From Streptomyces colonosanans (GTDB lineage Bacteria; Actinomycetota; Actinomycetes; Streptomycetales; Streptomycetaceae), in contig NZ_MLYP01000010.1 of NCBI RefSeq assembly GCF_001866645.1, positions 1 to 64,000 of the forward strand: DNA of 64,000 nt. Direction: 5' to 3'. The translations under genes and the position numbers were made by a program. The notes beneath the pieces were generated by a model that saw only the letters and a program-made list of their open reading frames with translations, was not told where the DNA came from and searched no databases. Of this stretch, positions 1 to 64,000 are shown piece by piece. Each line of letters starts with the position of its first letter. Positions within the stretch are counted from its first letter, which is position 1.

Positions 1-227
1 CGGGGACCCGCCCGGCCCCGGGGACCCGCCCCCAGACGACGGCGGCGATCAGCGGCCTGGTCACGGCGTCGCTGGCGCTCGTGGTGGTGGTGACGACGTT
101 CACGGCCCAGCTGGTCTACCGCGACTACTACACATGCGTGGGCGACGCCCTGACGAGCTCGGCGAAGCAGTCCTGCAGCACCTTGCTGCCGAAGGAGCTG
201 CAGGGAGTGCTGGAGTCGCAGGACTGA
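1..227 (+). CDS. C-terminal end of a small membrane protein (5' truncated)
   Basis: The open frame enters from the left edge (codons start at base 3) and stops at TGA 225-227, leaving about 74 residues. A hydrophobic stretch ([20 protein letters not shown]) suggests one membrane helix, followed by a short hydrophilic tail with two cysteines (YYTCVGDAL and KQSCSTLL). Codons keep the strong G/C third-position bias of a real gene. I do not recognise the family; small membrane proteins of this kind are common beside the PerM-like gene in Streptomyces. It converges on the next gene across about 107 bp. Confidence 0.6.
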
Positions 228-334
228 CAGGCCGGTGACACGGGCCCGGCACGGCCTGCGCGGCCGGAACCACCGCATCCGGCACAACCGCGCGCCATCG
301 CCGCGTCATGGCACCGGGTGCGGTTCCGGTGCCC

Positions 335-1978
335 TCATCCGCCCGGTCCGGGCTCCTTCGGCAGGGCCGGCGGGAACGGGTCCGCCTCGGGCGGAAGCGC
401 CTCGTACGGCTTGAGGTCCGGGTCCTCCCACGCCGTGTCCCGTGGGACGTCGGTGCGAGGCGCGGGCGCCGGGATCTGAAGGGGCTCCGGGGCCGTCGGC
501 GAAACAACCGGGATCGCGGGCGCCGCCACCCGGGGCTCCCGTCCCCGCCACCACCGCGGCCCGCGGCACCCCTCGTCGCGCTCCTCCGCCTTCCGGCCCT
601 CGCCCTTCCGCCTCCCTCCCTTCGGGCCCTCTTCCTTGCCGCACTTCCGCAGCCGCCACGCCCGTACCGCCAGCGCCACCGGCATCCCCACCCCCACCGT
701 CCAGCCGGCCGCGGCACCGCCCACCTGCCACCCCACCGGCCCGAACCGCGACAGCGCGGCCACCCCGAGCGGCCCGCCCGCCGCCTGGGCAAGCCCGCCG
801 AGCAGTACCCCGCACACCATCCCCGCCACCACGACCGCCCCCGCCGTCCTCCCGGCCGACCACGCGGCATCCCGCGCCCGGTCCCGGCACGCCGCCCGCG
901 CCACGAACCGCCCCACCGTCACGCCCGCCGCGACCGGCACCACCGCCACTGCCCAGCGCAGCGGCCCGCCTCCAACCTCGGGTACGGCCGCAAGCAGCGG
1001 AAACGGCGGCAGCGGCGCCGAGAGCCGCGCCGTGGACAACGGCCCGGCCGACTGCCCGACGCCCAGCGCGAACCCGGGGCCGAGCCCGTACGCCGCCCCC
1101 CACACCGCCGCGTTCGGGAACAGCGCCACCGCCAGCAGCAGCACGGCACACCGCCCCGACCACCCTTGCGTCAGCTGAAGGAACGACACCCGGGCCGCCC
1201 CGCCGTGCCACACCAGCGATACGGCCGCGAGCACCGCGCCGCCGGCCACCAGCACCACCGCTCCGGCCGTGGCGGCCCGTACGGCGTCCCTCAGCCACAG
1301 CCGCCCGTCGCGCTCGAGTGCCCCGGCGGCGCCCGCCCGCCGCATGCTCGCGGGCAGCCGCTCAAGTCCCCGGCGCTTCCGCCGCGACGGTGACCCCCAC
1401 GGGCGCCCGTACGCCGTCCACACGCCCGCCCCCGCTGCCGCGGCGGCGACCAGCGGCAGGCACACGGCGGTCCACGTCCACGACGGCCGCAGCGGCCCGC
1501 CCCAGGCGTACAGCGCCACGACCGCGCCCAGTCCGAGATAGCCCACCACCACGCCGCACCAGGCCGTGCGCGCGCCCACAAGCGGCACGTCGTCCCCCTC
1601 GGCAGCGTCCGCGCGGTCCCCGTACGCGGCGTCGCGTGCCGCCCGGTGCAGCAGCCATACCGGCAGCAGAGCCGTCAGCAGCGGGGTGAGCCCCACGGGC
1701 GCGGGCACGCCGGAGAGCGTCTCGGTGCGGACGAGTACGACGCCGTGCGCCTGTAGCCACAGCGCCGCGGCCAGGTGCAGGACGCTGTCGGGTCCGCTGT
1801 CGGGGTACGGGAAGCTGATCCACAGCACCATCACGAGCAGGACGAGCACGCCGAGCCCCAGCGTCGCGGCGACGACACCGCCCAGGAGGCAGGCGCCCAC
1901 TCCGGGCGAGGGGTCACGTGCCCGGATGCGCGGGGGCGATGGCGTTCGGCGGTCGGTCCATGGCGTCACGACCGCCAT
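335..1978 (-). CDS. DUF6350 family polytopic membrane protein (PerM-like)
   Basis: About 547 residues, almost entirely hydrophobic helices with Gly/Ala/Val-rich segments, so an integral membrane protein with probably 10 or more spans. Composition and position between sucD and the purine genes fit the actinobacterial DUF6350 family, which databases label cell division protein PerM; this is family recall, not a search. The C-terminal ~100 residues are a charged, Pro-rich cytoplasmic tail ending in [10 protein letters not shown] place the start at ATG 1978. An in-frame GTG at 1996 directly behind GAGGAG is an alternative. The longer frame upstream to 2179 lacks membrane character and is probably not translated. 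Transcription runs away from the sucD terminator, so the gene needs its own promoter in 1979-2196. Confidence 0.75.
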
Positions 1979-2196
1979 GCTCCCAACGGCACGCACTTTC
2001 TCCTCGTAACAGGAGAAGCTCGGATGTGTCGCCCAACATACGCTTATGTGCGTTTTCGTATGGCGGCTGCACCGCGACGCGGCAGCGGGGCAGGGCCGCC
2101 TTCCTCTCCCGAGCGACCGGCTCTCCGAGCGAAACTCGGCGCGAGGGTCCACAAAGGCCCGGGGTGGCTGGTTTCGCAATCACACCGAGCACGTGC

Positions 2197-2247
2197 ACAC
2201 GCGGACGGGCCCGCACCCCGGTGTGGGGTGCGGGCCCGTCCGCGTGT
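2197..2247 (-). terminator. Strong hairpin terminator of sucCD
   Basis: A perfect 23-bp inverted repeat (arms 2197-2219 and 2225-2247, loop of 5) begins 40 bases past the sucD stop codon. There is no T-tract, as is usual for Streptomyces terminators. The stem is symmetric and would also block transcription entering from the other side. Confidence 0.85.
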
Positions 2248-2286
2248 GTCCACGGCCCGGTCGGCGTCAGCCGACCCGGGCTGCGA

Positions 2287-3171
2287 TCAGCTGCCGAGGA
2301 TGGCCCGGGCGAGCTTCGCCGTCTCGGTGGGCGTCTTGCCGACCTTGACGCCGGCCGCCTCCAGCGCCTCCTTCTTCGCCTGGGCGGTGCCCGACGAACC
2401 GGAGACGATGGCGCCCGCGTGACCCATGGTCTTGCCCTCGGGCGCGGTGAAGCCCGCGACGTAGCCGACGACCGGCTTGGTCACGTTCTCCTTGATGAAG
2501 GCCGCGGCCCGCTCCTCGGCGTCGCCACCGATCTCGCCGATCATGACGATCAGGTCGGTCTCGGGGTCGTCCTGGAACGCCTTGAGCGCGTCGATGTGCG
2601 TGGTGCCGATGATCGGGTCACCACCGATGCCGACACAGGTCGTGAAGCCGATGTCGCGCAGCTCGTACATCATCTGGTACGTCAGCGTGCCGGACTTCGA
2701 GACCAGGCCGATACGACCCGGCTTGGTGATGTCGGCCGGGATGATGCCGGCGTTCGACTGGCCCGGGGTGATCAGACCGGGGCAGTTCGGACCGACGATC
2801 CGGGTCTTGTTGCCCTTCTTGCCGGCGTACGCCCAGAAGGCGGCGGTGTCGTGGACCGCGATGCCCTCGGTGATGACGACCGCGAGCGGGATCTCGGCGT
2901 CGATCGCCTCGATCACGGCGTCCTTGGTGAACTTCTCCGGGACGAAGATGACCGTGACGTCGGCGCCGGTCTTCTCCATCGCGTCGGCCACGGACCCGAA
3001 CACCGGGATCTCCGTGCCGTCGAAGTCGACGACCTGACCCGCCTTACGCGGGTTGACGCCACCGACGATGTTCGTGCCGGAAGCCAGCATGCGCCGGGTG
3101 TGCTTCTGGCCCTCGGAGCCGGTCATGCCCTGGACGATGACCTTGGATTCCTTGGTGAGGAAGATAGCCAT
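2287..3171 (-). CDS. sucD: Succinate-CoA ligase (ADP/GDP-forming), alpha subunit
   Basis: Encodes 294 residues, the usual SucD length. SucD carries the phospho-histidine that relays phosphate between succinyl-CoA and the nucleotide in the TCA-cycle step succinyl-CoA + Pi + NDP to succinate + CoA + NTP. The N-terminal CoA-binding Rossmann domain is plain ([11 protein letters not shown], then the GGVNPRK loop), as is the active-site His motif [14 protein letters not shown] near residue 248. Start ATG 3171 lies 20 bases after the sucC stop, the standard sucCD operon arrangement. A strong terminator follows. Confidence 0.98.
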
Positions 3172-3191
3172 GGTGTGTGTGACCTCGTCCC

Positions 3192-4373
3192 TTACTTCGC
3201 GGCAGCAGCCAGCTCGGCGGCCTTGTCGGCCGCGCCGTCCATGGTGTCCACGCGCTGCACGAGCGGGTGGTTGCGGTCGTCCAGGATCTGGCGACCCAGC
3301 TCGGCGTTGTTGCCGTCCAGACGCACGACCAGCGGCTTGGTGACCTCTTCGCCCTTGGACTCCAGGAGCTCCAGGGCCTGCACGATGCCGTTGGCGACAG
3401 CGTCACAGGCGGTGATGCCACCGAAGACGTTGACGAACACGGACTTGACGTCCGGGTCGCCGAGGATGATCTCCAGGCCGTTCGCCATGACCTCGGCGGA
3501 GGCGCCGCCACCGATGTCGAGGAAGTTGGCGGGCTTGACACCCTTGTGGTTCTCACCGGCGTAGGCGACGACGTCCAGGGTGGACATGACCAGCCCGGCG
3601 CCGTTGCCGATGATGCCGACCTCGCCGTCGAGCTTGACGTAGTTGAGGTTCTTCTCCTTGGCGGCCGCCTCGAGCGGGTTGGCGGCGGCCTTGTCGTGGA
3701 GTTCCTCGAACTCGGGGTGACGGAACTCGGCGTTCTCGTCCAGGGACACCTTGCCGTCGAGGGCGATGACGTCACCGGAGGCGACCTTGGCCAGCGGGTT
3801 GACCTCGACCAGGAGGGCGTCCTCCTTGATGAAGACCTCCCAGAGGCTGACCAGGACGTCGGCGACCTTGTCGGCGACCTCGGCCGGGAACTTGGCCGCG
3901 GCGACGATCTCCTGGGCCTTCGCCTTGTCGACACCGTCGATGGCGTCGACCGCGATCTTGGCGACGGCCTCGGGGCGGGTGGCCGCGACCTCCTCGATCT
4001 CCATGCCGCCCTCGACGGAGGCGATGGAGAGGAAGGTGCGGTTGGCGCGGTCGAGGAGGAAGGAGACGTAGTACTCCTCGAGGATCTCCGGGGCCGTCTC
4101 GGCGAGCATCACCTTGTGGACCGTGTGGCCCTTGATGTCCATGCCGAGGATGTCCGTCGCGCGGGCGACGGCCTCGTCCGGGGTGGCGGCCAGCTTGACG
4201 CCACCGGCCTTGCCGCGACCACCGACCTTCACCTGGGCCTTGACGACCGACTTGCCGCCCAGCCTCTCGGTGATCTCGCGCGCCGCCTCAGGCGTGTCGA
4301 TGACTTCACCGGCCAGCACCGGTACACCGTGCTTGGCGAAGAGGTCCCTCGCCTGGTACTCGAACAGGTCCAC
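3192..4373 (-). CDS. sucC: Succinate-CoA ligase, beta subunit
   Basis: Encodes 393 residues beginning [19 protein letters not shown], the canonical SucC N-terminus. It has an ATP-grasp nucleotide-binding domain in the first ~235 residues ([18 protein letters not shown]) and a C-terminal CoA-ligase flavodoxin-like domain ([19 protein letters not shown]). It pairs with SucD in the cytoplasmic TCA-cycle enzyme. The start is GTG at 4371-4373 with GGAAGC-type Shine-Dalgarno sequence just upstream. First gene of the sucCD operon; its promoter must lie in the 600-bp leader region to the right. Confidence 0.98.
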
Positions 4374-4976
4374 GCGCTTCCGTCCCTATCAGTGATCTCG
4401 CGGTTCGTGGTTCGTTGGATGCGTGGGCGTGCCGCGAAGGGCAACGTGACGTCCGCACTGTCACTAGGGAGGCGCACACGGTGTCCGAGCGCGCGGCATG
4501 TCCGTCTCGCAGGTTATCGCCGCATGCAGTGGGGCTCTAAATCGCAGCTCGCCCCTGAGCGGTGATACCTGTCACACGCGCGGCCGAGCCGGCAGGGTCC
4601 CACCGGGGGCGGGATTGACCCGATGGGCCCCTTGTGTCACGCCACAGGGGGCCGCCCGGCAGGTCGGCGCGATTGCGGTCGGGCATGGGCCGACGACTTT
4701 CGGCCGTCCGGGTCCTCGGCCCCGCGAAGTCACCGTACGAGGGAGCCGCAGCGCGCGCCGTACGGCAGCGGTGATTCAGACGCCGTACTGCCGGTACCTG
4801 CCCGCCTCAGGTGGTCCGGGTGTGACGGCGGCCCCTGACACCGGTCACCGTACGGCCGGCCGGCGAGCCGGCGCCCGTCCCGGCGGTTCCGGCCGTGCCC
4901 TGTGACGAACGGCGCGTCCCGCCACGCGACCTCTGTGCGAACGGCCGGTCTCGCCCACGCCCCCACCCGCGAGGCG
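4374..4976. other. Intergenic region upstream of sucC
   Basis: About 600 bp with no credible gene. It must hold the sucC promoter on the minus strand and the 3' end of the VWA operon. The one clear structure is the hairpin at 4626-4653, listed separately. Short ORFs here have random codon use and I reject them. Confidence 0.5.
4626..4653. terminator. Hairpin, possible terminator
   Basis: An 11-bp stem (arms 4626-4636 and 4643-4653, one G-U pair, loop of 6) rich in G/C. It sits roughly 320 bases beyond the VWA gene stop and about 250 bases upstream of sucC, so it could end readthrough from the VWA operon or insulate the sucC promoter. Confidence 0.45.
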
Positions 4977-6176
4977 TCACGCCGCCTCCGGTACCGGCAG
5001 GGGCCGCTTCTCGATCGCCGCCGCCATCACCTCCGGGAACAGGTCGGGCGTGCACGCAAAGGCCGGTGCGCCCAGCGTCGCGAGCGCCGCCGCGTGCTCG
5101 CGGTCGTACGCGGGCGCCCCCTCGTCGGAGAGCGCGAGCAGCGTCACGAACTGGACCCCCGACGTCTTCATCGCCGCCACCCGCTTGAGCATCTCGTTCC
5201 GGATCCCCCCTTCGTACAGATCACTGATGAGGACCACGACGGTCTCCGCGGGCCGGGTGATCCGGGACTGGCAGTACGCCAGCGCCCGGTTGATGTCCGT
5301 GCCGCCGCCGAGCTGAGTTCCGAAGAGGACGTCGACGGGGTCGTCGAGCTGGTCGGTGAGATCGACGACGGCCGTGTCGAAGACGACGAGCCGGGTGGCG
5401 ATGGACCGCATGGACGCGAGGACCGCACCGAACACGGACGCGTACACCACCGACGCCGCCATCGAGCCCGACTGGTCGACGCAGAGGATGACCTCCTTCT
5501 TCACGGACTGGGACGCCCGCCCGTACCCGATCAGCCGCTCCGGCACCACCGTGCGGTACTCGGGCAGATAGTGCTTGAGGTTGGCCGCTATCGTCCGGTT
5601 CCAGTCGATGTCGTGGTGGCGGGGCCGGGTGATCCGGGCGCTGCGGTCGAGGGCACCGGTGAGCGTGGCCCGGGTGCGGGTGGCGAGCTGCTTCTCCAGG
5701 TCCTCGACGACCTTGCGCACCACCGTCCGCGCCGTCTCCTTGGTGGTCTCCGGCATCGCCTTGTTCAGCGAGAGCAGCGTGCCGACCAGATGCACGTCCG
5801 CCTCGACCGCCTCCAGCATCTCCGGCTCCATCAGCAGCGTGGACAGCCCGAGCCGGTCGATGGCGTCACGCTGCATGACCTGCACGACGGACGAGGGGAA
5901 GTACGTCCGGATGTCCCCGAGCCAGCGCGCCACGGACGGCGCGGACGCCCCGAGCCCCGCCGAACGGTCCCGCCCCCGCTGCGACTTGTCCCCCTTGCCG
6001 TACAGCGCGGCCAGTGCCCCGTCCATCGCCGCGTCCTGCCCGGTGAGTCCGCACCCGGTGCCGTCCGCCGCGTCTCCCCCGAGCACGAGCCGCCATCGCC
6101 GCAGGCGCTCGCCGGCCTCGGGGGGCCGGCCGCCCGAGGGAGCGGCCTGATCGCAATCGGTCCTCTGTGTGCTCAT
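4977..6176 (-). CDS. VWA domain protein of the MoxR/DUF5682 cluster
   Basis: Encodes 399 residues. The C-terminal half (about 228-395) is a von Willebrand factor A domain with a metal-ion-dependent adhesion site: DQSGSMA at 234-240, followed by helices typical of cobalt-chelatase/MoxR-partner VWA proteins. The N-terminal half is helical and charged with no motif I recognise. VWA proteins of this type work with MoxR-class AAA ATPases as metal-insertion or complex-remodelling chaperones (established for the class; the substrate here is unknown). The start codon overlaps the DUF5682 stop as ATGA (6173-6176), so translation is coupled. It is the last gene of the four-gene leftward operon. Confidence 0.9.
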   Translation of the reverse strand: MSTQRTDCDQAAPSGGRPPEAGERLRRWRLVLGGDAADGTGCGLTGQDAAMDGALAALYGKGDKSQRGRDRSAGLGASAPSVARWLGDIRTYFPSSVVQVMQRDAIDRLGLSTLLMEPEMLEAVEADVHLVGTLLSLNKAMPETTKETARTVVRKVVEDLEKQLATRTRATLTGALDRSARITRPRHHDIDWNRTIAANLKHYLPEYRTVVPERLIGYGRASQSVKKEVILCVDQSGSMAASVVYASVFGAVLASMRSIATRLVVFDTAVVDLTDQLDDPVDVLFGTQLGGGTDINRALAYCQSRITRPAETVVVLISDLYEGGIRNEMLKRVAAMKTSGVQFVTLLALSDEGAPAYDREHAAALATLGAPAFACTPDLFPEVMAAAIEKRPLPVPEAA

Positions 6177-8575
6177 CGGGCCACTCCCACAAGGTCGTCG
6201 ACATCGCTTCCGGCGGACTCGTCCAGGCCGAGCAGCAGCCGCAGCAGCGGCACCACCGCGTCCGCCCGCTCGATGTCGGGCTCGGACGCAAACCCGGGGA
6301 CGCCCGCCCCGGCGTTCTCCGCGCCCCCACGCACACCCGGCCCGCGCCGCACCAGCTCACCGAGCGTGCGCCGCACCCCCTGCTCATACACCGAGAACGT
6401 GCGCCGCAGCAGGGGCAGTACGTCGGTGAACGCCTCCGCCGGGACCCCGGTCAGCCATGCGTCGACCAGTCCGAGCAGCCGCTCGTCGTGCACGAGCAGC
6501 ATCCCGCCGCCCGAGCCGCCCCCGACGAACCCCTCGATCCACGCGGCCGCGTCCGCCGGCGCCGTCCCCGGCGACAGCACGAGCCCCATGAGCCGCGCGG
6601 CCTCCTCCTGCGTCACCTCCCCGTCGTCCAGGAGCAGACGCACGGCCCGCCCGCGGACGATGCCCGCGACGGTGCCCCGTACGGAGAGCGCCCGCAGCAC
6701 CGAGCACCACCGTCCGCGTATGTCGCCGTGGGCCTCGGCGATCGCCTCTCCGAGCAGCCCCACCGCCCCGTGCACCGCGTCCACATGGCGTCGCATCTCC
6801 GCGGCCGCCTCCGCGTCGAGCGCGGCACACGCCGGTGGCAGCCCGACGAACACGCGCTCGGCAAGGCCCGCCGCGACGCCCGCCAGTGCCCGGGTGTCCG
6901 TGCCGCGCACATCCCCGTAGCGCAGGGAGCGGACCAGGGCGGGCAGAGCCTCGGCGAGATGGCCGACGTCGGCGTCGAGGGCCGCGCGGTCGGCGAGGAC
7001 CCGCATCACCTCGGGCAGCGCGTCCGGCAGCTCCGCCAGCAGGCAGCGCTCGGCGAGCGCCGTGACGTCGGCGAGTGCCTGCGCGCCGACCGCGTCCGCC
7101 TCAGCCTTGGCGGTCGCGGCGGCGAGCACGGTCGTCCCCCACACCCCGGCCTCGGCGACCCGCACCGCCAGCTCCGGCTCCCAGTGCAGCCGCCAGGTCT
7201 CCCGGAACGTCCCCGTGCTGCCGCGCGAGGCCGCGGGCTCGCCCCAGCCGACGCCGAGCAGACGCAGCCGGTGCAGCAGCCGGCTGCGCGCGGCGTCCGT
7301 CTCCTTGCGCAGGTCCAGCTCCAGCTCCCGCTCCCGCGACTCCGGTTTGAGCCGCAGCCGCTTCTGGAGCCGCGCGAGATCCCGCTGCAACGGCACGGCG
7401 GGGGCCGACGCCGGCACCTCCCCCAGGACATCGCCGACCACGAGCCGGTCGCGCACCAGCGCCAGCGGCACGTCCGAGCCCTCGCACATCACCGCCCGCA
7501 CCGCGTCGGTCGTCTCGGACAGCCCCGGCAGGGGACGTCCGCGCAGCGCCGCCAGTGTCCCGGCGAGCCGGACCGCCTCGATGACATGCGCGGACGACAC
7601 GATCCGGTCCTCCTCGCGCAGCAGACCGGCGACCTTGGTCAACCACCGCTCGACCGGCCGGTCCGGGGCCTCGAACAGATGCCCGTACCAGCCGGGCGAG
7701 TCGATGCCCGCGCCATAGCCGCCGGCCCGGGACAGCCTTCGGTACGTCCAGGGCACCCAGGTCATGTCCGTCTTCACCTTGGGCAGCCCCTTCAACAGGG
7801 CGCGGTCGGCGGCGGCGGTGGTCCTCCGCCGCAGCGCGGGCACGTGCCAGGCCCCGCACACGACGGCCACGTCATGCCCGACCTCCCTCTGTGCGGCGCG
7901 TACTTGGAGCCTCATACAGGCCTCCCGCACGAGGTCACGCTCGGGTCCCCCGGTGCCGTACTCCTCCCGCAGCGCCGTCATGGCGTCCTCCAGTGCGGCG
8001 AACGGCGCGAGCACATCGCCCTTCCCCGCGCCCCGGTGCTCGACGACGTCCTCCCACCAGCGCTCCGGGTCGTCGTACCCGGCGGTTTCGGCGAGCACGG
8101 CGAGAGGGTCCACACGGACGGCGTCGGCGGGGCCCTGGGGCGGGGCGGGGGCTTCGGCCTCCGGCGCCGGCCCCGCGCCCCCGGGCTCGCCCTCCGCGGG
8201 CGCCTGCTCCTCCTTCCCCCACGCCAGCGTGTGCGTGGCCGGCAGGTCGATGAACTTGGCCGCAGCACCGTGTTCCAGGGCCCAGCGGAGCGCCACCCAT
8301 TCCGGGGAGAACTCGGCCAGCGGCCAGAATGCCGACCGCCCGGGCTCGTCCACGGCGTGTGCGAGCAGCGCCACCGGCGGCCGCATCTCCTGGTCGGCCG
8401 CGAGCGGGATCAGGGCGTCCGCCTCCGGCGGCCCCTCGATCAGTACGGCCCGCGGTCGTGCCGCCTCCAGCGCGGCCCGTACCGCCCGCGCGGATCCCGG
8501 GCCGTGATGCCGCACCCCGAACAGCAGTGGCCCCTCGTCGGCCGTCCCGCCCGGCGGCCTGTCAGCGCTTGTCAC
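6173..8575 (-). CDS. DUF5682 family protein, large component of the MoxR-VWA cluster
   Basis: Encodes 800 residues and, as I recall, belongs to DUF5682. The N-terminus contains FGVRHHGPGSARAV, then EGPPEAD, a pattern of early histidines plus an acidic E-G-P motif. This resembles the TraB/Tiki/erythromycin-esterase-like superfamily, in which early Glu/His residues form a metal or catalytic centre; that link is my inference from motif shape. A second conserved block near residues 225-240 reads DVAVVCGAWHVPAL, again with a His in a small-residue strand-turn. The remainder is mainly Ala/Leu/Arg-rich helices, plausible as a scaffold. No signal peptide or membrane segment. It overlaps its neighbours on both sides (ATGA with the VWA gene; 14 bases with the small ORF upstream), so the operon is tightly coupled. 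Confidence 0.85.
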   Translation of the reverse strand: MTSADRPPGGTADEGPLLFGVRHHGPGSARAVRAALEAARPRAVLIEGPPEADALIPLAADQEMRPPVALLAHAVDEPGRSAFWPLAEFSPEWVALRWALEHGAAAKFIDLPATHTLAWGKEEQAPAEGEPGGAGPAPEAEAPAPPQGPADAVRVDPLAVLAETAGYDDPERWWEDVVEHRGAGKGDVLAPFAALEDAMTALREEYGTGGPERDLVREACMRLQVRAAQREVGHDVAVVCGAWHVPALRRRTTAAADRALLKGLPKVKTDMTWVPWTYRRLSRAGGYGAGIDSPGWYGHLFEAPDRPVERWLTKVAGLLREEDRIVSSAHVIEAVRLAGTLAALRGRPLPGLSETTDAVRAVMCEGSDVPLALVRDRLVVGDVLGEVPASAPAVPLQRDLARLQKRLRLKPESRERELELDLRKETDAARSRLLHRLRLLGVGWGEPAASRGSTGTFRETWRLHWEPELAVRVAEAGVWGTTVLAAATAKAEADAVGAQALADVTALAERCLLAELPDALPEVMRVLADRAALDADVGHLAEALPALVRSLRYGDVRGTDTRALAGVAAGLAERVFVGLPPACAALDAEAAAEMRRHVDAVHGAVGLLGEAIAEAHGDIRGRWCSVLRALSVRGTVAGIVRGRAVRLLLDDGEVTQEEAARLMGLVLSPGTAPADAAAWIEGFVGGGSGGGMLLVHDERLLGLVDAWLTGVPAEAFTDVLPLLRRTFSVYEQGVRRTLGELVRRGPGVRGGAENAGAGVPGFASEPDIERADAVVPLLRLLLGLDESAGSDVDDLVGVAR

Positions 8576-8705
8576 CTGATCCCCCTCGCGGCCCGGACCA
8601 CCCCGGGTCGTCGTCCCCGATCGGTCCTGTACTCGCCGGGTCTCCCGCGGCCGTCACACCGCTCGCCCCGCCCGGGAAGGTCCACGCGGAGCCGTAGTCG
8701 TTCAT
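8562..8705 (-). CDS. Small coupled ORF (47 aa) between the MoxR-type ATPase and DUF5682
   Basis: Encodes 47 residues starting MNDYGSAWTFPGG and ending GGSGDKR, rich in Gly, Pro, Asp and Ser and probably disordered. The start codon overlaps the ATPase stop as ATGA (8702-8705), and the frame runs 14 bases into the DUF5682 gene. A non-coding gap would be unlikely to show coupling at both ends, so I take it as a real, easily missed gene. There is no recognisable domain. It could be a small adaptor, or serve mainly to pass ribosomes from the ATPase gene to DUF5682. Confidence 0.5.
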   Translation of the reverse strand: MNDYGSAWTFPGGASGVTAAGDPASTGPIGDDDPGWSGPRGGSGDKR

Positions 8706-9934
8706 GCGGTCACCTCCCGGCACGCGCGGTAGAAGTCCGCCCATCCGTCACGCTCGCGGACCACCGCCTCCAGATACTCCTGCCAGACGACGCGGTCGGC
8801 CGCCGGATCGCGCACGACGGCGCCGAGGATGCCCGCGGCGACATCGCCCGCGCGCAGCACGCCGTCGCCGAAGTGGGCTGCGAGCGCGAGTCCGTTGGTG
8901 ATGACGGAGATCGCCTCGGCGGTGGACAGCGTGCCGCTGGGCGACTTCAGCTTCGTACGGCCGTCGGTCGTGACGCCGCCTCGCAGCTCGCGGAAGACCG
9001 TGACGACACGACGGATCTCGTCGATGCCGTCGGGCACGGCCGGCAGGTCGAGCGAGCGGCCGATCTGATCGACCCGGCGGGAGACGATGTCGACCTCGGC
9101 ATCGGCGCTCTCCGGCAGCGGCAGCACCACCGTGTTGAAGCGGCGGCGCAGCGCGCTCGACAGGTCGTTGACGCCGCGGTCGCGGTCGTTGGCCGTAGCG
9201 ATCAGGTTGAAGCCGCGGACGGCCTGCACCTCCTGCCCCAGCTCCGGTATCGGCAGGGTCTTCTCCGACAGGATCGTGATCAGCGTGTCCTGGACGTCGG
9301 CCGGGATGCGGGTCAGCTCTTCGACGCGTGCGGTCATCCCCTCGGCCATGGCCCGCATGACGGGGCTGGGCACGAGCGCCTCGCGGCTCGGTCCGTGCGC
9401 GAGCAGCCGCGCGTAGTTCCAGCCGTATCGGATCGCCTCTTCCGGTGTCCCGGCCGTGCCCTGCACGAGCAGGGTGGAGTCACCGCTGATGGCCGCCGCC
9501 AGGTGCTCGGACACCCAGGTCTTCGCCGTACCGGGCACGCCGAGCAGGAGCAGGGCGCGGTCGGTGGCGAGCGTGGTGACCGCGACCTCGACGATGCGGC
9601 GCGGACCCACGTACTTCGGCGTGATCACCGTGCCGTCCGGCAGCGTGCCGCCCAGCAGATACGTGGCCACGGCCCACGGCGACAGCTTCCAGCGGGCCGG
9701 GCGGGGGCGGTCGTCCTGTGCGGCCAGCGCGGCGAGTTCGGCCGCGAAGGCGTCCTCGGCGTGCGGCCGCAGTGCCTCGGATGCCCCGTTCCCCTCCCCT
9801 CGCGCCTCGTCGTCCCCCGGCGTGCGCACGGGCACGGATCCCTGCCCGTCCGGGGCGGCGTCCCCGCTCTCGTTCGCGGGCGCGGACACACTCGGACTCG
9901 ATTCGACGGACTTCGGATCAACGGACACACGCAT
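8702..9934 (-). CDS. MoxR-type AAA+ ATPase
   Basis: Encodes 410 residues. After a disordered acidic N-terminus (about 1-75) comes an AAA+ module: Walker A GVPGTAKT at 132-139, a sensor-1 strand FNLIATANDRD, and the DLSSALRRRF arginine-finger region. This fits MoxR/RavA-class ATPases that act as hexamers and remodel targets with VWA partners, and such a partner is three genes downstream. I chose ATG 9934 because GGAGGGGGA lies 8 bases upstream; the open frame extends to 10000 without a ribosome-binding site and overlaps the divergent promoter. First gene of the leftward operon. Confidence 0.9.
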   Translation of the reverse strand: MRVSVDPKSVESSPSVSAPANESGDAAPDGQGSVPVRTPGDDEARGEGNGASEALRPHAEDAFAAELAALAAQDDRPRPARWKLSPWAVATYLLGGTLPDGTVITPKYVGPRRIVEVAVTTLATDRALLLLGVPGTAKTWVSEHLAAAISGDSTLLVQGTAGTPEEAIRYGWNYARLLAHGPSREALVPSPVMRAMAEGMTARVEELTRIPADVQDTLITILSEKTLPIPELGQEVQAVRGFNLIATANDRDRGVNDLSSALRRRFNTVVLPLPESADAEVDIVSRRVDQIGRSLDLPAVPDGIDEIRRVVTVFRELRGGVTTDGRTKLKSPSGTLSTAEAISVITNGLALAAHFGDGVLRAGDVAAGILGAVVRDPAADRVVWQEYLEAVVRERDGWADFYRACREVTA

Positions 9935-10068
9935 GGCCGATTCCCCCTCCAGCTGGGCCGGTTCGGATCTGCTGACAACCGTGCACCACACCACTGACAA
10001 TGCACTGTGACCTGCGCAAACACGGTCGCTGCGGTCGACTGTCAGTGCGGGGGCCTACCGTCGATGAC
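9935..10068. promoter_or_regulatory. Shared divergent promoter region of the MoxR/SWIM cluster
   Basis: 134 bp between divergent start codons. CTGACAA occurs at 9972-9978 and 9994-10000, exactly 22 bp apart, and the inverse form CTGTCAG lies at 10039-10045. CACTGACA (9992-9999) and TGTCAGTG (10040-10047) form an 8-bp inverted repeat. On the plus strand a -10-like TACCGT (10055-10060) sits 8 bases before the SWIM gene ATG, so that transcript may be leaderless. The repeated motif could be a shared operator; that is inference. Confidence 0.5.
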
Positions 10069-11421
10069 ATGACTCAGCAGGGGGTGCGCTGGATTGCGGA
10101 TCAGGTGCTGGCACTGGCGCCTGACGCCGCGTCACGCAAAGCGGGAAGCAAACTCGGCGCGGCCGGGCCGTGGTCGGAGGCGGGCAGTTCTGACGAGGGG
10201 ACGGTGTGGGGACTGTGCAAGGGCAGTGGCAGCAAGCCGTATCGGACGGTGGTCGACATCGCGGACGCGGCCGGGCCCGCGTACAAGTGCAGTTGCCCGA
10301 GCCGCAAGTTCCCGTGCAAGCACGCGCTGGGACTGCTGCTGCTCTGGGCAGGTGGGGACGGGACGGTGCCACGGGGGCAGGCGCCGGACTGGGCACAGCA
10401 GTGGATCGAGGGGCGCCGGCAGCGCGCGCAGCAGAAGCGGACGGCGGGCGGCTCGGCCTCCGGCGCGTCCGCTGATCCGCAGGCGGCCCGGCGCAGGGCG
10501 GAGCAGCGGGCCGAGCGGATCACGGCGGGGGCGACGGAGCTGGAGCAGCGGCTGACCGATCTGCTGCGCGGCGGCCTGGCCGCGGCCGAGCAGGCGGAGT
10601 ACGGGCTGTGGGAGGAGACCGCGGCCCGGATGGTCGACGCCCAGGCTCCAGGACTGGCCGCGCGGGTGCGGGAGTTGGGGGCGATCCCGTCGTCGGGACC
10701 CGGCTGGCCGGTGCGCCTGCTGGAGGAGTGTGCGCTGCTGCACCTGCTGGACCAGGGCTGGCTGCGCCGCGAGCGGCTGCCGGACGGTACGGCGGCGACG
10801 GTCCGCTCGCGGGTCGGCCTGCCGGGCTCGCCGGACGGTCCGCCCGTTCGCGACCACTGGCTCGTCCTGGCGCAGTACGACACCTCGGACGGCCGGCTCA
10901 CCACGCGCCGGATCTGGCTGTACGGGGCAACATCCCAGCGCACCGCGCTGCTTCTCTCCTACGGCGCGGCAGGGCGTGCGCCGGAGCTGGCCCTCCCGGT
11001 GGGCCTGACCTTCGCGGCGGAGCTGTCGGCGTACCCGGGAGCGGGGCAGCTGCGGGCCGCCCTGGGCGAGCGGTTCACGGCCCCGGCACCGGCACCGGTG
11101 CGGCCGCCGGGTGTGAGCGCGGACCAGGCGGCGGCGCGTTACGGAGAGGCGCTGCGGGACGACCCGTGGCTGGACTCGTTCCCGGTGACGCTGGGCCGGG
11201 TCATACCGACGCCGGCCGAGGACGCCTGGCAGCTGGCGGACGCTGACGGCGACACGGCCCTGCCACTGACCCCGTCGGCGATCGCCCGTCCAGGCCTGTG
11301 GCGCCTGGTCGCGCTGTCAGGCGGTGCCCCGGTCACAGTCTTCGGCGAGTGCGGCCACCGCGGCTTCACTCCGCTGACGGCCTGGCCCCGGGGAACGGGA
11401 GAGGCAGTCGCGCTGTGCTGA
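10069..11421 (+). CDS. SWIM zinc-finger protein
   Basis: Encodes 450 residues. The SWIM signature CxC-x(6)-CxH is present as C74, C76, C83 and H85 (YKCSCPSRKFPCKHALGL), a zinc-binding fold known for DNA or protein binding. The remaining ~350 residues form an Ala/Arg/Leu-rich helical region followed by a mixed domain I do not recognise. ATG 10069 (MTQQGVRW) has no Shine-Dalgarno sequence but a -10-like TACCGT 8 bases ahead, consistent with a leaderless message. The gene diverges from the MoxR ATPase and precedes DUF5691 by 44 bases, so it is probably the lead gene of the rightward arm of the same system. Confidence 0.9.
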   Translation: MTQQGVRWIADQVLALAPDAASRKAGSKLGAAGPWSEAGSSDEGTVWGLCKGSGSKPYRTVVDIADAAGPAYKCSCPSRKFPCKHALGLLLLWAGGDGTVPRGQAPDWAQQWIEGRRQRAQQKRTAGGSASGASADPQAARRRAEQRAERITAGATELEQRLTDLLRGGLAAAEQAEYGLWEETAARMVDAQAPGLAARVRELGAIPSSGPGWPVRLLEECALLHLLDQGWLRRERLPDGTAATVRSRVGLPGSPDGPPVRDHWLVLAQYDTSDGRLTTRRIWLYGATSQRTALLLSYGAAGRAPELALPVGLTFAAELSAYPGAGQLRAALGERFTAPAPAPVRPPGVSADQAAARYGEALRDDPWLDSFPVTLGRVIPTPAEDAWQLADADGDTALPLTPSAIARPGLWRLVALSGGAPVTVFGECGHRGFTPLTAWPRGTGEAVALC

Positions 11422-11465
11422 CGACACACCCGAGCAACCTTGACAGCGACCTGGAAGGGACCGAC

Positions 11466-13106
11466 ATGCGTGCGACTGCGGCTGCGCCGGACACCCCCGC
11501 CGCCGTGCCCTGGGAGGAGGTCGTGACCGTGGCGCTGCTGGGCACGGACCGGCGTACGCCGCCATGGCTGCCGCCCGGCCGCGAGGCACCAAGGGCGCTG
11601 CTGGACCTGGCCGCCGTGAAAACCGTGCGCCGCAGGGCCGGGCTGCGCCCCGCACCGGCGAAGCCCCGGCCGGAGCCCGCGGCCGCGGACCCGCGCCCGC
11701 CCCTGCCGCCCGCGGCGGCCCGCAGACTGGCCATGCTGCTGTCGAACCGCCCCGGCACGGCCGGCGGCGGGCGCCGGGGGACAGCACCCGACCTCATGGA
11801 GCTGCTGCCCCAGTGGCTGGCCCTGGCCAATGAGCGCGGCTTTGCCGCACCTCCGGAAGCACTGCCGGCGCTCCTGGACGCGGCTCGCGGCCGTACGGAC
11901 CTACGGCCCGCGGCGCTGGCCTTCGCCGGCCCGCGCGCCCTGTGGCTGGCACGGCTGAATGCAGACTGGCGCTTCGCGCTGCGCTCCGCGCCCGGCGGTG
12001 GATCCGAACCGCCGCCGGACGAGACGGACCGCATCCGGCAACTGTGGCAGGAAGGCCTGTTCGCGGAGCGGGTGGCCCTGCTCGGCGCGCTCCGCGCCCG
12101 GCGTCCTGCCGCCGCCCGCGCACTGCTGACCACCACGTGGGCGACGGAGCGGGCCGAGGACCGCCTGATGTTCCTGGACTCGCTCCGCACACGGCTCGGG
12201 TCCGCGGACGAGCCGTTCCTGGAGCAGGCGCTCTCCGACCGGAGCCGCAATGTGCGGGCGACGGCAGCGGAGTTGCTCTCCGCGCTGCCGGACTCGGCCC
12301 TGGCCGGGCGGATGGCGGAACGGGCGGTGGCCTGTGTGGCGGTCGACCGTACGCGGGGGGAGCCGACGATCGTCGTCGAGGCGCCGCACCAGTGCGATGC
12401 GGGCATGGAGCGCGACGGAGTGGTGCCGAAGCCGCCCGCGGGGCGTGGCGAACGTTCGTGGTGGCTGGGCCAGTTGGCGGAGGCGGCACCGCTCGGCTCA
12501 TGGGCGGCGCGACTCGGGGGGCGTACACCGGAGGAGATCGTCGCGCTGCCGGTGGCGGACGACTGGCGGGGCGAACTGCACGCGGCATGGTGCCGGGCGG
12601 CGGTGCGGCAGCGGGACACCGGCTGGTCCCGGGCCCTGCTCGGACCGCCCTCGGCGCCGGATGCCGGAGGCCCGGGGGCGGTCTCCCTGGCCGAACGGGC
12701 CAAGCTGCTGTCGACGTTGGGCGCGGAGGAACGCGCCGACTGGGTCGCGGGGTTCATCGCCGCGCACGGCCTGTCGGAGGCGTTCCAGCTCCTCGGAGTG
12801 TGTGCGACACCATGGGCCGCCCCGCTGGGCCGGGCGGTCGTGGACGCTCTCAACATCGCGCGGGACGCGGGTAGTTACCCATGGAGTTTCAGCGGGGTGA
12901 TGGGCCTGGCGGAGCGCTGCCTCGACCCCGTGGAAGCGACCCGCCTCGACGCACTGACGGGGATACCCGACGAGACGGAGGACACGTCGCCGGGCGCGGG
13001 AAGCTACTGGGCAGAGGCATTCCAGCGCCTCACGACGACGTTGCGCCTGCGCGCGGCGATGCAGGAGGAACTGGGGGCTGTGCCCCCAGACCCCCGACCG
13101 GTATGA
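11466..13106 (+). CDS. DUF5691 family protein of the MoxR-SWIM cluster
   Basis: Encodes 546 residues starting MRATAAAPDTPAAVPWEEVV, with GGAAGGGA 5 bases upstream of ATG 11466. The early phrase VTVALLGTDRR is typical of DUF5691 (family recall). The protein is mostly Ala/Leu/Arg-rich helical repeats, including a block around residues 245-285 (FLEQALSDRSRNVRATAAEL) that reads like HEAT repeats. This suggests a scaffold, not an enzyme. No membrane segment or catalytic motif is visible. Probably co-transcribed with the SWIM gene. The 3' end converges on icmB with about 70 bases between. Confidence 0.85.
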   Translation: MRATAAAPDTPAAVPWEEVVTVALLGTDRRTPPWLPPGREAPRALLDLAAVKTVRRRAGLRPAPAKPRPEPAAADPRPPLPPAAARRLAMLLSNRPGTAGGGRRGTAPDLMELLPQWLALANERGFAAPPEALPALLDAARGRTDLRPAALAFAGPRALWLARLNADWRFALRSAPGGGSEPPPDETDRIRQLWQEGLFAERVALLGALRARRPAAARALLTTTWATERAEDRLMFLDSLRTRLGSADEPFLEQALSDRSRNVRATAAELLSALPDSALAGRMAERAVACVAVDRTRGEPTIVVEAPHQCDAGMERDGVVPKPPAGRGERSWWLGQLAEAAPLGSWAARLGGRTPEEIVALPVADDWRGELHAAWCRAAVRQRDTGWSRALLGPPSAPDAGGPGAVSLAERAKLLSTLGAEERADWVAGFIAAHGLSEAFQLLGVCATPWAAPLGRAVVDALNIARDAGSYPWSFSGVMGLAERCLDPVEATRLDALTGIPDETEDTSPGAGSYWAEAFQRLTTTLRLRAAMQEELGAVPPDPRPV

Positions 13107-13174
13107 CCGGGTTCCACCCGCTCTCCGCCGGTGCGGCGCGTCGCCCTTCGTGGCGGCGCGCCGCAAGGGGAGCG

Positions 13175-13591
<417 letters not shown>

Positions 13592-14166
13592 CACTGCCTC
13601 CATGAAGCGACTACTCCACCCTGTACCGCCGTACCGCCCTGCCGCCACACCACCGCTTCGGCGGACATGCGGGCCGCGGACGGGGGCGCCCCGCGCCGCA
13701 CCGACCCGGGAAGTGAACGAACGTTATCGCCAGGATCGCGCACCTGGCAGTTTCACGGTGCGGACCGAGGGGGAAATCACACGTGGGACACGTTCGCCGC
13801 GCAGGGTCCCCTCATTCCGGCGGCGCACGGGCCGTGTCTTCGGCTCGAGCGCCACGGACTGAGCGGATCGTGCGCACGGAGAGCCGCAGCGAGGCGGCCG
13901 CACCCACACCCGTCGGGGCGCGCGGGTCGGTGTGGCTCGTCGGCGATGGTACGCAAGGAAAGCGGGGAGTCAGACCCGTAGGAGGAGGACGGGAACCGCG
14001 TCAGAGCGACAGGGTCACGTCAATTCGACGAAAAGGCCCCGCCGCATCACCGGCGCCTCACACACCGCATGCGAGGTATGCACTCCGCAGGCCACCGCCA
14101 CCACGGCTTTCCATGAGGGCACACAGGGGACAGGGACGCCCCCCGTGCGCCGACGGGAGGTCGGCC
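13592..14166. other. Divergent intergenic region icmB / lipase
   Basis: About 575 bp with no gene I can support. It must hold the icmB promoter (minus) and the lipase promoter (plus). GAACGAACGTTATC near 13714-13727 is the most AT-rich patch. I found no riboswitch consensus; in particular no cobalamin-riboswitch B12 box that I recognise upstream of icmB. Confidence 0.4.
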
Positions 14167-15027
14167 ATGAAGGTAACCGGGCCAGTGCAGCCCTTGGTTC
14201 CGCTCTGCCAGCGCCTGTTTCCCAGCAGGCTGGCCGGAGTCTCCATGGCCCTCCTGAAGGCGACCGCCCTGGAGCTCGCGATCCTCGCCGGGCATGTGCT
14301 CCTCTACCCCTCGGGGATCACTCCAGAGCGCCACTCCGCCCTGCCCGCTCCCCCGGCGGACGCCGCGCCACTGCCCATCGTGGCCAAACCCCCGGTCATC
14401 CTCCTCCACGGGTTCATCGACAACCGCTCGGTCTTCGTCCTGCTGCGCCGCAATCTCGCACAGCACGGCCGGCAGCACATCGAATCGCTCAATTACTCTC
14501 CGCTGACCTGCGACATTCGCACCGCGGCGCAACTGCTGGGCCGGCACATCGAGGAGATCTGCGAGCGCACCGGACAGCCGCAGGTGGACGTCGTCGGACA
14601 CAGCCTGGGCGGGCTGATCGCGCGCTACTACGCGCAGTGCCTCGGCGGCGACCTCCGCGTCCGTACTCTCGTCACGCTGGGTACACCCCACTCCGGCACC
14701 CGTGTCGCACCGCTCGCGAACGCCCACCCGATCGTCCGCCAGATGCGTCCGGGTTCCGGACTGATCGAGGAACTGCGCGGACCGGCTCCCGGCTGCCGTA
14801 CACACTTCGTGAGCTTCTGGAGCGATCTGGACCCGCTGATGGACCCGCTGGAGACGGCCTGCGTCGACCACCCCGACCTGCTGGCACAGAACGTACGAGT
14901 GAGCGGCATCGGCCACCTCGCCCTGCCGGTACACCCAGCGGTCGCGGCCGGGATACGGGAGGCACTCGACCTCGAACCGGCAGGAGCCCCCGCCGCCACC
15001 CGGGGCGGGGGTCTGCCCGTGGCGTGA
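14167..15027 (+). CDS. Alpha/beta-hydrolase lipase/esterase
   Basis: Encodes 286 residues. The nucleophile elbow is GHSLGG with Ser146, and the oxyanion strand VILLHGF lies at about 77-83, both typical of triacylglycerol lipases/esterases. The first ~50 residues contain a hydrophobic segment (GVSMALLKATALELAILAGH) that may anchor the enzyme in the membrane or act as an uncleaved signal. A terminal His in SGIGHLALP and an Asp in the preceding region probably complete the triad. ATG 14167 follows GGGAGG at 7 bases. Substrate unknown. The gene stands alone, followed by a 269-bp gap. Confidence 0.88.
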   Translation: MKVTGPVQPLVPLCQRLFPSRLAGVSMALLKATALELAILAGHVLLYPSGITPERHSALPAPPADAAPLPIVAKPPVILLHGFIDNRSVFVLLRRNLAQHGRQHIESLNYSPLTCDIRTAAQLLGRHIEEICERTGQPQVDVVGHSLGGLIARYYAQCLGGDLRVRTLVTLGTPHSGTRVAPLANAHPIVRQMRPGSGLIEELRGPAPGCRTHFVSFWSDLDPLMDPLETACVDHPDLLAQNVRVSGIGHLALPVHPAVAAGIREALDLEPAGAPAATRGGGLPVA

Positions 15028-15296
15028 CATCCACGGCACGACAGGTCCGGCACGGCCCCCGTGCGACGACCGGATCGCAGCGGTAACGGCCTGGGGAGCG
15101 ATAGGGAGTGGGTGAAGGAGCGGCGTCCGGTGCGGTCGATCGCGAGGCGCCGGATGGCCCTCGTAGCGGAGCTACCAGGACATTTCGGCAACGCCGTGAG
15201 CGGCCGTGCCGGACGCCGCGACGCCGCGCCCTATCGCTCCCCAGGTCGTAAGCGGCGGCGGTCCGTCGCGTCGCCGGGTGCTGGAGCGTCAAGGGC

Positions 15297-16121
15297 TCAT
15301 TCCGGCTGCACCCCGAGCCGCTCGGCCAGGAAGGCGATGATCTCGTCCCGGGCCTGCACGGTGGGATGACCGTCCTGGTCGACGAGGTGTGCCGTGACAA
15401 CACTGTGGGCGCAACCGACGACGTCACGGAAGAAGGGCGGAGGGTTCGTGTTCGCCGTCTCGGCCTTGAGTACGCGGCCGTCGAACGCTTCCCCGAGCAG
15501 TGCTCGGTATGCCGCGAACCGCCGGCCGGTGCACCACCTGTCGCTGTCGAAACGGTAGGCGAGAACCTTCAATCCGTCGCGCGCTACGCGCTCAGCCACG
15601 GCAGCGGCGTCTTCGTCGCCGATCTCCAGGCCGCCGGGGTCGTCGAGCGGCAGCGACGGATGGTTGACCACCGGTGCGATGACAGCCGGTTCGAGCGCCA
15701 TGGTCAGGGCGAAGTTGCCGGTGAAACACAGGCCGACGGCGCCGACGCCGGGCCCGCCACGTTCGGTGTGCGCCAGGCGGGCAAGGCCGCGCAGCCATGT
15801 GACGACGGGGCTGGTGCCGCCACCGGCGAACGCCCGGAACTCGGCGCTGACGCACGCGCGTCGAACGATGGTCTCGCCTGCCTCGGCGAGCGGATAGGCA
15901 CCGTCGACGCCGAAGAGAGAAGGCAGGTACACGGAGAAGCCGGCATCTCGCACCCACCGTGCGAACCGCGCGACGTCGGGGCTGATGCCCGGCATCTCGG
16001 GCATGAGGATGACGGCCGGCCCCGACCCGGCAACGTACACGGTCTTGTCGGCCCCATCGACGCTGACGGCTCTGCGCGAGAAGTCGTCCAAGGGGTCGCT
16101 CTGTCCTCGCATGATGGTCAT
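15297..16121 (-). CDS. Dienelactone hydrolase family protein
   Basis: Encodes 274 residues with an alpha/beta-hydrolase fold and a cysteine nucleophile in GLCFTG (Cys132), as in dienelactone hydrolases. FDSDRWC and a late AHSVVTAH can supply Asp and His for the triad. Dienelactone hydrolases open lactones in aromatic catabolism, but many family members have other carboxylic-ester substrates, so the activity is unassigned. No ribosome-binding site precedes ATG 16121; a second in-frame ATG is 9 bases in. It diverges from a GlxA-type regulator across 99 bp, suggesting that regulator controls it. Confidence 0.85.
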   Translation of the reverse strand: MTIMRGQSDPLDDFSRRAVSVDGADKTVYVAGSGPAVILMPEMPGISPDVARFARWVRDAGFSVYLPSLFGVDGAYPLAEAGETIVRRACVSAEFRAFAGGGTSPVVTWLRGLARLAHTERGGPGVGAVGLCFTGNFALTMALEPAVIAPVVNHPSLPLDDPGGLEIGDEDAAAVAERVARDGLKVLAYRFDSDRWCTGRRFAAYRALLGEAFDGRVLKAETANTNPPPFFRDVVGCAHSVVTAHLVDQDGHPTVQARDEIIAFLAERLGVQPE

Positions 16122-16220
16122 GACCGAGATGATGGTGAGGGGCCGTCGCTCCTGAGAAGCGGCGGCATCGCCATGTATCCCGGTAATATCGCCACCCGTT
16201 CAAGGGCGCCGGAGGGACGC

Positions 16221-17231
16221 ATGAGTCCGCTGCGAGTCGGTGTGCTGGCCTACCCCGGCTGCTTCGCGTCGGAGGTGTTCGGAGTCCCCGACCTCCTGAC
16301 CATGGCGACTCATGTCGCCGCGGCGCAGGGGCCGGTTCAGCCGGCCTATGAGGTGTCGGTCGTCTCGCCCCGGCGGCGTGTGATCGCGTCCGGCGGCTCG
16401 GTCCTCGACGTCTCGGCGATGCGCCCGGTGGACGTCCTGATCGTGCCGGGTTTCGAGCTCTCGCCCACGCTCGATCTCGACGCGACGCTCGCGAACCTGG
16501 GGCCGGAAGTAGCGTCGATTCGAGCGCACGCGGCCTCCGGGACCGCTGTCGTGTCGATCTGCGTGGGCGCCTTCCTGGTCGCTGAAGCCGGGCTGCTCGG
16601 CGGGCGCGAAGCGACCACGTCCTGGTTGTTCGCGGATCGGTTCGCCCGTCGGTACGCCGATGTGCGCCTCCGCCCGGAGAGCCTGGTAGTGACCGACCGG
16701 GGGGTGACGACCACAGCGGCCTTCAGCGCCATGTACGACTTCGCGCTGCAGTTCATCCGCGAGCACGACGGCCCCCGCGTCGCCCGGAGCACCGCGCGTG
16801 TGGCGCTGGTCGACGACGCGCGTTCCACGCAGGCTTCCTATGTCGACTCGGAACTCGTGCCCACGGCGGGCAGGGAGTTCTCGCTCAACGTCAAGCGGTG
16901 GCTCGACCAGAACCTCGGTGCCCGCTATGACCTGCCCGCCCTCGCCCAGGAGTTCCATGTGAGCACGAGAACCATGCTCCGCCGCTTCGGCGAGGAAGCC
17001 GGCGAGACGCCACTCGGGTATCTGCAGGCGGTCCGGGTACGTCGGGCCAAACACCTGCTGGAGACGACCGACAGGACCGTCGCAAGCATCGCCGCTGACG
17101 TCGGGTACCGCGATCCCGGCGCGTTCAGCGGCATCTTCGCCAGACACACGGGCCGGCGTCCGAGGGAGTACCGCGCGATATTCCATCGCCGCCGCGAACC
17201 GCACGGGTCAGTCCGACGAACGGAGACGTGA
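16221..17231 (+). CDS. GlxA-family transcriptional regulator (DJ-1/PfpI + AraC)
   Basis: Encodes 336 residues. Residues 1-190 form a DJ-1/PfpI amidotransferase-like domain with the elbow Cys114 in VVSICVGAF, a likely ligand-sensing module. Residues 225-325 carry two AraC-type helix-turn-helices (DLPALAQEFHVSTRTMLRRF, then VASIAADVGYRDPGAFSGIF). ATG 16221 follows GGAGGG at 4 bases. Regulators of this type usually control a divergent neighbour, here the dienelactone hydrolase. The ligand is unknown. Confidence 0.92.
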   Translation: MSPLRVGVLAYPGCFASEVFGVPDLLTMATHVAAAQGPVQPAYEVSVVSPRRRVIASGGSVLDVSAMRPVDVLIVPGFELSPTLDLDATLANLGPEVASIRAHAASGTAVVSICVGAFLVAEAGLLGGREATTSWLFADRFARRYADVRLRPESLVVTDRGVTTTAAFSAMYDFALQFIREHDGPRVARSTARVALVDDARSTQASYVDSELVPTAGREFSLNVKRWLDQNLGARYDLPALAQEFHVSTRTMLRRFGEEAGETPLGYLQAVRVRRAKHLLETTDRTVASIAADVGYRDPGAFSGIFARHTGRRPREYRAIFHRRREPHGSVRRTET

Positions 17232-17452
17232 GACCCGCCCGCGACCACGACGGGCCGCCTCTGCCCCCCACACACGCCATCGAACATTTATCGAACACAG
17301 AGCCAAGGTCGTGCCGGGTGCCGCCGAATCACGGCCGAATGCCCGTTTCCCACCTGCGTGAAACCTGCCGAAGATTGTCGCGCCCGCATACCGCCGGGTA
17401 CAGTCGCCGCACTGCTCTGCCAGCCCTTGTTGTCGAGGCGAAAGAGAAGTCG

Positions 17453-19015
17453 GTGAACGACCGTCACCCGTCGGGGAGCACCACTCCCCCGGCTTTGGCC
17501 TCCGATGCCGCCTCGGCGCACTTCGCGTCATATGGCCAGCAGGGAGGCCAGTACGGTGAGTTCACCCCGTACGCCGACCCCGCCGCGGCCGCGTTCGGCA
17601 CCGACGGCCAGATGACCGCCGACTTCGCGGCCGGCCCCCTCTACGGCGGCTTCCCGGGCGACGGCTCGACCGGTTCGTACGACGCCACCCAGTGGTCCAC
17701 CGGCAGCCACACGACGCTCGGCACCGGCACACACCAGACCCTGCTCCAGGACCCGTACGCGGCCCAGCACCATGCCGCTTTCGACACCGGCAGCTACGAC
17801 ACGGCAGCCTGGGCGACCGGCTACCAGCACCTTGCAGGGATCCCCGCACAGGCCGCGGCCCCCGATGCCACGGGCCAGTGGGACGCACACGCCTGGCTCG
17901 AGGCCGGCCAGTCGGCGGACCGGACCCCGCAATGGGAATGGGGCACGCAGACTTTCGACACGGGCACGTACGACGCCACGCAGTGGAACTCCGGCGGCAC
18001 CGCCGAGCACGAGACGCTCGACCGGCAGACCGCAGCGGCCACGGCGACCCCGACCTTCGAGCAGATCGCCCCCGAGCCCCACCACCAGACGGCCGAGCCC
18101 TTCGACCAGACGGCCGAGCCCTTCGACCAACAGACCACCGGCTTCGAGCAGTTCCCGTACGGCGAACCCGAGGCCGACGAAGAGCCGCATTCCGCGCCGG
18201 AGGAGTTCCGCGACGCGCCGCTGCTCGACGACGAGGAGGAGATCACTCCTTCCTCGCGTGGCGCGTCCCGCGCTGCGAACCGGTCCCGGCGCCGCCCCGC
18301 GGCCAAACGATCCGCGCTGCTGACGGTCGCCGTGCCGTCGATGTGCGTGATGGGCGTCGCCGGGATCGCCGCCGCGACCGTCGGCGTCGGCGGGGGCGGC
18401 GACAAGGACACGGCGGCCGGCGCGTCCACGGCGACTCCCGTGAAACCGTCCACCGCCAACAAGAAGCTGGACACCCAACTCGCCGGCCTCTCCGCGGGCG
18501 CGAACGACTTCGGCGACCGGGTGAGCCGGACGCAGGAACGCATCGACCTCAAGGCCCAACAGCTGGCCGAGCAGAAGAAGGCGGCGGCGGAAGCGGCGCT
18601 CAGGGAGCGACTGCGTCCGAAGTTCGCGGTGCCGGTCCTGCAGCACGGTCTCAGCGCCTACTTCGGCCAGGCGGGCATCAACTGGATGTCCGTCCACACC
18701 GGCATCGACTTCCCGGTCTCGTACGGGACGACGGTGCTGGCAGCGACCGACGGCACGATCCGTACGCAGTGGAACAGCGCGTACGGAAACATGATGATCC
18801 TGTCCGCGAAGGACGGCACGGAGACGTGGTACTGCCACCTCTCCAGCTACCGGGTCGCGTCCGGTACGGCCGTGAAGGCCGGCGATCCGATCGCGAGCTC
18901 CGGCAACTCGGGGAACTCGACCGGCCCGCACCTGCACTTCGAGGTACGGCCCGGCGGGGGTTCCGCGATCGACCCGCTCTCCTGGCTCCGGAGCCACGGA
19001 CTGAACCCGACGTAG
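17453..19015 (+). CDS. M23 family metallopeptidase, membrane-anchored cell-wall hydrolase
   Basis: Encodes 520 residues from GTG 17453. The N-terminal ~280 residues are low-complexity, rich in Gln, Thr, Tyr, Ala and Gly, with repeated YDATQW and PFDQTAE units. One membrane helix follows at about 289-315, then a short coiled coil (RTQERIDLKAQQLAEQKKAA). The C-terminal M23 domain has its zinc site complete: HTGIDF (His415, Asp419), His462 and HLHFE (493-497). Such enzymes cut peptide cross-bridges in peptidoglycan. The long cytoplasmic disordered N-terminus is an odd feature that could interact with division or growth proteins. No strong Shine-Dalgarno sequence; start chosen from codon bias and the conserved MNDxHP-type beginning I recall for the family. 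Confidence 0.88.
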   Translation: MNDRHPSGSTTPPALASDAASAHFASYGQQGGQYGEFTPYADPAAAAFGTDGQMTADFAAGPLYGGFPGDGSTGSYDATQWSTGSHTTLGTGTHQTLLQDPYAAQHHAAFDTGSYDTAAWATGYQHLAGIPAQAAAPDATGQWDAHAWLEAGQSADRTPQWEWGTQTFDTGTYDATQWNSGGTAEHETLDRQTAAATATPTFEQIAPEPHHQTAEPFDQTAEPFDQQTTGFEQFPYGEPEADEEPHSAPEEFRDAPLLDDEEEITPSSRGASRAANRSRRRPAAKRSALLTVAVPSMCVMGVAGIAAATVGVGGGGDKDTAAGASTATPVKPSTANKKLDTQLAGLSAGANDFGDRVSRTQERIDLKAQQLAEQKKAAAEAALRERLRPKFAVPVLQHGLSAYFGQAGINWMSVHTGIDFPVSYGTTVLAATDGTIRTQWNSAYGNMMILSAKDGTETWYCHLSSYRVASGTAVKAGDPIASSGNSGNSTGPHLHFEVRPGGGSAIDPLSWLRSHGLNPT

Positions 19016-19024
19016 CCGACAACT

Positions 19025-19064
19025 CCTCAGCCGGGCCCCGCCATCGGGCGGGGCCCGGCTGAGG
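19025..19064. terminator. Bidirectional terminator between M23 peptidase and pcrA
   Basis: Perfect 18-bp inverted repeat (19025-19042 and 19047-19064) with an ATCG tetraloop, placed between two convergent stop codons 51 bases apart. It can end transcription on both strands. Confidence 0.9.
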
Positions 19065-19066
19065 GG

Positions 19067-21583
19067 CTACAGCTTCTCCACCGGCGCGTACCGCAGCAGC
19101 AGCCGCTTCGGCTTGGTGTCCCCGAAGTCGATCGTCGCCTCCGTGTTGGATCCTGTGCCCTTCACACCGACGACCGTGCCCAGGCCGAACTGATCGTGCG
19201 TGACGCGGTCACCGACCGCCAAGGAGACCACCGGCTTCTCCGTCGCACCACTCCTGCGCGTGGCGAAACCGGACGCGCCCGCGGCCGAGGACCGCGACCG
19301 GGACGACGACAGGGAGGCCGCCACGCCCGAGACCGGCCCAGAGGACACGGGAGCGAAGGAGGCACCCGTCCGCTTCCACTCCAGATGCTGGTCCGGGATC
19401 TCCTCCAGGAAGCGGGAGGGCGGGTTGTACGAGGGCTGGCCCCAGGCGCTGCGCATGGTCGAGCGGGTGAGGTACAGCCGCTCGCGCGCGCGAGTGATGC
19501 CGACGTAGGCCAGGCGCCGTTCCTCCTCCAGCTCCTTGGTCTGGCCGAGCGCACGCATGTGCGGGAAGACACCGTCCTCCATGCCGGTGAGGAAGACCAC
19601 CGGGAACTCCAGGCCCTTGGCGGTGTGGAGGGTCATCAGGGTGATGACGCCGCCGCCCTCCTCCTCGTCGGGGATCTGGTCGGAGTCGGCGACCAGGGCG
19701 ACCTGCTCCAGGAATTCCGCCAGCGTGCCCGCCGGAGTGGCACCCTCTGATGGTGCCGCGCCTTCCCCGCGCTCCTGCTCGAACTCCAGGGCCACAGCGG
19801 CGAGTTCCTGGAGGTTCTCGATACGGGTCTCGTCCTGTGGGTCGGTCGAGGCCTGCAACTCGGCCAGGTAGCCGGTGCGTTCAAGGATCGCCTCCAGGAC
19901 CGTGGCCGGTCCGGCGCCCGACTCCACGATCGTCCGCAGGTCCTCCATCAGCGCGTTGAACCGCTTGACGGCGTTGGTCGAGCGGGCCGCCATCCCGTAC
20001 GCCTCGTCGACCCGCCGCAGCGCCTGCGCGAAGCTGATCTTCTCCCGTTGCGCGAGGGCGTCGATCATCGCTTCGGCGCGCTCGCCGATCCCCCGCTTCG
20101 GCACGTTCAGGATCCGCCGCAGGGGCACGGAGTCCTCCGGGTTCGCCAGCACCCGCAGGTACGCCAGGACGTCCCGGACCTCCTTGCGCTCGTAGAAGCG
20201 GACGCCGCCGACGACCTTGTAGGGCAGGCCGACACGGATGAAGATCTCTTCGAAGACACGGGACTGGGCATTGGTGCGGTAGAAAACGGCGACGTCGCCC
20301 GCCTTTGCCTCGCCCTTGTCGGTGAGACGGTCGATCTCGTCGGCGACGAACTGCGCCTCGTCGTGCTCGGTGTCGGCGACGTAGCCGGTGATCCGCGCGC
20401 CCATGCCCGCGTTGGTCCACAGGTTCTTGGGGCGGCGCGACTCGTTGCGCTCGATGACCGCGTTGGCGGCGCTCAGGATCGTCTGGGTGGAGCGGTAGTT
20501 CTGCTCCAGGAGGATCGTCGTGGCGTCCGGGTAGTCCTCCTCGAACTGGAGGATGTTGCGGATGGTCGCGCCACGGAAGGCGTAGATCGACTGGTCGGCG
20601 TCTCCCACGACGCACAGTTCGGCCGGCCGCGGGACGTGCTCACCGGACGGCGCGCCCTCGGGCCGGTCGCCGTGCGCCGGGCCGACCAGCTCGCTTACCA
20701 GGGCGTACTGGGCGTGGTTGGTGTCCTGGTACTCGTCGACCAGCACATGGCGGAAGCGGCGGCGGTAGTGCTCGGCGACGTCCGGGAAGGCGCGCAGCAG
20801 GTTGACCGTCGTCATGATCAGGTCGTCGAAGTCGAGGGCGTTCGCCTCGCGGAGGCGGGACTGGTAGAGCGCGTACGCCTGGGCGAGGGTCTTCTCGAAG
20901 CCGTCGACGGCCTGGGCCGCGAAGTCCTCCTCGTCGATCAGCTCGTTCTTCAGGTTGGAGATCTTGGCGCTGAAGGACTTGGGCGGGAACCGCTTGGGGT
21001 CCAGGTCCAGATCGCGGCAGACGAGCGCCATCAGACGCTTGCTGTCGGCCGCGTCGTAGATCGAGAACGAGGACGTGAAGCCGAGCTTCTTCGACTCGCG
21101 CCGCAGGATGCGCACGCACGCGCTGTGGAAGGTCATCACCCACATCGCGTTCGCGCGCGGGCCGACGAGCTGCTCGACGCGCTCCTTCATCTCACCCGCG
21201 GCCTTGTTGGTGAAGGTGATCGCGAGGATCTCGCCGGGGTGCGCGCCCCGCTCGGCCAGCAGATGGGCGATGCGGTGCGTGAGCACGCGGGTCTTACCAG
21301 AGCCCGCACCGGCCACGATGAGCAGGGGGGAGCCGGCGTGCACCACGGCCGCGCGCTGGTTCTCGTTCAGCCCCTCCAGCAGCGCCGCCGGGTCGATGGC
21401 CGGGCGGGGCGCGCCGTCGCGGTAGTACAGGTCCCGGTCCGGCGGGAGGTCGAACTTCCCGCCGAACAGATCGTCCGGGACCGGCTCCGGAGCGTGGTCG
21501 TCCTCGGGCGGCGGGGGCTCCTCCTCATGGGCCGAGGTGGCCTTGAGGTCCGCCAGGAAGCTGTCGTCAAAGAGGCTGCTCAT
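19067..21583 (-). CDS. pcrA: ATP-dependent DNA helicase PcrA (UvrD/Rep family)
   Basis: Encodes 838 residues, the actinobacterial PcrA/UvrD1 size. Helicase motifs are intact: motif I AGAGSGKTRVLTHRIA, motif II LVDEYQDTNHAQY, motif III GDADQSIYAFRGA, motif IV QNYRSTQTIL, and MTLHTAKGLEFPVVFL. The last ~55 residues (VGDRVTHDQFGLGTVVGV) form the Tudor-like domain that in PcrA binds RNA polymerase. It acts in nucleotide excision repair and conflict resolution, moving 3' to 5'. Residues 1-60 are acidic and disordered. Start ATG 21583. Confidence 0.97.
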   Translation of the reverse strand: MSSLFDDSFLADLKATSAHEEEPPPPEDDHAPEPVPDDLFGGKFDLPPDRDLYYRDGAPRPAIDPAALLEGLNENQRAAVVHAGSPLLIVAGAGSGKTRVLTHRIAHLLAERGAHPGEILAITFTNKAAGEMKERVEQLVGPRANAMWVMTFHSACVRILRRESKKLGFTSSFSIYDAADSKRLMALVCRDLDLDPKRFPPKSFSAKISNLKNELIDEEDFAAQAVDGFEKTLAQAYALYQSRLREANALDFDDLIMTTVNLLRAFPDVAEHYRRRFRHVLVDEYQDTNHAQYALVSELVGPAHGDRPEGAPSGEHVPRPAELCVVGDADQSIYAFRGATIRNILQFEEDYPDATTILLEQNYRSTQTILSAANAVIERNESRRPKNLWTNAGMGARITGYVADTEHDEAQFVADEIDRLTDKGEAKAGDVAVFYRTNAQSRVFEEIFIRVGLPYKVVGGVRFYERKEVRDVLAYLRVLANPEDSVPLRRILNVPKRGIGERAEAMIDALAQREKISFAQALRRVDEAYGMAARSTNAVKRFNALMEDLRTIVESGAGPATVLEAILERTGYLAELQASTDPQDETRIENLQELAAVALEFEQERGEGAAPSEGATPAGTLAEFLEQVALVADSDQIPDEEEGGGVITLMTLHTAKGLEFPVVFLTGMEDGVFPHMRALGQTKELEEERRLAYVGITRARERLYLTRSTMRSAWGQPSYNPPSRFLEEIPDQHLEWKRTGASFAPVSSGPVSGVAASLSSSRSRSSAAGASGFATRRSGATEKPVVSLAVGDRVTHDQFGLGTVVGVKGTGSNTEATIDFGDTKPKRLLLRYAPVEKL

Positions 21584-21932
21584 CGCTCTCCGAGTCTAGG
21601 CCGCCCCGCCGACAACCGGCTGCCACCCGGAAAACTCCGCCCCCGCAATCGGATCCCGGGCTCGGTGATCTTGCGAAGGCGATCATTGAGTACCGTTTCA
21701 CCTTCCGGTATCGCACGGTCACGTTCGGCAGACGGCGATACGGAGGTGCGGACCGTCCCGTGCGCCTCGGCCGGGATCCGTCGGCCGCCATCCCGAAACA
21801 GGGCAGGTGAGGTCTGCGCGGACAGCTTCGGAGGAATGAAGCAAGCCTCCATGGATCCCCCCACATTGGCCCAAGGTGGCAATGCCCATGACTCAGATCA
21901 CGAAAATGTATCGGGCATATCGCACATCAACC

Positions 21933-21962
21933 TTCACACGGGCCACACGAGTTGGCTAGCGT
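21933..21962 (+). promoter_or_regulatory. Candidate promoter for the riboswitch-controlled NlpC/P60 gene
   Basis: TTCACA (21933-21938) and TAGCGT (21957-21962) with an 18-bp spacer resemble a vegetative sigma-HrdB promoter. Transcription would begin near 21969, just before the conserved riboswitch sequence. Confidence 0.45.
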
Positions 21963-21969
21963 GCCGGGC

Positions 21970-22175
21970 AGGCCGCAGGACCCCCACCGGCGAACCTCGC
22001 CGGGCCGCGCGGCCTCCGCCGAGTCCGGTGCGCCCCCCGGCAACCGGAGCCGGGGACCCACACCGACCTTGGGGTGAATCGGCCAACCGCCTTGCGCGGC
22101 ACGGCCGTAGGGCACACCTTCCGGAACCCCCGCCCGAACCCGACAGCTAACCCGGTAGGCGGAGCACGGAAGGAG
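21970..22175 (+). promoter_or_regulatory. c-di-AMP riboswitch (ydaO/yuaA class)
   Basis: The leader of the NlpC/P60 gene holds the conserved blocks of the ydaO riboswitch as I know them from Streptomyces rpfA: GGGGACCCAC (22053-22062), TTGGGGTGAATCGG (22069-22082), GTAGGG (22107-22112) and CGAACCCGACAGCTAACC (22135-22152), followed by GGTAGGCG. The gene's ribosome-binding site GGAAGGAG lies directly after it. In actinobacteria this riboswitch lowers expression of resuscitation factors and cell-wall hydrolases when c-di-AMP is high. The outer boundaries are approximate. Confidence 0.88.
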
Positions 22176-22184
22176 TCGCCTCCC

Positions 22185-23417
22185 ATGGCGCCGCACCGCA
22201 AGCCGCGTCCCTCTGCCATCGCAGGCATACGTACCCCCACCCTGGCGACGGCCGCCCTCGCCTCCGTGGCCCTGCTCTCCCAGACTGCCAACGCCGCACC
22301 CTCCCCCGACCGCAGGCCGAGCCTGGAGGAGGTGCAGAAGCAGGTCGACGACCTCTACCACCAGGCCGAGACGGCCACCGAGAAGTACAACGCAGCCAAG
22401 GAGAAGACGGCCGAGCAGCGCAAGCACACCGACACGCTCCTCGACGACGTCGCCCACCGCACACAGAAGCTCAACGAGGCGCGCGACCAGCTGGGGTCGT
22501 TCGCCGCGGCGCAGTACCGCACCGGGACCGCAGCTCCCGACACCGCCACGTTCCTGCTGGCCAACTCGCCCCAGGACTACTTCGACCAGACCCAGCTGAT
22601 GAGCCGGCTGACCGGCCGCCAGAAGAAGGCGGTCGACAACTACGTCACCGAGCAGGCCGCGACGATGGAGAAGCGGCGGGAGGCCACCACGAGCCTGCAG
22701 ACGCTCACCACGGCGCAGGGCACACTCAAGTCGACCAAGGCGGACGTCCAGAAGAAGCTCTCCACCGCGCGGGAGCTGCTGTCCAAGCTGACCGCGGAGG
22801 AGAAGCAGCGACTCGCCGCGATCGAGAAGAAGAAGCAGGAAGAGGCCCAGCGCAAGGCGGAGGAACTGGCTCGACAGCAGGCGGCCCAAAGGGAGGCGGC
22901 CCAGAAGGAGGCGGCGCAGAAGGAGGCCGCTCAGAAGGAAGCGGCCCAGAAGGAGGCGGCTTCATCCGCGACGTCCGGCTCTTCGGACTCCTCCTCCGCG
23001 GGCTCCGGCTCCACGAGTTCCGGCTCCACGAGTTCCGGGTCCACGAGCTCCTCCTACGCGACGAAAGCCGAGAAGGCCCTCGCGTTCGCCCGCGCACAGG
23101 TCGGGAAGCCGTACGTGTGGGGTGCGAGCGGGCCCGACTCGTACGACTGCTCGGGCCTGACCCAGGCCTCTTGGAAGGCCGCCGGGGTGAAGCTCGACCG
23201 CACGACATGGGCGCAGGTGAAGGAAGGTACGACGGTCTCGCTGGCCAACGCCCAGCCGGGTGACCTGATCTTCTTCTACGACGACATCAGCCACGTCGGC
23301 CTCTACATCGGCGACGGCATGATGATCCACGCCCCGAAGCCGGGGGCGTACGTCCGGGAGGAGTCGGTCTACTACGCCGGCGCGTCGATCATCCACAGCG
23401 TGGTGCGGCCGGCCTGA
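22185..23417 (+). CDS. Secreted NlpC/P60 peptidoglycan endopeptidase
   Basis: Encodes 410 residues. A signal peptide is clear (AALASVALLSQTANA then APSPD). Residues ~45-260 form a long coiled coil resembling the RipA/PcsB regulatory region. A linker of five AAQKEA-type repeats and a Ser/Gly-rich stretch leads to the NlpC/P60 domain with catalytic Cys322 (YDCSGLTQ), His370 (SHVGLYIG) and His382 (IHAP). These enzymes cleave D-Glu-mDAP bonds in peptidoglycan during growth and germination. GGAAGGAG lies 9 bases before ATG 22185. The c-di-AMP riboswitch upstream implies second-messenger control. Confidence 0.94.
   Translation: MAPHRKPRPSAIAGIRTPTLATAALASVALLSQTANAAPSPDRRPSLEEVQKQVDDLYHQAETATEKYNAAKEKTAEQRKHTDTLLDDVAHRTQKLNEARDQLGSFAAAQYRTGTAAPDTATFLLANSPQDYFDQTQLMSRLTGRQKKAVDNYVTEQAATMEKRREATTSLQTLTTAQGTLKSTKADVQKKLSTARELLSKLTAEEKQRLAAIEKKKQEEAQRKAEELARQQAAQREAAQKEAAQKEAAQKEAAQKEAASSATSGSSDSSSAGSGSTSSGSTSSGSTSSSYATKAEKALAFARAQVGKPYVWGASGPDSYDCSGLTQASWKAAGVKLDRTTWAQVKEGTTVSLANAQPGDLIFFYDDISHVGLYIGDGMMIHAPKPGAYVREESVYYAGASIIHSVVRPA
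22881..22955 (+). repeat. Five 15-bp tandem repeats in the NlpC/P60 linker
   Basis: Unit GCGGCCCAGAAGGAG, five near-identical copies, coding for the Ala-Ala-Gln-Lys-Glu linker. A second array of three 15-bp units (GGCTCCACGAGTTCC) follows at 23007-23051 and codes for the Ser/Gly linker. Copy number probably varies among strains. Confidence 0.85.
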
Positions 23418-23565
23418 GCCCGTGAGGCCGTAGGCGCGCGGACGTTCCCTGGCGGTACGCGCGCGTGGGCGTTTCCCGTGCGGCACGCGTGCGTGGGACT
23501 GGTTTCGGCCGCGACGCGCGCGTGCCCCGTACGCATCCCGGGCACGCGTCCCTAGCATCGGGCAC

Positions 23566-24540
23566 ATGTCTGGGACCTCAGCGCTCCGCGCCTGGTGGGC
23601 GCAGCGTCCGCCCGCCGCCGGGGCCGCCGTGATGGCGACCGGCATCGTGTCGGTCGGGCTGCACCTGGCCGGGTTCGAGGTCCTCTCCCGCATCGCCCTG
23701 GCTCTGACCGGCGCCGCCTGGCTGGGGCTCGCGGCCGACTTCGTCCTGCAGCTGCTGCGGGAGCGCGAGCGGTGGCCGGCCAAGGCGCGCTCCTCGGCCG
23801 CGTTCACCGCGGTCGCGGCGACGTGCGTGCTGGGCACGCGGGTGTCCCTGCTGGACCGGCAGTGGCTCGCCGAGGTGCTTCTCGCACTGGCCGTCGCACT
23901 CTGGCTGGTGCTGGTCCTCCCGGTCGTACGGCACTGGGGGCACCGTATGCCCGGGTCGGTGTTCCTCGGGTGCGTGGCGACGGAAGGGGTCGCGGTGCTC
24001 GGGGCGGTGCTCGGAGCGGCCTTGGGGGTGGCGTGGCTCGCGCACCTGGCACTGGTGTTCTTCTGGCTCGGGCTGGTGTTCTACCTGGCCGCACTGCGGC
24101 GCTTCGACCCGCGGCAGGTGGCGACCGGCGCCGGCGACCACTGGATCCTGAGCGGTGCGCTCGCCATCTCCGTGGTGGCCGGGTCCACGCTCATCGCCGC
24201 CGCGCACAGCGGCCCCTACCTCTGGAACAACGACGCCAGCGGCGTCCTGCGGACCGTCACCCTCGCCCTGCTCGTCCTCGCGTCCGCCTGCTACTGCGTG
24301 CTGGCGGCGGCCGAGCTGCGATGGCCACGGCTCCGCTACGACGTCCGGCGCTGGGCGACCGTCTTCCCACTGGGGATGACGGCGGTGGCGGCCCTGTCCG
24401 TCGCCACCGACATCGGCGTGCCGTGGCTGCACGGCCTCGGCCAGGTGCTGCTGTGGATCGCGGTGGCCGCCTGGTGCGCGGTCCTCGCGGGGGCGGCCCG
24501 GTCCGCCCGGGAAGGCATCAGGTCCACAGGACCGCGATGA
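23566..24540 (+). CDS. TDT/SLAC1-type transporter (tellurite resistance/C4-dicarboxylate family)
   Basis: Encodes 324 residues with about ten hydrophobic helices, starting MSGTSALRAWWAQRPPAAGA. Composition and the early AAVMATGIVSVGLHL segment match the TehA/Mae1/SLAC1 family of anion channels and dicarboxylate or sulfite exporters; the substrate cannot be told. There is no Shine-Dalgarno sequence, but TAGCAT lies 7 bases before ATG 23566, consistent with a leaderless mRNA. The 3' end overlaps the convergent next gene by 23 bases. Confidence 0.85.
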   Translation: MSGTSALRAWWAQRPPAAGAAVMATGIVSVGLHLAGFEVLSRIALALTGAAWLGLAADFVLQLLRERERWPAKARSSAAFTAVAATCVLGTRVSLLDRQWLAEVLLALAVALWLVLVLPVVRHWGHRMPGSVFLGCVATEGVAVLGAVLGAALGVAWLAHLALVFFWLGLVFYLAALRRFDPRQVATGAGDHWILSGALAISVVAGSTLIAAAHSGPYLWNNDASGVLRTVTLALLVLASACYCVLAAAELRWPRLRYDVRRWATVFPLGMTAVAALSVATDIGVPWLHGLGQVLLWIAVAAWCAVLAGAARSAREGIRSTGPR

Positions 24541-24871
24541 AGATGTTGGCGGCGGTCAGCGCGCCCACGAGTCCGAAGAGCGGCTTCTCGACCGTCTCCT
24601 CGTCACGCTTCACATAGACCAGGCCGAGGATCGCGATCAAAATCGCCAGCTTGATGCCGATCTTGATGTTGTTGAGCGGATAGTCCTGCGCCTGGTTGAG
24701 GCCGACCAGGGCGACGCCCGTGACCAGCATGGTCAGCGCGCCGTGCAGCATTCCGGGCACGAAACGGGCCGTGCCCTGGCCCATCGCCTTCATCTGGGTG
24801 AGGAAGCCGCCGAGGAGCGCGGCGATGCCGACGATGTGCAGGCCGACGAAGAGATGGATGAGTACGTCCAT
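24518..24871 (-). CDS. Small integral membrane protein (117 aa, four helices)
   Basis: Encodes 117 residues, almost all membrane: four helices beginning MDVLIHLFVGLHIVGIAALL. A conserved His/Gly pattern (LHIVGIAALLGGF) is visible in helix one. It reads as a conserved actinobacterial protein of unknown function, and I cannot name the family. A -10-like TAGGCT lies 8 bases ahead of ATG 24871, consistent with leaderless transcription. The stop codon lies inside the 3' end of the convergent transporter gene. Confidence 0.8.
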   Translation of the reverse strand: MDVLIHLFVGLHIVGIAALLGGFLTQMKAMGQGTARFVPGMLHGALTMLVTGVALVGLNQAQDYPLNNIKIGIKLAILIAILGLVYVKRDEETVEKPLFGLVGALTAANIFIAVLWT

Positions 24872-25298
24872 AAGGTCGGAGCCTAGTCAGGGTCACAGGT
24901 TCCCCTTGACACCGGCCCTCCCCATGTGACGGCGCTCGCACCGACTATGCGACCCCGCATATGTGCGCCGCATAGCACTCCGTCACCGTCGCGTCCCCCA
25001 AAACCGCCGCATCGGTCAGCACACAGCGCGAAGTCGGCGCCCTCGGGCGGGAACCGCGATCACATACGGTCACCGGCAGTCCGGTCATGCCACTTCCGTA
25101 CATCGCCTCTCCGAGCCGCCACAGCGAGGCTTAGCGTCCTCCACCAGGTGACCGGCTCCCCACAGCCGCCCGGGCCAGGGGCGGCCGCCGGACACCACCG
25201 CCGAGAAGGTCCGGCGGCGGCCCGTTCCCCCTGTGCGGGCCGTCGCCGGACGCGTCCCCTGTGGGCCCGGCGGTCGTACGAAAGGACATGACGGCCAG
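24872..25298. other. Divergent intergenic region upstream of the second NlpC/P60 gene
   Basis: About 427 bp without a credible gene. It holds promoters for the 117-aa gene and the NlpC/P60 gene. A 7-bp inverted repeat CTATGCG/CGCATAG (24945-24951 and 24969-24975) surrounds a GCATATGTGC core and may bind a regulator. Unlike the paralogue at 22185, I see no c-di-AMP riboswitch elements. Confidence 0.4.
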
Positions 25299-26360
25299 GT
25301 GGCAGCGCACCGCAAGCCCAGACAGCGTTCGTTCGGCGGCGGCGCGGCCCGGACCGCCGCCACGATCGCCCTCGCGGGAGCGGCGTCCGCGACCGGTTTC
25401 GACGCGACGGCGCACGCCGAGCCGAAGCCGTCGCCGCAACAGGTCAAGGCCAAGGTCGACAGCTTGTACCAGGAGGCGGAGGTCGCGACCCAGAAGTACG
25501 ACGGGACGAAGGAGAAGGCGGACCGGGCGAGGGACCGGCTGAACGCGTTGCGGGACGAGGCGGCGCGCAGGACGGACCGGCTCGACTCGGCGCGGGAGGC
25601 ACTGGGTACCGCCGCGGCGGCGCAGTACCGCACCGCGGGCATCGACCCCTCGGTGCAGCTCCTGCTCTCCTCGGATCCCCGGCGGTACCTCGATGACGCC
25701 GCCTTCGCCGAGCGGGTCGACAGCCGGCAGGCGGCGGCCGTGGCGGGTGTACGCAAGCAACTGCGGGAGATCGAGCAGCTGCGCGGGGCGGCGCGTGTGC
25801 AGGTGGCGTCCCTGACGTCACGGCAGGCGGAACTGCGCCGGCAGAAGCGGACGATCGACGCGAAGCTGAGCGAGGCCCGGCGGCTGCTGTCCCCGCTGAC
25901 CGAGGAACAGCGGGCACAGATCACGGAGGCCGGGGGCGCCGGACGGGCATCGCAGTCGACGCCACGGGACCTGGGGTCGGTGACGGCCGTGGCGACGGCG
26001 GAGGCGCCCAACGCGCGGGCGGCGGCAGCGGTGGCGTACGCCTACGGCAAGCTGGGCAGCCCCTATATCTGGGGCGCCACCGGACCCACCGCCTTCGACT
26101 GCTCGGGCCTGGTGCTGGCCGCCTACCGCTCGGCGGGCATCTCCCTGCCACGGACGACGTACGCCCAGATCGGCGCGGGCCACCGTATCTCGCGTTCCGA
26201 ACTCCGCCCCGGTGACCTGGTGTTCTTCTACTCCGGCGTCAGCCATGTGGGGCTCTATGTGGGCAACGGCCAGATGATCCACGCCCCGAACCCGTCGGCG
26301 CCGGTGCGGCTGGCGCCGGTCGACACGATGCCGTTCGCGGGGGCGACGCGGGTGGCGTAG
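25299..26360 (+). CDS. Secreted NlpC/P60 peptidoglycan endopeptidase (second paralogue)
   Basis: Encodes 353 residues from GTG 25299. It starts MAAHRKPRQ, like its paralogue MAPHRKPRP, then a signal-like segment ending in AHAEP. A coiled coil spans about 45-215, and the NlpC/P60 domain has Cys268 (FDCSGLV), His316 (SHVGLYVG) and His328 (IHAP). The long Ala/Gln/Ser linker of the paralogue is missing. AAAGGA lies 12 bases upstream. The two paralogues are probably an old duplication within this 4-kb interval, now under different control. Confidence 0.92.
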   Translation: MAAHRKPRQRSFGGGAARTAATIALAGAASATGFDATAHAEPKPSPQQVKAKVDSLYQEAEVATQKYDGTKEKADRARDRLNALRDEAARRTDRLDSAREALGTAAAAQYRTAGIDPSVQLLLSSDPRRYLDDAAFAERVDSRQAAAVAGVRKQLREIEQLRGAARVQVASLTSRQAELRRQKRTIDAKLSEARRLLSPLTEEQRAQITEAGGAGRASQSTPRDLGSVTAVATAEAPNARAAAAVAYAYGKLGSPYIWGATGPTAFDCSGLVLAAYRSAGISLPRTTYAQIGAGHRISRSELRPGDLVFFYSGVSHVGLYVGNGQMIHAPNPSAPVRLAPVDTMPFAGATRVA

Positions 26361-26630
26361 GGAGTTACGGAGGCACGGCGCGTGCCCGGGCGACCGTCGG
26401 ACGGCCAGGGCGTCTCGGGCCCTAGCCGCTCACCACTTCCCGGGCGGCCCCGTCGCCTGCCGCGTCACGCGCGAAGCCTGGGCAGGGCACGGGCGCTGTT
26501 ACGGAGTCGAGGGCGGCGGCCAGGGTGCCGTTCCGCCCTCCTCACGCCAGGGCACGACCTCGGCTCCCTCTGGGTCGAGGCCCACGCCGCATGACCGTTC
26601 GGCAGCCCTTTCGCACGCGCTACCGGACCG

Positions 26631-27365
26631 TCACACCAGCCGCCGAGCCGTAGCCCACCGCGTCAGTTCGTGGCGGTTCGACAGCTGGAGCTTGCGCAGC
26701 ACCGCCGAGACATGGGACTCGACCGTCTTCACGGAGATGAACAGCTGCTTGGCGATCTCCTTGTACGCGTAGCCGCGGGCGATGAGGCGCAGGACCTCGC
26801 GCTCGCGCTGGGTGAGGCGGTCGAGGTCCTCGTCGACGGGCGGGGCGTCCGTCGACGCGAAGGCGTCGAGGACGAAGCCGGCCAGGCGGGGCGAGAACAC
26901 CGCGTCGCCTTCCTGCACACGGAAGATGGAGTCGACGAGGTCCGAGCCGGTGATCGTCTTGGTGACGTAGCCGCGGGCACCGCCGCGGATCACACCGATC
27001 ACGTCCTCCGCGGCGTCCGACACGGACAGCGCCAAGAACCGGACCGGCTGCTCGGCGTCGGCCGACAACGAGGCGCAGCGTCGGAGCACTTCGACCCCGC
27101 CACCGCCCGGCAGATGAACGTCGAGGAGGACCACCTCGGGCCGCGTCGCCGTGATCACCGAGACCGCCTGGTCGACATCGGCGGCCTCACCGACCACCTC
27201 CACGCCGGTCTCCTCGATCCGGCCGATCTCGGCCCGCACGCCCGTACGGAACATGCGGTGGTCGTCGACGAGCACGACCCGCACGTGCCGGCCGCCCGCA
27301 CCCCCGCCGGCCACTGCGGACTCGTCGGCGCCGGCCTGCCCGGTCGTCCCGTTCGCGTCGCTCAT
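26631..27365 (-). CDS. LuxR-family response regulator
   Basis: Encodes 244 residues. The receiver domain (about 27-155) has phosphoacceptor Asp82 in VVLLDVHLPGG and acidic DD at 34-35. The C-terminal LuxR helix-turn-helix has LTQREREVLRLIARGYAYKE and VKTVESHVSAVLRKL. The first 25 residues are a Gly/Ala-rich extension. Its start overlaps the stop of the kinase gene as ATGA (27362-27365), so the two are one translationally coupled two-component system. Its divergent PspC/toastrack gene is a likely target. Confidence 0.95.
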   Translation of the reverse strand: MSDANGTTGQAGADESAVAGGGAGGRHVRVVLVDDHRMFRTGVRAEIGRIEETGVEVVGEAADVDQAVSVITATRPEVVLLDVHLPGGGGVEVLRRCASLSADAEQPVRFLALSVSDAAEDVIGVIRGGARGYVTKTITGSDLVDSIFRVQEGDAVFSPRLAGFVLDAFASTDAPPVDEDLDRLTQREREVLRLIARGYAYKEIAKQLFISVKTVESHVSAVLRKLQLSNRHELTRWATARRLV

Positions 27366-28654
27366 GTCGTCTTCTCCGCCCTCTCCATCTCCAACTCGAC
27401 CTCCGTGCCCCCGTCCGGAACCGCGCGCAGCCGTGCCGTACCGCCGTTGCGCTCCATGCGGCCGATGATCGATTGTCTGACACCCATGCGGTCGGCGGGT
27501 ATCGAGTCGAGATCGAAGCCAGGACCGCGGTCACGGACGGACACGAAGACCGTCTTGCCCTCGACCTCGGCGTAGACCTGGACGGCGCCGCCCTCGCCAC
27601 CGTACTTGGCGGCGTTCACCATTGCTTCGCGCGCGGCCTGCATCTGTGCACCGATCCGCTCGTCGAGAGGGCAGTCGCCTACGACGACGACCTCGATGGG
27701 GACGCCGTGCTTGTCCTCCACCTCGGCCGCGTTGCGCCGGACCGCCTCCGCGAGGGTGTCGGGCTCCTCGTCCTCGTCCTTGCCGGTGCCCTCCGGCTTG
27801 TAGAGCCAGGCGCGCAGGTCGCGCTCCTGGGCGCGGGCGAGGCGGCGCACCTCGGCCACGTTCTCCGCGTTGCGCTGGATCAGGGTCAGGGTGTGCAGGA
27901 CCGAGTCGTGCACATGGGCGGCGACTTCCGCGCGCTCCTGGGCACGGATGCGCATCAGGCGCTCCTCGGAAAGGTCCTGGGACATGCGGACGAGATACGG
28001 TCCGGCGAGCAGCGCTATGCCGACGAGGACCGCGAGCGCCGCCTGCAGGACCGAGCCGAGGTGGGCCGCGGAGCCCTGCAGCACGAAGATGGCGGAGACG
28101 CCCGCGGTGACCAGCAGCACACCGGCCGCTGCACGCAACAGGGTGAGGGTGCGCCGGCGGCTGCCGACCTCCATCCAGCGGGCCCGCCGTGCGTTGTCCG
28201 CCTGGCGCCAGACCAGGGCGACGCCCGCGGCGACGAGGACGACCGGGATGAGGTAGGCCTTGGTCCCGTTGCCGAGGTTCACGCTGCCCACGAAGGTCAG
28301 CGACACGATGACCATGAGGAGCAGGGCGAGTATCTGACCCCGGTCGGGTTTGCGGGCCACCAGTTTGCGGCGGCCGTCGGGCGAGGTCTCCGTGCTGACC
28401 AGGGACGGGGGGCGCCGGTCGTCGACGCCGCCGACGCCGAGCGGGACGAAGAACCAGAACGCCGCGTACACCAGCGCGCCGAGGCCGTCCGCCATGATCA
28501 GGCCGATGAAGACGAGGCGCACCCAGATCACGGGCAGGCCGAGATGTCCTGCGAGCCCCCGCGCCACGCCACCCAGCAAGCGTCCGTCACTGCTGCGGTA
28601 GAGCTTGCGCGGCGGCCGCGGGTCGGCGTGAGGCAGTGTGGCGGCGTCCGGCAT
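27362..28654 (-). CDS. Sensor histidine kinase with N-terminal PspC domain
   Basis: Encodes 430 residues. Residues ~15-80 are a PspC domain (RKLYRSSDGRLLGGVARGLA) with a hydrophobic helix and FWFFVPLG. Four more membrane helices follow, to about residue 215. The dimerisation helix has ERAEVAAHVHDSVLHTLTLI, in which HVHD is the phospho-acceptor region of HisKA_3 kinases, and the ATPase domain ends with VRDRGPGFDLDSI. PspC domains sense envelope stress in Psp/Lia-like systems. ATG 28654 was chosen over the upstream 28690 because MPDAATLPHADPRPP is the natural beginning and the upstream codons lie in the divergent promoter. Confidence 0.93.
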   Translation of the reverse strand: MPDAATLPHADPRPPRKLYRSSDGRLLGGVARGLAGHLGLPVIWVRLVFIGLIMADGLGALVYAAFWFFVPLGVGGVDDRRPPSLVSTETSPDGRRKLVARKPDRGQILALLLMVIVSLTFVGSVNLGNGTKAYLIPVVLVAAGVALVWRQADNARRARWMEVGSRRRTLTLLRAAAGVLLVTAGVSAIFVLQGSAAHLGSVLQAALAVLVGIALLAGPYLVRMSQDLSEERLMRIRAQERAEVAAHVHDSVLHTLTLIQRNAENVAEVRRLARAQERDLRAWLYKPEGTGKDEDEEPDTLAEAVRRNAAEVEDKHGVPIEVVVVGDCPLDERIGAQMQAAREAMVNAAKYGGEGGAVQVYAEVEGKTVFVSVRDRGPGFDLDSIPADRMGVRQSIIGRMERNGGTARLRAVPDGGTEVELEMERAEKTT

Positions 28655-28833
28655 GCCATAGATGGTCACACGACGGGCCCACCCGGACATCAGGGTGAAC
28701 CCCCAGGACTCCCCTGATCTTCGCCGCCGCGGTGATCGAACGCTTCCCCCGGGGGTCGCCAGGGCGGATATCAGGGTTCGGCCAGGGTCATCCCGACTGC
28801 CGCCGTACCTCCCCGTGCGGGGACCATGGACGC

Positions 28834-30246
28834 ATGACAGATCAGCAGCACGCGGCAGCGGGACCGGGCCATGCCGCCGGGGGCGCGGGCGCGCCCCCGG
28901 GTGCGGCAGCGCCCGGGGGCAGCGACGCCTGGAAGGACACCTCCGGACGGGAGGACGGCGCGCGCGACGATGCGACCGTCGCCGAGGGGCCCGGCCACTT
29001 CCGGCGCGACCGGCGGTACAAGGTGCTGGCGGGCGTCTGCTCGGGCCTGGCCCGGCAGTGCGACATGGACCCGGTGATCTTCCGCATCGTGCTCGCGGTG
29101 CTCTCCGCGACGGGCGGCATCGGCCTCATCTTCTACGGCTTCGTCTGGCTCCTCGTCCCCTACGAGGGCGAGGAGGAGAACGAGGTCCGCAAGCTGCTGA
29201 CGGGCCGGGTCGACGGCCAGGCCCTGACCGCGGTCTTCTTCGCCCTGGTGGGTTGCGGAGTCTTCCTGTCGATGCTCAGGAACGGCGGGCTGCTGACCTT
29301 CGCCTCCGTCCTGTCCCTGCTGCTGGCGGGCGCGGGGTACTGGTCGCGGCAGCGCGGCACCCACGACCACGACCCGCTCGCCGCACAGGCCTCCGTCGAG
29401 GCCCCGCCGGAGGCGACGGCACCGCCCGTCCCCGCCTCCTACCCCTCCTGGTGGCGCGACCCCATCGTCAAGGACGGCACCCACGTAGGCGGCACGGGCT
29501 ATCTGTGGGGTCCGAGCGACGCCCGCGACCGTGACGCCGCGGCGGCCGTCAACATCGCCCGCGACGGCTCGGACGGCCGGCTGATACGGGCCGAGTACCG
29601 GCCAAGGCCACGGGGTCCGCGCTGGATCGGCGGCTGGGTGTTCCTGCTCGCCCTTCTCGCGGGCGGTCTCGGCACCGGCCTGACCTGGTGGGATCAGCCG
29701 CTCGGCACCAGCCTGCAGATGGGTCTGGCGGCCGCGCTGATCGTGTTCGGCGTGGGCATCGCGGTCAGCTCGTTCCTCGGTCGTACCGGAGCGGGCTCGG
29801 TCTTCCTCGCGGTGCTCACGGCGGCCCTGCTCGCCGCGTCGGCGACCCTGCCGAAGGACATCGGAACGCAGTGGAGCCGCACGACCTGGGCACCGGCGTC
29901 GGCGTCGGCCGTCCAGGAGAAGTACCACCTGGGCCTCGGCGAAGGCACCCTGGACCTCACCCGTCTCAAGCTCTCCCAGGGGCAGACGGTGACGACCCGG
30001 GTGGAGGCGGGCGTCGGGAAGTTGAAGGTGGTGGTCCCGCGGGACGCGACGGTAGAGCTGAGGATCAACACGGGGGTCGGAGACATCCAGTTGCCGGGCA
30101 CTGCCAGGAAGGACGTGAACGTGAAGCTGGGCCAGTACAAGCATCTGACGCTCCCCCCGGCCTCCGGCAAGAAGAACGCGGCCAGGCTCGATCTCTTCCT
30201 GGAGGTCGGCGTGGGACAGGTGGAGGTGACCCGTGCTACGTCATAA
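28834..30246 (+). CDS. PspC domain membrane protein with C-terminal toastrack/LiaF-like domain
   Basis: Encodes 470 residues. A disordered N-terminus is followed by a PspC domain (RDRRYKVLAGVCSGLARQ ... GFVWLLVPYEG) near 55-110, then several membrane helices. A C-terminal ~110-residue beta-rich region has repeated GVG turns (VEAGVGKLKVVVP, INTGVGDIQLPG, VGVGQVEV). That repeat matches what I know of the toastrack/LiaF C-terminal fold. LiaF-type proteins restrain their partner kinase until the envelope is stressed. It is divergent from the PspC kinase gene, so the three genes probably form one stress circuit. Start ATG 28834 has no strong Shine-Dalgarno sequence. Confidence 0.87.
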   Translation: MTDQQHAAAGPGHAAGGAGAPPGAAAPGGSDAWKDTSGREDGARDDATVAEGPGHFRRDRRYKVLAGVCSGLARQCDMDPVIFRIVLAVLSATGGIGLIFYGFVWLLVPYEGEEENEVRKLLTGRVDGQALTAVFFALVGCGVFLSMLRNGGLLTFASVLSLLLAGAGYWSRQRGTHDHDPLAAQASVEAPPEATAPPVPASYPSWWRDPIVKDGTHVGGTGYLWGPSDARDRDAAAAVNIARDGSDGRLIRAEYRPRPRGPRWIGGWVFLLALLAGGLGTGLTWWDQPLGTSLQMGLAAALIVFGVGIAVSSFLGRTGAGSVFLAVLTAALLAASATLPKDIGTQWSRTTWAPASASAVQEKYHLGLGEGTLDLTRLKLSQGQTVTTRVEAGVGKLKVVVPRDATVELRINTGVGDIQLPGTARKDVNVKLGQYKHLTLPPASGKKNAARLDLFLEVGVGQVEVTRATS

Positions 30247-30475
30247 GTTCCAGCCCGGCCGGCTGACGGCCGGCGTCTTCCTGACCGCCGCAGGCGTCAC
30301 CTACCTGGGTGATGCGAGCGGGGCCTGGGAGACTCCGTGGTTCGTGATCATCCCGATGGTCATGGGCGGGCTCTGCCTCGCGGCCGTGACCGGGATGGTG
30401 ACCGGTGCGATACGCAGGGGCCGGGCAGCCCGCAGGGAAGTGCGCAATGCGCGGGAGGGGGCGACGACGCCGTAG
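30233..30475 (+). CDS. Small two-helix membrane protein coupled to the PspC gene
   Basis: Encodes 80 residues starting MLRHKFQPGRLTAGVFLTAA, with two hydrophobic helices and a basic tail (RRGRAARREVRN). It overlaps the end of the PspC/toastrack gene by 14 bases, so it is translated from the same message. I recognise no family beyond small membrane proteins that often follow LiaF-like genes; it may be an accessory subunit of the stress sensor. Confidence 0.75.
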   Translation: MLRHKFQPGRLTAGVFLTAAGVTYLGDASGAWETPWFVIIPMVMGGLCLAAVTGMVTGAIRRGRAARREVRNAREGATTP

Positions 30476-30502
30476 CCGGCTCGGTGCCGCACCGCCCGTC
30501 TG

Positions 30503-31024
30503 TCAGTACCAGGCCGCGCGTTGCCGCCGGGTGTGGAGGGCGGCGTCCAGGGAGAGGACCGGGGCGCCGGCGAGGACCAGCGGGATCCAGGCCATGAGAT
30601 AGGCAAGGTCGTTGCCGTAGTAGTAGGGGGTGGAGGCCCAGCTCACGGTCAGCCACAGGCTCAGCGAGATCAGCGCGCCGCCGAGCGCGGCCAGGCGGGA
30701 CAGCAGACCGATCAGCGTGCCGATGCCGACGGCCAGTTCACCGAGGGCGATGGCGTACCCGAAGCCCACGGGGCTCTTCAGGGCGAGGTCGACCAGGGCC
30801 GGGATCGCCGACGAGCCGCGGACACTGTGCATCAGCTCGCCGATCGAACCGGGGCCGGAGCTGTGCATGAACGCGCTGTTGGTGAGTTTGTCCAGGCCCG
30901 CGTAGACGAAGGTGACGCCCAGGAAGACGCGGAGGGGGAGCAGGGCGTACCGGATGGCCATGTCCCGCCGGTCGCGGCCCTCGTCGAGGTGGGGCGTTGT
31001 TTCCGTGCGCATGCTGTGAGCCAT
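30503..31024 (-). CDS. DoxX family membrane protein
   Basis: Encodes 173 residues with four membrane helices. The segment AIRYALLPLRVFLGVTFVYA followed by GLDKLTNSAF is the DoxX/DoxD signature, and the later GYAIALGELAVGIGTLIG fits helix two. DoxX proteins are linked to thiol or quinone redox membrane complexes; the role in Streptomyces is not clear. The start is uncertain: ATG 31024 (MAHSMRTETT) or ATG 31012. The open frame extends to 31219 but that part has no protein-like character. A TATGGT -10-like element lies near 31070. Confidence 0.82.
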   Translation of the reverse strand: MAHSMRTETTPHLDEGRDRRDMAIRYALLPLRVFLGVTFVYAGLDKLTNSAFMHSSGPGSIGELMHSVRGSSAIPALVDLALKSPVGFGYAIALGELAVGIGTLIGLLSRLAALGGALISLSLWLTVSWASTPYYYGNDLAYLMAWIPLVLAGAPVLSLDAALHTRRQRAAWY

Positions 31025-31420
31025 CCTGTCCGCCGCCTCTCGCCCGCCGTGCCTTTTGTTCCCTTCAAAGACCATACGTACGAAAGGCAGCGTGTGCTCA
31101 ACCGCTGCGCGGCGGCTTTCCTCCGTTCCCGCCCCGAGGCTCCGGCGACCCCGCCCTCGAACGCCCCAGCGCAGCAGGTGCCTTAGGTCACCCGCCCTCG
31201 CGCGGGGGCCGACCCGCACGCGCCTCGGCCGAAAGACGGACGAAGGGGCCGTATGGGTACGTCATATGGCAGCGGCGCGCGTTCACGGCACCAGGTTCCA
31301 GCCGACCGGCAGGCGTTCACCTGCTGTGGGCGGACAGACAGCGCGGCCCCGATGCACCCACCCGGCGACGGAACGGCTCCCCGCGGAGCACCGCGCGCAG
31401 ACGCTCAGTCGGTCAGTCGG
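31025..31420. other. Intergenic region with 8-bp tandem repeat
   Basis: About 396 bp, with no gene I can support, between two leftward genes. It holds the doxX promoter (AT-rich patch near 31060-31085) and three copies of TCAGTCGG at 31405-31428. The third copy overlaps the stop codon of the adjacent membrane-protein gene (31421-31423), so slippage there would alter only what follows the stop. Confidence 0.5.
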
Positions 31421-32710
31421 TCAGTCGGTCACGTCGATCGCCACTCGGTTCGTCTCCACTCCCGCCGCGGTCACCACCTGGACCTCGACCCGCCCGGGTT
31501 CCACGTCCGCGGGCACCGGGACCGTCAGCAGCATGTCCGTGGGGTTGCTGAAGCCGCCGGGGACCGGAACCAGGGGGACATGGACATGGACGGCGCCGAT
31601 GCGTACCACCATCCGGGAGAGGCGATCCGCCGTCTGCGCGCCCGGGGGCACGAATCCCGCACCGCGGATCTCGATGTCGTCACCCGTGCGGATCGGCGCG
31701 TCCAGATCGCCTGCCTCGCGAGCCCGGACCACCGAGAGGACCACCGGACGGCCGCCCTCGGCGTACTTCCCGGCGAGGTAGGTGGCCGCCGAGACCAGTA
31801 CCAGCAGCGCCAGGCCCCACGGCAGATCGGGAAGCTGGTCGGGGCGGCGGGCCAGCCGCACCATCGCGAAGACCAGGGCCGCCGCACTGATCACCACGTA
31901 CTGGGTGTCGGCGAAGCTACCCCTTCCGGAGTCGTCCGTCAGCAGGTCCGCCGCGCGCGGCCGGCCGGCGCGTACCTTCTGCAGACGCTGACCGAGGACG
32001 CGCAGTCCGACCACCCGCCGCACCAGCACCGCGACGGCGCACACCACCGCGACCACGGTCACCACGCCGATCCCACGGGCGAGATCGAGCCCGGCGATCA
32101 GCGCGTCGCGTCGGCCACGCGCCGAGGCAGCGGCCAGCTCACCGACCAGCACCAGCACCGCGTACACCACGAACAGCACCCAGCCGGCGGCCACCGCACG
32201 GGAGGTCGAGAGCCGGTTGTCCTCCCCGATGACGGGTGCGAGCGCACCGCCGCGCGATCGGTGCAGATACCCCGCGGCGGTCAGCGCGGCACCCACGAGC
32301 ACCGCCGCGACCAGCCCGGCGGACCGCGCCACGGTCCATCCCGCACCGATCGCCGTCAGCGCCTGCGTCAGCAGCAGGGCGCCCGTCACGGACCACACCG
32401 CGATCGCCGTACGCCGCCACAGCCGGTCCAACCAGGCCTCGCCGTCGGCCCGGCTCCGCTCGGCAATGAGGTCCGCGGACTGGGTCAACTCGTCGGACAC
32501 CCACTGGCGGGTCGCGGACGCGGAGTACGCAACCGCGGCGGGCAGCCCCCGCCCGGATGCGAACTCCTCCCGTTTCGCCACGAATTCAGCGACGGCACGC
32601 CGGTGCCCCTCGCGCGCACCCTGCGGGCAGTCCCCGCAGATGCAGCCGCCCTCGTGCGCACCCGGTCCACTGCCGCGCCCCGCGCCCTGCCTCGCCTCCT
32701 GCACCGCCAC
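31421..32710 (-). CDS. Polytopic membrane protein with C-terminal beta-domain, unknown function
   Basis: Encodes 429 residues. Residues 1-110 are soluble with a CICGDC motif (two cysteine pairs near residue 23-27) that could bind metal. Six or so membrane helices span about 110-330. The last ~95 residues are beta-rich with GDDIEIRGAGFVPPGAQ and VPVPADVEPGRVEVQVV, similar in feel to IPT/TIG immunoglobulin-like domains. I do not recognise the family. ATG 32710 was accepted for lack of a better start. Codon bias supports a real gene. Confidence 0.75.
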   Translation of the reverse strand: MAVQEARQGAGRGSGPGAHEGGCICGDCPQGAREGHRRAVAEFVAKREEFASGRGLPAAVAYSASATRQWVSDELTQSADLIAERSRADGEAWLDRLWRRTAIAVWSVTGALLLTQALTAIGAGWTVARSAGLVAAVLVGAALTAAGYLHRSRGGALAPVIGEDNRLSTSRAVAAGWVLFVVYAVLVLVGELAAASARGRRDALIAGLDLARGIGVVTVVAVVCAVAVLVRRVVGLRVLGQRLQKVRAGRPRAADLLTDDSGRGSFADTQYVVISAAALVFAMVRLARRPDQLPDLPWGLALLVLVSAATYLAGKYAEGGRPVVLSVVRAREAGDLDAPIRTGDDIEIRGAGFVPPGAQTADRLSRMVVRIGAVHVHVPLVPVPGGFSNPTDMLLTVPVPADVEPGRVEVQVVTAAGVETNRVAIDVTD

Positions 32711-33107
32711 GCCCGCTGCCGCCTTCCCCGCGCCGGTTCACCAAGCCACACCCGTCACCGCAACTACCCTGCGATGACAGCGAATTGTGCCGTACAGAAC
32801 ACGCCGTACGTCTGTCAGGTCCAGTCTGGACGGTGAAAGAATGAACTCTCTGTTGACGCCGTCATCCCCGTCAGTTGCGGTGCCGCCGCTCGTCCTCGAG
32901 CGATTCGTGCATCGGCGGCATGGCGAACCGCAGTCAGTCTGCGGGCAGGGGAAGCGGCGGGGTCGGCCCGTGCATGTGTCCTCCGGCACTGGGGTGCTCT
33001 ATGGGGCGGAAGTTACCGCCGGCCAGGGCAAGAAGACAGATCTGGTACGTAAAGATGCACGCGCATACCCGACAGAGGATGTCGGGTATGCGCACCAGGC
33101 TCGCCCT
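32711..33107. other. Intergenic region upstream of the PPOX gene
   Basis: About 397 bp. The reading frame of the next gene stays open back to 32787, and an ATG at 32841 follows GGTGAAAGA, but the residues in between do not look like protein, so I place no gene here. The perfect inverted repeat at 33061-33093 is described separately. Confidence 0.45.
33061..33093. promoter_or_regulatory. Perfect 14-bp inverted repeat just upstream of the PPOX gene
   Basis: Arms GCGCATACCCGACA (33061-33074) and TGTCGGGTATGCGC (33080-33093), loop GAGGA, ending 14 bases before ATG 33108. It could be an operator over a promoter, a translation-blocking mRNA hairpin, or a terminator for upstream transcription. The closeness to the start codon favours regulation of this gene. 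Confidence 0.6.
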
Positions 33108-33581
33108 ATGGCTTCGAACTGGGCAGCATTCACCACCGCGGAACCCGACCTCGCGAAGACCGTCGAGGAGCGGTTCGGCGCCTTCACGCACCATGTGCTC
33201 GCGACCCTCCGCAGGGACGGCTCCCCGCGCACCACCGGCCTTGAGGTCCGCTTCCTGTACGGCGAGTTGTGGCTGGGCATGATGCCGGACTCGCTCAAGG
33301 CGCTGGACCTGCGCCGCGATCCGCGCTTCGCGCTCCAGGCGAACCCGGGACCGGGCTCCGGGACGGCAGGCGGGGACGTCCGGATCGGCGGACGGGCGGT
33401 CGAGGTCGACGATCCGCAGACCAAGGGCGCATACGTGAAAGAGGTGGAACCGCCGGAGCCGTTCCACCTCTTCCGCACCGAGCTGACGGAGGTCGTACGG
33501 ACCTACGTCGAGGACGACACATATCTGGTCGCCGACGTCTGGAAGCCTGGAGAGCCGGTGCGCACCCTCAGGCGGAGATGA
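33108..33581 (+). CDS. Pyridoxamine 5'-phosphate oxidase family flavin/F420-binding protein
   Basis: Encodes 157 residues starting MASNWAAFTTAEPDLA. The split-barrel pattern HHVLATLRRDGSPRTTGLEV and the WLGMMPDSLKALDLRRDPRF segment are typical of the PPOX-like superfamily that binds FMN, F420 or heme. The substrate cannot be predicted, but actinobacterial members are often F420-dependent reductases. No Shine-Dalgarno sequence stands before ATG 33108; I chose it because the conserved barrel starts there. It converges on guaA with only 9 bases between stop codons. Confidence 0.85.
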   Translation: MASNWAAFTTAEPDLAKTVEERFGAFTHHVLATLRRDGSPRTTGLEVRFLYGELWLGMMPDSLKALDLRRDPRFALQANPGPGSGTAGGDVRIGGRAVEVDDPQTKGAYVKEVEPPEPFHLFRTELTEVVRTYVEDDTYLVADVWKPGEPVRTLRRR

Positions 33582-33590
33582 GCCGGGGGC

Positions 33591-35180
33591 TCACTCCCAC
33601 TCGATCGTCCCCGGCGGCTTCGAGGTCACGTCGAGGACGACGCGGTTGACGTCGCGGACCTCGTTGGTGATCCGGGTCGAGATCTTCGCCAGCACGTCGT
33701 ACGGGAGCCGGGACCAGTCGGCGGTCATGGCGTCCTCGGACGAGACAGGGCGCAGCACGATCGGGTGGCCGTAGGTCCGGCCGTCGCCCTGGACACCGAC
33801 GCTGCGAACGTCGGCGAGCAGGACCACCGGGCACTGCCAGATCTCCCGGTCGAGACCGGCCGCGGTCAGCTCCTCGCGGGCGATGGCATCGGCCTCGCGC
33901 AGCAGGTCGAGCCGGTCCTTGGTGATCTCACCGACGATACGGATGCCGAGGCCGGGGCCCGGGAAGGGCTGGCGCTGGACGATCTCGTCCGGCAGGCCCA
34001 GCTCCTGTCCGACCATGCGGACCTCGTCCTTGAAGAGCTTGCGGAGCGGCTCGATGAGCTGGAACTCCAGGTCCTCGGGGAGGCCGCCCACGTTGTGGTG
34101 GGACTTGATGTTGGCCGTGCCGGTACCGCCGCCGGACTCGACCACGTCCGGGTAGAGCGTGCCCTGGACGAGGAACTCGACGGGCTCGCCGCTCTCCCCG
34201 GCCTCGGCGATGATCTCCGCCTGGGCCTGCTCGAAGACGCGGATGAACTCGCGGCCGATGATCTTCCGCTTCTCCTCGGGGTCGGAGACGCCCTGGAGTG
34301 CGACGAGGAACCTCTCCTCCGCGTCGACGACCTTCAACTGGACGCCGGTGGCCGCGACGAAGTCCTTCTCGACCTGCTGGGTCTCGCCCTTGCGCATCAG
34401 ACCATGGTCGACGTAGACGCAGGTCAGCTGGGAGCCGATGGCCTTCTGGACGAGGGCGGCGGCAACGGCGGAGTCCACGCCGCCGGAGAGCCCGCAGATG
34501 GCGTGCTTGGTGCCGACCTGCTTGCGGATCGCCTCGACCTGCTCCTCGATCACGTTGCCCGTGGTCCAGGTCGGGCTCAGGCCCGCGCCCCGGTACAGGA
34601 AGTGCTCCAGCACCTGCTGGCCGTGCGTGGAGTGCATGACCTCGGGGTGGTGCTGAACGCCGTAGAGCCGCTTCTCGTCGTTCTCGAAGGCGGCGACCGG
34701 GACGACATCCGTGGACGCCGTGACGGTGAAGCCCTCGGGGGCGGCGGAGCAGGCGTCGCCGTGGGACATCCAGACGGACTGTTCGGCGGGGGTGCCCTCG
34801 AAGAGGGTGGAGGACGGCCTGGAGACGGCCAGCGCCGTACGGCCGTACTCGCGCGCGCCGCTGTTGTCGACCGTGCCGCCGAGGGCCTGCGCCATCAACT
34901 GGAAGCCGTAGCACATGCCGAAGACGGGGACGCCGGCTTCGAAGAGGGAGCGGTCGACGGTCGGGGCGCCCTCCTCGTAGACCGACGAGGGGCCACCCGA
35001 GAGGATGATCGCCGCCGGGTTCTTGGCGAGCATCTCCTGGACCGGCATGCTGCTCGGCACGATCTCGCTGTAGACCCGGGCCTCACGGACGCGACGGGCG
35101 ATGAGCTGGGCGTACTGCGCACCGAAGTCGACGACCAGAACGGTGTCGGGTGCGGCGGCAGCGGGGGTCGCTGTTGACAC
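33591..35180 (-). CDS. guaA: GMP synthase (glutamine-hydrolysing)
   Basis: Encodes 529 residues from GTG 35180, preceded by GGAAGG at 6 bases. The glutamine amidotransferase domain has nucleophile Cys90 ([13 protein letters not shown]); the ATP-pyrophosphatase P-loop is [12 protein letters not shown]; the C-terminal dimerisation domain ends in KPPGTIEWE, the usual GuaA C-terminus. It converts XMP to GMP using glutamine and ATP, the last step of guanine nucleotide synthesis, following GuaB at 56639-58144 in the same window. Confidence 0.98.
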
Positions 35181-35343
35181 GTGGTGCCTTCCGGCGGTTG
35201 GGCGGGGTCTGCGGTTACCAAGTCTAACGGGGTGCCTTCGAGATCCTTTCCGTGCTGAGTGGGCACCCGTCACGCCGCGCACCGATGGTCACCGATCCTC
35301 ACCGCACCGTAAAAGCGGCCCCGTCTCACCATCTGAACCCGGC

Positions 35344-35371
35344 TGGACACCGTCCGCGACAGCGGCATACT
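35344..35371 (+). promoter_or_regulatory. Promoter of the chorismate mutase leader transcript
   Basis: TGGACA (35344-35349) and CATACT (35366-35371) separated by 16 bp form a good housekeeping promoter. The expected start point, 7 bases past the -10, coincides with the A of ATG 35378, so the leader-peptide mRNA is probably leaderless. Confidence 0.7.
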
Positions 35372-35377
35372 GGGCTC

Positions 35378-35449
35378 ATGCTCACGCACACGACCTTCCT
35401 CTTTACCTATGGCAACCGGCCCGCCGGCTGCCATGGTCGTGCTGCTTGA
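35378..35449 (+). CDS. Candidate Phe/Tyr leader peptide (23 aa) for chorismate mutase
   Basis: A 23-codon ORF, MLTHTTFLFTYGNRPAGCHG followed by RAA and TGA. It holds an aromatic cluster Phe-Leu-Phe-Thr-Tyr in which the second Phe is TTT and the Tyr is TAT, both rare codons in Streptomyces. It starts at the predicted transcription start point of a good promoter and is followed by a strong hairpin and then a chorismate mutase gene. Chorismate mutase makes prephenate, the precursor of Phe and Tyr, so the codons match the pathway. This is the classical layout of ribosome-mediated attenuation. The peptide itself would have no other function. I did not find a convincing antiterminator by eye. Confidence 0.65.
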   Translation: MLTHTTFLFTYGNRPAGCHGRAA

Positions 35450-35468
35450 GCCACTGCCAAGCAACTTC

Positions 35469-35505
35469 CCAGGCGCCCCGGGCCAACATGGTCCGGGGCG
35501 CCTGG
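35469..35505 (+). terminator. Attenuator hairpin before chorismate mutase
   Basis: A 16-bp stem (35469-35484 with 35490-35505, a single G-U pair, loop AACAT) lying 20 bases after the leader stop codon and 57 bases before the chorismate mutase ATG. Very stable; no T-run, as usual in Streptomyces. It is well placed to terminate transcription before the structural gene. Confidence 0.75.
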
Positions 35506-35561
35506 CGTATGCGGACCGTGCCGATCCGGGGCATCTCATCCCGACTCCCGAGGAGCCCCGC

Positions 35562-35861
35562 ATGACCGCGATCACCGAACAGTCGGCCACCGAGAAGACC
35601 GGCGCCCGCACCCGCGAGGCCGCCGGCGTGATCTCCGGCGCACGCGAGCGCATCGACGCGCTCGACGACCGGATCATCGGCCTCGTACAGGAGCGCATGG
35701 CGGTCTCCGCCGTCATCCAGGAGGCCCGTATCACCTCCGGCGGCCGCCGGGTGAACCTCTCCCGCGAGATGGAGATCCTCGGCCGCTACCGGAAGGAGCT
35801 CGGCAAGCCCGGCACGACCCTCGCGATGACCCTGCTCGAACTGTGCCGAGGCCGCGTCTGA
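35562..35861 (+). CDS. Chorismate mutase (AroQ class)
   Basis: Encodes 99 residues, typical for a monofunctional AroQ mutase. Helix one has RERIDALDDRIIGLVQERM with the conserved Arg and the Leu-Asp-Arg-Ile pattern, and the second conserved region is VNLSREMEILGRYRKEL. It rearranges chorismate to prephenate in the cytoplasm, at the branch to phenylalanine and tyrosine. GAGGAG lies 6 bases before ATG 35562. The leader ORF and hairpin upstream suggest attenuation by charged tRNA-Phe or tRNA-Tyr. Confidence 0.93.
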   Translation: MTAITEQSATEKTGARTREAAGVISGARERIDALDDRIIGLVQERMAVSAVIQEARITSGGRRVNLSREMEILGRYRKELGKPGTTLAMTLLELCRGRV

Positions 35862-36482
35862 CGACCGGCACGTCCGCGTACGACGTACGTCCGGCGCACC
35901 CACGTTCGTATGCCCTCTCACCCGTACGGCGCGTGACCGGGGCCGCGAGGGGTTCGTTGGTCCCGGTGTCCGTGCCAGCCAGGGGCGGGCCCGAAAGGAC
36001 CACGCGTGGCTCCGCTGGAGCGATGAGACGTACGGATCGAACTGTGCGTCGTGGGACCTCGCTCCAGGGGTGTGACCGGACGGCAGGGGACAGCAGTCCG
36101 GTCACCAGTAAACGGCCGGCTCTGGGGACGCCCGGGGCCGGCCGGCGGGTCGGTAGAGGGTGGCCGAATCGGCCGCCGAGGCCGTGACCCGCCCAGCACG
36201 ATGACGAGAAACCGCCCGTCGACACAACCGCATCGGTCCGTCGGCCGGCACCCCCGGGGATCGCATGGGCGCCCAGCCGCAGCTCGCCACCCCGGCCTCG
36301 CAGACCTCGAAGGTGAGCTGTGGCACAGGTCACATAAAATCCACGTCAAGGCGTGGGCAACCCTTTACACACTTCACAGGTCACACAAGGCGGATCATGG
36401 GCCACACCCGCGCCCCACACGCGGAGGCCTCCCCCAGAGATGCGTCGCGTTCTCGTGACGCACCGAATTCTTTGAGGTCTTC
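35862..36482. other. Intergenic region upstream of the surface-protein gene
   Basis: About 620 bp without a credible gene. It contains a 10-bp inverted repeat GTGACCGGAC/GTCCGGTCAC (36072-36081 and 36096-36105), a -10-like TAAAAT (36335-36340), and the sequence CACAGGTCACA twice, at 36324-36334 and 36375-36385, 51 bp apart. These sit where the promoter of the sortase-substrate gene should be, and the long leader is AT-richer than its surroundings. Confidence 0.5.
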
Positions 36483-37508
36483 ATGAAGCTTCGCCGTGCA
36501 CTGGCCGCAGCGGCGGCCACGGCCGCCATAGCCCCGCTCGCGCTGCTGTCGGCTCCGGCCGCGTTCGCCGACGACACGGAGACGCCTTCCGCTTCCGTGA
36601 CCGAGTCCGCCCCGGAGCAGCCGACCACCCCCGAGCCCGAGAACAGCACCACGCCGCCTGCCGAGAACACCGAATCCACCACCCCGGCCGCGACGTCGCC
36701 GGCCCCCGAGACGTCGGCGCCGGAGTCCACGGCGCCCACGGCTACGCCGTCCGCCTCGGCCACCACCTCGGCCAAGCCGACGTCGACCGCGAGCCCCGAG
36801 CCGACCGACGAGCCGACCGAGCCGTCCGGTATCTGCGAGGAAGACGACGCCACCTACAAGTCGAAGCTGAACACCACGATCAACGGCCTGCCCGGCAAGA
36901 TCGTGGCCGGTAGCGGCTGGCACCCCTTCACGCTCACGGTCAAGAACCCGACGAAGAGCGCCGCCCAGGACGTCATCTTCTACGCGGGCGTCGGCCCGAA
37001 CGACGAGAACGCGCAGAACCCCTTCAAGGCCAGCCAGGTCCAGCTCCAGGCGAAGGTCGACGGAGTCTGGGTCGACATCGAGGACGAGGGCTACTCCGTC
37101 GGCTTCCTCGACCTGTCCGACGTCGGTGCGGGCAAGACGGTCAACTACCAGCTGCGCCTCAACGTGAAGGCGAACGCCCCGATCGGCACCGGTCTGACCA
37201 TCGGCGGCGGCGTCTACTTCGACGAGGAGGCGGAGTGCCTCGGCGCTGACGAGGCCCACTACATCATCGAGATCGTCAAGGGCGGCACCGACACCGACGG
37301 CACCAGGCCGCAGGAAGGCGGCAAGGTTCCGGTTCCCACCGGCAAGCCGAACCAGACCAACACCCAGCAGGTGACCGGCACGCTCGCGTCCACCGGTTCC
37401 TCGTCCATGCTGCCGACCATCGCCCTCATCGGCGGTGTCGCGGTCGTCGCCGGTGGCGGTGCCGTGTTCGCCGTCCGCCGCCGCAAGACGGGTGGCGTGG
37501 CCGCCTGA
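36483..37508 (+). CDS. Sortase-anchored surface protein (LAxTG sorting signal)
   Basis: Encodes 341 residues. A signal peptide (APLALLSAPAAFADD) is followed by a Thr/Pro/Ser-rich spacer of ~85 residues, a folded domain at about 118-265 with the phrase FTLTVKNPTKSAAQDVIF that resembles immunoglobulin-like conserved-repeat domains, and a second spacer. The C-terminal sorting signal is complete: LASTG at 301-305, a hydrophobic span 310-330 and RRRK at 333-336. LAxTG motifs are the substrate of class E sortases in Streptomyces. Two Cys (SGICEEDD and AECLGAD) may form a disulfide. GAGG lies 5 bases before ATG 36483. Function on the surface is unknown; it may be a hypha- or aerial-growth-related wall protein. 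Confidence 0.9.
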   Translation: MKLRRALAAAAATAAIAPLALLSAPAAFADDTETPSASVTESAPEQPTTPEPENSTTPPAENTESTTPAATSPAPETSAPESTAPTATPSASATTSAKPTSTASPEPTDEPTEPSGICEEDDATYKSKLNTTINGLPGKIVAGSGWHPFTLTVKNPTKSAAQDVIFYAGVGPNDENAQNPFKASQVQLQAKVDGVWVDIEDEGYSVGFLDLSDVGAGKTVNYQLRLNVKANAPIGTGLTIGGGVYFDEEAECLGADEAHYIIEIVKGGTDTDGTRPQEGGKVPVPTGKPNQTNTQQVTGTLASTGSSSMLPTIALIGGVAVVAGGGAVFAVRRRKTGGVAA

Positions 37509-37559
37509 GGCCGGTACCCGTAGAGGGACTGTGCAAGGCGCCTCGCGCGCCGCGCACCA

Positions 37560-37603
37560 AGGAGAAGGACCTGGGCTCGGAGGGGGGCACAGGTCCTTCT
37601 TCT
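37560..37603 (+). terminator. Terminator after the surface-protein gene
   Basis: A 14-bp stem with one G-U pair (37560-37573 with 37590-37603), loop 16, followed by a T/C-rich run. The downstream arm is part of a 19-bp sequence (GGTCCTTCTTCTGTGTGCG) repeated in tandem at 37592-37610 and 37611-37629, so the 3' half of the terminator has been duplicated. Confidence 0.75.
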
Positions 37604-37629
37604 GTGTGCGGGTCCTTCTTCTGTGTGCG
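37592..37629. repeat. Perfect 19-bp tandem duplication
   Basis: GGTCCTTCTTCTGTGTGCG occurs twice with no spacer. The first copy covers the right arm of the surface-protein terminator. It lies 12 bases from the end of the convergent GMC oxidoreductase gene and looks like a recent slippage product. Confidence 0.9.
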
Positions 37630-37641
37630 GCGACGTACCCG

Positions 37642-39453
37642 CTACTTCTTCGGCGGCACCGCCGGTATCCCCAGGCACGGAAGCCGCAGCGCCCCGAACG
37701 CCTCCGCCGGCACCGCCGGCCGCCGGGGCTGGACCGGCTCGATCCGCGCGTACGCCGCCCCCTGTGCCGGACGCGGGTCCGCCTCCCCCTCGTTCGGCCA
37801 GTACGACATCGCGCGCTCGGCCTGTGCCGTGATCGTCAGGGAGGGGTTGACGCCCAGGTTCGCCGACACCGCCGCGCCGTCGACCACCGCGATGCCGGGG
37901 TGGCCGTACAGCCGGTGGTACGGGTCGATCACACCCGTCTCGCGCGAGGCACCGATCGGGCAGCCGCCGAGGAAATGCGCGGTCAGCGGTGTCCCCATCA
38001 GTTCGCCGACGTTACTGCCCGCGAAGCCGTTGATCTCGTCCGCGATCGCGGACGCCGCCTCGGAAGCCGCCCTGATCTGCTTGGGGTTGGGGGCGCCATG
38101 GCCCTGTCGTGCCGTCAGAAGTCCCTTCCCGACGCCGTTCGGCTTCAGGTAGGTCGTCAGGGAGTTGTCCAGCGACTGCATCACCAGGCCGATGATGGTC
38201 CGCTCCGACCACCGGCGGTTGGACAGGGAGCGCGCCACCAGCCACGGGTGCCGCGCCGCGTTCGCGAGCCACGCCAGAACGCGCGACGAGCCCTCCGCGT
38301 AGGGGACCTGAAGGATCGACAGACTGCCCATCGCGTTCGAGCCCTTGCCGTAGCGGACCGGCTCGATGTGCGTGTTCTCGTCCGGGTGGACCGACGACGT
38401 GATCGCCACACCCCGCGTGAAGTCGGCCTTCGTGGATCCGTGTGCCTCGCGGTAGCGGCGGTCGTCCGTCTGCGCGCCCACCAGCGCCTCCGAGTTGGTC
38501 CGGGTAAGATCGCCCAGCCGGTCGGATATGTACGGCAGTTGGCCGTTCGCCTTCATGCGGTGCAGCAGCGTCTGCGTACCGTAGGTGCCCGCCGCGAGGA
38601 CGACCCTTCGCGCTGTGAAGGTCCGCCCCTCACCCTTGCGCTTCCGGTCCGTCGGCAGGGCCGCGACGGCGTACCCGCCTCGCGAGTCGTCCGTGACCGA
38701 CACGACCGTCGTCATGGGGTGCACGACCGCGCCCGCCGTCTCGGCGAGGTGGAGGTAGTTCTCGTTGAGCGTGTTCTTCGCGCCGTGGCGGCAGCCGGTC
38801 ATGCACTCGCCGCACTCGGTGCACGCCCGGCGGGCCGGCCCGGCGCCGCCGAAGTACGGGTCCGGGACCTCTTCGCCGGGCCTGGCCTTGGCCGTTCCGT
38901 CGGCGTCGTCACCGTCGCCGAAGAAGACACCGACCGGCGCCATGTGGAAGGTGTCGCCCACGCCCATCCGCTGAGCGGCCGCCTTCAGGTGGACGTCCGA
39001 AGGCGTCAGGGTCGGGTTGAGCCGTACGCCCAGCATGCGCCGCGCCTGGTCGTAGTACGGCTTCAACTCCTCCTGCCAGTCGGTGATGTCCTTCCACTGC
39101 GGGTCGTCGAAGAAGGCCTTCGGCGGTACGTAGAGGGTGTTGGCGTAGTTGAGGGAGCCGCCGCCGACCCCGGCGCCCGCCAGCACCATCACATTGCCCA
39201 GCAGGTGGATGCGCTGGATGCCGTACAGGCCGAGGGCAGGCGCCCACAGGTAGTTCTTCAGGTCCCAGGAGTTCTTGGGCAGGGAGCCGCGGGTGAAGCG
39301 GCGTCCGGCCTCCAGCACTCCGACCCGGTAGCCCTTCTCCGTCAGGCGCAGGGCGGTGACGGAGCCGCCGAAGCCGGAGCCGACGACGATGACGTCGTAG
39401 TCGTAGTCGTACGAAGTGTCCGCCGGTGGCCGGGCGTCGATCTCCTGTGGCAC
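37642..39453 (-). CDS. GMC-type FAD oxidoreductase (cholesterol-oxidase-like)
   Basis: Encodes 603 residues from GTG 39453, with GAGGAGGG just upstream. The FAD Rossmann motif is VIVVGSGFGGS near residue 25. GVGGGSLNYAN is a typical GMC second FAD motif, and the C-terminus has HFLGGCPIGA and VVDGAAVSANLGVNPSLTIT, close to actinobacterial cholesterol-oxidase-like proteins of the ChoD type. A cysteine cluster CTECGECMTGC at about 210-220 looks like an iron-sulfur or zinc site, a known feature of this subfamily. The substrate is unknown. The gene follows the aldehyde dehydrogenase gene by 63 bases and probably shares its operon: an alcohol would be oxidised here and the aldehyde next. Confidence 0.88.
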   Translation of the reverse strand: MPQEIDARPPADTSYDYDYDVIVVGSGFGGSVTALRLTEKGYRVGVLEAGRRFTRGSLPKNSWDLKNYLWAPALGLYGIQRIHLLGNVMVLAGAGVGGGSLNYANTLYVPPKAFFDDPQWKDITDWQEELKPYYDQARRMLGVRLNPTLTPSDVHLKAAAQRMGVGDTFHMAPVGVFFGDGDDADGTAKARPGEEVPDPYFGGAGPARRACTECGECMTGCRHGAKNTLNENYLHLAETAGAVVHPMTTVVSVTDDSRGGYAVAALPTDRKRKGEGRTFTARRVVLAAGTYGTQTLLHRMKANGQLPYISDRLGDLTRTNSEALVGAQTDDRRYREAHGSTKADFTRGVAITSSVHPDENTHIEPVRYGKGSNAMGSLSILQVPYAEGSSRVLAWLANAARHPWLVARSLSNRRWSERTIIGLVMQSLDNSLTTYLKPNGVGKGLLTARQGHGAPNPKQIRAASEAASAIADEINGFAGSNVGELMGTPLTAHFLGGCPIGASRETGVIDPYHRLYGHPGIAVVDGAAVSANLGVNPSLTITAQAERAMSYWPNEGEADPRPAQGAAYARIEPVQPRRPAVPAEAFGALRLPCLGIPAVPPKK

Positions 39454-39516
39454 GCGCCCTCCTCGTTGAGTGTGCACTGCGGGGTCTGTGTGATTGCCCG
39501 GCGTCCGGTCACAGCA

Positions 39517-41127
39517 CTAGCGAAGCCTCAGCGCCTTCATCGCCCTCAGGCTGCGGCTCATGAACGCCGCGTACTTCTCGTCGTCCATGCCGAGCGACGG
39601 CGCCATCGGCAGCAACCGCTGGTGCGCGACGGTCTGGGCCTCGGTGTACTTGAGGATGCCCTCGGAGCCGTGGCGGCGGCCGAGGCCGGAGTCCTTCATG
39701 CCGCCCATCGGCGACTGCGCGCTGCCGTACGCGGGCGCATAGCCCTCGTTGACGTTGACCGTGCCGGTGCGCAGCCGCGCCGCGATCGCCCTGCCCCGTC
39801 GGCCGTCCTTCGTCCAGACCGACGAATTCAGGCCGTACGGCGTGGCGTTGGCGCGCTCGATCGCCTCGTCCTCCGTCTTGAAACGGTAGATCGACACGAC
39901 CGGGCCGAAGGTCTCCTCCGTGCACACCGCCATGGGCGCCTCCACGCCGTCGAGGATGGTGGGCTCGTAGAAGTACGGGCCGACGTCCGGTCGGGCAGCC
40001 CCGCCTGCCAGCACCTTCGCGCCCTTGGCGACGGCCTCTTCGACGTGCCCTGCCACGGCCTTCAGTTGACGCTCGCCGACCAGGGACCCCATGTCGGCGC
40101 CGTACGCCAGGGACGTACCGAGCCGCATCGCCGTGGTGCGGGCGGCGAACCGCTCCACGAAGGCGTCCGCGATCGACTCGTGGACGTACAACCGCTCGAT
40201 GGAGATGCAGAGTTGACCCGCGGAGGAGAAGCAGGCTCGCACGGCTCCGGCGGCCGCCTTCTCGATGTCAGCGTCCTCGAGGACCAGCATGGCGTTCTTG
40301 CCGCCGAGTTCGAGCGAGACGCCGACGAGGCGGGCGGCGGCGCCCTGGGCGACCTCGCGGCCGGTACGGGTGGAGCCGGTGAAGGACACGTAGTCGGCGT
40401 GCCGGACGACCTCCGGGCCGACGACCGGCCCGTCGCCGATGACGACCTGGAAGACGCCGGCGGGCAGCCCGGCCTCGATCAGCAGGTCGCGCGCCCACAG
40501 CGCGGTCAGGGATGTCTCCGTGTCGGGCTTCATCACCACCGCGTTGCCCGCGACGAACGCGGGGAGCGCGTCGCCGACCGACAGCTCCAGCGGGTAGTTC
40601 CAGGGGGCGATCTGGCCGACGACACCACGCGGGTGGCGCAGTTCGGTGACGCGCGTGAGCGTCGGTACGGCACCCGTGTGCCGCTTCGGCCTCAGATACG
40701 AGGGCGCCTTGCGGCCGTAGTGCCGGGCCGCGACGGCGACGGCCAGCACCTCCTCGTGGGCGTGGAGGCGGGCCTTTCCGGTCTCCAACTGGATGAGGTC
40801 GAGCACCTCGGCCTGGCGGGCGAGCACCAGGTCGTGGAAGCGGAGCAGGACGGCGGCGCGCTGCCGTACGGGCGTGGCCGCCCAGGCGTGCTGGGCGGCG
40901 CGGGCCCGCTCGAAGGCCTCTGCCACGTCCTCGGGGGTGGACTCGGGCAGGTCGGCCAGCTTCTCGCCGGTGAACGGTGTGTGGTTGGCGGTACGGCCGG
41001 AGCCGGCCACACCCTTGGTAAGCTGGGCGACCAGTTCCGGCGTGACCACGTCGGCAGCGGTGCGGGCGCCGGCGGGAGCGGGTGCGAGGGGGTTGGTGGC
41101 CTTCTCCGGGGCCTGCGAGTCCGTCAT
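39517..41127 (-). CDS. Succinate-semialdehyde-type aldehyde dehydrogenase
   Basis: Encodes 536 residues, ALDH superfamily. Motifs: APWNYPLELS, VSLELGGKNAML, and the catalytic Cys307 in SSAGQLCIS. Sequence and length resemble the actinobacterial NADP-succinic semialdehyde dehydrogenase (GabD2-like), which oxidises succinate semialdehyde to succinate, a feeder of the TCA cycle; the real substrate may differ. TACCCT lies 7 bases before ATG 41127 and no Shine-Dalgarno sequence is visible, so the mRNA may be leaderless. Two perfect palindromes 75-114 bases upstream are likely operators. Confidence 0.92.
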   Translation of the reverse strand: MTDSQAPEKATNPLAPAPAGARTAADVVTPELVAQLTKGVAGSGRTANHTPFTGEKLADLPESTPEDVAEAFERARAAQHAWAATPVRQRAAVLLRFHDLVLARQAEVLDLIQLETGKARLHAHEEVLAVAVAARHYGRKAPSYLRPKRHTGAVPTLTRVTELRHPRGVVGQIAPWNYPLELSVGDALPAFVAGNAVVMKPDTETSLTALWARDLLIEAGLPAGVFQVVIGDGPVVGPEVVRHADYVSFTGSTRTGREVAQGAAARLVGVSLELGGKNAMLVLEDADIEKAAAGAVRACFSSAGQLCISIERLYVHESIADAFVERFAARTTAMRLGTSLAYGADMGSLVGERQLKAVAGHVEEAVAKGAKVLAGGAARPDVGPYFYEPTILDGVEAPMAVCTEETFGPVVSIYRFKTEDEAIERANATPYGLNSSVWTKDGRRGRAIAARLRTGTVNVNEGYAPAYGSAQSPMGGMKDSGLGRRHGSEGILKYTEAQTVAHQRLLPMAPSLGMDDEKYAAFMSRSLRAMKALRLR

Positions 41128-41201
41128 GAGCCGCAGGGTATGCCGGACGGAAGGCTTTTGGTACCCGTCGGTAACGGGGATTCACCGGGTGCTCACACAA
41201 C

Positions 41202-41241
41202 GCCAGTGATCACTGGCAGCAAATGCCCTGATCAGGGCATT
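41202..41241. promoter_or_regulatory. Twin perfect palindromes upstream of the aldehyde dehydrogenase operon
   Basis: GCCAGTGATCACTGGC (41202-41217, 16 bp) and AATGCCCTGATCAGGGCATT (41222-41241, 20 bp) are both perfect palindromes without a loop, share the core TGATCA and have centres 22 bp apart, two helical turns. Loop-free palindromes point to dimeric repressor sites, not terminators. They lie 75-114 bases upstream of ATG 41127 and 61 bases beyond the stop of the first kinase gene. No regulator gene is adjacent. Confidence 0.75.
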
Positions 41242-41301
41242 GTTCGACACTGTGCGGGCCGGGCGCCGCGACAGGGCGAACGTTGCCTGCCGGGGCGCCG
41301 G

Positions 41302-42966
41302 CTAGAGCTTGTCGATGCCCAGGTTCGCGATCGCCGCGCTCGCCACCTCTTGCCCGCGGTCCCTGAAGTCACCCTTGCCCGGGTAGCTGATCGTGAGCTT
41401 GTACATGTCGCCCGCGGAGTTCTTGTAGTAGAAGATCCTCAGCTCACGCGGGCGCGGGTGCCGGCTGTCTCTGGTCGTGTAGGAGACCGTGTTCTCGGCC
41501 GCCTTCTCGCCGTGGTACGTGCTGTCCTTCGGGGCCGTCCGCGTCCCCGGGTCCTTGGGCATATCCAGTTCGGAGGCCCCGCTGTTCTTGAAATCGCCGT
41601 TGTCGGCGTACATCTCGGCCGCCGCCGAGTCCTTGATCTGGTTCCCGTTGTCCTCGGACTTCTTCGCCAGGTGCAGGCCGATCCAGATACTGCCGCTCCA
41701 GTCCGTGTACGTCACCCAGTTCTTGTCGGTGTCGCTCTTCTCGGGCCTGCTCACCTGGTAGTCCTTGGGCGCCACGAGGGTGGCCCCCAGCGCCTTCTCC
41801 GGGCGCTTCTCCCAGCCGTCGGGCAGGGGGCCCGCGAACGGGTCCGCGATGACCAGGTACGCCGCCACCGCCGCCGCGACGACCCCGGCCCCGATCCCGA
41901 GCAGCGCCCGGCGGCCCAGGCGGATGCCGGTTCCGCCCGTGGCAGCCGGGGCGACGGGCAGCATGGGCCGCGTCGGCTGCGGCGGCCTGGTGGCCTCCTC
42001 CAGGAGGCGGCGGACCTCGGCCGCGTTCGGGCGGCGCGCCGGGTCCTTGTCCAGCAGTCCGTTGATGGCGTCGGCGAGCGGGCCGCGGACGGAGGCCGGG
42101 GCCGCGGGGGTGGAGTGGAGGACCGACTGGAGCGTGGCGGGCGTGTTGGTCCGGCGGAACGGCGAGACGCCTTCCGTCGCCGCGTACAGCACCACGCCCA
42201 GCGACCACAGGTCCGACTCGGGGCCGGGACGCCGGCCCAGCACCCGTTCCGGCGCGACGTACTCGGGCGAGCCGACGAAGCCGCCCGTGTCCGTCAGGTT
42301 CGTCTCGCCCTCGATCTGCGCGATACCGAAGTCGGTGAGGACGACGCGGCCATGGCGGCCGAGCAGGACGTTGTCCGGCTTCACGTCCCGGTGCAGGATG
42401 CCCGCCGCGTGCGCGGCCTCCAGCGCGCCGAGCACCTCCAGGCCCGTCCTCGCGGCCTCCTGCATTCCGAGGGTGCCCTCCTGGAGCACGGCACCCAGCG
42501 ACCGGCCCTGCACCAGCTCCATCACGATCCACGGCCGGCCATCCACGAGCGCCACATCGTGCACGTTCACGACCGCGGGGTGGTCGAGGCGGGCGGCGGC
42601 CCGTGCCTCGCGGCGCATCCGCTCGTAGGCGTTGGCCTGTTCACGCTCGGGAAGGTGGTCGGGGACCCGGGGTTCCTTGACGGCGACCTCCCGGTCCACC
42701 GTCTCGTCCTTGGCCCGCCACACCGTGCCCATGCCGCCGTGGCCGAGCTTGGCGAGCAGACGGTAGCGCCCGGCGATGAGCCGTCCGGCCCCCGGCTCCT
42801 GCGGCGCCTCGGGCACCCTGACGGTGGGTGCGGCAGGGTGTGGAACCGTCGGCGCCGAAGGGGGCTGGGTATAAGGGTTTCCCGGCAAGGGCACGCTCGG
42901 TTGCGGCGGCTGCAGGCCGAAACTGGTCGGCTCTTCAGAGCGGCGAGGGCTCCCCTGATGGCTCAT
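41302..42966 (-). CDS. Membrane Ser/Thr protein kinase (array member 1)
   Basis: Encodes 554 residues. A Pro-rich N-terminus (1-65) is followed by an intact Hanks-type kinase domain: glycine loop GHGGMGTV 75-82, Lys97 (AVK), catalytic loop HRDVKPDN 192-199, DFG 212-214 and GSPEYVAPE. One membrane helix at 353-374 leads to an extracytoplasmic domain of about 175 residues that begins DGWEKRPEKALGATLV. That outside domain shares the Trp/Phe-rich beta pattern of its four paralogues, so it is probably a ligand sensor. No PASTA repeats. Start ATG 42966. Confidence 0.93.
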   Translation of the reverse strand: MSHQGSPRRSEEPTSFGLQPPQPSVPLPGNPYTQPPSAPTVPHPAAPTVRVPEAPQEPGAGRLIAGRYRLLAKLGHGGMGTVWRAKDETVDREVAVKEPRVPDHLPEREQANAYERMRREARAAARLDHPAVVNVHDVALVDGRPWIVMELVQGRSLGAVLQEGTLGMQEAARTGLEVLGALEAAHAAGILHRDVKPDNVLLGRHGRVVLTDFGIAQIEGETNLTDTGGFVGSPEYVAPERVLGRRPGPESDLWSLGVVLYAATEGVSPFRRTNTPATLQSVLHSTPAAPASVRGPLADAINGLLDKDPARRPNAAEVRRLLEEATRPPQPTRPMLPVAPAATGGTGIRLGRRALLGIGAGVVAAAVAAYLVIADPFAGPLPDGWEKRPEKALGATLVAPKDYQVSRPEKSDTDKNWVTYTDWSGSIWIGLHLAKKSEDNGNQIKDSAAAEMYADNGDFKNSGASELDMPKDPGTRTAPKDSTYHGEKAAENTVSYTTRDSRHPRPRELRIFYYKNSAGDMYKLTISYPGKGDFRDRGQEVASAAIANLGIDKL

Positions 42967-43058
42967 ATGTTCATGCTTATCGCACCCTGTAGTCCGTCAG
43001 CCACCTTCGCTCCCCACTGGTCACACACCCGTGACCGACCGCGTCGGCAATTTCCGTT

Positions 43059-44696
43059 TTACTCCGGTACGAACGTGTCCACCGCCACGTCGAAGTACTC
43101 CTTCGCCTCCCGCACCCTCCCGACCGGTGCCGACACCCACATGTCGTACATCCAGCCACCCTCCTCCCAGCACAGGTCGTAGGTGTGCCGGGGGCCCTCC
43201 GCCGCGGTGAACCCGTTCCAGGTGAACTCCCAGAACGCTGCCGGGTTTCCACGGTGCGACTCCGAGGAGACCCGGGCGTCGTGGTACCCCGGGTTCGTGG
43301 CGGGTCCTTCGGCGTCGGCGCGCTGCATCACCGCGAGCGGGCCGCCCGCCTCGGGCTTCACACGTTTGATACCGAGGCGGAAGGTCTGCCCCGGGGACGT
43401 GTAGAAGACCCGCTCGCCCTGCGTACTGCGTGTGAACCCGTCCGGCACGGCGAGCGAGAACCCGCCCGGGTCCTGTGCCGACCGGTATCCCGAGGGCGCT
43501 TTGCGGGCGGGGGCCGATGCCGACGTCGGCGAGGGCGGCGGACGTGTCGCCCTCGCCGTGGAGGAGGAAGAGACGGACGGGGTGCCCGTGGCCGACGGGT
43601 GCGAAGGCGCCGAACTCGCCGGCTTCTCCCCGCTGTTGCCGCCGTCGTGCAGCAGCAGCGCCGCCGCCGAGACGCCCGCTCCCACGACGGCCGCAACGAG
43701 GGTCGCCGCGACGAGTCCGCCCCGCGCGGGGCGCTTCGCGGCCGGCGGCACGGCGGCCGACGGCGATGTCGCGGCCTCGGACCCCCCCTTCGGGGCGGGC
43801 GGCACCGCGAGCCGGGGCACGTCCCGCTGCGTCGGCGAGTAGGCGACCGGGGCCGTCGGCGTACGTCCCGTCTCCAGGAACTCCTCCAGCAGCCGCTGCG
43901 CCTGAGCCGCGTCCAGGCGCCGTTCCGGATCGCGCTCCAGCAGTCCTCGGATGACGGGCAGGAGCGGCTGTGCCTGTGCGGGCGGACGGATGTCATCGAC
44001 GACCACCGCGTGCAGGATCCCGCCCAACGAGTCGCGGTGGAAAGGGGATGTGCCGCTCAGGACGGTGCACAGCAGTGCGCCCAGCGACCACAGATCGGAG
44101 GCGGGCCCGGTTTGCTCGCCGGACATCCGCTCGGGCGCGGTGTACTCGGGCGAACCGACGAAGGAGCCGCTCTCCGTGAGCGTGGTGGCGCCGGCGACCC
44201 GTGCGATGCCGAAGTCGGTGAGGACGACACGGCCGGTGCCCGCCTCCATCAGGACGTTCGCGGGCTTGAGATCGCGGTGCAGCACGCCCGCGCCGTGCGC
44301 ACGGCGCAGCGCACCCAGCAGGTCGACGCCGATCCGGGCGGCCTCAGGTGCGTCGACCGGGCCGCGCGCTGCGATGCGCTCGGCCAGCGATCCGCCATCG
44401 ATCAACTCCATGACGATGTAGGGGCGTTCCTCGTGCTCGACGACATCATGGACGACGATGATGTGCGGATGCCGCAACTGCGCGACCGCACGCGCCTCGC
44501 GCCGTGTGCGCTCACGCTGCAGCCGAGCCTCATCGGCTGACAGTGAGGTGTCGAGGACGAGTTCTTTTACCGCGACCTGGCGGCCGAGCAACTGGTCGAC
44601 GGCCCGCCAGACGACGCCCATGCCGCCCCGACCGATCCGCTCCTCCAGACGGTAACGCCCTGCTAAGACACGGACGTTCTCCCCCTCGGTCCTCAT
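43059..44696 (-). CDS. Membrane Ser/Thr protein kinase (array member 2)
   Basis: Encodes 545 residues. The kinase domain starts close to the N-terminus: IGRGGMGVV, Lys44, HRDLKPAN 140-147, DFG 161-163, GSPEYTAPER. A juxtamembrane Pro/Ala linker precedes a membrane helix at 326-349, then a Ser/Thr/Pro linker and an extracytoplasmic domain with FSLAVPDGFTRST and AAFWEFTWNGF. ATG 44696 (MRTEGENVRV) is chosen; the frame begins 18 bases earlier. CATGAT 6 bases upstream suggests leaderless transcription. Confidence 0.92.
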   Translation of the reverse strand: MRTEGENVRVLAGRYRLEERIGRGGMGVVWRAVDQLLGRQVAVKELVLDTSLSADEARLQRERTRREARAVAQLRHPHIIVVHDVVEHEERPYIVMELIDGGSLAERIAARGPVDAPEAARIGVDLLGALRRAHGAGVLHRDLKPANVLMEAGTGRVVLTDFGIARVAGATTLTESGSFVGSPEYTAPERMSGEQTGPASDLWSLGALLCTVLSGTSPFHRDSLGGILHAVVVDDIRPPAQAQPLLPVIRGLLERDPERRLDAAQAQRLLEEFLETGRTPTAPVAYSPTQRDVPRLAVPPAPKGGSEAATSPSAAVPPAAKRPARGGLVAATLVAAVVGAGVSAAALLLHDGGNSGEKPASSAPSHPSATGTPSVSSSSTARATRPPPSPTSASAPARKAPSGYRSAQDPGGFSLAVPDGFTRSTQGERVFYTSPGQTFRLGIKRVKPEAGGPLAVMQRADAEGPATNPGYHDARVSSESHRGNPAAFWEFTWNGFTAAEGPRHTYDLCWEEGGWMYDMWVSAPVGRVREAKEYFDVAVDTFVPE

Positions 44697-44807
44697 GCGC
44701 CCATCATGCCGCACCGGACGCGAACCCTCCGGGACGCCGACCCGGCGATGGCCGACATCCGACGTACGCGCGCATGCGCCGACGCACCCGCTGTCGCGGC
44801 ACGCTTC

Positions 44808-46484
44808 TCAGCCGGCCGGCTGGCGCCATCCCCGCAGCACCACGTCGAACTGCGCGCGCGTGGTCTCCCAGTCCGCCTCGGGACCGGACATGTACAGGGC
44901 GTACTCAACGCCGTCGCGACCGAGGTACGTCTCCTCGACGGCGTGGCGCGGCCCGGGGAACGGCGTGTCCTTCGCCAGGGCGGTCCATGTGTAGTCCCAC
45001 CGGGAGCCGCTGTGGTCCCGGTAGATGTTGGCCTTCAGGGACAGCCGCTTGTAGTCGACCAGCCTCCTGAGCTGCCGGTCCAGATCGAGCTGGTGCTGGT
45101 ACGGCTCGTCATAGTCCGGCGCACGGTCGACGGCGATACGGATGAAGTGCCGGCCGCCGTCGGGCGAGTAGTCCGTCTGGTGGGAGTCGAACACCTTCCG
45201 CTTCCACTGCTCGCCGGGCAGGACGAGGCTGAAGCCCGCGGGATCGTCCACCCGCACCCAGCCGTCGGGGACGGTGCTCGGGGACTGCCGCGTGTCCGGC
45301 GACTGCCGCGTGTCCGGCGACTGCCGCGTGTCCGGCGACTGCCATGGGGTCGAGGCAGGTACTCCCGACTCCACGACGGCGGGCGTGCCGGCCGCGCCGC
45401 CGTGTTTGCCGAACTGGTTCAGGACCACCGCACCCGCACCGCCCACGAGCGCGGCCAGCGCGAGGACCAGCGCGACCATTCGGCCGCGACGCCGGGTACG
45501 CGGCGCGGGCTGCGGCGCGGGCTGCGGCGCGAGCTGGTACAGGGTGCTGTCGGCCGTCCTGGAGGCGTCCGCCTGCCCGGGGTGCGCGAGCCCGATCGTG
45601 TCCCCAGCTGCGCTCAGGTCCACATGCCGCGTCGCCACGTACTCCTGTGCCGCCTTCGGCCGCCGCCCCTCCGCCGCCTCGGCGAGCATCTGCTCGGCCT
45701 GCGCCGCATCGGGCCGCTGGGCGGGGTCCTTGCACAGCAGTGCCGCCATCACCGGCTCCAGGGCGCCCGCGAACCGCGGCGGCGGGGCCTCCTCGCCGAC
45801 CACGGCCTGCATGGTGGTCAGCGGAGAGGTCCGCCGGAAGGGCGACGCACCCTCCACCGCCGTGTACAGCGTGGCGCCGAGCCCCCACAAGTCCGAGGCG
45901 GGGCCCGGGTCGTGGCCCTGCAAGCGCTCGGGCGCGATGTAGTCGACGGAGCCGACGATCTCGCCGGTGCGGGTGATGGTCGTGTCGCCCTCGACCTGCG
46001 CGATGCCGAAGTCGGTGAGCAGCACCCGTCCATCGGCGGAAAGCAGGACGTTGCCGGGCTTCACGTCACGGTGCAGAACTCCCGCGGAGTGCGCGGCGCG
46101 CAGCGCGCGCAGCACCCACAGCCCGATGCGCGCGGCCTCGGCGGGCTCGAGACGGCCGCGCTCCTTGATCGCGTCGGCCAGCGAGCCGCCCTCGACCAGT
46201 TCCATCACGATCCACGGCCGGTTGTCGTACTCCAGGACGTCGTGGACCGTGACCACGGCCGAGTGGTTGATGCGTGCGGCGGCTCGCGCCTCGGCATGCG
46301 TCCGGGCGAGCAGCACCGACCGGTCGCTCTCCGTGACGTACAGCGCTGCGGTCAGTTCCTTGATGGCCACCGGACGGTGCAGCACCTCGTCGTGGGCGCG
46401 CCACACCCGGCCCATGCCCCCGCTGCCGATGGCGTCGACGAGCCGGTAGCGGTCGGCGAGGAGCAGGCCCTGCATCTGATTCAC
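44808..46484 (-). CDS. Membrane Ser/Thr protein kinase (array member 3)
   Basis: Encodes 558 residues from GTG 46484 (GGGGGAAC upstream). The kinase is intact: IGSGGMGRV, Lys42, HRDVKPGN from 138, DFG 158-160, GSVDYIAPER. A single membrane helix (MVALVLALAALVGGAGAVVL) is followed by a linker of QSPDTR repeats and the common extracytoplasmic domain (FSLVLPGEQWKRK, then SRWDYTWTAL). Probably a sensor kinase like its neighbours. Confidence 0.92.
   Translation of the reverse strand: MNQMQGLLLADRYRLVDAIGSGGMGRVWRAHDEVLHRPVAIKELTAALYVTESDRSVLLARTHAEARAAARINHSAVVTVHDVLEYDNRPWIVMELVEGGSLADAIKERGRLEPAEAARIGLWVLRALRAAHSAGVLHRDVKPGNVLLSADGRVLLTDFGIAQVEGDTTITRTGEIVGSVDYIAPERLQGHDPGPASDLWGLGATLYTAVEGASPFRRTSPLTTMQAVVGEEAPPPRFAGALEPVMAALLCKDPAQRPDAAQAEQMLAEAAEGRRPKAAQEYVATRHVDLSAAGDTIGLAHPGQADASRTADSTLYQLAPQPAPQPAPRTRRRGRMVALVLALAALVGGAGAVVLNQFGKHGGAAGTPAVVESGVPASTPWQSPDTRQSPDTRQSPDTRQSPSTVPDGWVRVDDPAGFSLVLPGEQWKRKVFDSHQTDYSPDGGRHFIRIAVDRAPDYDEPYQHQLDLDRQLRRLVDYKRLSLKANIYRDHSGSRWDYTWTALAKDTPFPGPRHAVEETYLGRDGVEYALYMSGPEADWETTRAQFDVVLRGWRQPAG
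45283..45343 (-). repeat. 18-bp tandem repeat in the kinase linker
   Basis: Three perfect copies of GACTGCCGCGTGTCCGGC plus a partial fourth, coding for the QSPDTR linker between the membrane helix and the extracytoplasmic domain of kinase 3. Likely length-variable between strains. Confidence 0.9.
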
Positions 46485-46652
46485 GTTCCCCCGCAAATGG
46501 TCTTGACGAGGGTCAGACTAGAGAGCGGCCCTCACGACGGGAACCGGCGGGGTCGTTCAAAGACCGCACTGTGACGGTTTCCTCTCCCCGTACGGATGGT
46601 CGCGTACTCGGTGACATCATCTCGCCTGTGCGGTAGCACTGGTGACGGGGAT

Positions 46653-49217
46653 TCAGTCTTTTGTCTGGTACGTCTGCTGCGCCTGCTCGTACAGCCGTGT
46701 CACCTCGTCGCGTTCGGCCTCGGGGCCGCGGACCTGCACCACGTGGTAGCGGCCGCCGACGAGAACGGCGAGGTTGCGCACGAACAGGTCACGCCCGTCG
46801 GAGTCCGTCCAGGTGAACTGCCCCTCGGCGAGGCTCCGGTCGCCCACGTCGATGCGTCGCATGCCCCTGGAGGTGGCCCATGTCGAGGTACGGAACGGCT
46901 GCAGTTCGGGCTCCGTCTCGCGCTGATAGGTCAGCGGATCACTGCCGTATCTGCTTGTGCTGTCGCGTCCGGGCACCACGATGAGCTCGAAGTCGCCGTG
47001 GGAGTAGACGATCTGGCCGCGCCCGTTCTTCGGCGTGCGGGCCCAGCCGTTCGCGACGGCGACGCGGAAGCCCTCGGGGTCATCGCGTAGGGTGAAGCCC
47101 TCGGCGATCTGGACCTGACTGGTCTGCGTCTGCGCTGAACCGTCCGACGCAGTAGGGCTCTTGGAGCTCTGCCGACCCGCTTGTCCGGCATCGCCCGTGT
47201 CCGACTGCCGTGGCGCCGGACCGGCGTCGCCTGCGGCACCGGTGCGCTCCCCCGTCGCGCCGCCGCCGCTGCCGGATGCGGTCTTCGGCATGAACGCCAT
47301 GGCGTAGGCGATCGCCGCGGTCAGCGCGAACAGGATCAGCAGGAGCAGAATGCGGCCGAGCCGGCGGGGTTTTTGCGGCCGGTCGTCCCTGGCGCGCTTG
47401 TGGCGGGCATGGCCGTTCTCGGGCAGCCGGGCGCGGCGACGGCGGACCAACTCGCCGCGGCGCCGTACGATCGGCAGCCGGGTGGGGTCGACGGGCGGCG
47501 CCGCGACGACGTGCGTGCCCGCCTCGGCCTCGGGCGCGGACCGTACGAGCGAGCGCAACCAGCCGCTCAGTTCCTCGAAGTCGGGTCGCTCGGTAGGGTC
47601 TTGACGCAGCAGCGACTCCACGACCGGACGCAGCGGCCCGCACTCCTCGGCGAAGGCCGGCGGTTCGGCGCAGACGAGCTGGACCAGTTCGGTGGTGCTC
47701 TCCTCGGGATACGGCGCATGCCCCTGAACGGCCCGGAACAGCAACGCGCCGAGCGCCCAGAGGTCGGTCGCGGGTCCGATCGGCGGGGCCAACTGCCAGT
47801 TCTCGTGCACGGGGCCGGCCTGCTCGGGCGCCCACCGCTCGGTGACAGGTCCGACGACGGTCACCCGTGCCTGCCGCGCGCGCTCGGCGGCGAGCGCGGT
47901 GGCGGGGCCTCGGTGGTTCCACTGCGCGGCGCGGGGGCCTGGGCCCGGGCCGTACGGGTCGTCGGCGGTGCTCTCGTACGCTTCCGTGCCCGCGCCGGGG
48001 AACGGCGTGCCGTTTCTGTGCGGGTCACCGCCGCTGTCCTGGGTCCCGGGCGTGCCGCCGGGAAGGGCGGTGCGGGGCCGGTCGTCGCCGATGGACGCCG
48101 CCGGGCGGGGTACCGCGCCGTGCCTGGAGGGCGTGCCGCCCACTCCGTACGGGTCGACGATCTGTCCCGGCGGTGTCTCGGGGCGCCGCTCCACCTCCTG
48201 ACCGGGCGCCTGTGCCGGTACCGCCGCACCGGTGTCGGCCGGGCGGGGCGGCGGCAGGGCCGCCCCGCCGCCGCGCTGTTCCTCCTGTACCCGTGCTGCG
48301 GCCCGCGCCCCGGCGCGGTAGGCGGCGATCGCCCCGGCCCTCGCCGCCCGCACGTCTCCGGCCGACTCCAGCTCCCGGGCCCCCACGACGGGCGCACCGC
48401 CGCCGCGCGCCACGGTCGGAGGTGCGCCGTTCCCCCGGGCCTCGATCGCGGCCCGGCGCGCGGCCTCGGGGTCGGCGCCCCGCGCGGCCCCCCCGACGGC
48501 ACCGGACGAGCCGCCGAAGCCACCGGTGGACGCACCGGTCCCGGTCCCCGGCGTGACCCCGCCCTGGCCGAGTGATCCCGCGCCTCCGCCGGACTCCTGC
48601 CCAGGCACCGGGTCGTACCCGCACAGCGCTTCCTCCGCAGCCCCGGCCGCCAGACCGGTCAGCATCACCCGGCCGTCATCGCAGACGAGCACCGTGCGCG
48701 CGGTGACGTTGCGGTGCACCCAGCCGTGCGCGTGCAGGACGCGCAGCGCCATGAGGACGTCGGAGGCGACCTCCGCCGCGCGGTAGGGGGTCAGCGGCCT
48801 GTCCGCGAGCAGCGCCGCCAGCGGCCTCGCCGCCACCAGCTCGCTCACGATCCACAGCGAACCGCCCTCGGCGAACACGTCGAAGACCTGGTCGAGCCGG
48901 GGGTGGTCCGGTATCTGCGCGGCGGCCTGTGCGGCCTCGATCGCACGCCGTACGGCCGGATCGGCCGGCCGGTGTGTGGCCGCCGTGCGGGCAAAGGCTC
49001 CATGGGCCCGGCCGTCCCGCGCCACGAACCCTTCGGGCAGCCCGTCCGCGTCGAGCACCTCCGCCTCGACGATCTCGGGCAACGGCACCTGGCGTACGAG
49101 GACTTCCTGTCCGCTGTATGTGTCGAACGCCCGGGCCTCGGCGAGTTCGTACTCGTCGGAGGGCGGCAGCGGCAGACGGTAGCGGCCGGCGAGCACCCGT
49201 CCCGCGTAGTCGTCCAC
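46653..49217 (-). CDS. Pseudokinase-like membrane protein (array member 4)
   Basis: Encodes 854 residues from GTG 49217 with GGGGGAGG upstream. The fold is still that of a kinase, with RYRLPLPPSDEYEL, LWIVSELVAARPLAALL, and DLWALGALLFRAVQGHAPY late in the C-lobe, but active-site residues are lost. The glycine loop has no GxGxxG; Arg42 replaces the ATP-binding Lys; the catalytic loop reads HRNVTART (168-175), Asn for Asp; and DFG is replaced by LTGLAAG (186-192). A disordered insert of about 250 residues (205-455) splits the C-lobe. A membrane helix spans 622-643, followed by the shared extracytoplasmic domain. It probably acts as a scaffold or allosteric partner, not as an enzyme. Confidence 0.88.
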   Translation of the reverse strand: MDDYAGRVLAGRYRLPLPPSDEYELAEARAFDTYSGQEVLVRQVPLPEIVEAEVLDADGLPEGFVARDGRAHGAFARTAATHRPADPAVRRAIEAAQAAAQIPDHPRLDQVFDVFAEGGSLWIVSELVAARPLAALLADRPLTPYRAAEVASDVLMALRVLHAHGWVHRNVTARTVLVCDDGRVMLTGLAAGAAEEALCGYDPVPGQESGGGAGSLGQGGVTPGTGTGASTGGFGGSSGAVGGAARGADPEAARRAAIEARGNGAPPTVARGGGAPVVGARELESAGDVRAARAGAIAAYRAGARAAARVQEEQRGGGAALPPPRPADTGAAVPAQAPGQEVERRPETPPGQIVDPYGVGGTPSRHGAVPRPAASIGDDRPRTALPGGTPGTQDSGGDPHRNGTPFPGAGTEAYESTADDPYGPGPGPRAAQWNHRGPATALAAERARQARVTVVGPVTERWAPEQAGPVHENWQLAPPIGPATDLWALGALLFRAVQGHAPYPEESTTELVQLVCAEPPAFAEECGPLRPVVESLLRQDPTERPDFEELSGWLRSLVRSAPEAEAGTHVVAAPPVDPTRLPIVRRRGELVRRRRARLPENGHARHKRARDDRPQKPRRLGRILLLLILFALTAAIAYAMAFMPKTASGSGGGATGERTGAAGDAGPAPRQSDTGDAGQAGRQSSKSPTASDGSAQTQTSQVQIAEGFTLRDDPEGFRVAVANGWARTPKNGRGQIVYSHGDFELIVVPGRDSTSRYGSDPLTYQRETEPELQPFRTSTWATSRGMRRIDVGDRSLAEGQFTWTDSDGRDLFVRNLAVLVGGRYHVVQVRGPEAERDEVTRLYEQAQQTYQTKD

Positions 49218-49387
49218 GATGCCTCCCCCGGCCGCCTCGTTGGTCGATTCCGTTCGTGTGGCGCCCCGTTCCGGCTGCGCACCGTCCGCAGTCCCTCACG
49301 ATACGTGCCGGAGGCAACCCACAACCCGGGGATGTCATATCTCCCCACGGCACAACCGTACGGAACGTCGGTTTGCCGCGTGGTACG

Positions 49388-51397
49388 TCACGACTTCGGC
49401 TGGAACGTCTGGGTCAGTGTCTTCCAGGTGTCCTGGCGCAGTGAGCCGTCCCAGTCGTCCGCCTTCGCCGTGTACATCAGCCCGTACCCCTGGTGCGGGT
49501 TGACGACGAATCCGCGGTCGACCACGCGGTTGGTGGTGCCCCCGTCGACATAGGTGAACTCCCAGTCGGCCGTGTTCCAACCGCGGTAGTCCACCGCCTT
49601 GATGACGATCCGCTTGTACTGGGGGCGCACCATGTAGCGCTCCTGCTTGTTCCAGTCGGCTACCGGATCACCCTTGGGCGTGGAGGTCCAGCCGACCAGC
49701 AGCCTCTGCCCGCCGGGTCCGGTGAAACGATCCCCCACCGAGTCCGACGACCGGAACTTCCAGCCCGCCGGAAGGCCGATCGAGTACCCCTGACGGCTGT
49801 TGTACGTCGACGCCGCGCCGTCGCCGCCCGACGAGCCGGAGGACGCTTCGGCGCTCGCGCTCGCGCTGGCGCTCGGCGAGGTGTCCGCGGTGTTCTGCTT
49901 GTTGGGCCCGTTCGTCGCGGTGCCGCTCGGGCTGCCGCTGTCCGGGTGGGCGGCGCCGCCCTTGCTTCCGTTCCCGGCCGTCGCACCGGTGGACGCGGTG
50001 GCCTTGGTGTCGCCCTTGCCGCCCTTGTTGCCGTCCTGTGAGCCCTTGTCGTCGCCGAGGGTGAGCGCGAGCACGGTCCCGAGCACGGCGAGGGCCACGA
50101 CCGCGGCGATGATCACCAGCATTTGCTTCGACACCACGTCCGTCAGCGGTGCCCGGGGCGGCGCCGTCGGCCGGGGCGGACGGTCCGGGTCCGGCACGAC
50201 GGGCCACCCCGACTTGGGCTTCGCAGAACCGGAGTTCGACGCGGCGGCAGCGCTGTCGTCCCGCACGCCCGCCGACGCGGCCCCCGGGCCGGACGTCCCG
50301 GCAGCGGGCGCGTCCGCGCCACCGGACGTCGAAGCGGCAGCGGACGACGTGGCCCCCGCGGCCGTCTCAGGGGCGGTCGACGCCGCGGCCTTGCGCACGG
50401 ACCTGAGCGCCCCGCGCAGCCGCTCGGCGGCCTCCTCGCCCCGCTTGCCTTCGGATCCCTTACTCCCGTTGTCCGGGCTCTCCTTCGGCACCGGAGGCGC
50501 CTCGAGGACCCGCGTCGCGTCCGCCGGCACCTTCTCCTTGGGGTCGGGTGCGTGGACGACCTCCTGGAGCATCGCCCGCGCGGCCTTCTCGTCCAGCCGC
50601 TGCTGAGGGTCCTTGGCGAGCAGCCCGTAGATGACGTCCTTCAGCGGACCCGCGTTCTTCGGCTCCTCCAGCGGCTCGGTCATCACCGCGGTCAGCGTGG
50701 CGATCGCCGACCCCTTGTCGTACGGCGGTACGCCCTCGACCGCCGCGTAGAGCAGTCCGCCGAGCGACCACAGGTCGGCCGCCGGGCCGGGCTTGTGCCC
50801 GCGCGCCCGCTCGGGCGAGATGTACGAGGGGGCGCCGACGAGCATGCCGGTGGAGGTGATGGACGGATCGCCCTCCACCTGCGCGATACCGAAGTCGGTG
50901 AGCACGACCCGGCCGTCCTCGGCGATCAGCACGTTCGACGGCTTCACGTCGCGGTGCAGAATGCCCTCGCGGTGCGCGGCGCGCAGCACGTCGAGGACCG
51001 CCAGCCCGACCTCGGCGGCGCGCTTCGGCTGGAGCAGTCCGTCCTCGCGGATGGCCTCGGCGAGCGACTTGCCCTCGATCAGCTCCATCACGATCCAGGG
51101 CCGGTCGTCCTCCTGGACCACGTCGAAGACGGTCACGGCACCGGTGTTGCGGATCCGGGCGATCGCCTTGGCCTCCCGCAGGGTTCGCGTGATGAGCCGG
51201 CGCTTCTCCTCCTCGTCGATGCTCGACGGGAACCGCAGCTCCTTGACGGCGACCGTACGGCCCAAAGTCTCGTCCTTGGCCCGCCACACCGTGCCCATGC
51301 CGCCGCGGCCGAGTACATCCCCCAGCCGGTAGCGCCCGGCGAGGAGACGTTCGCTCTTGTCCTGACGGGATGTCCCCGCCCGCTCCGCCTCCGACAT
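49388..51397 (-). CDS. Membrane Ser/Thr protein kinase (array member 5)
   Basis: Encodes 669 residues from ATG 51397 (GAGGGG 4 bases upstream; the frame runs to 51652 without support). The kinase is intact: LGRGGMGTV, Lys52, HRDVKPSN from 148, DFG 168-170, GAPSYISPER. A long Ala/Ser/Gly-rich linker leads to a membrane helix at 425-446, another disordered linker, and the extracytoplasmic domain (YSIGLPAGWKFRSSDS ... GWNTADWEFTYVDG). It is the upstream-most gene of the array and shares most with kinase 3. Confidence 0.92.
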   Translation of the reverse strand: MSEAERAGTSRQDKSERLLAGRYRLGDVLGRGGMGTVWRAKDETLGRTVAVKELRFPSSIDEEEKRRLITRTLREAKAIARIRNTGAVTVFDVVQEDDRPWIVMELIEGKSLAEAIREDGLLQPKRAAEVGLAVLDVLRAAHREGILHRDVKPSNVLIAEDGRVVLTDFGIAQVEGDPSITSTGMLVGAPSYISPERARGHKPGPAADLWSLGGLLYAAVEGVPPYDKGSAIATLTAVMTEPLEEPKNAGPLKDVIYGLLAKDPQQRLDEKAARAMLQEVVHAPDPKEKVPADATRVLEAPPVPKESPDNGSKGSEGKRGEEAAERLRGALRSVRKAAASTAPETAAGATSSAAASTSGGADAPAAGTSGPGAASAGVRDDSAAAASNSGSAKPKSGWPVVPDPDRPPRPTAPPRAPLTDVVSKQMLVIIAAVVALAVLGTVLALTLGDDKGSQDGNKGGKGDTKATASTGATAGNGSKGGAAHPDSGSPSGTATNGPNKQNTADTSPSASASASAEASSGSSGGDGAASTYNSRQGYSIGLPAGWKFRSSDSVGDRFTGPGGQRLLVGWTSTPKGDPVADWNKQERYMVRPQYKRIVIKAVDYRGWNTADWEFTYVDGGTTNRVVDRGFVVNPHQGYGLMYTAKADDWDGSLRQDTWKTLTQTFQPKS

Positions 51398-51773
51398 GCG
51401 TCCCCTCATGCAACCCGCCCTGACAGAGCCTTCATTGTCCCTCACGCACCGACCGCCCGACGCCCAGGGGTGCCCCTGATTCGGTGTCCCGTTCCGCACC
51501 GGACAGCGCCCCGACGTGGTGGACACGACGGCGTCCGGGCCCGTGACGTGCACGGCACCCCGGTGTGCGCCGCCGTCGCGCCCGTCCGCCACCGGACCGG
51601 CCGGGATCGGACCCCGGCCCCTCGTCTCGTCCTCCATGATGGGCCGCGGCAAGCAAGGATTCCGACGCCGCCGCGCCGGACACCCTGGACCCTATGGGTT
51701 GTTCCCACTGCCGGTCACCCCGGCTCCGGCCACGGCGCTCCGGCACTCGCCGTCGCGGCCTCGCCCCGGTCGC
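51398..51773. other. Intergenic region between glpD and the kinase array
   Basis: About 376 bp. It contains the 5' region of kinase 5 and the 3' region of glpD, both on the minus strand. I see no gene, no strong hairpin and no repeat. The open frames crossing it have random codon usage. Confidence 0.4.
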
Positions 51774-53480
51774 CTACAGCGGCACGATGTCCGGTGCCCC
51801 CAGTCTCGCCGCATCCGCTGTCAGATCGTCAGGCTGGAGCTGCGACTCGCGCTCCGCCTCCACCCGCTTCTCGTAGTGCTCGACCTCGCGCGCGATATGA
51901 CCCTCGTCCCATCCGAGCACCGGCGCCATCAACTCGGCCGCCTCCCGGGCGCTGCGCGTGCCGCGGTCGAACGTCTCGATCGAGATGCGCGTCCGCCGGG
52001 TCAGCACGTCGTCCAGGTGCCGCGCGCCCTCATGCGAGGCGGCGTACACCACTTCGGCCCGCAGATAGTCGTCCGCCGCCCGGAGTGGTTCACCGAGCGA
52101 GGGTTCGGCCGCGATCAGGTCGAGGACTTCCTCCGCCATCGAGCCGTACCGGTTCAGCAGATGTTCCACGCGGACCACGTGCAGTCCGGTGCGCGCCGCT
52201 GTGCGCGCCCGTGCGTTCCACAGCGCACGGTATCCCTCGGCACCCAGCAGCGGGATGTCCTCCGTGACACAGTCGGCGACCCGCTGGTCGAGGCCGTGCA
52301 CCGCCTCGTCGACGGCGTCCTTGGCCATCACCCGGTACGTCGTGTACTTGCCGCCCGCCACGACCACGAGACCGGGTACCGGATGCGCCACGGTGTGCTC
52401 GCGGGACAGCTTGCTGGTGGCGTCGGACTCCCCGGCGAGCAGCGGCCTGAGGCCCGCGTACACCCCCTCCACGTCGTCGCGCGTGAGCGGCACCGCCAGA
52501 ACGGAGTTCACATGCTCCAGCAGATAGTCGATGTCCGCGCTGGAGGCCGCCGGGTGGGCCTTGTCGAGGTTCCAGTCGGTGTCGGTCGTCCCGATGATCC
52601 AGTGCCGGCCCCACGGGATGACGAAGAGGACGGACTTCTCGGTCCGCAGGATCAGACCCGTCGTCGAGTGGACCCGGTCCTTCGGCACGACCAGATGGAT
52701 GCCCTTGGACGCCCGTACGTGGAACTGGCCCCGCTCGCCCACCATCGCCTGGGTGTCGTCGGTCCACACCCCCGTCGCGTTGACGATCTGCTGGGCGCGG
52801 ATCTCGTACTGCCCACCCCCCTCCACGTCCTGCACCGTGGCGCCGACGACCCGCTCGCCCTCGCGCAGGAAACCGGTGACACGCGCGCGGTTGGCGGTCT
52901 TCGCACCGTACGACGCGGCCGTACGCACCAACGTCGCGACATAGCGGGCGTCGTCCACCTGCGCGTCGTAGTACTGCAGCGCGCCGACCAGCGCGTCCTT
53001 CTTCAAGCAGGGGGCCACGCGGAGAGCTTGACGCTGGCTCAGATGACGGTGCACCGGCAGGCCGCGGCCATGGTCGCGCGCCATCGACATGGCGTCGTAG
53101 AGCGCGACACCCGAACCCGCGTACAGCCGCTCCCACCCCTTGTGCTGCAGCGGATACAGGAACGGCACCGGCTTCACCAGATGCGGCGCGAGACGCTCCA
53201 GCAGCAGTCCGCGCTCCTTCAGCGCCTCGCGTACCAGCGCGAAGTCGAGCATCTCCAAATAGCGCAGGCCGCCGTGTATCAGCTTGCTGGACCTGCTGGA
53301 GGTGCCCGACGCCCAGTCCCGCGCCTCGACAAGGCCCGTGGACAGGCCGCGTGTGGCGGCGTCCAGCGCGGTCCCCGCGCCGACCACGCCCGCACCCACG
53401 ACCAGCACGTCCAGCTCACGCTCGGCCATTCCCGCCAGTGACCCGGCGCGCTGCGCCGGCCCCAGTGCCGCTGTCCTCAC
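51774..53480 (-). CDS. glpD: Aerobic glycerol-3-phosphate dehydrogenase
   Basis: Encodes 568 residues from GTG 53480 with GGAGG 5 bases upstream. The FAD motif is VLVVGAGVVGAGTALDAATR and the characteristic SSRSSKLIHGGLRYLE loop follows, both hallmarks of GlpD. The enzyme is a peripheral membrane flavoprotein that oxidises glycerol-3-phosphate to dihydroxyacetone phosphate and feeds electrons to menaquinone. It stands alone here without glpF/glpK. The 260-bp region to its right is a divergent promoter with the sugar-dehydrogenase gene. Confidence 0.96.
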   Translation of the reverse strand: MRTAALGPAQRAGSLAGMAERELDVLVVGAGVVGAGTALDAATRGLSTGLVEARDWASGTSSRSSKLIHGGLRYLEMLDFALVREALKERGLLLERLAPHLVKPVPFLYPLQHKGWERLYAGSGVALYDAMSMARDHGRGLPVHRHLSQRQALRVAPCLKKDALVGALQYYDAQVDDARYVATLVRTAASYGAKTANRARVTGFLREGERVVGATVQDVEGGGQYEIRAQQIVNATGVWTDDTQAMVGERGQFHVRASKGIHLVVPKDRVHSTTGLILRTEKSVLFVIPWGRHWIIGTTDTDWNLDKAHPAASSADIDYLLEHVNSVLAVPLTRDDVEGVYAGLRPLLAGESDATSKLSREHTVAHPVPGLVVVAGGKYTTYRVMAKDAVDEAVHGLDQRVADCVTEDIPLLGAEGYRALWNARARTAARTGLHVVRVEHLLNRYGSMAEEVLDLIAAEPSLGEPLRAADDYLRAEVVYAASHEGARHLDDVLTRRTRISIETFDRGTRSAREAAELMAPVLGWDEGHIAREVEHYEKRVEAERESQLQPDDLTADAARLGAPDIVPL

Positions 53481-53740
53481 TGCTGCCTCCCGCGTCTGTC
53501 GCGCTGGCCCCACCTGTCAGGCGAGACCCGGCTCACATCCCCCTGTCCAAAGTCTGACCGGGATACCCGGCTTCGGCCACCACGCGCTCACCGCCTGTGG
53601 ACAACACACAGGGAAACACGCCCCGTCAATCCCGCAAATCGGTCATATTTACTCCTAGTCTGACATTGCATCTCGCTCATTCTGTCCACACCGCTTGCAC
53701 ACCTGTCCCGCCTCGGCTACTGGGAAGGACGGCCCACGCC

Positions 53741-54949
53741 ATGCCCGCAGATCTCGCCGTCATCGGACTCGGTCATCTCGGCCTGCCCCTGGCCCAGGCC
53801 GCCGTCGCCGCCGGTGTCTCCACCATCGGCTACCGGACGGGGCCCGAGGCCGGTTCCCTCACCGCCGCCGAGCTGCGCCGGATGCTCTCGGGGGGCTTCC
53901 GGCCGACCACCAACGCCGCCGAACTCGGCCGCGTCCGCACCGCCGTCATCTGCGCCCCGGCCCCGCGCGGCGCGGGCGGCGGCGTCGACCTCGGCCAGGT
54001 GGAGACGGCCGCCCACGCCCTTGCCGAGCGGTTGCGCCCGCACACCACCGTGATCCTTGAGTCGCCGGTGCCTCCGGGCACCACGGAGCAGTTCCTGCGT
54101 CCGCTCCTCGAAAAGGGCTCGGGTCTGCGCGCGGGACGCGACTTCCATCTCGCGTACTCGCCCAGCCGTGTCGACCCCGGCAACCGCGACTTCGGGTCCG
54201 CCAACACCCCCAAGGTGATCGGCGGCCTGACCCCCGCCTGCACCGAGTCCGCCGCCGCCTTCTACGGGCGCCTCACCGACAAGGTGGTACGCGCGCGCGG
54301 CCCACGCGAGGCGGAGACGGTACAGGTTCTGGAGACGAACTACCGGCAGGTCAACATCGCCCTGGTCAATGAAATGGCCGTCCTCTGCCACGACTTGGGC
54401 GTCGATCTGTGGGACGTCATCCGTTGCGCCGAGACCAAGCCCTTCGGCTTCCAGGCCTTCCGCCCCGGCCCCGGCGTCGGCGGCCACGCCGTCCCCCAGG
54501 ACCTGGCGGGCCCCACCGGACGCACCCTGCGCATGGTCGAACTGGCGCAGCAGGTCAACAACCGCATGCCCCAGTACGTCATCCAGCGCGCCGCCACACT
54601 CCTGAACGAGCACGGCAAGTCGGCCCGCGGCGCGCGCGTCCTGCTGCTCGGCGTGACCTACAAGCCGGACCTCGCCGACCTGCAGGCCTCCCCCGCGCGG
54701 GAGATCGCGCTGCGCCTGATGGAACTGGGCGCGTCCGTCAGCTACCACGACCCGCACGTCCCCGCGTGGAGCGTCCTCGACCGCCCGATCCCGCGCGCGG
54801 ACTCCCTCTACGAGGCCGCGGCCGACGCCGACCTGACGATCCTGCTCCAGCAGCACCGCACGTACGACCTGCAGGGGTTGTCGGTGAAGGCGCAGCTGTT
54901 GCTGGACACGCGGGGGGCTACGCCCACGGGGGCTGCGCATCGGTTGTGA
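53741..54949 (+). CDS. UDP-sugar 6-dehydrogenase family protein lacking the catalytic Cys
   Basis: Encodes 402 residues. The NAD-binding domain begins AVIGLGHLGLPLAQAAVAAG; the central domain has ETVQVLETNYRQVNIALVNE and the C-terminal domain VLLLGVTYKPDLADLQASPA, all typical of UDP-glucose/UDP-ManNAc dehydrogenases. The family active-site motif GVGGHCIPxD or GGSCFPKD reads GVGGHAVPQD here, with Ala250 (GCC, 54488-54490) in place of the thiol that forms the covalent intermediate. It therefore may do only the first oxidation, a different reaction, or none. ATG 53741, with GGAAGGA upstream. Glycan synthesis genes are absent nearby. Confidence 0.9.
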   Translation: MPADLAVIGLGHLGLPLAQAAVAAGVSTIGYRTGPEAGSLTAAELRRMLSGGFRPTTNAAELGRVRTAVICAPAPRGAGGGVDLGQVETAAHALAERLRPHTTVILESPVPPGTTEQFLRPLLEKGSGLRAGRDFHLAYSPSRVDPGNRDFGSANTPKVIGGLTPACTESAAAFYGRLTDKVVRARGPREAETVQVLETNYRQVNIALVNEMAVLCHDLGVDLWDVIRCAETKPFGFQAFRPGPGVGGHAVPQDLAGPTGRTLRMVELAQQVNNRMPQYVIQRAATLLNEHGKSARGARVLLLGVTYKPDLADLQASPAREIALRLMELGASVSYHDPHVPAWSVLDRPIPRADSLYEAAADADLTILLQQHRTYDLQGLSVKAQLLLDTRGATPTGAAHRL

Positions 54950-55313
54950 AGGGGGCGCGCGGGGGTGGGCGTGCCTCCGGGGCTGGTGGCATGCGGGGCG
55001 GCTCCGCCGCTGGCGTGTGGACGGGCGGGGCTCGCCGCAGAAGGTTACTGCGGCAGGCTCCAGGATGGTTCACGAAGTGTCCACCCGTAGGTCTCATAGG
55101 GGTGGACACACACCATCCAAAGATCCGCAAGATCCACTTCCTCCGGCACTTCACCGTCCACAGACGGATCCGATCCCAGCGAGTGGGCCTGCGTTGACGC
55201 CCCACGGGCGCGCCACGCGCCCCCTCCTGGGCACTTGGGCATACGAAGGGGCCCGGCCCACCTCTGCAGGTGGGCCGGGCCCCTTCGACGCTCAAGCCGA
55301 GCGCGGCGTCACG
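54950..55313. other. Intergenic region with an inverted repeat
   Basis: About 364 bp between convergent genes. GTGTCCACCC (55077-55086) and GGGTGGACAC (55100-55109) form a perfect 10-bp inverted repeat, flanked by a further GATGGT/ACCATC pair, and may terminate the sugar-dehydrogenase gene. The guaB3 terminator at 55245-55286 is listed separately. A 65-codon minus-strand ORF (55045-55242) was considered and not accepted. Confidence 0.5.
55245..55286 (-). terminator. Terminator of guaB3
   Basis: Perfect 19-bp inverted repeat (55245-55263 and 55268-55286) with a CTGC tetraloop, beginning 28 bases past the guaB3 stop codon. The symmetric stem would also stop the convergent transcript. Confidence 0.9.
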
Positions 55314-56438
55314 TCACCGACGGTGCTGCGAGTCCGCCACCGTCACCTCGACCCGCTGGAACTCCTTCAGCTCGCTGTAGCCGGTGGTGGACATGGCGCG
55401 GCGCAGGGCGCCGAAGAAGTTCATCGAGCCGTCCGGGGTGTGCGACGGGCCCGTGAGGACCTCCTCGATCGTGCCGACCGTGCCCAGGTCGACCTTCTTG
55501 CCCCGCGGCAGCTCCTCGTTGACGGCCTCCATGCCCCAGTGGTGGCCCTTGCCGGGCGCGTCCGTGGCACGGGCCAGCGGGGAGCCCATCATGACGGCGT
55601 CGGCACCGCAGGCGATCGCCTTGGGAAGGTCGCCGGACCAGCCGACTCCACCGTCCGCGATCACGTGGACGTACCGGCCGCCGGACTCGTCCATGTAGTC
55701 GCGGCGGGCGGCCGCCACGTCCGCGACCGCCGTCGCCATCGGAACCTGGATGCCGAGTACGTTGCGCGTGGTGTGCGCGGCACCGCCGCCGAAGCCGACC
55801 AGCACGCCGGCCGCACCGCTGCGCATCAGGTGCAGAGCCGCAGTGTAGGTGGCGCAGCCGCCGACGATCACCGGGACGTCCAGTTCGTAGATGAACTGCT
55901 TCAGGTTCAGCGGCTCGTGCGACTGGGAGACATGCTCCGCCGACACCGTCGTACCGCGGATGACGAAGATGTCCACGCCCGCGTCGACGACCGCCTTGGA
56001 GAACTGCGCCGTACGCTGCGGGGAGAGCGCGGCCGCGGTGACCACGCCCGAGTCGCGCACCTCCTTGATGCGCTGCCCGATCAGCTCCTCCTTGATGGGC
56101 GCGGCGTAGATCTCCTGGAGGCGGCGGGTCGCGGCGTCCGTGGGCAGCCCGGCGATCTCGTCGAGCAGCGGCTGCGGGTCCTCGTACCGCGTCCACAGGC
56201 CTTCGAGGTTCAGCACGCCGAGGCCGCCCAGCTCGCCGATGTGGATCGCGGTGGCCGGGGAGACGACCGAGTCCATGGGAGCGGCCAGGAAGGGCAGCTC
56301 GAAGCGGTAGGCATCGATCTGCCAGGCGATCGAGACCTCCTTCGGGTCCCGCGTACGGCGGCTGGGGACGACGGCGATGTCGTCGAAGGCGTACGCCCGG
56401 CGGCCGCGCTTGCCGCGCCCGATCTCGATCTCAGTCAC
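55314..56438 (-). CDS. guaB3: GuaB3-type IMP dehydrogenase/GMP reductase-family protein
   Basis: Encodes 374 residues starting MTEIEIGRGKRGRRAYAFDD, the GuaB3 type common next to guaB in actinobacteria. The TIM barrel is clear (FLAAPMDSVVSPATA, VIADGGVGWSGDLPKAIACG, GADAVMMGSPLA), but no CBS domains are present. The loop that carries the catalytic thiol in GuaB (GSICTTR) reads GGAAHTTRNVLG here, with His222 instead of Cys. GuaB3 homologues elsewhere have been reported as GMP reductases; the lack of the Cys in this copy makes that activity doubtful. ATG 56438. Confidence 0.9.
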   Translation of the reverse strand: MTEIEIGRGKRGRRAYAFDDIAVVPSRRTRDPKEVSIAWQIDAYRFELPFLAAPMDSVVSPATAIHIGELGGLGVLNLEGLWTRYEDPQPLLDEIAGLPTDAATRRLQEIYAAPIKEELIGQRIKEVRDSGVVTAAALSPQRTAQFSKAVVDAGVDIFVIRGTTVSAEHVSQSHEPLNLKQFIYELDVPVIVGGCATYTAALHLMRSGAAGVLVGFGGGAAHTTRNVLGIQVPMATAVADVAAARRDYMDESGGRYVHVIADGGVGWSGDLPKAIACGADAVMMGSPLARATDAPGKGHHWGMEAVNEELPRGKKVDLGTVGTIEEVLTGPSHTPDGSMNFFGALRRAMSTTGYSELKEFQRVEVTVADSQHRR

Positions 56439-56530
56439 GTCTGTGGCCTTTCCCTCTGCGTTTCAGCGTCTTCCAGTATCGCCGACGGGTGCGCCGACGG
56501 CCGCCCTGCACATGCGGCGGCAGAAACGGC

Positions 56531-56564
56531 GAGGGCGACCCCGGGAAGTGCCGGGGCCGCCCTC
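56531..56564 (-). terminator. Hairpin terminator of guaB
   Basis: A 14-position stem (56531-56544 with 56551-56564) with one A-C mismatch and a GAAGTG loop, 75 bases past the guaB stop and upstream of guaB3. It suggests guaB and guaB3 are transcribed separately, at least in part. Confidence 0.7.
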
Positions 56565-56591
56565 GGACGTGCTCTGCGCGCCTCACACGCC

Positions 56592-58219
<1,628 letters not shown>

Positions 58220-58309
58220 GGGAGGGCGGGGTTCCTCTTCGTATGTTCGTACGGAGTCAGTGACCGGCTTGTTCACAAAGGGTGTGCAGCCAGCCCCGCA
58301 ATGGCGTCG

Positions 58310-58885
58310 CTACTGCTCCGCCAGCGCCCTGAGCCGGCTCAGCGCCCTGTGCTGCGCCACCCGCACTGCCCCCGGTGACATTCCCAACATCTGACCGGTT
58401 TCCTCCGCGGTCAAGCCCACCGCGATGCGCAGCAGGAGCAGCTCGCGCTGGTTCTCGGGGAGGTTGGCCAGAAGCTTCTTGGCCCACTCGGCGTCGCTGC
58501 TCAGCAACGCCCGCTCCTCGGGGCCCAGCGAATCGTCCGGGCGTTCCGGCATCTCGTCCGACGGGACCGCCGTCGAGCCGGGGTGGCGCATCGCCGCGCG
58601 CTGGAGGTCCGCGACCTTGTGCGCGGCGATCGCGAAGACGAACGCCTCGAAGGGGCGGCCGGTGTCCTTGTAGCGCGGGAGCGCGAGGAGCACCGCGACG
58701 CAGACCTCCTGGGCCAGGTCCTCGACGAAGTGCCGGGCGTCGCCGGGCAGGCGGGACAGGCGCGTGCGGCAGTAGCGCAGGGCCAGAGGGTGAACGCGGG
58801 CGAGCAGGTCATGGGTCGCCTGCTCGTCGCCGTCGACGGCACGATGGACGAGCGCCCCGATCACCGTTGTCTCGTCGTCGCGCAT
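58310..58885 (-). CDS. shbA: ECF sigma factor, ShbA-like
   Basis: Encodes 191 residues. Region 2 has [20 protein letters not shown] and [20 protein letters not shown]; region 4 has [20 protein letters not shown] followed by [20 protein letters not shown]. The gene sits beside bldM/whiD and guaB where I recall ShbA, the ECF sigma factor that transcribes the principal sigma gene hrdB in Streptomyces; the mycobacterial counterpart in the same setting is sigD. No anti-sigma gene is adjacent. ATG 58885 was chosen; the frame extends to 59026 without protein character. The name rests on recall. Confidence 0.85.
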
Positions 58886-59306
58886 CGGTCCATGGTGCCT
58901 CGGTGTCGTCCGATCCGTGGCACCGCGTCCGTAGTTGTGCACCGAAGCGTTATGAGCAGGTGCGCCGAAACCCATACCCTGCGCCCTCCCCTCCCGCTCG
59001 ACCGACTCGTCCCCGAGGAACTCCACACCTCAAGGATGCGGCATCCGCGGCGAAACGAGCAGCGGGCGTCCGGCGAGCCCCTTCGCCCAGCGGCTCCAGG
59101 GAGATACCGGCACGTCCCCGCGCCGTTCGCCGCATGCACGCGACATGCCGGACTCGGATCCTTGACGGGGGTGCCCCCGCGCGCGAGAAGCCGAGCATGG
59201 GGCACCGTGCCGGACGACGTGGGAGCGCGCCGGGTCTCTCCTGGGGTCGCTGCACCCCGCCCACCCTGCGGTAGGCGGGGATCTGCATGCCCCCGCGGTG
59301 GTCCAC
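58886..59306. other. Intergenic region between bldM and the sigma gene
   Basis: About 421 bp. It carries the promoter of the ECF sigma gene and the 3' end of bldM. A hairpin with arms 59255-59261 and 59274-59280 (CCCCGCC/GGCGGGG) lies 26 bases past the bldM stop and may be its terminator. No gene is supportable in any frame. Confidence 0.45.
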
Positions 59307-59918
59307 TTAGCGGACCAGGCCCCATCGGAAGCCGAGCGCCACCGCGTGCGCGCGGTCCGAGGCGCCGAGCTTCTTGAACAGCCGCCGGGCGTGCGTCTTC
59401 ACGGTGTCCTCGGAGAGGAACAGCTCGCGGCCGATCTCCGCGTTGGAGCGGCCGTGGCTCATGCCCTCCAGGACCTGGATCTCACGCGCGGTGAGTGTCG
59501 GCGCGGCACCCATCTCGGCGGAGCGCAGCCGCCGCGGTGCGAGCCGCCACGTCGGGTCGGCGAGGGCCTGCGTCACGGTCGCCCGCAGCTCCGCACGCGA
59601 GGCGTCCTTGTGCAGATAGCCGCGTGCGCCCGCGGCGACCGCGAGCGCCACCCCGTCCAGGTCCTCGGCGACGGTGAGCATGATGATGCGTGCTCCCGGG
59701 TCGGCGGACAGGAGCCGTCGCACGGTCTCGACGCCGCCCAGGCCGGGCATGCGTACGTCCATCAGAATCAGGTCCGAGCGGTCGGCCCCCCAGCGGCGGA
59801 GGACTTCCTCGCCGTTGGCCGCCGTCGTCACGCGCTCGACGCCGGGCACAGTCGCCACCGCGCGGCGGAGCGCCTCTCGGGCAAGCGGGGAGTCGTCGCA
59901 GACGAGGACGGATGTCAT
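59307..59918 (-). CDS. bldM: BldM, orphan response regulator for aerial growth and sporulation
   Basis: Encodes 203 residues, the BldM length, and matches my memory of it closely. The receiver domain has Asp54 (LILMDVRMPG) and the LuxR-type DNA-binding domain LTAREIQVLEGMSHGRSNAE ... LSEDTVKTHARRLFKKLG. BldM acts as a homodimer on early developmental genes and as a heterodimer with WhiI on late ones; phosphorylation of Asp54 is not required as far as known. GGAGGG precedes ATG 59918. It is divergent from whiD, with a sigma-BldN promoter 124-151 bases upstream. Confidence 0.96.
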   Translation of the reverse strand: MTSVLVCDDSPLAREALRRAVATVPGVERVTTAANGEEVLRRWGADRSDLILMDVRMPGLGGVETVRRLLSADPGARIIMLTVAEDLDGVALAVAAGARGYLHKDASRAELRATVTQALADPTWRLAPRRLRSAEMGAAPTLTAREIQVLEGMSHGRSNAEIGRELFLSEDTVKTHARRLFKKLGASDRAHAVALGFRWGLVR

Positions 59919-60041
59919 GACCGCCCTCCGCAGCTGATGCGCGTCACCTTGAGCCTCCAGGCTGGTACGAATCGTCACCTGAGCGGTCGACACCCTCGGA
60001 CCCCTGCCCGAGCGCTTGTTCTTTCAACCGCCTCCGCACTC

Positions 60042-60069
60042 TCAACGATGGTCACTCGAAAGAGTTACG
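60042..60069 (-). promoter_or_regulatory. Sigma-BldN promoter of bldM
   Basis: On the minus strand CGTAAC (60064-60069) and CGTTGA (60042-60047) are separated by exactly 16 bases. This is the sigma-BldN consensus, and bldM is the classical BldN target. The rest of the 381-bp bldM/whiD spacer (59919-60299) is AT-rich near 60140-60240, where the whiD promoter must be; TAGATT near 60204 is a possible -10. Confidence 0.8.
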
Positions 60070-60299
60070 GTGCAGCAAGCCATCTTCGGCACTGTACGTG
60101 AGGGCGCGAACACGGTGCAGACATGCGCGGCGGACCCTCGAACTTTCATCACAACGTATGCCCCATTTAGCCGCTTTTCTTCCCGTTTGCTGGTGTCTGG
60201 AGCTAGATTCGCAATGAGTCATATTTTCATCTCCTAAGATCGTCGTTGTACGGTCGGAAGCGCAGATATCCGCCCAGAACGGCAACAAGGGGACACGCA

Positions 60300-60632
60300 A
60301 TGGCAGATTTCTCCCGCCTTCCCGGTCCGAACGCGGATCTGTGGGACTGGCAGCTCCATGCGGCCTGCCGTGGGGTCGACAGCTCGCTGTTCTTCCATCC
60401 GGAAGGTGAACGCGGCGCGGCCCGGAGCGCGCGCGAGAACTCGGCCAAAGAGGTCTGCATGAGATGCCCCGTGCGCGCGGAGTGCGCGGCCCACGCGCTG
60501 GCAGTGCGAGAGCCGTACGGCGTATGGGGCGGCCTGACCGAGGACGAGCGCGAAGAGCTCATGGGGCGAGCACGGAACCGGCTGGTACCGGCATCCACGG
60601 CCAACGGGGGCACCGCCGCCCCGAACAACTGA
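60300..60632 (+). CDS. whiD: WhiD, WhiB-like iron-sulfur sporulation protein
   Basis: Encodes 110 residues starting MADFSRLPGPNADLWDWQL. It has the four cluster-binding cysteines Cys23, Cys53, Cys56 and Cys62 (C-x29-C-x2-C-x5-C) and the turn GVWGG at 74-78. Wbl proteins bind a 4Fe-4S cluster and region 4 of the principal sigma factor; WhiD is needed for spore maturation. AAGGGG lies 7 bases before ATG 60300. Divergent from bldM, the usual Streptomyces arrangement. Confidence 0.96.
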   Translation: MADFSRLPGPNADLWDWQLHAACRGVDSSLFFHPEGERGAARSARENSAKEVCMRCPVRAECAAHALAVREPYGVWGGLTEDEREELMGRARNRLVPASTANGGTAAPNN

Positions 60633-60825
60633 AAGAACGTTTCTGCAGCGCGGGCACGCACTGGCGTGCCCATACTTGTGGGGCGGGGTATCGCCCAAAG
60701 GGGTTACGCCGGGCGCGAGATACCGCCCAGGGGGTGTTTCCAGGGCTCCGCGGGGCCCGTACGGGAGAGCTGCACGGCTGCGGGGGCAGCCGATCGCGCA
60801 GCGGGCGGCTCCGCCGTGGAGCGGG

Positions 60826-61722
60826 TCATCGCACGGCTGCCCGCTCCAGTTCCCCGAGCGTTGCCGCCACCGCCGGCACATGGGCCAGGTCGGGCAGGGT
60901 GAGCGCGACGATCTCCCGCCGCACCTCGGGTTCCAGCGCGACCGGCCGCGCACCCCTCGGACGGGCGGACTCGATCGCGAGCTGCGGCAGGACGGCCACT
61001 CCGAGACCGGCCCCGACCAATCCGGCCACCGCCGGATAGTCGTCGGTCGCGAAGTCGATGCGCGGCATGAAGCCGGCGCTCTCGCACACCTCCACCAGCT
61101 GTCCCCGGCAGCGCGGACAGCCCGCGATCCACGACTCCTGCGCGAGGTCGCCGATGGCGACCGACTCCGTACGCGCCAGCCGGTGGCGTTCGGGGACGAG
61201 GGCGACGAGCCGGTCGGTGAGCAGGCGGCGGACGACCAGGTCGTCCCACTCCTCGGCACCCGCCGCGCCCTCGTAGCGGAAGGCGAGCGCGATGTCGCAG
61301 TCGCCGGCGCGCAGCTTGTCGACGGACTCGGGCGGTTCGGCCTCCTCGAGAGAGACCTGGGTGCCGGGGTGTGCGGCGCGCAGGGCGGCGAGCGCGGCGG
61401 GGACGAGCGTGGAGCTGCCGCTCGGGAAGGAGACGAGGCGGACGCGGCCGGCCCTGAGGCCGGCGATGGCGGCGACCTCCTCCTCCGCGGCCGTCAGCCC
61501 GGCGAGGATGCCCGCCGCGTGCCTGACCAGCGCCTCGCCGGCCTGCGTCAGGCGCATCTCGCGGCCGCTGCGGATGAGCAGGGGCGTACCGACGGACGTC
61601 TCCAGCGCCTTCATCTGCTGGCTGACGGCGGGCTGGGTGCAGCCCAGTTCGCGCGCCGCCGCCGAGAAGGAGCCGCTGGCGGCCACGGCACGCAGCACAC
61701 GGAGATGTCGGGCCTCGATCAC
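60826..61722 (-). CDS. LysR-family transcriptional regulator
   Basis: Encodes 298 residues from GTG 61722. The N-terminal winged helix-turn-helix (RHLRVLRAVAASGSFSAAAR, ELGCTQPAVSQQMKALE) and the substrate-binding domain (about 90-295) are typical LysR. TATGCT 7 bases before the GTG suggests a leaderless message. The 80-bp gap to the divergent MOSC gene suggests it regulates that gene, as LysR members commonly do. Effector unknown. Confidence 0.93.
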   Translation of the reverse strand: MIEARHLRVLRAVAASGSFSAAARELGCTQPAVSQQMKALETSVGTPLLIRSGREMRLTQAGEALVRHAAGILAGLTAAEEEVAAIAGLRAGRVRLVSFPSGSSTLVPAALAALRAAHPGTQVSLEEAEPPESVDKLRAGDCDIALAFRYEGAAGAEEWDDLVVRRLLTDRLVALVPERHRLARTESVAIGDLAQESWIAGCPRCRGQLVEVCESAGFMPRIDFATDDYPAVAGLVGAGLGVAVLPQLAIESARPRGARPVALEPEVRREIVALTLPDLAHVPAVAATLGELERAAVR

Positions 61723-61802
61723 CCTTTGAGCATAAGTCAGTCTTGGATGCGACGGCGAATACCGCTTCGACGCTTTGGTCGTAGATCGCCTACCGTGCGG
61801 AC

Positions 61803-62477
61803 ATGAAGCTTCTGTCACTGAACGTGGGCCGGCCCACGGCAGTCGAGTACACCGACCAGCCGGAGGGCGTGACCGGCATCGACAAGCGGCCGGTGGACGG
61901 GCCGGTCCGGGTGGCCGCGCCCGGGCCCAAGGGAACGGGCGCGAGCGGAGTGGCCGGGGACGCCGTGTGCGATCTGCGGCACCACGGCGGCGACGACCAG
62001 GCGGTGTACGCGTTCGCCCGCGAGGACCTGGACGACTGGGAGCGGGAGCTGAACCGGCCGCTGCCGAGCGGCTCGTTCGGCGAGAACCTCACCACGGAGG
62101 GGCTCGATGTGTCCGGTGCGCGGATCGGCGAGCGCTGGCGCATCGGAGGCGAGGTGGTGCTGGAGGTCACCTCCGGGCGGATCCCGTGCCGCACCTTCCA
62201 GGAGCACCTCGGTGAGCCCGGCTGGGTCAAGCGGTTCACGCAGCAGGGGGCGCCCGGCGCGTATCTGCGGGTGATCGAGCCGGGCGAGATCCGGGCCGGC
62301 GACCCCATCGAGATCGCGTACCGGCCCGACCACGATGTGACGGTCGCCCTCGAGTTCCGGGCGACGACCACGGAACGGCATCTGCTGCCACGCCTGTTGG
62401 CAGCGGGTGACGCGCTGCACCCGGGGGCCGCGGAGGCGGCCCGGGAGTACACGCGCAAGTACGCGGTGGAGAAATAG
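61803..62477 (+). CDS. MOSC domain protein (YiiM-like)
   Basis: Encodes 224 residues. MOSC features are DLRHHGGDDQAVYAFAREDL, FGENLTTEGLDVSGARIGER and the conserved Cys in SGRIPCRTFQ. MOSC proteins transfer or use sulfur bound to molybdenum cofactor; YiiM-type members reduce N-hydroxylated bases. TACCGT 6 bases before ATG 61803 and no Shine-Dalgarno sequence indicate leaderless translation. The gene is divergent from the LysR regulator. Confidence 0.9.
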   Translation: MKLLSLNVGRPTAVEYTDQPEGVTGIDKRPVDGPVRVAAPGPKGTGASGVAGDAVCDLRHHGGDDQAVYAFAREDLDDWERELNRPLPSGSFGENLTTEGLDVSGARIGERWRIGGEVVLEVTSGRIPCRTFQEHLGEPGWVKRFTQQGAPGAYLRVIEPGEIRAGDPIEIAYRPDHDVTVALEFRATTTERHLLPRLLAAGDALHPGAAEAAREYTRKYAVEK

Positions 62478-62567
62478 CGCCCGGACATACGGACGTTGGC
62501 GGCGAAGTCGGTGAACGTGCCTGCCCGGCAGGCGGATTCGTTCCCTCCGGGTCACTATCGTTGGCCC

Positions 62568-63341
62568 ATGACAACGGCTTTGATTACGGGATCGACCGCG
62601 GGCATCGGCGCCGCGTTCGCACGACGGCTCGCCGCCGACGGCCATGACCTCGTCCTGGTGGCCCGGGACACCAAGCGGCTGCGGGAACAGGCGACGGAGT
62701 TGCACGACCGGCACGGCATCGAGGCGGAGGTGCTGACGGCGGACCTGGCGACCGACGAGGGCATCGAGGCGGTGGCCGCGCGCCTGTCCGACCTCAGGAA
62801 CCCGGTCGACCTGCTCGTCAACAACGCGGGCTTCGGCAACAAGGGCCGTTATCTCGACGTATCGATGGCCGACGAGCTGCGGATGCTCAAGGTGCACTGC
62901 GAGGCCGTGCTCAGGCTGACGAGCGCGGCGGCGGAGGCGATGCGCTCGCGCAGGCGCGGCGGGATCGTCAACGTGGCCTCGGTCGCGGCGTTCGTGCCGC
63001 GCGGCACCTACGGCGCGTCCAAGGCATGGGTCGTGCAGTTCACGCAGGGCGCGGCGAAGGACATGGCCGGGTCCGGCGTGCGGCTGATGGCGCTGTGCCC
63101 GGGCTTCGTCCGTACGGAGTTCCACGAGCGGGCCGGGATGGGCACGGACAACATCCCGAACTGGATGTGGCTGGATGCGGACAAGCTGGTCGCCGCGGCG
63201 CTCACGGACCTCGCCCGGGGCAAGTCGCTGTCCATTCCGGACCCGCGGTACAAGGCGCTGATGAGCGTCGTGAAAGTGACGCCGCGCGGGCTGCTGGGCG
63301 GACTCACCTCGCGGACGGGGCGCAAGTACGGGCCGCGGTAG
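62568..63341 (+). CDS. Short-chain dehydrogenase/reductase
   Basis: Encodes 257 residues. The classical SDR features are TALITGSTAGIGAAFARRLA for nucleotide binding, LLVNNAGFGNKG, Ser in VNVASVAAF, and the YxxxK pair in TYGASKAWV. CPGFVRTEF follows, as in other NAD(P)-dependent oxidoreductases. Substrate unknown. TATCGT lies 6 bases before ATG 62568, so it may be leaderless. The following ~115 bp are non-coding. Confidence 0.93.
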   Translation: MTTALITGSTAGIGAAFARRLAADGHDLVLVARDTKRLREQATELHDRHGIEAEVLTADLATDEGIEAVAARLSDLRNPVDLLVNNAGFGNKGRYLDVSMADELRMLKVHCEAVLRLTSAAAEAMRSRRRGGIVNVASVAAFVPRGTYGASKAWVVQFTQGAAKDMAGSGVRLMALCPGFVRTEFHERAGMGTDNIPNWMWLDADKLVAAALTDLARGKSLSIPDPRYKALMSVVKVTPRGLLGGLTSRTGRKYGPR

Positions 63342-63455
63342 GAGCGGGCGCGGCCTTCGACGGCACGCGTACGGGGGCCGGCAGGACGGGTGGCGCCGCC
63401 CCTCAGGTGGGAAAATGACCGTATCTGCGGACCCAGGGGGGCCGGAGGCGGCGTC

Positions 63456-64000
63456 ATGACATTTGTGCGGCTCATCGACTGCAGGACCCGCCGGTTCGAC
63501 GAGATGAACCGGATCATGGAGACATGGGTCGAGCAGACCAGGGGCAAGCGGACCGCGACGCACAGCGTGATCGGCAAGGATCGGTCCGACGCCTCGCACT
63601 TCATCGAGATCGTGGAGTTCCCCTCGTACGAGGAGGCCATGCGGAACTCGCACCTTCCCGAGAGCGAGAAGATCTTCCGCGACATGGTCGCCCTGTGCGA
63701 CGAGATGCCCACGTTCACGGATCTGGACGTGGTGCGGGACGAGCAGTTGTACACGGCGAACGTCCGGCGGTTCTTCGAGACGCTGGCGACCAGGGGTGAA
63801 CTGCCGCCGCTCAACGACCTGATCACGGAGGACTGCCACAGCCACGATCCCGTCAACGCGCAGGACACGATCGGGCTCGATGCGCTGCGGCGCGAGTACG
63901 AGATGTGGCGGAGCGCCTTCGACTTCACGTACCGGCTCGACGAAGTGATCGCCCAGGGTGACCGGGTCTGTGCGCTGTGGACCTGGAACGCCACGCACAA
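63456..64000 (+). CDS. SnoaL-like/ester-cyclase family protein with N-terminal monooxygenase-like domain (3' truncated)
   Basis: The frame runs off the right edge after 181 codons. ATG 63456 follows GGAGGCGGCGTC, a good ribosome-binding site. Residues 1-90 have a ferredoxin-like pattern (SHFIEIVEFPSYEEAMRNSH) like antibiotic-biosynthesis monooxygenase (ABM)-type domains. The part after LYTANVRRFFETLATRGELP looks like SnoaL/ketosteroid-isomerase-like NTF2 folds (DCHSHDPVNAQDTIGLDALR). The function is undetermined; such fusions are common in Streptomyces. Confidence 0.8.
   Translation, partial: MTFVRLIDCRTRRFDEMNRIMETWVEQTRGKRTATHSVIGKDRSDASHFIEIVEFPSYEEAMRNSHLPESEKIFRDMVALCDEMPTFTDLDVVRDEQLYTANVRRFFETLATRGELPPLNDLITEDCHSHDPVNAQDTIGLDALRREYEMWRSAFDFTYRLDEVIAQGDRVCALWTWNATH

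Follow-up and report, generated by a model that had tools for sequence, protein, structure and literature searches.

A conserved, predicted leaderless Phe/Tyr leader peptide and candidate transcription attenuator upstream of chorismate mutase in Streptomyces

In the pheL-pheA and trp attenuators of Escherichia coli, the control codons are located at the start of strand 1 of an RNA with alternative 1:2, 2:3, and 3:4 pairings, the start of the leader peptide has a Shine-Dalgarno sequence, and the target uses chorismate. The leader analyzed here, which precedes a chorismate mutase gene of Streptomyces colonosanans, resembles these systems in control codons that open strand 1, in its alternative pairings, and in a chorismate-using target. 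It differs from them in its predicted leaderless start, in having fewer control codons, in an extra hairpin (H2) within the antiterminator, and in the absence of a T run in this genome. Among mycobacteria, leaderless polycysteine ORFs were reportedly described by Canestrari et al. in 2020 as cysteine-responsive attenuators. Like the element described here, these ORFs are leaderless, short, and actinobacterial, whereas their signal would be cysteine and not Phe/Tyr.

The closest known system is the aroR leader of Corynebacterium glutamicum, which contains Phe-Tyr-Phe and, as stated in an excerpt of a review citing Neshat et al. 2014 (PMC11802643), controls aroF by ribosome stalling. The same excerpt names the E. 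coli pheL-pheA and trp attenuators and states that the availability of Tyr did not act on aroR-aroF; in excerpts of another study, the aroR leader was replaced by a promoter (PMC7356990). As far as these excerpts describe it, aroR-aroF shares with our locus an actinobacterial leader peptide, an enzyme of the aromatic pathway as target, and ribosome stalling. In contrast, its target is a DAHP synthase and not a monofunctional chorismate mutase. Within the genus, the available portion of Droste et al. 2021 (PMC8079986) reports eight leaders from S. lividans TK24 (alaL, ilvL, thrL, trpL1, trpL2, leuL1, leuL2, and metL). Seven of these are described there as leaderless and several are followed by hairpins, as here; unlike the chorismate mutase leader, none of the eight is for Phe or Tyr, and the words chorismate and phenylalanine are absent from the available main text. 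For actinobacterial Phe or Tyr operons, Seliverstov et al. 2005 found no conserved upstream RNA structures according to the available part of their survey (PMC1262725), a gap that the leader described here would fill for nearly the whole antibiotic-producing genus. That part also cites codon changes without effect in a similar-looking leader of S. coelicolor ilvB, which counts against an attenuation reading. No description of a chorismate mutase leader was found in literature titles and abstract openings among the matches listed; the leader peptide strings had no literature text match, and the same held for DAHP synthase leaders in Micromonospora. Chorismate is likewise unmentioned in the main texts of five Streptomyces transcriptome studies (PMC8780764, PMC6742748, PMC8914203, PMC4895711, and PMC4681348). 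The principle of attenuation is classical, and what sets the present element apart is its predicted leaderless start, an antiterminator that encloses H2, and an unusual fixed TTT.

The window, i.e., the whole stretch of 64,000 nucleotides analyzed here, covers positions 1 to 64,000 of contig NZ_MLYP01000010.1 (assembly GCF_001866645.1). At the locus, a promoter, a short leader ORF whose translation is predicted, and a putative terminator hairpin follow each other in the arrangement of trp/phe-type attenuators (Table 1). A sequence-only reading of the window had proposed a promoter TGGACA-16-CATACT whose start point falls on an ATG, and both hexamers were recovered at the coordinates it gave. 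Six bases separate the end of CATACT from the ATG at 35378, and therefore transcription is expected to begin with the A of this codon. A -10-like hexamer was detected 6–7 nt 5' of the start codon in all scored chorismate mutase leaders (156/156), using a regular expression that tolerated gaps of 5–8 nt and several hexamers; 12 rows with a spacer of 5 represented TACTNT tails of a CATACT at distance 7 (judged by eye for L116 and L234). Because the -10 element sits 6–7 nt before the start codon, leaderless translation of the ORF would fit. The -35 element is weakly conserved. The earlier reading had further described a 23-codon ORF with rare TTT and TAT codons, which was borne out: in 36 long window ORFs chosen by length and GC3, TTT accounts for 9 of 356 Phe codons (2.5%) and TAT for 32 of 341 Tyr codons. 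Another long ORF, which shares the reading frame of the chorismate mutase gene (35409–35861), was not retained because its changes between relatives look non-synonymous by eye.

The hairpin, which had been read as 16 bp located 20 bases after the stop codon, has 17-nt arms with 94% complementarity and a 3-nt loop, and starts 19 nt past the stop. It is followed by cgtatgcgg and thus no T run in the window genome, while many relatives carry GTTT or GTTTT there. The chorismate mutase gene, expected 57 bases further on, begins 56 nt past the hairpin with the ATG at 35562. Its product scored 33.3 bits against Pfam CM_2 (cut-off 27), 119.3 bits against NF005894, the NCBIfam chorismate mutase equivalog (cut-off 73), and 58.1 bits against TIGR01808 (cut-off 52.15). 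The enzyme acts in the pathway of the amino acids that the leader would sense. A second CM_2 domain with a better match (83.7 bits) is encoded elsewhere in the same genome (C116:38250–38486), and hence the window gene is not the genome's only chorismate mutase domain.

Table 1 Positions of the leader, its predicted RNA strands, the target gene, and neighboring features in the window
Feature	Position	DNA strand	Basis
Promoter -35, TGGACA	35344-35349	+	read in sequence
Promoter -10, CATACT (16-nt spacer after -35)	35366-35371	+	read in sequence
Leader peptide ORF, 23 codons + TGA, predicted leaderless	35378-35449	+	peptide MLTHTTFLFTYGNRPAGCHGRAA*
Control codon Phe-9 (TTT)	35402-35404	+	codon conservation
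Control codon Tyr-11 (TAT), overlaps first bases of strand 1	35408-35410	+	codon conservation
Strand 1 (ATGGCAACCGG), 5' arm of hairpin H1	35409-35419	+	inverted repeat I4, pair count, own-partner test
Strand 2 (CCGGCTGCCATGG), 3' arm of H1 and 5' arm of antiterminator	35424-35436	+	folds, own-partner tests
Hairpin H2 (TGCTTG / CAAGCA), inside antiterminator	35443-35463	+	inverted repeat I17, own-partner test
Strand 3, 5' arm of terminator, also pairs with strand 2 in antiterminator	35469-35485	+	folds
Strand 4, 3' arm of terminator	35489-35505	+	inverted repeat I1, both-side pair changes
GAGGAG, likely ribosome-binding site of chorismate mutase	35550-35555	+	sequence
Chorismate mutase, 99 aa, monofunctional, Pfam CM_2 (type II)	35562-35861	+	Pfam and NCBIfam
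c-di-AMP riboswitch (RF00379), ordinary	22021-22176	+	59.4 bits, gathering score 38
Divergent upstream gene, putative GMP synthase guaA	33591-35282	-	translation
Protein with signal-like N-terminus and LASTG near C-terminus	36483-37508	+	

The chorismate mutase gene was detected in 148 of 150 genomes of the genus (all except G103 and G114), and upstream sequence was taken from 130 of the 148. Among the 130 genus loci examined, 129 possess the leader; L047 is cut by a contig end and stands outside the genus count. The string TTTACCTATGGC occurs exactly in 124 of the 130 upstream regions. For codons and the -10 element, we scored 165 of 177 sequences, comprising a first set (L001–L130) and a second set (from L188 on; 33 leaders outside the genus as well as L211 and L212 from inside it). 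The remaining twelve (L047, L092, L102, L106, L108, L110, L113, L118, L120, L218, L229, and L235) were left unscored for reasons of the regular expression or of the sequence. With Tyr numbered 0 and the control Phe -2, codon -2 was TTT in 119/121 first-set and 34/35 second-set chorismate mutase leaders, and codon 0 was TAT in 120/121 and 33/35, respectively. Hence, in the conservation check that the sequence-only reading had suggested, its refuting condition, free variation of the ORF or its aromatic codons beside a constant hairpin, did not hold. The exceptions were TTC in L130 and L230 and a lost Phe in L125, and TAC in place of TAT in L127, L216, and L217. One unscored leader (L235 from G159) has TTC for Phe and Gln in place of Tyr with persisting hairpins, and is perhaps decaying. 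Codon -4 encodes Phe in 108/121 first-set leaders and is TTC in each of these (108/108). Since the last two bases of TAT open strand 1, the constancy of this codon is explainable by pairing in H1. TTT takes part in none of the helices in the model, and its constancy therefore points to the codon itself.

When the own genome was searched with a covariance model built on the leader, one strong match was obtained (E = 6.6e-26); a second copy was looked for there, and one weak full-length match (L134, E = 0.196) contained no recognizable leader. At E ≤ 0.1, the model matched 213 of 249 genomes of the family and 155 of 394 genomes of the class, many of the weak matches probably being hairpin look-alikes. 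In a gene search covering 20 genomes picked by model score, and thus serving as a consistency check and not as a random sample, all seven genomes with a match of E = 3e-5 or better had the gene and an upstream leader (L229–L235). Ten of eleven genomes with a weak match (E = 1.8e-4 or worse) or no match lacked the gene, and the eleventh (G361) carries it at a contig end. The other two of the 20 (G103 and G114) had already proved to lack the gene in the genus search. Among 12 additional weak matches from the class, L280, L282, L283, L287, and L288 showed a leader on the strand read, L286 had one on the other strand, and six had none.

The hairpin is the strongest structure of the locus, as would be expected if it were merely a constitutive terminator behind an unrelated small gene and chorismate mutase were transcribed from elsewhere. 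We consider this reading quite unlikely. The identity of random pairs of genus members was 88.8% in the leader core (128 leaders) versus 48.2% in the spacer between hairpin and gene (118 leaders), with 61.3% upstream of the promoter (127 leaders) and 81.3% in a chorismate mutase coding stretch (128 leaders), and a leader core more conserved than the gene itself argues against it. So do the co-occurrence of gene and leader, in genomes picked by leader-model score, and the complementarity of strands 2 and 3 to their own partners, which is kept across genera.

This complementarity became apparent from folding. The sequence-only reading had reported no antiterminator by eye; computationally, one was predicted, formed by strands 2 and 3 with H2 between them. 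When strand 1 was removed and the RNA was folded to the end of strand 3, strands 2 and 3 formed a long hairpin enclosing H2, and strand 2 engaged 40% or more of strand 3 in all chorismate mutase leaders folded in this way (42/42). Mutually exclusive 1:2, 2:3, and 3:4 pairings were thus predicted in the chorismate mutase leaders. The fold tests used 57 hand-picked divergent sequences, 52 of which were scored; the terminator step failed for L097, L104, L209, L210, and L212. L229, with a misplaced terminator, was omitted, as were L235 and L218 from the tests that required a Tyr anchor, and L211 counted as a genus member in the final tests. The fold of the 142-nt leader had a z-score of -8, and none of 200 shuffles was equally stable. 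Among 31 representatives, both sides had changed in 7 of 16 terminator pairs, and H1 and the terminator jointly had 8 such pairs compared with 4.3 in shuffles (0/500 as high).

Native combinations of 5' and 3' halves had a mean energy of -25.65 kcal/mol, compared with -23.16 kcal/mol for chimeras between species (0/1000 permutations as low, 42 leaders; 0/1000 for 24 leaders outside the genus and 10/1000 for 18 leaders within it). In the own-partner duplex test with 41 leaders, none of 2000 permutations equaled the native 2:3, H2, or terminator pairing, while H1 gave 2/2000 and 3/2000 in two runs. All four pairings yielded 0/2000 outside the genus (23 leaders), and weaker results were obtained within it (149/2000 for strands 2:3, 57/2000 for H2, and 384/2000 for H1; 18 leaders). 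The permutations of both tests take no account of relatedness. In L130, the strand pairing appears by eye to be rewritten, with GGTTGTCATGGGGAGT facing ACTCCCCGACGCC. Column covariation in a cross-genus alignment fails to support the 2:3 pairing (134/500 shuffles as high), because both strands are nearly invariant; on the same alignment, in which MAFFT does not align H2, RNAalifold predicted no pair. A duty in two alternative helices for strands 2 and 3, together with coding by strand 2, would explain this near-invariance.

In an occlusion model, each leader was folded to the end of strand 3 while a ribosome masked the RNA from 12 nt before the P site to 13, 15, or 17 nt beyond it. Using the 15-nt footprint on 41 leaders, the share of strand 3 engaged by strand 2 was 0.64 for a stall at Phe (-2), 0.73 at -1, and 0.62 at Tyr (0), and past Tyr it was 0.25 at +1, 0.11 at +2, and 0.02 at +4. 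Earlier stalls still allow the 2:3 pairing (0.40–0.47 at -8 to -4 and 0.62 at -3). The values depend on the footprint, as the share at Tyr drops to 0.45 with 17 nt and that at +1 rises to 0.50 with 13 nt. Of the 11 nt of strand 1, the ribosome covers none at -4, 3 at -3, 6 at -2, 9 at -1, and all 11 at 0. From this coverage and the 2:3 shares together it follows that the kept codons sit where H1 is blocked and the antiterminator is allowed. In the occlusion model, Tyr is close to the downstream limit of stalls that would permit the antiterminator, and we infer that H1 would form first when the stall is earlier than the Phe/Tyr codons. The complete window leader at equilibrium always favors the terminator (-56.9 kcal/mol with a stall at TTT), and the antiterminator has -35.8 kcal/mol in window RNA ending at strand 3. 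Because the terminator is the more stable form once strand 4 exists, the choice between the two folds would have to be kinetic. With the ribosome at the stop codon of the window leader, 14 of the 17 bases in strand 3 remain paired with upstream sequence, weakly (-20.0 kcal/mol).

In 13 of 35 scored second-set leaders and in none of 121 first-set leaders, a Trp codon lies in the H1 loop (GTGWSGCH; L188, L189, L191, L192, L194–L196, L198–L201, L205, and L215, with L229 added by eye). A stall at this codon blocks the antiterminator in the model. An opposite Trp signal was nevertheless not adopted as the principal interpretation, since the Phe/Tyr codons precede the Trp codon and the leader terminates by default.

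Based on comparative evidence, the element is very probably a ribosome-mediated transcription attenuator of chorismate mutase. The Phe/Tyr attenuation put forward in the sequence-only reading thus gained support from the conserved codons, the predicted antiterminator, and the placement of the codons relative to strands 1 and 2, all of which were computed here together with the alternative pairings. In the proposed mechanism, RNA polymerase would initiate at the first base of the leader ORF, the A of its start codon, and the leaderless message would be translated by a ribosome following behind. With ample Phe- and Tyr-tRNA, the ribosome would reach the stop codon, strand 2 would be masked or re-paired with strand 1 in H1, and strands 3 and 4 would form the terminator ahead of chorismate mutase; termination in vivo would then leave a short transcript. 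If Phe- or Tyr-tRNA became scarce, the ribosome would wait at TTT-9 or TAT-11 and mask strand 1, so that strand 2 could pair with strand 3 around H2 as antiterminator and the gene would be read. Expression would in this way respond to Phe and Tyr.

Five leaders of the genus (L072, L079, L092, L102, and L106) are frameshifted just past Tyr-Gly, where the downstream RNA is kept and the peptide is lost. This argues for a function of the RNA and against an arrest peptide, i.e., a nascent chain FTYG..P.GCHG that would stall the ribosome on a metabolite and not on uncharged tRNA. For each of Gly, Cys, and His behind the Pro, 113/121 first-set leaders retain the residue, as such a chain would lead one to expect. 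However, second-set leaders differ in the residues past Gly, and the kept synonymous choice of TTT over TTC is needless for a peptide sensor. An arrest peptide thus appears very unlikely. The very high conservation of the RNA in the genus and its several alternative helices would also suit a riboswitch with Phe, Tyr, or prephenate as its direct ligand, in which case the ORF would be incidental. Across genera, however, the loops and H2 vary by eye in sequence and length while the codons stay, and the leader matches no known riboswitch, T-box, or other Rfam family at the gathering threshold (a permissive scan gave 35 matches, each under its gathering score), so that we regard direct ligand binding as highly improbable.

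Attenuation by Phe/Tyr codons may extend to other targets, as leaders with similar codons (e.g., MQRNFWRFYGYRP in Nocardiopsis) also occur in other families, ahead of either chorismate mutase or DAHP synthase. In family f17, MQRNFWRFYGYRP-type leaders stand before a gene with an N-terminal DAHP synthase ferredoxin-like domain (one member tested), and a pattern search located 35 leader loci (L237–L271) in Nocardiopsis, Streptomonospora, and relatives, judged by the leader alone. FWRFYGYRP leaderless leaders with a strong H2-like hairpin were observed in L218–L227, L287, and L237–L271, of which L218 differs (YFFRYDRP). By likeness to the f17 gene, L280 (FFSYG) putatively precedes a DAHP synthase, and by likeness to P0001, the genes behind L282, L283, and L288 (FFFYG, SFFYG, YFYG, by eye) may be chorismate mutases. 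The leaders of DAHP synthase have a strong H2 (17/2000, 8 leaders), and their occlusion profile shows no change ahead of Tyr; a 2:3 antiterminator was not established in them (3/9 leaders reach 40%, own-partner test 366/2000, chimeras 66/1000). A tentative idea, which we think rather doubtful, is that a single ancient actinobacterial RNA device has been passed on between the DAHP synthase and chorismate mutase steps and senses the decoding of U-ending TTT/TAT, and so tRNA supply or modification and not only the amino acid level. In the own genome, five loci were taken for PDT, DAHP synthase II, and the additional chorismate mutase, and a simple regular expression detected no leaderless short ORF upstream of them.

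The leader points to attenuation as the control of the chorismate branch point, and it offers a simple target for raising aromatic precursors. With a fixed TTT in a genome that nearly always uses TTC, codon-level sensing is directly testable. Apart from the leader and its target, the window contains a c-di-AMP riboswitch, a divergent gene upstream of the promoter, and a gene downstream of chorismate mutase (Table 1). With its signal-like N-terminus and LASTG motif, the protein encoded by the latter resembles a sortase-anchored surface protein.
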